DNA of 11,527 nucleotides from Actinomycetes bacterium (GTDB lineage: Bacteria > Actinomycetota > Acidimicrobiia > Acidimicrobiales > RAAP-2), in contig JANXTQ010000068.1 in NCBI GenBank assembly GCA_025352305.1, forward strand, positions 1 to 11,527. The letters are read 5' to 3'. Within the stretch, counting starts at the first letter, position 1. Each line of letters opens with the position of its first letter. Positions 1-11,527 of the stretch are shown here, piece after piece. Position numbers and translations under genes: made by a program. Below the pieces are notes generated by a model. The model had not been told where the DNA came from and did not search any database. It was given only the letters and a program-made list of their open reading frames with translations.

Positions 1-1
1 C

Positions 2-592
2 TCGACAGATCTCTTCAGTGAGCGTCCGATTCGACTCATGAACGGGCGTGAGCTGACGGCGCTCGAGCTCCAAGAGGATCTCTGTGATCGCGCCGAACTG
101 TACGCGGCGTCGCGGACTTTGCCCGAGGATTTACAACACGCCGTTCGACTGTGGCGCGAAGTTCTCACTCAACTTCGAAAAGATCCGCTCGAACTTCACC
201 GAGAGATCGACTGGGTGGCAAAGTACCGCCTCATTGAACAACTGCGAGAACGTGAGCAGATCGCGCTCACTCACCCCAAGGTCAACATGATTGACCTGCT
301 GTATCACGACACCAATCGGTCGCGGGGCTTGTACTACCGACTCGACGCCAAAAATCAGGTTCAGCGCATGGTGAGCGACCAACAGGTAACTGTGGCGACC
401 ACTACGCCGCCGCAGTCAACGCGTGCGCGAATGCGCGGAGCATTTGTCAAGAGAGCCAATGAACGTAACCGGGACTTCACCGTTGATTGGGTACACCTCA
501 AACTCAACGATCAACTACAGCGAACTCTGATGCTCAAGGATCCCTTCAAGAGCCACGACGAACGTTTCGACCGACTTCTCAACTCTTTGTGA
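2..592 (+). CDS. pafA: Pup ligase PafA, C-terminal part (5' end outside window)
   Basis: PafA attaches the small protein Pup to lysines of target proteins, using ATP, and so marks them for the bacterial proteasome. Only the last 196 residues are present; the frame is open from base 2. Visible family landmarks are THPKV...DLLYHD (about residues 90-104 of the fragment), the TRARMRGAF segment, RDFTVDWVHLKLND and the closing KDPF...DERFDRLL. As I recall them, these match the C-terminal domain of mycobacterial PafA closely and differ from its paralogue Dop, the Pup deamidase, which lacks the DFTVDWVHLKLND stretch. The ATP-binding catalytic domain lies upstream and cannot be checked. The next gene, signal peptidase I, starts 49 bases downstream on the same strand. 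In many actinobacteria pafA is followed by pafB and pafC, which are absent here. Confidence 0.93.
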   Translation, partial: STDLFSERPIRLMNGRELTALELQEDLCDRAELYAASRTLPEDLQHAVRLWREVLTQLRKDPLELHREIDWVAKYRLIEQLREREQIALTHPKVNMIDLLYHDTNRSRGLYYRLDAKNQVQRMVSDQQVTVATTTPPQSTRARMRGAFVKRANERNRDFTVDWVHLKLNDQLQRTLMLKDPFKSHDERFDRLLNSL

Positions 593-629
593 GAACCCAC
601 GGTGCTCGTGAGTCCATGAAAGGGGCGAG

Positions 630-635
630 TAGCCT
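630..635 (+). promoter_or_regulatory. Possible -10 box for a leaderless lepB transcript
   Basis: TAGCCT fits TANNNT and ends exactly 6 bases before the GTG at 642, which would put the transcription start on or beside the start codon. No -35 element or Shine-Dalgarno sequence at normal spacing is visible; the purine run AGGGG lies about 17 bases before the start, too far for a typical ribosome site. Support comes from the same arrangement at three other genes in this window. Confidence 0.4.
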
Positions 636-641
636 CGCTCG

Positions 642-1301
642 GTGGACAGTGACGTGAATAGTGAGAAAATCGACGATTCACGCGAGGAAATTGCTGGCGC
701 GAACGAACCGGCGCCTCTAGTTGATGCGTGGCATCGCCACAAGGTCGTGCGATGGATCATTGAGTGGATCGTCATCATTCTGTGCGCCCTGTTAGCGGCA
801 CTTTTCATGCGTACGTACGTCTTTGAGACGTTTTATATTCCTTCGGGTTCAATGGAACCAACCCTTCAAAAGGGCGACATGATCATTGTGTCGAAGTTGA
901 GCATCACCTGGGGAACGGTCAATCGCGGCGACATCATTGTCTTCGCGCGTCCTCCGGCCGAAGATTGCGGACCTCCGCCGGTCAAAGATCTCGTTAAGCG
1001 GGTCGTTGGATTGCCGGGTGAGCACATCTGGTCGGTGAACAATACGATTTACTACTCAGACGGCAACGGCCCCGCGCATCGGGTTAAAGAGACCTGGACT
1101 CATATTGAACCGCTGCAGACGCAGATTCCCGTCAGCCCCGGTAAGACCTATTTCGTTATTCCCAAAAATAGTTACTACGTGATGGGCGACAATCATCCCG
1201 GCTCATGCGACAGCCGCTACTGGGGAGTCGTCAATCACCGCTACATCGTGGGCAAGGTGTTTTTGAGAGTGTGGCCGCTGTCACGTTTCACTTTCCTGTA
1301 G
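642..1301 (+). CDS. lepB: Signal peptidase I
   Basis: Type I signal peptidase cuts signal peptides from Sec- and Tat-exported proteins on the outer face of the cytoplasmic membrane with a Ser/Lys dyad. The 219-aa product has a charged cytoplasmic N-terminus, one membrane anchor at about residues 36-57, and the family boxes in order: IPSGSMEPTL with nucleophile Ser70, the DLVKRVVGLPGE box with general base Lys119, and GDNHPGSCDSRYWG at about 182-195. All key residues are present, so it should be active. It is one of the compact single-anchor forms typical of Gram-positive lineages. The GTG at 642 is chosen because a TANNNT box lies 6 bases upstream; the in-frame GTG at 654 is an alternative. 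It sits between pafA and the tat genes, a sensible partner for the translocase, whose substrates carry signal peptides. Confidence 0.95.
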   Translation: MDSDVNSEKIDDSREEIAGANEPAPLVDAWHRHKVVRWIIEWIVIILCALLAALFMRTYVFETFYIPSGSMEPTLQKGDMIIVSKLSITWGTVNRGDIIVFARPPAEDCGPPPVKDLVKRVVGLPGEHIWSVNNTIYYSDGNGPAHRVKETWTHIEPLQTQIPVSPGKTYFVIPKNSYYVMGDNHPGSCDSRYWGVVNHRYIVGKVFLRVWPLSRFTFL

Positions 1302-1323
1302 CCACGCAGGACACGCAGCGCCG

Positions 1324-1329
1324 TAGAAT
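1324..1329 (+). promoter_or_regulatory. Possible -10 box for a leaderless tatB-like transcript
   Basis: TAGAAT, a good match to TATAAT, ends 6 bases before the GTG at 1336. Only 34 bases separate the lepB stop from this start, and no Shine-Dalgarno sequence is visible there. The box would allow leaderless expression of the tat genes in addition to read-through from lepB. Confidence 0.45.
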
Positions 1330-1335
1330 GTCCCT

Positions 1336-1749
1336 GTGTTCAGCCTGAGTCCCATCAAGATCTTGATCATCGTTGCGGTGATCTTGGTAGTCATGGGACC
1401 CGACAAGCTTCCCGAGGTAGCCAAGACCCTCGGCAATGCGTGGAACTCGCTGAGATCGCTTCGAGAAAAGATTGAATCCGAAGTTCGTGAAGTTGTTCCG
1501 GATCTGCCATCGGGTTCGGACATTGTGCGCATGGCGCGCAACCCCGTCAATATCCTCAATAGTTTGGCCGATCGGGCAACCGAACCGGCATCACCGACGG
1601 TGGTAACGAGTACCGGTGAGGAACTAGAAACCCACGACGGATCAGCAACTGACGGTGACGCGCCTCAGCTGCATACGCCGCCTCCCGCAAATCGCGGTTA
1701 CGACAAGGAGACCAGCGAGCCCGCTTACTCGGACCCGTCGCTCAACTAG
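1336..1749 (+). CDS. tatB: Twin-arginine translocase TatA/TatB-family subunit, TatB-like
   Basis: This is a small single-span subunit of the Tat system, which exports folded proteins across the cytoplasmic membrane. Of 137 residues, about 4-20 form the N-terminal membrane helix, followed by the hinge MGPDKLPE (20-27), an amphipathic helix to about residue 53, and a poorly conserved Pro/Thr/acid-rich cytoplasmic tail. The hinge has Met-Gly-Pro where TatA usually has Phe-Gly, and the longer charged helix also favours TatB. The position next to tatC, however, is where mycobacteria carry tatA, so the A/B assignment is open. An ATG at 1329 is out of frame and soon stops, which leaves the GTG at 1336 as the start. 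The tatC start at 1753 lies three bases after this stop. Confidence 0.85.
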   Translation: MFSLSPIKILIIVAVILVVMGPDKLPEVAKTLGNAWNSLRSLREKIESEVREVVPDLPSGSDIVRMARNPVNILNSLADRATEPASPTVVTSTGEELETHDGSATDGDAPQLHTPPPANRGYDKETSEPAYSDPSLN

Positions 1750-1752
1750 TTC

Positions 1753-2493
1753 ATGTCGCCCACTACTAAGTCCTCCCTCCGCGCCGCTGCGGGCATGTCT
1801 ATTGGCGAACACCTTCGCGAAGCTCGCCGTCGGACCCTGATTAGTTTTGGCGCGGTCTTCATTCTGGGTATTTTTGCCTTCGTTGACTATCCCCAAATTC
1901 TTCGTTTCCTCGCCGAGCCGTACTGTCAGACTCAACATCACGGCTGTCACTTTCTCGTTCTCGAACCGCTCATGGGCCTCTCACTGCGGATCAAGATTGC
2001 GCTCTTTGGCGGAATCCTGCTCGCGTCGCCGATTGTCTTTTTTCAAATATGGCGATTCATTACTCCGGGTCTCAAGGCCAAGGAGAAGAAGTACGCCATA
2101 CCGTTCGTCGCCGCGTCCATTGTCTTCTTTCTCGGCGGAGCCGGCATGGGCTTTTTCAGCTTCGGCCACGCGCTTAAATTCCTTCAAGCCATTGGCGGAC
2201 CGGAGTTGCAGAATCAGTACACGCCCAACGCCTATTTGAGTCTCATTATTTTGATGATGACTGCTTTTGGCATCACTTTTGAGTTTCCCGTCATCTTGGT
2301 GAGCTTGGAGTTAGCGGGTGTCGTGACGTCGAAGCAGTTGCTGCACGCGTGGCGCTACGCGCTCATTGCCATCTCGGTCGCCGCGGCGGTCTTTACGCCG
2401 AGCGGAGATCCGTTTTCCATGTTTGCGCTCATGATCCCGCTCATTATCTTTTACTTCGGCGCCATTGGCGTTGGCAAACTCCTGCACAAGTGA
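1753..2493 (+). CDS. tatC: Sec-independent protein translocase TatC
   Basis: TatC is the polytopic core of the Tat translocon and binds the twin-arginine signal peptide. The 246-aa product shows the N-terminal HLREARRR motif (20-27, the HLxELR equivalent with Glu23), the first cytoplasmic loop with FITPGLKAKEKKY (102-114, where Phe102 and Glu111 correspond to the signal-binding Phe94/Glu103 of E. coli), FGITFEFPV with the intramembrane Glu177, and the closing FTPSGDPFSMFALMIPL. About six hydrophobic segments are visible. An ATG at 1795 would give a start much like many family members (MSIGEHLRE); I keep 1753 because it follows the previous stop by three bases, but neither start has a clear ribosome site. 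Two cysteines (58 and 65) lie in the predicted first extracytoplasmic loop. The stop overlaps the helY start. Confidence 0.96.
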   Translation: MSPTTKSSLRAAAGMSIGEHLREARRRTLISFGAVFILGIFAFVDYPQILRFLAEPYCQTQHHGCHFLVLEPLMGLSLRIKIALFGGILLASPIVFFQIWRFITPGLKAKEKKYAIPFVAASIVFFLGGAGMGFFSFGHALKFLQAIGGPELQNQYTPNAYLSLIILMMTAFGITFEFPVILVSLELAGVVTSKQLLHAWRYALIAISVAAAVFTPSGDPFSMFALMIPLIIFYFGAIGVGKLLHK

Positions 2494-4628
2494 GCTCGTC
2501 CGCACGGCGCGAACAGTTTCTCGCGGCCTTAGGTTTTGGAATCGATGAGTTCCAACTCGAAGCCTTTGATGTCATTGACAACGCGGAGAACGTTCTCGTC
2601 AGCGCCCCGACCGGTTCCGGCAAGACACTGATTGCGACCTACGCCATTGAGCGTCAACTCGAGGCGGGCAAACGCAGTTTCTACACCACTCCACTCAAAG
2701 CGCTGTCGAATCAGAAGTATCACGAACTCGCTCGCCGCTACGGAGAGAGCAAGATCGGACTGCTCACTGGCGACGCGTCCATAAACCGTGATGCACCGGT
2801 CGTTGTCATGACCACTGAAGTACTGCGCAACATGTTGCTGGGCGAATCGCACCAGACCCGTGACCTCGGTCTCGTTGTTCTCGACGAAGTCCACTTTCTC
2901 CAGGATCCCTTTCGTGGGGGAGTGTGGGAGGAAGTCATCATTCTCACGCCCTCGGCCGTGCAGTTCGTGGCGCTGTCGGCCACCGTGTCCAACGCCTCGG
3001 TACTCGGAGAGTGGCTAAGCGAAGTGCGCGGCACGACGCGCGTCGTTCTCGAGTCCACTCGGCCCATCAGTCTTCACAATCACGTGGCCATTGTTCGACG
3101 TGCTCAAGAACTGCCCGAGTTGATTGATCTGCTGAAAGATCACAAGTTGTCCGACGAGGCGCGTCGAATCGACGCGTTGATGAAGACCACCCGCAAATTT
3201 CGACCCGGTCCGCATTGGAAGGGCCCTAAATCCTCGGCGCCACCACCGCCTTTTCGTTCTCCACGTCGCAGCGAACTCCTCCAAGTCATGGACGGCCAGG
3301 ATCTGTTGCCCGCCATTGTTTTCATTTTCTCGCGCGCCGCGTGTGATGAGGCGGTGCGCCAAGTTCGCCGCGACGGATTGTTGTTTACGTCTCCCGAAGA
3401 GCGTCTCGAGATTCGTGCAATCGCGGCCGGCAAAGTCGGAGATTTCTCCGACGATGATCTACAAGCTCTGGAGTTCCACGAATTCGTCGAGGCGCTCGAA
3501 CGAGGGATCGCGGCGCACCATGCGGGAATGGTGCCGGCATTTCGCGAAATCGTCGAGGCCTGCTTCGAGGCCAATCTTCTCGGCGTCGTGTTTGCTACCG
3601 AGACGCTGGCACTCGGAGTGAATATGCCGGCGCGATCGGTGGTCCTCGAACGATTCAATAAGTACTCCGACGACGGCCGACATCTGTTAACGAGCGGCGA
3701 ATTTGCCCAACTGACCGGGCGAGCTGGCCGTCGAGGACTCGATGATGAGGGTCACGCCGTGATCTGCTTTGCCACCGAGACGTCCATGGTGGACATTGGC
3801 CGCGTGGCCATTTCGCCCCCGCCGGACCTTCACAGTTCCTTTCGACCGACCTACAACTTCACGGCGAACCTGATCCACCATTTTGACTCCGAAACAGCTC
3901 ATGAGATCTTGCGCAAGAGCTACGCGCAGTTCGAAGCGGACCGTCGTGCCGCGGGAACGCGGCGATCATTGGCCGAACTGATGTCCGCGCGTCATCACGT
4001 CTTAGAGGACCTGGGCTACGCCAAAGAGTGGACCCTGACTGACGGCGGTGAACAGTTGAGATCGGTGTATCACGAGTGCGATCTGTTAATTACCGAAGCC
4101 CTGCGATCAGGAGTCTTTGATGACGCCGAGCCCGCCACGATTGCTGCGGTGCTGTCGTCGTTTGTTTATGAACCCAAACGGGCTAAACGAAGCGGCCCGC
4201 ACCGCCAGACCCCCACCCGTAAGCAACGCGTCAGAAATGACCGTCTCGGCGACCAGCGCCGAAGTGACATCAACCAACGGGTCGGCTCGGTCATAGGACT
4301 CGCGGCGTACGTCAGCGAGGTGGAGGACCGCTACCAGGTCCGTCACGCCAAGGACCCCGACCCCGGCTTCGCTAGCACCATTGCTGCGTGGGTACGGGGG
4401 GCACCGCTGACGACGGTTCTCGAGATTGCCGAGCACGACGCCGGGCAGTTGTCGCCGGGTGATTTTGTTCGAAACGCCAAACAGGTGGGCGATCTCTGCG
4501 AGCAGCTCGCTCGACTGTGCCCCGGAACCGAGTTGGCGAACTGCGCGGAAGAGGCCCGTTCGGGCATCATTCGCAGCGTCGTGGCCGGCGTCTCCGTCAT
4601 CCCTCCGAGCGCCAAGCGCGCCCTCTAA
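2490..4628 (+). CDS. helY: DEVH-box superfamily 2 helicase, HelY/Ski2-Mtr4-like
   Basis: This is an ATP-dependent helicase of the Ski2-like group, whose members unwind structured RNA. Read from GTG 2490 the product has 712 residues. Motifs in order are Walker A SAPTGSGKT (38-46), TTPLKALSNQKY (motif Ia, 66-77), LLTGD (91-95), DEVH (132-135), SAT (163-165), AAHHAGMVP (341-349), FATETLALGVNMPAR (368-382) and QLTGRAGRRG (407-416). The C-terminal part from about 500 resembles the DSHCT domain. A Pro/Arg-rich insert (about 235-260) separates the two RecA lobes. Mycobacterial HelY is roughly 900 residues, so this is a compact version. The open frame continues upstream inside tatC, but homology begins just after 2490, and GTGA overlaps the tatC stop by four bases, which points to translational coupling. 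tatC followed by helY is a conserved actinobacterial order. Confidence 0.93.
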   Translation: MSSSARREQFLAALGFGIDEFQLEAFDVIDNAENVLVSAPTGSGKTLIATYAIERQLEAGKRSFYTTPLKALSNQKYHELARRYGESKIGLLTGDASINRDAPVVVMTTEVLRNMLLGESHQTRDLGLVVLDEVHFLQDPFRGGVWEEVIILTPSAVQFVALSATVSNASVLGEWLSEVRGTTRVVLESTRPISLHNHVAIVRRAQELPELIDLLKDHKLSDEARRIDALMKTTRKFRPGPHWKGPKSSAPPPPFRSPRRSELLQVMDGQDLLPAIVFIFSRAACDEAVRQVRRDGLLFTSPEERLEIRAIAAGKVGDFSDDDLQALEFHEFVEALERGIAAHHAGMVPAFREIVEACFEANLLGVVFATETLALGVNMPARSVVLERFNKYSDDGRHLLTSGEFAQLTGRAGRRGLDDEGHAVICFATETSMVDIGRVAISPPPDLHSSFRPTYNFTANLIHHFDSETAHEILRKSYAQFEADRRAAGTRRSLAELMSARHHVLEDLGYAKEWTLTDGGEQLRSVYHECDLLITEALRSGVFDDAEPATIAAVLSSFVYEPKRAKRSGPHRQTPTRKQRVRNDRLGDQRRSDINQRVGSVIGLAAYVSEVEDRYQVRHAKDPDPGFASTIAAWVRGAPLTTVLEIAEHDAGQLSPGDFVRNAKQVGDLCEQLARLCPGTELANCAEEARSGIIRSVVAGVSVIPPSAKRAL

Positions 4629-4640
4629 TCTGCATAGTCC

Positions 4641-6254
4641 ATGCACCAGTACGTCGCCGAAGAGTTCACCGCCGAAGAGGCCGCCGTGCTGCGTCGCTAC
4701 TTCACGAATCTCGAGGGGCCGGTCTTCGCTCTGGTGAATCTGCCCGAGGTGGTGAAGGGAGCTCTTTTTGCTCGCTACTCACGCTCGTCCAAGAGTTTGC
4801 GACGACTTTTTCTTGACGAATTCGTTGGTGACCTCGACCTAACGGGTGACGTGTCGATTGATGCGACCATTGGCCTCGGACGCGCCGAAGAGCTCTACCA
4901 AAAGGTCTTCTACGAATACGGTGACGACTCGGTGGCGCAACTCGGGGGAGTGCACCTCGCCTGCGAGCAAGCGAGCAACGTGCTGACCAAAGTCCTCGAG
5001 TGGGGACGCCTGATGAGTTACCTCGAACAGTCGACTCGCTATTTGGGCTACGACCGACGCTTAAGCAACGGTCACTACCGGTTCTATCGCGACCAGGAAA
5101 TTTTGGAGTCTCGTTACGGGGCGCGCTACGTCGGCGAAATGGACCGTATGTTTGATACGTACGCCGATATGTTGCCGAAGTTGTCGGAATGGTTGACGCA
5201 TCGCTATCCCAAGACGCCCGAGGACACCGACTTCGCGTACCGTCAAGCCATTCGTGCCAAGGCCCTCGACGCCGTGCGGGGACTGTTACCGGCCAGTGCG
5301 CTTTCTAACATGGGCATCTACGGATCCGGGCAGGGATACGAGGCCCTGTTGCTGCGCATGCGCGCTCACCCGCTGCGCGAAGTTCGTTCCTACTCCGACC
5401 TGATGTTGACCGAACTCAGCAAGGTGATTCCCTCTTTTTTGCGCCGAGTTGAGGTCAAAGATCGCGGCGTGAAATGGAGTGAGTATTTGGCGGAGTCCAA
5501 AACCGCCACCAGCCAACTCGTCGCAAGTTTGTCCATGGGACTCGACGACAACGAGGCCGGCGAATCAGTAACGCTGGTGGGCTTTGACCCCGAAGGCGAA
5601 GATCGCATTCTGGAATCAATTCTCTTTGCCAACGGCAACGTCACTCACGACAGTGCGCATCGAATCATGAAATCGCTCACGGGCCTGCAGCGTCGAGAAC
5701 TCATGTTTACCTACGTGGGCGAGCGCACCAATCGGCGCCACAAGCCGAGTCGAGCCTTTGAGCGAACCGACTACCGATTCGAATTAGTCACCGACTACGG
5801 CGCGTTCAGGGATCTCCAACGGCACCGTCTCGCGACCATTGAGTGGCAACCGCTAAGCACCGAACTCGGATTTGATATTCCCGACGTCATCACCGAAGCG
5901 GGACTGAGCGCGGAGTACATCAGTTCACTGGAACGCAGCCGCGATCTCTATGAGACATTGACCAACGATTATCCCAACCAGGCCCAGTACTCCGTTGCCC
6001 TCGCCTTTCGAATTCGCTACGTCATCCAAATGAACGCCCGCGAAGCCATGCACCTCATTGAGCTTCGTTCGGGTCCCCAGGGCCACCCCAGTTACCGACG
6101 AGTGGCGCACGAGATGCACCGACTGATCGCCACGGTGGCCGGACATGAACTGGTGGCCGAGTCAATGCAGTACGTAGATTTCTCTGACACCGATCTAGAG
6201 CGACTCGCTGCCGAACGCGCCGCAGAATCGAATCGGTCACGCTTCCGACTTTAA
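4641..6254 (+). CDS. Tandem-domain ThyX-like protein (FAD-dependent thymidylate synthase family)
   Basis: The 537-aa product consists of two diverged copies of the ThyX (Thy1) fold; ordinary ThyX chains are about 220-270 residues and act as homotetramers converting dUMP to dTMP with FAD and methylenetetrahydrofolate. In the first half, residues 121-134 match the ThyX motif RHRx7SxR but read WGR-x7-S-T-R (Glu129, Ser131, Arg133 kept). In the second half, residues 394-396 are RHR, but the Ser position is Pro404 and the Glu and Arg positions are Trp402 and Ser406. The NAR motif appears only in the second half (465-467), with Arg494 further on; the first half has GQG at 230-232. The start at 4641 follows helY by 12 bases and has no clear ribosome site. 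Family membership is fairly sure; thymidylate synthase activity is not, because each half lacks residues needed in a classical site. It could be a nucleotide-binding paralogue. Confidence 0.85.
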   Translation: MHQYVAEEFTAEEAAVLRRYFTNLEGPVFALVNLPEVVKGALFARYSRSSKSLRRLFLDEFVGDLDLTGDVSIDATIGLGRAEELYQKVFYEYGDDSVAQLGGVHLACEQASNVLTKVLEWGRLMSYLEQSTRYLGYDRRLSNGHYRFYRDQEILESRYGARYVGEMDRMFDTYADMLPKLSEWLTHRYPKTPEDTDFAYRQAIRAKALDAVRGLLPASALSNMGIYGSGQGYEALLLRMRAHPLREVRSYSDLMLTELSKVIPSFLRRVEVKDRGVKWSEYLAESKTATSQLVASLSMGLDDNEAGESVTLVGFDPEGEDRILESILFANGNVTHDSAHRIMKSLTGLQRRELMFTYVGERTNRRHKPSRAFERTDYRFELVTDYGAFRDLQRHRLATIEWQPLSTELGFDIPDVITEAGLSAEYISSLERSRDLYETLTNDYPNQAQYSVALAFRIRYVIQMNAREAMHLIELRSGPQGHPSYRRVAHEMHRLIATVAGHELVAESMQYVDFSDTDLERLAAERAAESNRSRFRL

Positions 6255-6294
6255 GTATTTCTTAACTAAGCCAGTTCGTTTCACCAATTTGCGC

Positions 6295-6321
6295 TTGACG
6301 CATGGGTGAACGGTCTATGCT
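6295..6321 (+). promoter_or_regulatory. Probable promoter for the zinc-ribbon/GNAT operon
   Basis: TTGACG (6295-6300) and TATGCT (6316-6321) resemble -35 and -10 elements with a 15-base spacer, or 16 if CTTGAC is taken as the -35. Transcription would start near 6328 and give a leader of about 20 bases containing the ribosome site at 6336. It lies in the 93-base gap after the ThyX-like gene, where the base composition is visibly more AT-rich. Confidence 0.55.
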
Positions 6322-6335
6322 GCCACCGCCTAACC

Positions 6336-6341
6336 GAAGGA
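6336..6341 (+). promoter_or_regulatory. Ribosome binding site deciding the start at 6348
   Basis: GAAGGA stands 6 bases before ATG 6348. It decides against the in-frame upstream ATG at 6306, which would lie inside the promoter's core region and add a Cys-containing segment unlike the acidic protein that follows. Confidence 0.7.
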
Positions 6342-6347
6342 TTTACT

Positions 6348-6803
6348 ATGGCCGACGATATTGAAGAAGAAGAAGTATTTGATGAGGAGGACCTCGCCGA
6401 CGGTTTCGACGCCGAAGTAGAGGGCGATGACCTCATTGAAGAAGGCGCGATTGTTGACGTCGACGCGGACCCCGAAGCTGAGGGTGACGACGTTGATCTA
6501 GTCGACGAAGAGGACGACGTAGTTGCTGAGGTGGAAGTTGCGGCCGTCGATGATGAAGACGATCTGACGCTCGATCAAGACGTGGAGCTAGCTCTCGACG
6601 AAGTGCTCGCCGAAACCATGCGGCTCACGACCGAGCCGGACGACGACGAAGACGGACCGCCCGAAGTTGAGGACAAGACCGATCCCGCCGAGTCCGTCCT
6701 GCCCAAACAGGATGATGAGTTTCGCTGCAAGCGCTGTCGCCTACTGAAAAAGATGAGCCAACTGGCTGACCGTGAGAGGACTCTCTGTCGTGACTGCGTG
6801 TGA
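6348..6803 (+). CDS. Acidic protein with C-terminal zinc ribbon, DUF4193-like
   Basis: The function of this 151-aa protein is unknown. Its first 91 residues contain 44 Asp/Glu by my count and no Lys, Arg or His, so this part must be highly acidic and probably disordered. From about residue 118 the chain changes to a basic, cysteine-bearing domain: CKRC at 127-130 and CRDC at 147-150, a Cys4 arrangement expected to bind zinc. The LPKQDDEFRCKRC entry into this domain and the CRDC close resemble the end of actinobacterial DUF4193 proteins, where I recall a VPKQ-DEF-C--C...CRDC pattern. The N-terminal acid stretch is more extreme than in the mycobacterial members I remember. It heads a three-gene unit with its own promoter; the next gene begins inside its 3' end. 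A nucleic-acid mimic or charge-based partner-binding role is conceivable but only inferred. Confidence 0.85.
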   Translation: MADDIEEEEVFDEEDLADGFDAEVEGDDLIEEGAIVDVDADPEAEGDDVDLVDEEDDVVAEVEVAAVDDEDDLTLDQDVELALDEVLAETMRLTTEPDDDEDGPPEVEDKTDPAESVLPKQDDEFRCKRCRLLKKMSQLADRERTLCRDCV

Positions 6804-7230
6804 CGAAGGTCCCGTCAAGTCACTCATTAATTCAACTGAGCGCATCTTTCAGTCGGTGGTAGCCCTTTCGAACAAGGCCATCGCTGACTCGCCGCTCGCC
6901 GACACCTCCGAACGCCTCGGTAGCGAAGTGCGCCAGGCCCGAGCAATTGGACAGTTAACCGTTCTCGCGACGTCAGCCAAGGTGAAACAGTGGCTTAGTA
7001 CTCCCGTTGCCTCCGAAGAACCGGTGACACCGACTGCGGCACCGAGCGCGCCGACGTCGAAAGTTTCGCCGCCTAGGTGCATTACGGATTACGTCAATCT
7101 GTCGGCGTCACAGATTGTCCCGCTCCTCGCGGGCTTGACCGCCGCGGAACTCAAACAGGTCGAAAAGTATGAAAGTGCCACTCGTCAACGAAAGACGATC
7201 TTGGCCGCCGTGGCGAGATCGGCGGGATGA
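6790..7230 (+). CDS. Small helical protein of unknown function
   Basis: I do not recognise a defined function for this 146-aa protein. It has a predicted amphipathic helical N-terminal part (about 9-70), a Pro/Thr/Ala-rich linker (71-95), and a compact C-terminal helical segment, LSASQIVPLLAGLTAAELKQ followed by a Lys/Arg-rich RQRKTIL ending. The latter resembles a short helix-turn-helix-like tail (AEL-V--YE----R-TIL) that recurs in small actinobacterial proteins; I cannot name it with certainty. GTG 6790 is chosen because AGAGGA (6775-6780) lies 9 bases before it; an in-frame GTG at 6772 is possible but has no such site. The gene overlaps the zinc-ribbon gene by 14 bases and the GNAT gene by 4, so all three are probably translated from one message. 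Confidence 0.75.
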   Translation: MTACDEGPVKSLINSTERIFQSVVALSNKAIADSPLADTSERLGSEVRQARAIGQLTVLATSAKVKQWLSTPVASEEPVTPTAAPSAPTSKVSPPRCITDYVNLSASQIVPLLAGLTAAELKQVEKYESATRQRKTILAAVARSAG

Positions 7231-7691
7231 CGCTCAGCATTTCGGCGATTCAGGTCGCCGATGGCGCGTTAGGACCTCTCGTTGAACGTGCGCTGAGCGA
7301 TCTGCGTAGCCACCGAGGTGGAGCACAACTAGAGAACGAGATTCTCGCGCTTTTGCCGAGTGGTGCGGGTAAGTCGCTGGTCGATTTACTCCTAGAGAAT
7401 CAGTGCGTCCAGGGCGCCTACCGAGAGGAAGTCCTGGCGGGAATCCTGGTCTGCTCGCTCGACTCTCGCTGCATTGTGGGCATCTACGTCGACCGCGACT
7501 TTCGTCGCCAGGGCGTAGCTCAGGCCCTCGTTCGCGACGCTCTCGGCCGCGACTCTGCGCCCGTTGATGCCTGGGTACTGCCGGGGGATCGAGCCATGAA
7601 ATCGCTATTTGAATCTGCGGGTTGGAAGGCCCGCCGACTAACTATGAGCGACGGGGCGAAGGGGTTCGACGAACCGGACGAGCGGGCTTAG
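7227..7691 (+). CDS. GNAT-family N-acetyltransferase
   Basis: GNAT enzymes move an acetyl group from acetyl-CoA to an amine on a small molecule or protein. The 154-aa product shows motif A at about 84-101, with a beta strand leading into the acetyl-CoA pyrophosphate loop RRQGVA (93-98), and a motif B-like helix MKSLFESAGWKA (124-135). The N-terminal half is helical and does not identify the substrate. The ATG overlaps the preceding stop by four bases (ATGA), so translation is probably coupled to the upstream gene. The last 50 bases overlap the end of the gene on the opposite strand. Family assignment is solid; substrate is unknown. Confidence 0.85.
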   Translation: MTLSISAIQVADGALGPLVERALSDLRSHRGGAQLENEILALLPSGAGKSLVDLLLENQCVQGAYREEVLAGILVCSLDSRCIVGIYVDRDFRRQGVAQALVRDALGRDSAPVDAWVLPGDRAMKSLFESAGWKARRLTMSDGAKGFDEPDERA

Positions 7692-9006
7692 TCGGCGGTG
7701 GTGGAGGCGGAACCTTCATACCGAGCAACTTGGCGAACTCGGGAATCGAACCAGCATTTTTAACCGCGAGGGCGCTGCACTCGGCGTCCGCCGGAATGCC
7801 GACGGGCTTGATGAGGCGTCGAACAGGCGACTCAACCGCTGTATTAACAATCTCTTTCCACATTGCCGGCGACGTCTCGGCCGTTAATGCCGCCGACGTC
7901 ATCGAGACAATCTTGGCGGCGGCTTCTGAGCTCACGCGCGTCGTGGGCTCGGGAGTACGAATAGTGAGTCGCAACGCCTCGAGAACGTCAGAGTTCTCCA
8001 GAGCGCGATCCAACTTGGCGGTCCACTCCGTGCGCAGTGCCTCGACGCGGGCGTTAAGTGCGCTCTGGAGTTCTTTGTGTTGAACGCGTGCTTCGTCGTC
8101 GAGATTGACCGTCTTTGAAGATGTCACGACGGCGCGCAGGTCGCGCAGACGCAACTCCTTGCCCGCACCAATCGCTCCGGCCGCACGATCTTTCCAGAAA
8201 GCGAGATTCGTCTTGCCGAGCAACTCTTCTGCAATCCGGTCAATTACCTCGGCATTGATCGTCGGGCGTCCTTGAGCTTCGGCGTTTCGGTTTTGCTCAG
8301 CGACCGCTTGGCGAACTGACGGCATGCCTCCGCGCAGAAGTTGTTCCGCGACGGGAAGTTGTTCGGCCGACAGCGATGCGAGCAGCGCGTTTCGAAAGGT
8401 GGTGGTGACGGGAGGCTGAGCGGGACCGGCGGGTCGTGCGCCACCGGCTCCGCGCGGTGCGCGTCGATCGGTGGAACGTGATCCATCGCGGTCCGTGCTC
8501 GCACGTGGGGAACGAGGACGATCACTAGTGGGACGCTCACTGCTGCTTCGATCCGACGGTGCGCGGTCCGCTCCGCTTCGATCCGAAGTCGGGCGAGCTC
8601 CGCGTGCGGGTCGTGACGCTCCGTCAGAACTCTTTCGCTCGCGAGGACCTCCGCTGCGGGGTCGATCGCTGCGAGAACCACGATCGGATCGATCGTCATC
8701 TCGACGTCCGCGACCCTTAGGGGCGTAAATCACTTGTACGTCAGGACCCTTTTGCTCGGGGACCAAAATACTGATGCGTTCATTTCGAGGATCCATGGGC
8801 GACGCCGTTTTCGGCGGCGCGACGGAGAGAACTTCAATGCTCTCCATGTCCTGTTCAATCTCAGCTCGATAGGTGCCGCCGACGGTGAATCCGCTGGCGA
8901 GCAGACTGACGTTCAGCACACCCTTCGGCTGACGCGCTCCGGCGGCTCGCCAAGTGGCGGTCGGGCCGTTAATACTCGTGATCTCGATATCAATGCGTCG
9001 CGACAT
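7642..9006 (-). CDS. Conserved hypothetical protein with Ser/Arg/Asp-rich disordered centre
   Basis: No enzymatic function can be assigned to this 454-aa protein. Residues 1-95 look beta-rich and compact. Residues 97-198 are low complexity, dominated by Arg, Ser, Asp, Gly and Pro, with many SDR/TDR/RS units, and are almost surely disordered. Residues 200-430 form a helical domain beginning TFRNALLASLSAEQLPVAEQ and containing RDLRAVV (288-294) and SPVRRLIKPVGIPAD (393-407). A run of six prolines (433-438) precedes a basic tail. I recall similar proteins in Acidimicrobiia-type genomes, always of unknown role. The RS/RG-like linker suggests nucleic-acid or ribosome association by analogy, which is inference. 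ATG 9006 is the natural start; a TAGATT box lies 9 bases upstream. The gene runs opposite to both neighbours and overlaps the GNAT gene by 50 bases. Confidence 0.82.
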   Translation of the reverse strand: MSRRIDIEITSINGPTATWRAAGARQPKGVLNVSLLASGFTVGGTYRAEIEQDMESIEVLSVAPPKTASPMDPRNERISILVPEQKGPDVQVIYAPKGRGRRDDDRSDRGSRSDRPRSGGPRERKSSDGASRPARGARPTSDRSGADRAPSDRSSSERPTSDRPRSPRASTDRDGSRSTDRRAPRGAGGARPAGPAQPPVTTTFRNALLASLSAEQLPVAEQLLRGGMPSVRQAVAEQNRNAEAQGRPTINAEVIDRIAEELLGKTNLAFWKDRAAGAIGAGKELRLRDLRAVVTSSKTVNLDDEARVQHKELQSALNARVEALRTEWTAKLDRALENSDVLEALRLTIRTPEPTTRVSSEAAAKIVSMTSAALTAETSPAMWKEIVNTAVESPVRRLIKPVGIPADAECSALAVKNAGSIPEFAKLLGMKVPPPPPPTKPARPVRRTPSPRRS

Positions 9007-9081
9007 AGCCCGTCTAATCTAACCGGTTTACCTGGTCGAGAAATTTAAGGCGATTTTCAATCGATTCTTATGAGCGTTGCA

Positions 9082-9087
9082 TAGCAT
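9082..9087 (+). promoter_or_regulatory. Possible -10 box for a leaderless htrA transcript
   Basis: TAGCAT ends 6 bases before ATG 9094, the same geometry as at 630 and 1324. The 87-base divergent spacer (9007-9093) between this gene and the one on the minus strand must hold both promoters; no clear -35 element is seen for either. Confidence 0.42.
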
Positions 9088-9093
9088 GACCTC

Positions 9094-10413
9094 ATGAGCG
9101 ATCTGAGCGGTTCAAGTTCGAATGTTCCGTCGGACGAGTGGAGTTCGCCTGCAGCTCACTCGAGCACGCCCGAGGCCCCTGCTTCGAGCGAGACGGCGCC
9201 ACAACCGGCCAGCGCGGCACCGTCGCCCACGGCCGTATGGCCAACTCCGGGTTCACCAACGGCGTTGATTCCCGTCTCCTCGGCGAGCGAACTGTCCAGC
9301 CAGGTGGCAAAACGTCGAACCGATTGGACCCAACGGGTTTCGCTGTTGCTCGTAGCGGGCCTCATTGGTGGACTGGCGGGCCATTTCGCCTCCAGTTCCT
9401 CCAAGCCCACCTACGTCATTAGGACCTCCAACGACGCTCCGACCGGTCAGCTGCTCTCGAGCGGCAAGACCATTCCCGCGCTCGTCAATCAAGTCACCCC
9501 GTCAGTTGTTTCCATTGACGTTCGCACCGCCTCTCAGGAGGACCAGGGGACCGGCATGATCATTACCGCCGACGGGCTGATTGTGACCAATAATCACGTC
9601 ATTGCCGCCGCGGCAGCCGGCGGAACGGTCACGGTCACCCTTTCGGGATCAACAGCGGCTATCCCCGCGGTACTCGTTGGATCCGATCCGAGCGAGGACG
9701 TGGCACTCATTCGCGCGCAAGGTCAAAGCAATCTGCCCACGGTCACTCTCGGCAACTCGGACCTTTTGGTTACCGGTGATTCAGTGCTCGCCATTGGTAA
9801 CGCTCTCGGTCTCGCGGCGGGGACCCCTTCAGTGACCGAGGGCATTGTGTCCGCTCTTGGTCGCACCGTCACGGCGGGCAACGGATCGAGCAGTGAGACC
9901 TTGCACAACATGATCCAAACCGACGCCGCGATTAACCCTGGTAATTCGGGGGGACCGTTGCTCGACGCGGCTGGTCAGGTTATTGGAATGAACACCGCCG
10001 TGGCCGGATCTCTGCCCGACGGCACGTCGGCTCAAAACATTGGCTTCGCCATACCCGTTTCTAAAATTAAGTCGCTGTTGGCGCAGCTACGTCGCGGCGG
10101 CACGGCGCACTCCAGTGGTGCCTACCTCGGGGTGCAGATTTCTACTCTGACTCCCGCGGTCGCGCGCTCGTACGGATTTACAACCAAGTCCGGTGCGCTA
10201 GTGCTCGCGGTAGTTCCCGGTGACTCAGCGGACGCAGCAGGCATTCGCCAAGGCGACATCATTGTTCAGATCGGTAGTCGAACTATTGGCTCCGCCACCG
10301 ACGTCACCACGGCCATACATCGAAGTCACGTTGGTCAGCGCATCAAAATTGTGCTCATCCGTAACAACGTGAGGACCACGCTGTACGCGACGCTCGGACG
10401 AGCGCCGGCCTAA
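9094..10413 (+). CDS. HtrA/DegP-type serine protease, membrane anchored, with PDZ domain
   Basis: This is an S1C-family protease and chaperone acting on misfolded or regulatory proteins outside the cytoplasmic membrane. The 439-aa product has a Ser/Pro/Ala-rich cytoplasmic N-terminus (1-75), one membrane anchor (about 82-99), a trypsin-like domain (about 125-330) and one PDZ domain (about 343-437). The catalytic triad is complete: His168 in TNNHV, Asp202 in SEDVALI and Ser285 in NPGNSGGPLL. This layout matches the anchored HtrA forms of actinobacteria, several of which exist per genome (degP, htrA, pepD types), so I give no symbol. ATG 9094 is preferred because a TANNNT box stands 6 bases before it. 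The stop shares four bases with the stop of the convergent dehydrogenase gene. Confidence 0.94.
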   Translation: MSDLSGSSSNVPSDEWSSPAAHSSTPEAPASSETAPQPASAAPSPTAVWPTPGSPTALIPVSSASELSSQVAKRRTDWTQRVSLLLVAGLIGGLAGHFASSSSKPTYVIRTSNDAPTGQLLSSGKTIPALVNQVTPSVVSIDVRTASQEDQGTGMIITADGLIVTNNHVIAAAAAGGTVTVTLSGSTAAIPAVLVGSDPSEDVALIRAQGQSNLPTVTLGNSDLLVTGDSVLAIGNALGLAAGTPSVTEGIVSALGRTVTAGNGSSSETLHNMIQTDAAINPGNSGGPLLDAAGQVIGMNTAVAGSLPDGTSAQNIGFAIPVSKIKSLLAQLRRGGTAHSSGAYLGVQISTLTPAVARSYGFTTKSGALVLAVVPGDSADAAGIRQGDIIVQIGSRTIGSATDVTTAIHRSHVGQRIKIVLIRNNVRTTLYATLGRAPA

Positions 10414-11177
10414 GCCACCGTTGCGATTCCGCCGTCGACGGGAAGAATCACTCCGGTGATGTAGCTCGCGGCTCGTGATGAAAGAAATATGGCAGCTCCG
10501 GCCATATCGTCGGGGCGACCAATTCTCTTCATCGGTGCGCCCTTGGCAATGGTGTCGCCGAATGCTTCCAGAGTCGACTTCATCATTTTCGATTCGAAGG
10601 GACCCGGAGCAATGGCGTTGACTGTGACGTTCGGAGCGAGGGCCTTAGCGAGGTGCCGCGTGAGCTGATGAACAGCGGCCTTGGATGCGGAGTAGGCGTA
10701 GGTCTCCATGATCGGAACGTGGATGCCATCAATGGATCCAATATTGATAACGCGACTCGGCTCATCAGCCGAGCCGTGTGCCTCGAGCAGAGGGCGAAGA
10801 AATTTGGTCAGGTGAAAGACGCCTTTGACGTTGAGTGCGAGTACCCGTTCGAATGCGGACTCGTCGTACTCGGCCATTGGCGCGCCCCAGGTCGCACCCG
10901 CATTGTTAATCAGTACATCGAGGTGGTCTTCTCGCGACGCAATCTCTTGAGCTAAGCGCGAGCACTCCGACTCGCTCGACAGGTCCGCAGGGATCGCGAT
11001 GCACGTTCCCGATTTACTCAGCTCTGCCGCCAATGCCTCGCACACGTCTGCTTTGCGCGACGAAATGTAGACCTTCGCGCCCGCGTCAACGAAACCACGA
11101 GCAATCATCTCGCCAATTCCGCGACTTCCGCCGGTGATCAGTACCACTTTGCCCGAAACACTAAAGAGATCGCTCAT
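10410..11177 (-). CDS. Short-chain dehydrogenase/reductase, RhlG/FabG-like
   Basis: This is a classical SDR oxidoreductase of 255 residues. It shows the Rossmann cofactor motif TGGSRGIG (15-22), Arg41 after the second strand (which favours NADP(H)), Asp65, NNAG (91-94), catalytic Ser148, and the YSASK pair Tyr162/Lys166, all intact. The opening SGKVVLITGGSRGIG, the AIPADLSSE segment and the RVINIGS strand resemble the RhlG-type 3-oxoacyl-ACP reductases as I recall them, but SDR substrates cannot be read from sequence. A second gene of the same family lies 38 bases upstream on the same strand and is about two thirds identical over the shared C-terminal 99 residues. The 3' end overlaps the protease gene by four bases in convergent orientation. 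Confidence 0.92.
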   Translation of the reverse strand: MSDLFSVSGKVVLITGGSRGIGEMIARGFVDAGAKVYISSRKADVCEALAAELSKSGTCIAIPADLSSESECSRLAQEIASREDHLDVLINNAGATWGAPMAEYDESAFERVLALNVKGVFHLTKFLRPLLEAHGSADEPSRVINIGSIDGIHVPIMETYAYSASKAAVHQLTRHLAKALAPNVTVNAIAPGPFESKMMKSTLEAFGDTIAKGAPMKRIGRPDDMAGAAIFLSSRAASYITGVILPVDGGIATVA

Positions 11178-11184
11178 GCAGCGA

Positions 11185-11190
11185 AGTGTA
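11185..11190 (-). promoter_or_regulatory. Possible -10 box for a leaderless transcript of the first dehydrogenase
   Basis: On the minus strand TACACT ends 7 bases before the ATG at 11177, inside the 38-base gap between the two dehydrogenase genes. It would let the downstream copy be expressed on its own as well as by read-through. No Shine-Dalgarno sequence at proper spacing is visible in the gap. Confidence 0.4.
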
Positions 11191-11215
11191 GGGGAGTGGG
11201 TATCGCCGTTCTAAA

Positions 11216-11527
11216 TCAGCGAGCGCTCGCCGCCCCACCGTCGACGGACAGAATGGCGCCCGTAATAAACGAGCCTGCTCGCGACGCGAGAAAGATTGCG
11301 GCTCCCGCCATGTCGTCGGGACGTCCAATTCGCTTAAGTGGCGTTCGGGCCACGATCTGTTCGCCGGCTGACTGCAGAGTGGCGGCCATCATCTTTGATT
11401 CAAAGGCTCCCGGCGCGATGGCGTTGACGGTGATCGTCGGTGCCAACTCGTTGGCCAGGTGTCGACTCAACTGGTGAACAGCGGCCTTGGACGCGGCGTA
11501 GGCAAAAGCCGTACCACTCGGTCCGGC
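11216..11527 (-). CDS. Second short-chain dehydrogenase/reductase, C-terminal part (5' end outside window)
   Basis: Only the last 103 residues are present; the frame is open to the window edge. The fragment begins just before the catalytic YAASK motif and contains the substrate-loop segment AIAPGAFESKMM, then KRIGRPDDMAGAAIFLASRA and the closing SVDGGAAS. These align without gaps to the neighbouring dehydrogenase, with 67 of 99 positions identical by hand count. The differences concentrate in the helix after the ESKMM segment, the region that usually shapes the substrate pocket, so the two copies may have different substrates. The Rossmann N-terminus cannot be checked. Confidence 0.9.
   Translation of the reverse strand, partial: AGPSGTAFAYAASKAAVHQLSRHLANELAPTITVNAIAPGAFESKMMAATLQSAGEQIVARTPLKRIGRPDDMAGAAIFLASRAGSFITGAILSVDGGAASAR

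Follow-up and report, generated by a model that had tools for sequence, protein, structure and literature searches.

How can a protein built from two ThyX-like halves, neither of which carries a complete active-site motif, work as a thymidylate synthase? The window analyzed here, a stretch of 11,527 nt taken at its full length, contains on its forward strand an open reading frame (4641–6254) that starts with ATG and encodes 537 amino acids. PF02511 (Thy1) is the only Pfam family that matches this protein, and it does so twice (4878–5435 and 5736–6140), with 112.4 bits for the whole protein and 52.3 and 63.7 bits for residues 1–285 and 286–537 taken alone, all above the cut-off of 24.8 and hence indicative of superfamily membership. 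Against TIGR02170, the NCBI thyX equivalog model, the protein scores 43.3 bits for a cut-off of 87.9; among other fused proteins, P0122, P0308 and L171 also fall below this value, L172 is unmatched, and the B. licheniformis protein (L170) exceeds it with 101.1 bits. Upstream, on the same strand and in this order, lie the end of a Pup ligase gene and genes for signal peptidase I, TatA/B, TatC and a DEAD/DSHCT helicase, the last of which stops at 4628, 12 bases 5' of the thyX ATG; a DUF4193 protein, a GNAT-like protein and a trypsin/PDZ protease are encoded downstream, with two family-less open reading frames in between. No mobile-element protein was found among the ten proteins scanned around the gene, and no clear Shine-Dalgarno sequence is seen in the bases that precede the ATG (4629–4640). 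We consider it very probable that the thymidylate synthase of this bacterium is a flavin-dependent ThyX in which two protomers were joined, in the simplest view by one ancient fusion, and then divided the work of the active site between them. This is the best explanation in light of the predicted fold, the complementary conservation of site residues, the published subunit roles, the genomes in which the fused protein is the sole enzyme, the gene context in phage Tunturi_5 and the tree of the halves.

The AF2 model of the single chain (mean pLDDT 86.5, pTM 0.85) is compact and predicts two ThyX folds, the fold that defines the superfamily, in agreement with the two PF02511 matches and with the preliminary description of this locus, which had recognized two ThyX-like halves. 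In a structure search, PolB matches the C-half with a Z score below that of T. maritima ThyX and the N-half with one within 1 of it, a comparison that is silent on substrate. Direct profile alignment of the N-half against the C-half gave no useful result, and the halves were paired through the secondary structure of the model. With an offset of 273, elements E104–112, H113–119 and E125–129 of the N-half pair with E377–385, H386–392 and E399–402 of the C-half, and with an offset of 236, E220–228, H230–241 and H246–262 pair with E456–465, H466–476 and H483–498. This arrangement sets W121, G122 and R123 opposite R394, H395 and R396; E129, S131 and R133 opposite W402, P404 and S406; R213 opposite Q449; Q231 opposite R467; and M240, with R241 adjacent, opposite R476. 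The pairings agree with the motif spacing of single ThyX, through which the T. maritima numbers that we assume for the Arg of ARxVLP (147) and for NAR (163–165) were also positioned. PDB sequence searches retrieved no solved fused chain; one of them gave no ThyX chain at E ≤1, and a second gave one weak single-domain ThyX (E 0.03).

The canonical dUMP/FAD residues found along the chain are S97, E129, S131, R133, Y134 and R213 in the N-half and RHR, R467 and R476 in the C-half (see the table). Every residue letter named in the preliminary description is present at its number, and WGR (121–123) with E129/S131/R133 in one half and RHR (394–396) with W402/P404/S406 in the other were read correctly there. 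Its alignment requires revision at three other points. The later Arg, sought at R494 and T257, corresponds by model secondary structure and profile alignment to R476 in the C-half (T. maritima R174) and to M240 in the N-half; R494 is Arg in 99 of 119 fused proteins and hence not invariant. The N-half counterpart of NAR, given as GQG (230–232), is one residue out of register and becomes S229-G230-Q231, since R467 lies opposite Q231. The position of His53, placed at G102 and R375, falls instead at D95 in the N-half, where GHxS reads G94-D95-D96-S97, and at about P369 in the C-half.

Table. Coordinates of the fused ThyX gene, its halves and its site residues in the window; counts refer to 364 Actinomycetota-type, 120 listed Acidobacteriota-type and 16 viral proteins.
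Feature	Position (nt)	Strand	Remarks
Fused double ThyX (Thy1-Thy1)	4641..6254	+	537 aa; predicted structure
N-half, residues 1–285	4641..5495	+	Thy1 domain match 4878–5435
C-half, residues 286–537	5496..6254	+	Thy1 domain match 5736–6140
D95, T. maritima His53 position	4923..4925	+	D 359/364; H 120/120 Acidobacteriota-type listed
S97, kept FAD-side Ser (M. tuberculosis S71)	4929..4931	+	364/364, 120/120, 16/16
W121-G122-R123, partly decayed N-half RHR (R123 remains Arg)	5001..5009	+	121: W 288, R 67, H 3 of 364
E129-Q-S131-T-R133-Y134, kept dUMP/flavin loop and Tyr lid	5025..5042	+	conserved in three sets
R213, kept Arg of ARxLLP motif (T. maritima R147, M. tuberculosis R172)	5277..5279	+	364/364, 120/120, 16/16
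S229-G230-Q231, decayed N-half NAR	5325..5333	+	model offset; Q231 359/364; R 120/120 Acidobacteriota-type listed
R394-H395-R396, kept RHR	5820..5828	+	R394, H395 364/364; R396 362/364; 120/120; 16/16
W402-Q-P404-L-S406, decayed C-half loop	5844..5858	+	402: W 236, A 114 of 364; 404, 406 mixed
Q449, decayed C-half R147/R172 position	5985..5987	+	Q 168/364, R 6/364
N465-A466-R467, C-half NAR	6033..6041	+	R467 358/364; A, S or G 120/120 Acidobacteriota-type listed
R476, kept uracil-activating Arg (T. maritima R174, M. tuberculosis R199)	6066..6068	+	364/364, 120/120, 16/16

Conservation was followed in three sets of fused proteins. The Actinomycetota-type set (364) comprises window-type proteins from genome loci and protein searches, plus seven distant ones from plasmid or phage records; open reading frames at the loci were kept if they spanned the family profile nearly end to end, partial ones (e.g., L030 and L158) being excluded, and removal of identical sequences, though not of near-identical ones, reduced 127 to 119. 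The Acidobacteriota-type set was found with the protein of phage Tunturi_5, and its entries with an organism name are Terriglobales or Acidobacteriia; each of the three protein searches contributes the best 120 of at least 8000 candidates. The viral set comes from 16 IMG/VR contigs of 36–529 kb. Both sets of residues are kept in 362 of the 364 Actinomycetota-type, all 120 listed Acidobacteriota-type and 15 of the 16 viral proteins (497 of 500 overall). A full canonical motif in one half, which the preliminary description had named as one observation that would speak against it, was looked for, and a complete canonical half occurs in none of the 500; neither half of the window's protein contains the whole RHRx7SxR, and the loss is complementary rather than one-sided, as had been proposed. 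The reading of one half as a full canonical ThyX and of the other as a mere scaffold, for which no supporting evidence was found, is contradicted by this count, and its probability is close to nil.

Within the Actinomycetota-type set, S97, E129, S131 and R213 of the N-half and R394, H395 and R476 of the C-half are present in every protein, and R133, Y134 and R396 in 362 each, both exceptions being misaligned Bacillales rows. The Paenibacillus and B. licheniformis proteins misaligned there keep all residues in a nine-protein alignment, in which, at identities down to 22%, 10 of the 24 invariant positions are these site residues; the third exception among the 500 is a viral protein (L186) with Ala at Y134. 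In the Bacillales plasmid records L169 and L170, the C-half reads RHNR for RHR, with one residue inserted. The 120 listed Acidobacteriota-type proteins all carry H95, S97, E129, S131, R133, Y134, R213 and R231 in the N-half, where the RHR equivalent is D-E-Q (119, 120 and 115 of 120), and all retain RHR and R476 in a C-half that has lost the loop. In the viral set S97, E129, S131, R133, R213, RHR and R476 are universal (16/16), Y134 is found in 15 proteins and an R231-type Arg in the N-half of 14. Because the 500 proteins are related and include near-duplicates, the comparison draws its strength not from their number but from groups that have only roughly one quarter to one third of residues in common. 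The complementary residue pattern is not chance, and the split is not strict everywhere: position 123 is Arg in 360 of the 364 Actinomycetota-type proteins, R241, beside the N-half R199 position, is Arg in 238 of them, and the C-half position opposite S97 is still Ser in 24 of the 120 listed Acidobacteriota-type proteins.

Canonical ThyX consists of four identical subunits. In the M. tuberculosis site, subunit A contributes RHR 95–97 and Arg199, subunit B contributes Ser71 and Arg190, and subunit C contributes Arg87, Ser105, Arg107 and the lid Tyr108 (PMC6514825), and in PBCV-1 ThyX one monomer provides Ser88/Gln89 and the other Arg182 and Gln75 (PMC3498832). In T. maritima, dUMP is activated by R174 and the S88A, R90A and Y91A substitutions slow the reaction (PMC8316439), while R78 faces the flavin (PMC11940539); Arg172 of M. 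tuberculosis (R213 here) binds the dUMP phosphate (PMC9571937). In the fused proteins, the C-half holds every A-role residue, the N-half holds the Ser, Arg and Tyr of the C role, and the equivalent of the B-role Ser71 is in the N-half in all three sets. Three positions fit these roles less well: the B-role Arg190 equivalent is Q231 in the N-half and R467 in the C-half in the window's branch; the Arg172 equivalent, R213, is kept only in the N-half, alongside Ser/Arg/Tyr; and the Arg87 equivalent, located by its offset from RHR, is N113 in the N-half of the window's protein and Y386 in its C-half, with Arg in neither. The same R213 departs from the preliminary description, which had Arg147 on the side opposite to Glu/Ser/Arg; database annotation, we presume, places T. 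maritima R147 on the RHR side. The Arg190 equivalent apparently changes sides, lying in the N-half in Acidobacteriota-type and most viral proteins and in the C-half in the window's branch.

Given that the A role maps to the C-half, that the B and C roles both map to the N-half, and given the symmetry of the tetramer, we infer that each working site would combine a single C-half with two N-halves, one from each chain. Two fused chains would thus pair into a pseudo-tetramer, in which the C-half would supply to each working site RHR, for contacts with flavin and dUMP, and R476, to activate the uracil, and the N-halves would supply S97 (flavin) and the E/S/R/Y loop and R213 (dUMP, flavin and lid). 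Two of the sites in a dimer would work, each in contact with both chains, while the two mirror sites would be dead; the chemistry would be that of ThyX, with dUMP, CH2-THF and reduced FAD yielding dTMP and THF. Alternatively, the composite site could lie within a single chain, between an N-half and its own C-half, so that the fused chain could act alone or in any oligomer. Both the compact single-chain model, with its high pTM, and the dUMP contacts of M. tuberculosis, which need two protomers only (R95 and R199 on one side, R87, S105 and R107 with the Y108 lid on the other; PMC6514825), are compatible with such a site. Canonical sites, however, take three subunits (PMC6514825, PMC11940539), and the N-half retains B-role S97 and, in the Acidobacteriota-type proteins, R231; these B-role residues call for a second N-half, and we regard the single-chain site as unlikely, if a serious contender. 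The composite site with a decayed mirror put forward in the preliminary description is supported by conservation in the three protein sets and by the published subunit roles, and its number, one per chain, stands, but its place was probably misjudged, with the N-halves of both chains contributing to each site. A further elaboration, in which the enzyme is an obligate asymmetric ThyX, its three-subunit site permanently divided by the fusion, whose two dead mirror pockets still bind flavin or nucleotide as regulatory sites, and which in the window's branch does without the His53 folate/flavin residue, appears distinctly improbable.

A separate thyX or thyA, raised in the preliminary description as a point to be checked, finds no counterpart in the window's own genome (97.94% complete), in which the fused gene is the single PF02511 locus and profile searches gave no match to thyA, tdk or dNK. 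Across this genome and 60 relatives, Thy1 occurs in 58 of 61, as paired matches sharing contig and open-frame length (the one exception being an extra contig-end fragment), thyA-type matches in nine and tdk in 38; tdk is found in all three genomes that lack Thy1, and a thyA-type match in one of them. These three genomes and the frequency of tdk count against the fused ThyX as thymidylate synthase, as do D95 in place of His53 and the TIGR02170 score below cut-off. In nine of the 61 genomes (L033–L036 and five more of the same genus), short thyA-like proteins, often of about 214 aa, match only the middle of the thyA model, eight of the nine beside fused ThyX; they could represent a base-modifying thyA relative.

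Among 149 Actinomycetota genomes at least 90% complete, 113 have Thy1, 44 of them with two or more matches and 69 with one. A thyA match is present in one of 43 paired-Thy1 genomes, as a fragment in G183, perhaps contamination, on the same contig as the sole folA match. Thirty of 46 paired-Thy1 genomes have no tdk match; none of these 30 has a thyA match, and 28 have no dNK match, the other two giving weak ones below cut-off. A single-contig genome (G136) taken as Acidimicrobium ferrooxidans, a species that grows autotrophically on ferrous iron (PMC3035218), has no match to thyA, tdk, dNK or folA. The absence of folA matches in 45 of the 46 paired-Thy1 genomes was dropped as strong support after a control, in which folA was also unmatched in 14 of 20 Thy1-less genomes of the phylum tried (of 36) and in 18 of 20 single-ThyX genomes tried (of 69). 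All six Acidobacteria surveyed in another study have ThyX, of unspecified form, and none has ThyA (PMC5954106). Two genomes (G029 and G099) have four Thy1 matches each, or two apparent fused loci per genome. Two others (G109 and G098), with one Thy1 match and no thyA match, encode a single, very divergent ThyX of about 302 aa (L148, 4004–4909, and L149, 4380–5288, respectively) in which LNTHR...SSRA replaces RHRx7SxR; other genomes of the family of G109 (f39) have paired Thy1.

In phage Tunturi_5, the fused gene directly follows a dCMP deaminase gene and a dUTPase gene is near, and in a Euzebya plasmid a dCTP deaminase gene lies three genes upstream of the fused thyX. A crude motif scan found no deaminase or dUTPase genes in the flanks of the 16 viral contigs, and the Tunturi_5 arrangement may not be a general one. 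The genetic context speaks for the usual synthesis of dTMP. It is very unlikely, in turn, that the fused protein is a methylase of ThyX type that acts on a different substrate or serves a non-essential role, in the manner of PolB or of the C. glutamicum ThyX that is dispensable for thymidylate: 28 of the 30 tdk-less paired-Thy1 genomes match neither thyA nor dNK, 58 of 61 genomes retain Thy1, and S131, R133, Y134 and R476 are invariant or nearly so. The loss of His53 from which the preliminary description had suspected a changed reaction holds for the window's branch, with Asp in 359 of 364 proteins, but the 120 listed Acidobacteriota-type proteins all have His, and the context points to ordinary chemistry. 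Asp at this position is natural in the window's branch; T. maritima H53D structures exist, judging by the titles of 4kar and 4kas.

The tree of both halves suggested in the preliminary description was built on 41 sequences and 130 columns, and in it 14 N-halves group together with support 100 and 14 C-halves with support 91; the Acidobacteriota-type group is present in both clades. Most simply, this points to a single old fusion followed by vertical and lateral spread, although long-branch effects are possible at such divergence. A fused ThyX 47% identical to that of the window is encoded in a record labelled Parabacteroides distasonis plasmid 45 (L168, NZ_OY725790.1), a phylum for which no ThyX was reported in 55 genomes (PMC5954106), and either lateral transfer or a mislabelled record would account for it. 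Two contigs titled Bifidobacterium breve MAG (L122 and L147) carry an Acidimicrobiia-type fused ThyX, and their titles look wrong.

The fused protein shares with canonical ThyX/FDTS (T. maritima TM0449, M. tuberculosis) the fold of both halves and a nearly full set of site residues, present once per chain, the exceptions being Asp for His53 and the R87 position. Unlike canonical ThyX, it joins two dissimilar protomers, neither complete, scores below the TIGR02170 cut-off and would have two working sites rather than four; by the equivalog cut-off and the one-protomer motif, it is not a canonical ThyX. PolB, the UMP/dUMP methylase of polyoxin synthesis (PMC5003785), has the ThyX fold in common but is a chain of 239 residues, one ThyX domain long, with a changed substrate, and Thermus thermophilus Thy1 with an extra C-terminal domain (6j61, by its title) shares the fold and an added stretch, but has 270 residues, and the stretch is not a second ThyX protomer. 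A domain-duplicated ThyX was described by Valas and Bourne (2009; PMC3224940) in the Chloroflexi then sequenced, except Dehalococcoides, which had ThyX only. This form probably belongs to the same family as the window's protein; as far as seen, it was described there without residues, a split site or a mechanism. The literature searched, which leaves most subscription journals outside its scope, mentions the duplicated form only there and holds no description of complementary loss; as far as seen, the architecture is hence an old observation and the division of the site a new finding.

The same split is found in many bacteria and viruses. If the proposed division of work is correct, a sizeable branch of this essential enzyme, as yet uncharacterised, runs on half the sites of known ThyX. 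Motif and equivalog rules will call such fused enzymes broken, even though they are apparently the sole thymidylate synthase in many genomes. The family would also serve as a natural experiment for assigning the residues of a three-subunit site to their protomers, a hard point in ThyX studies, for in the fused chain each half can be mutated separately, which is impossible in a homotetramer.
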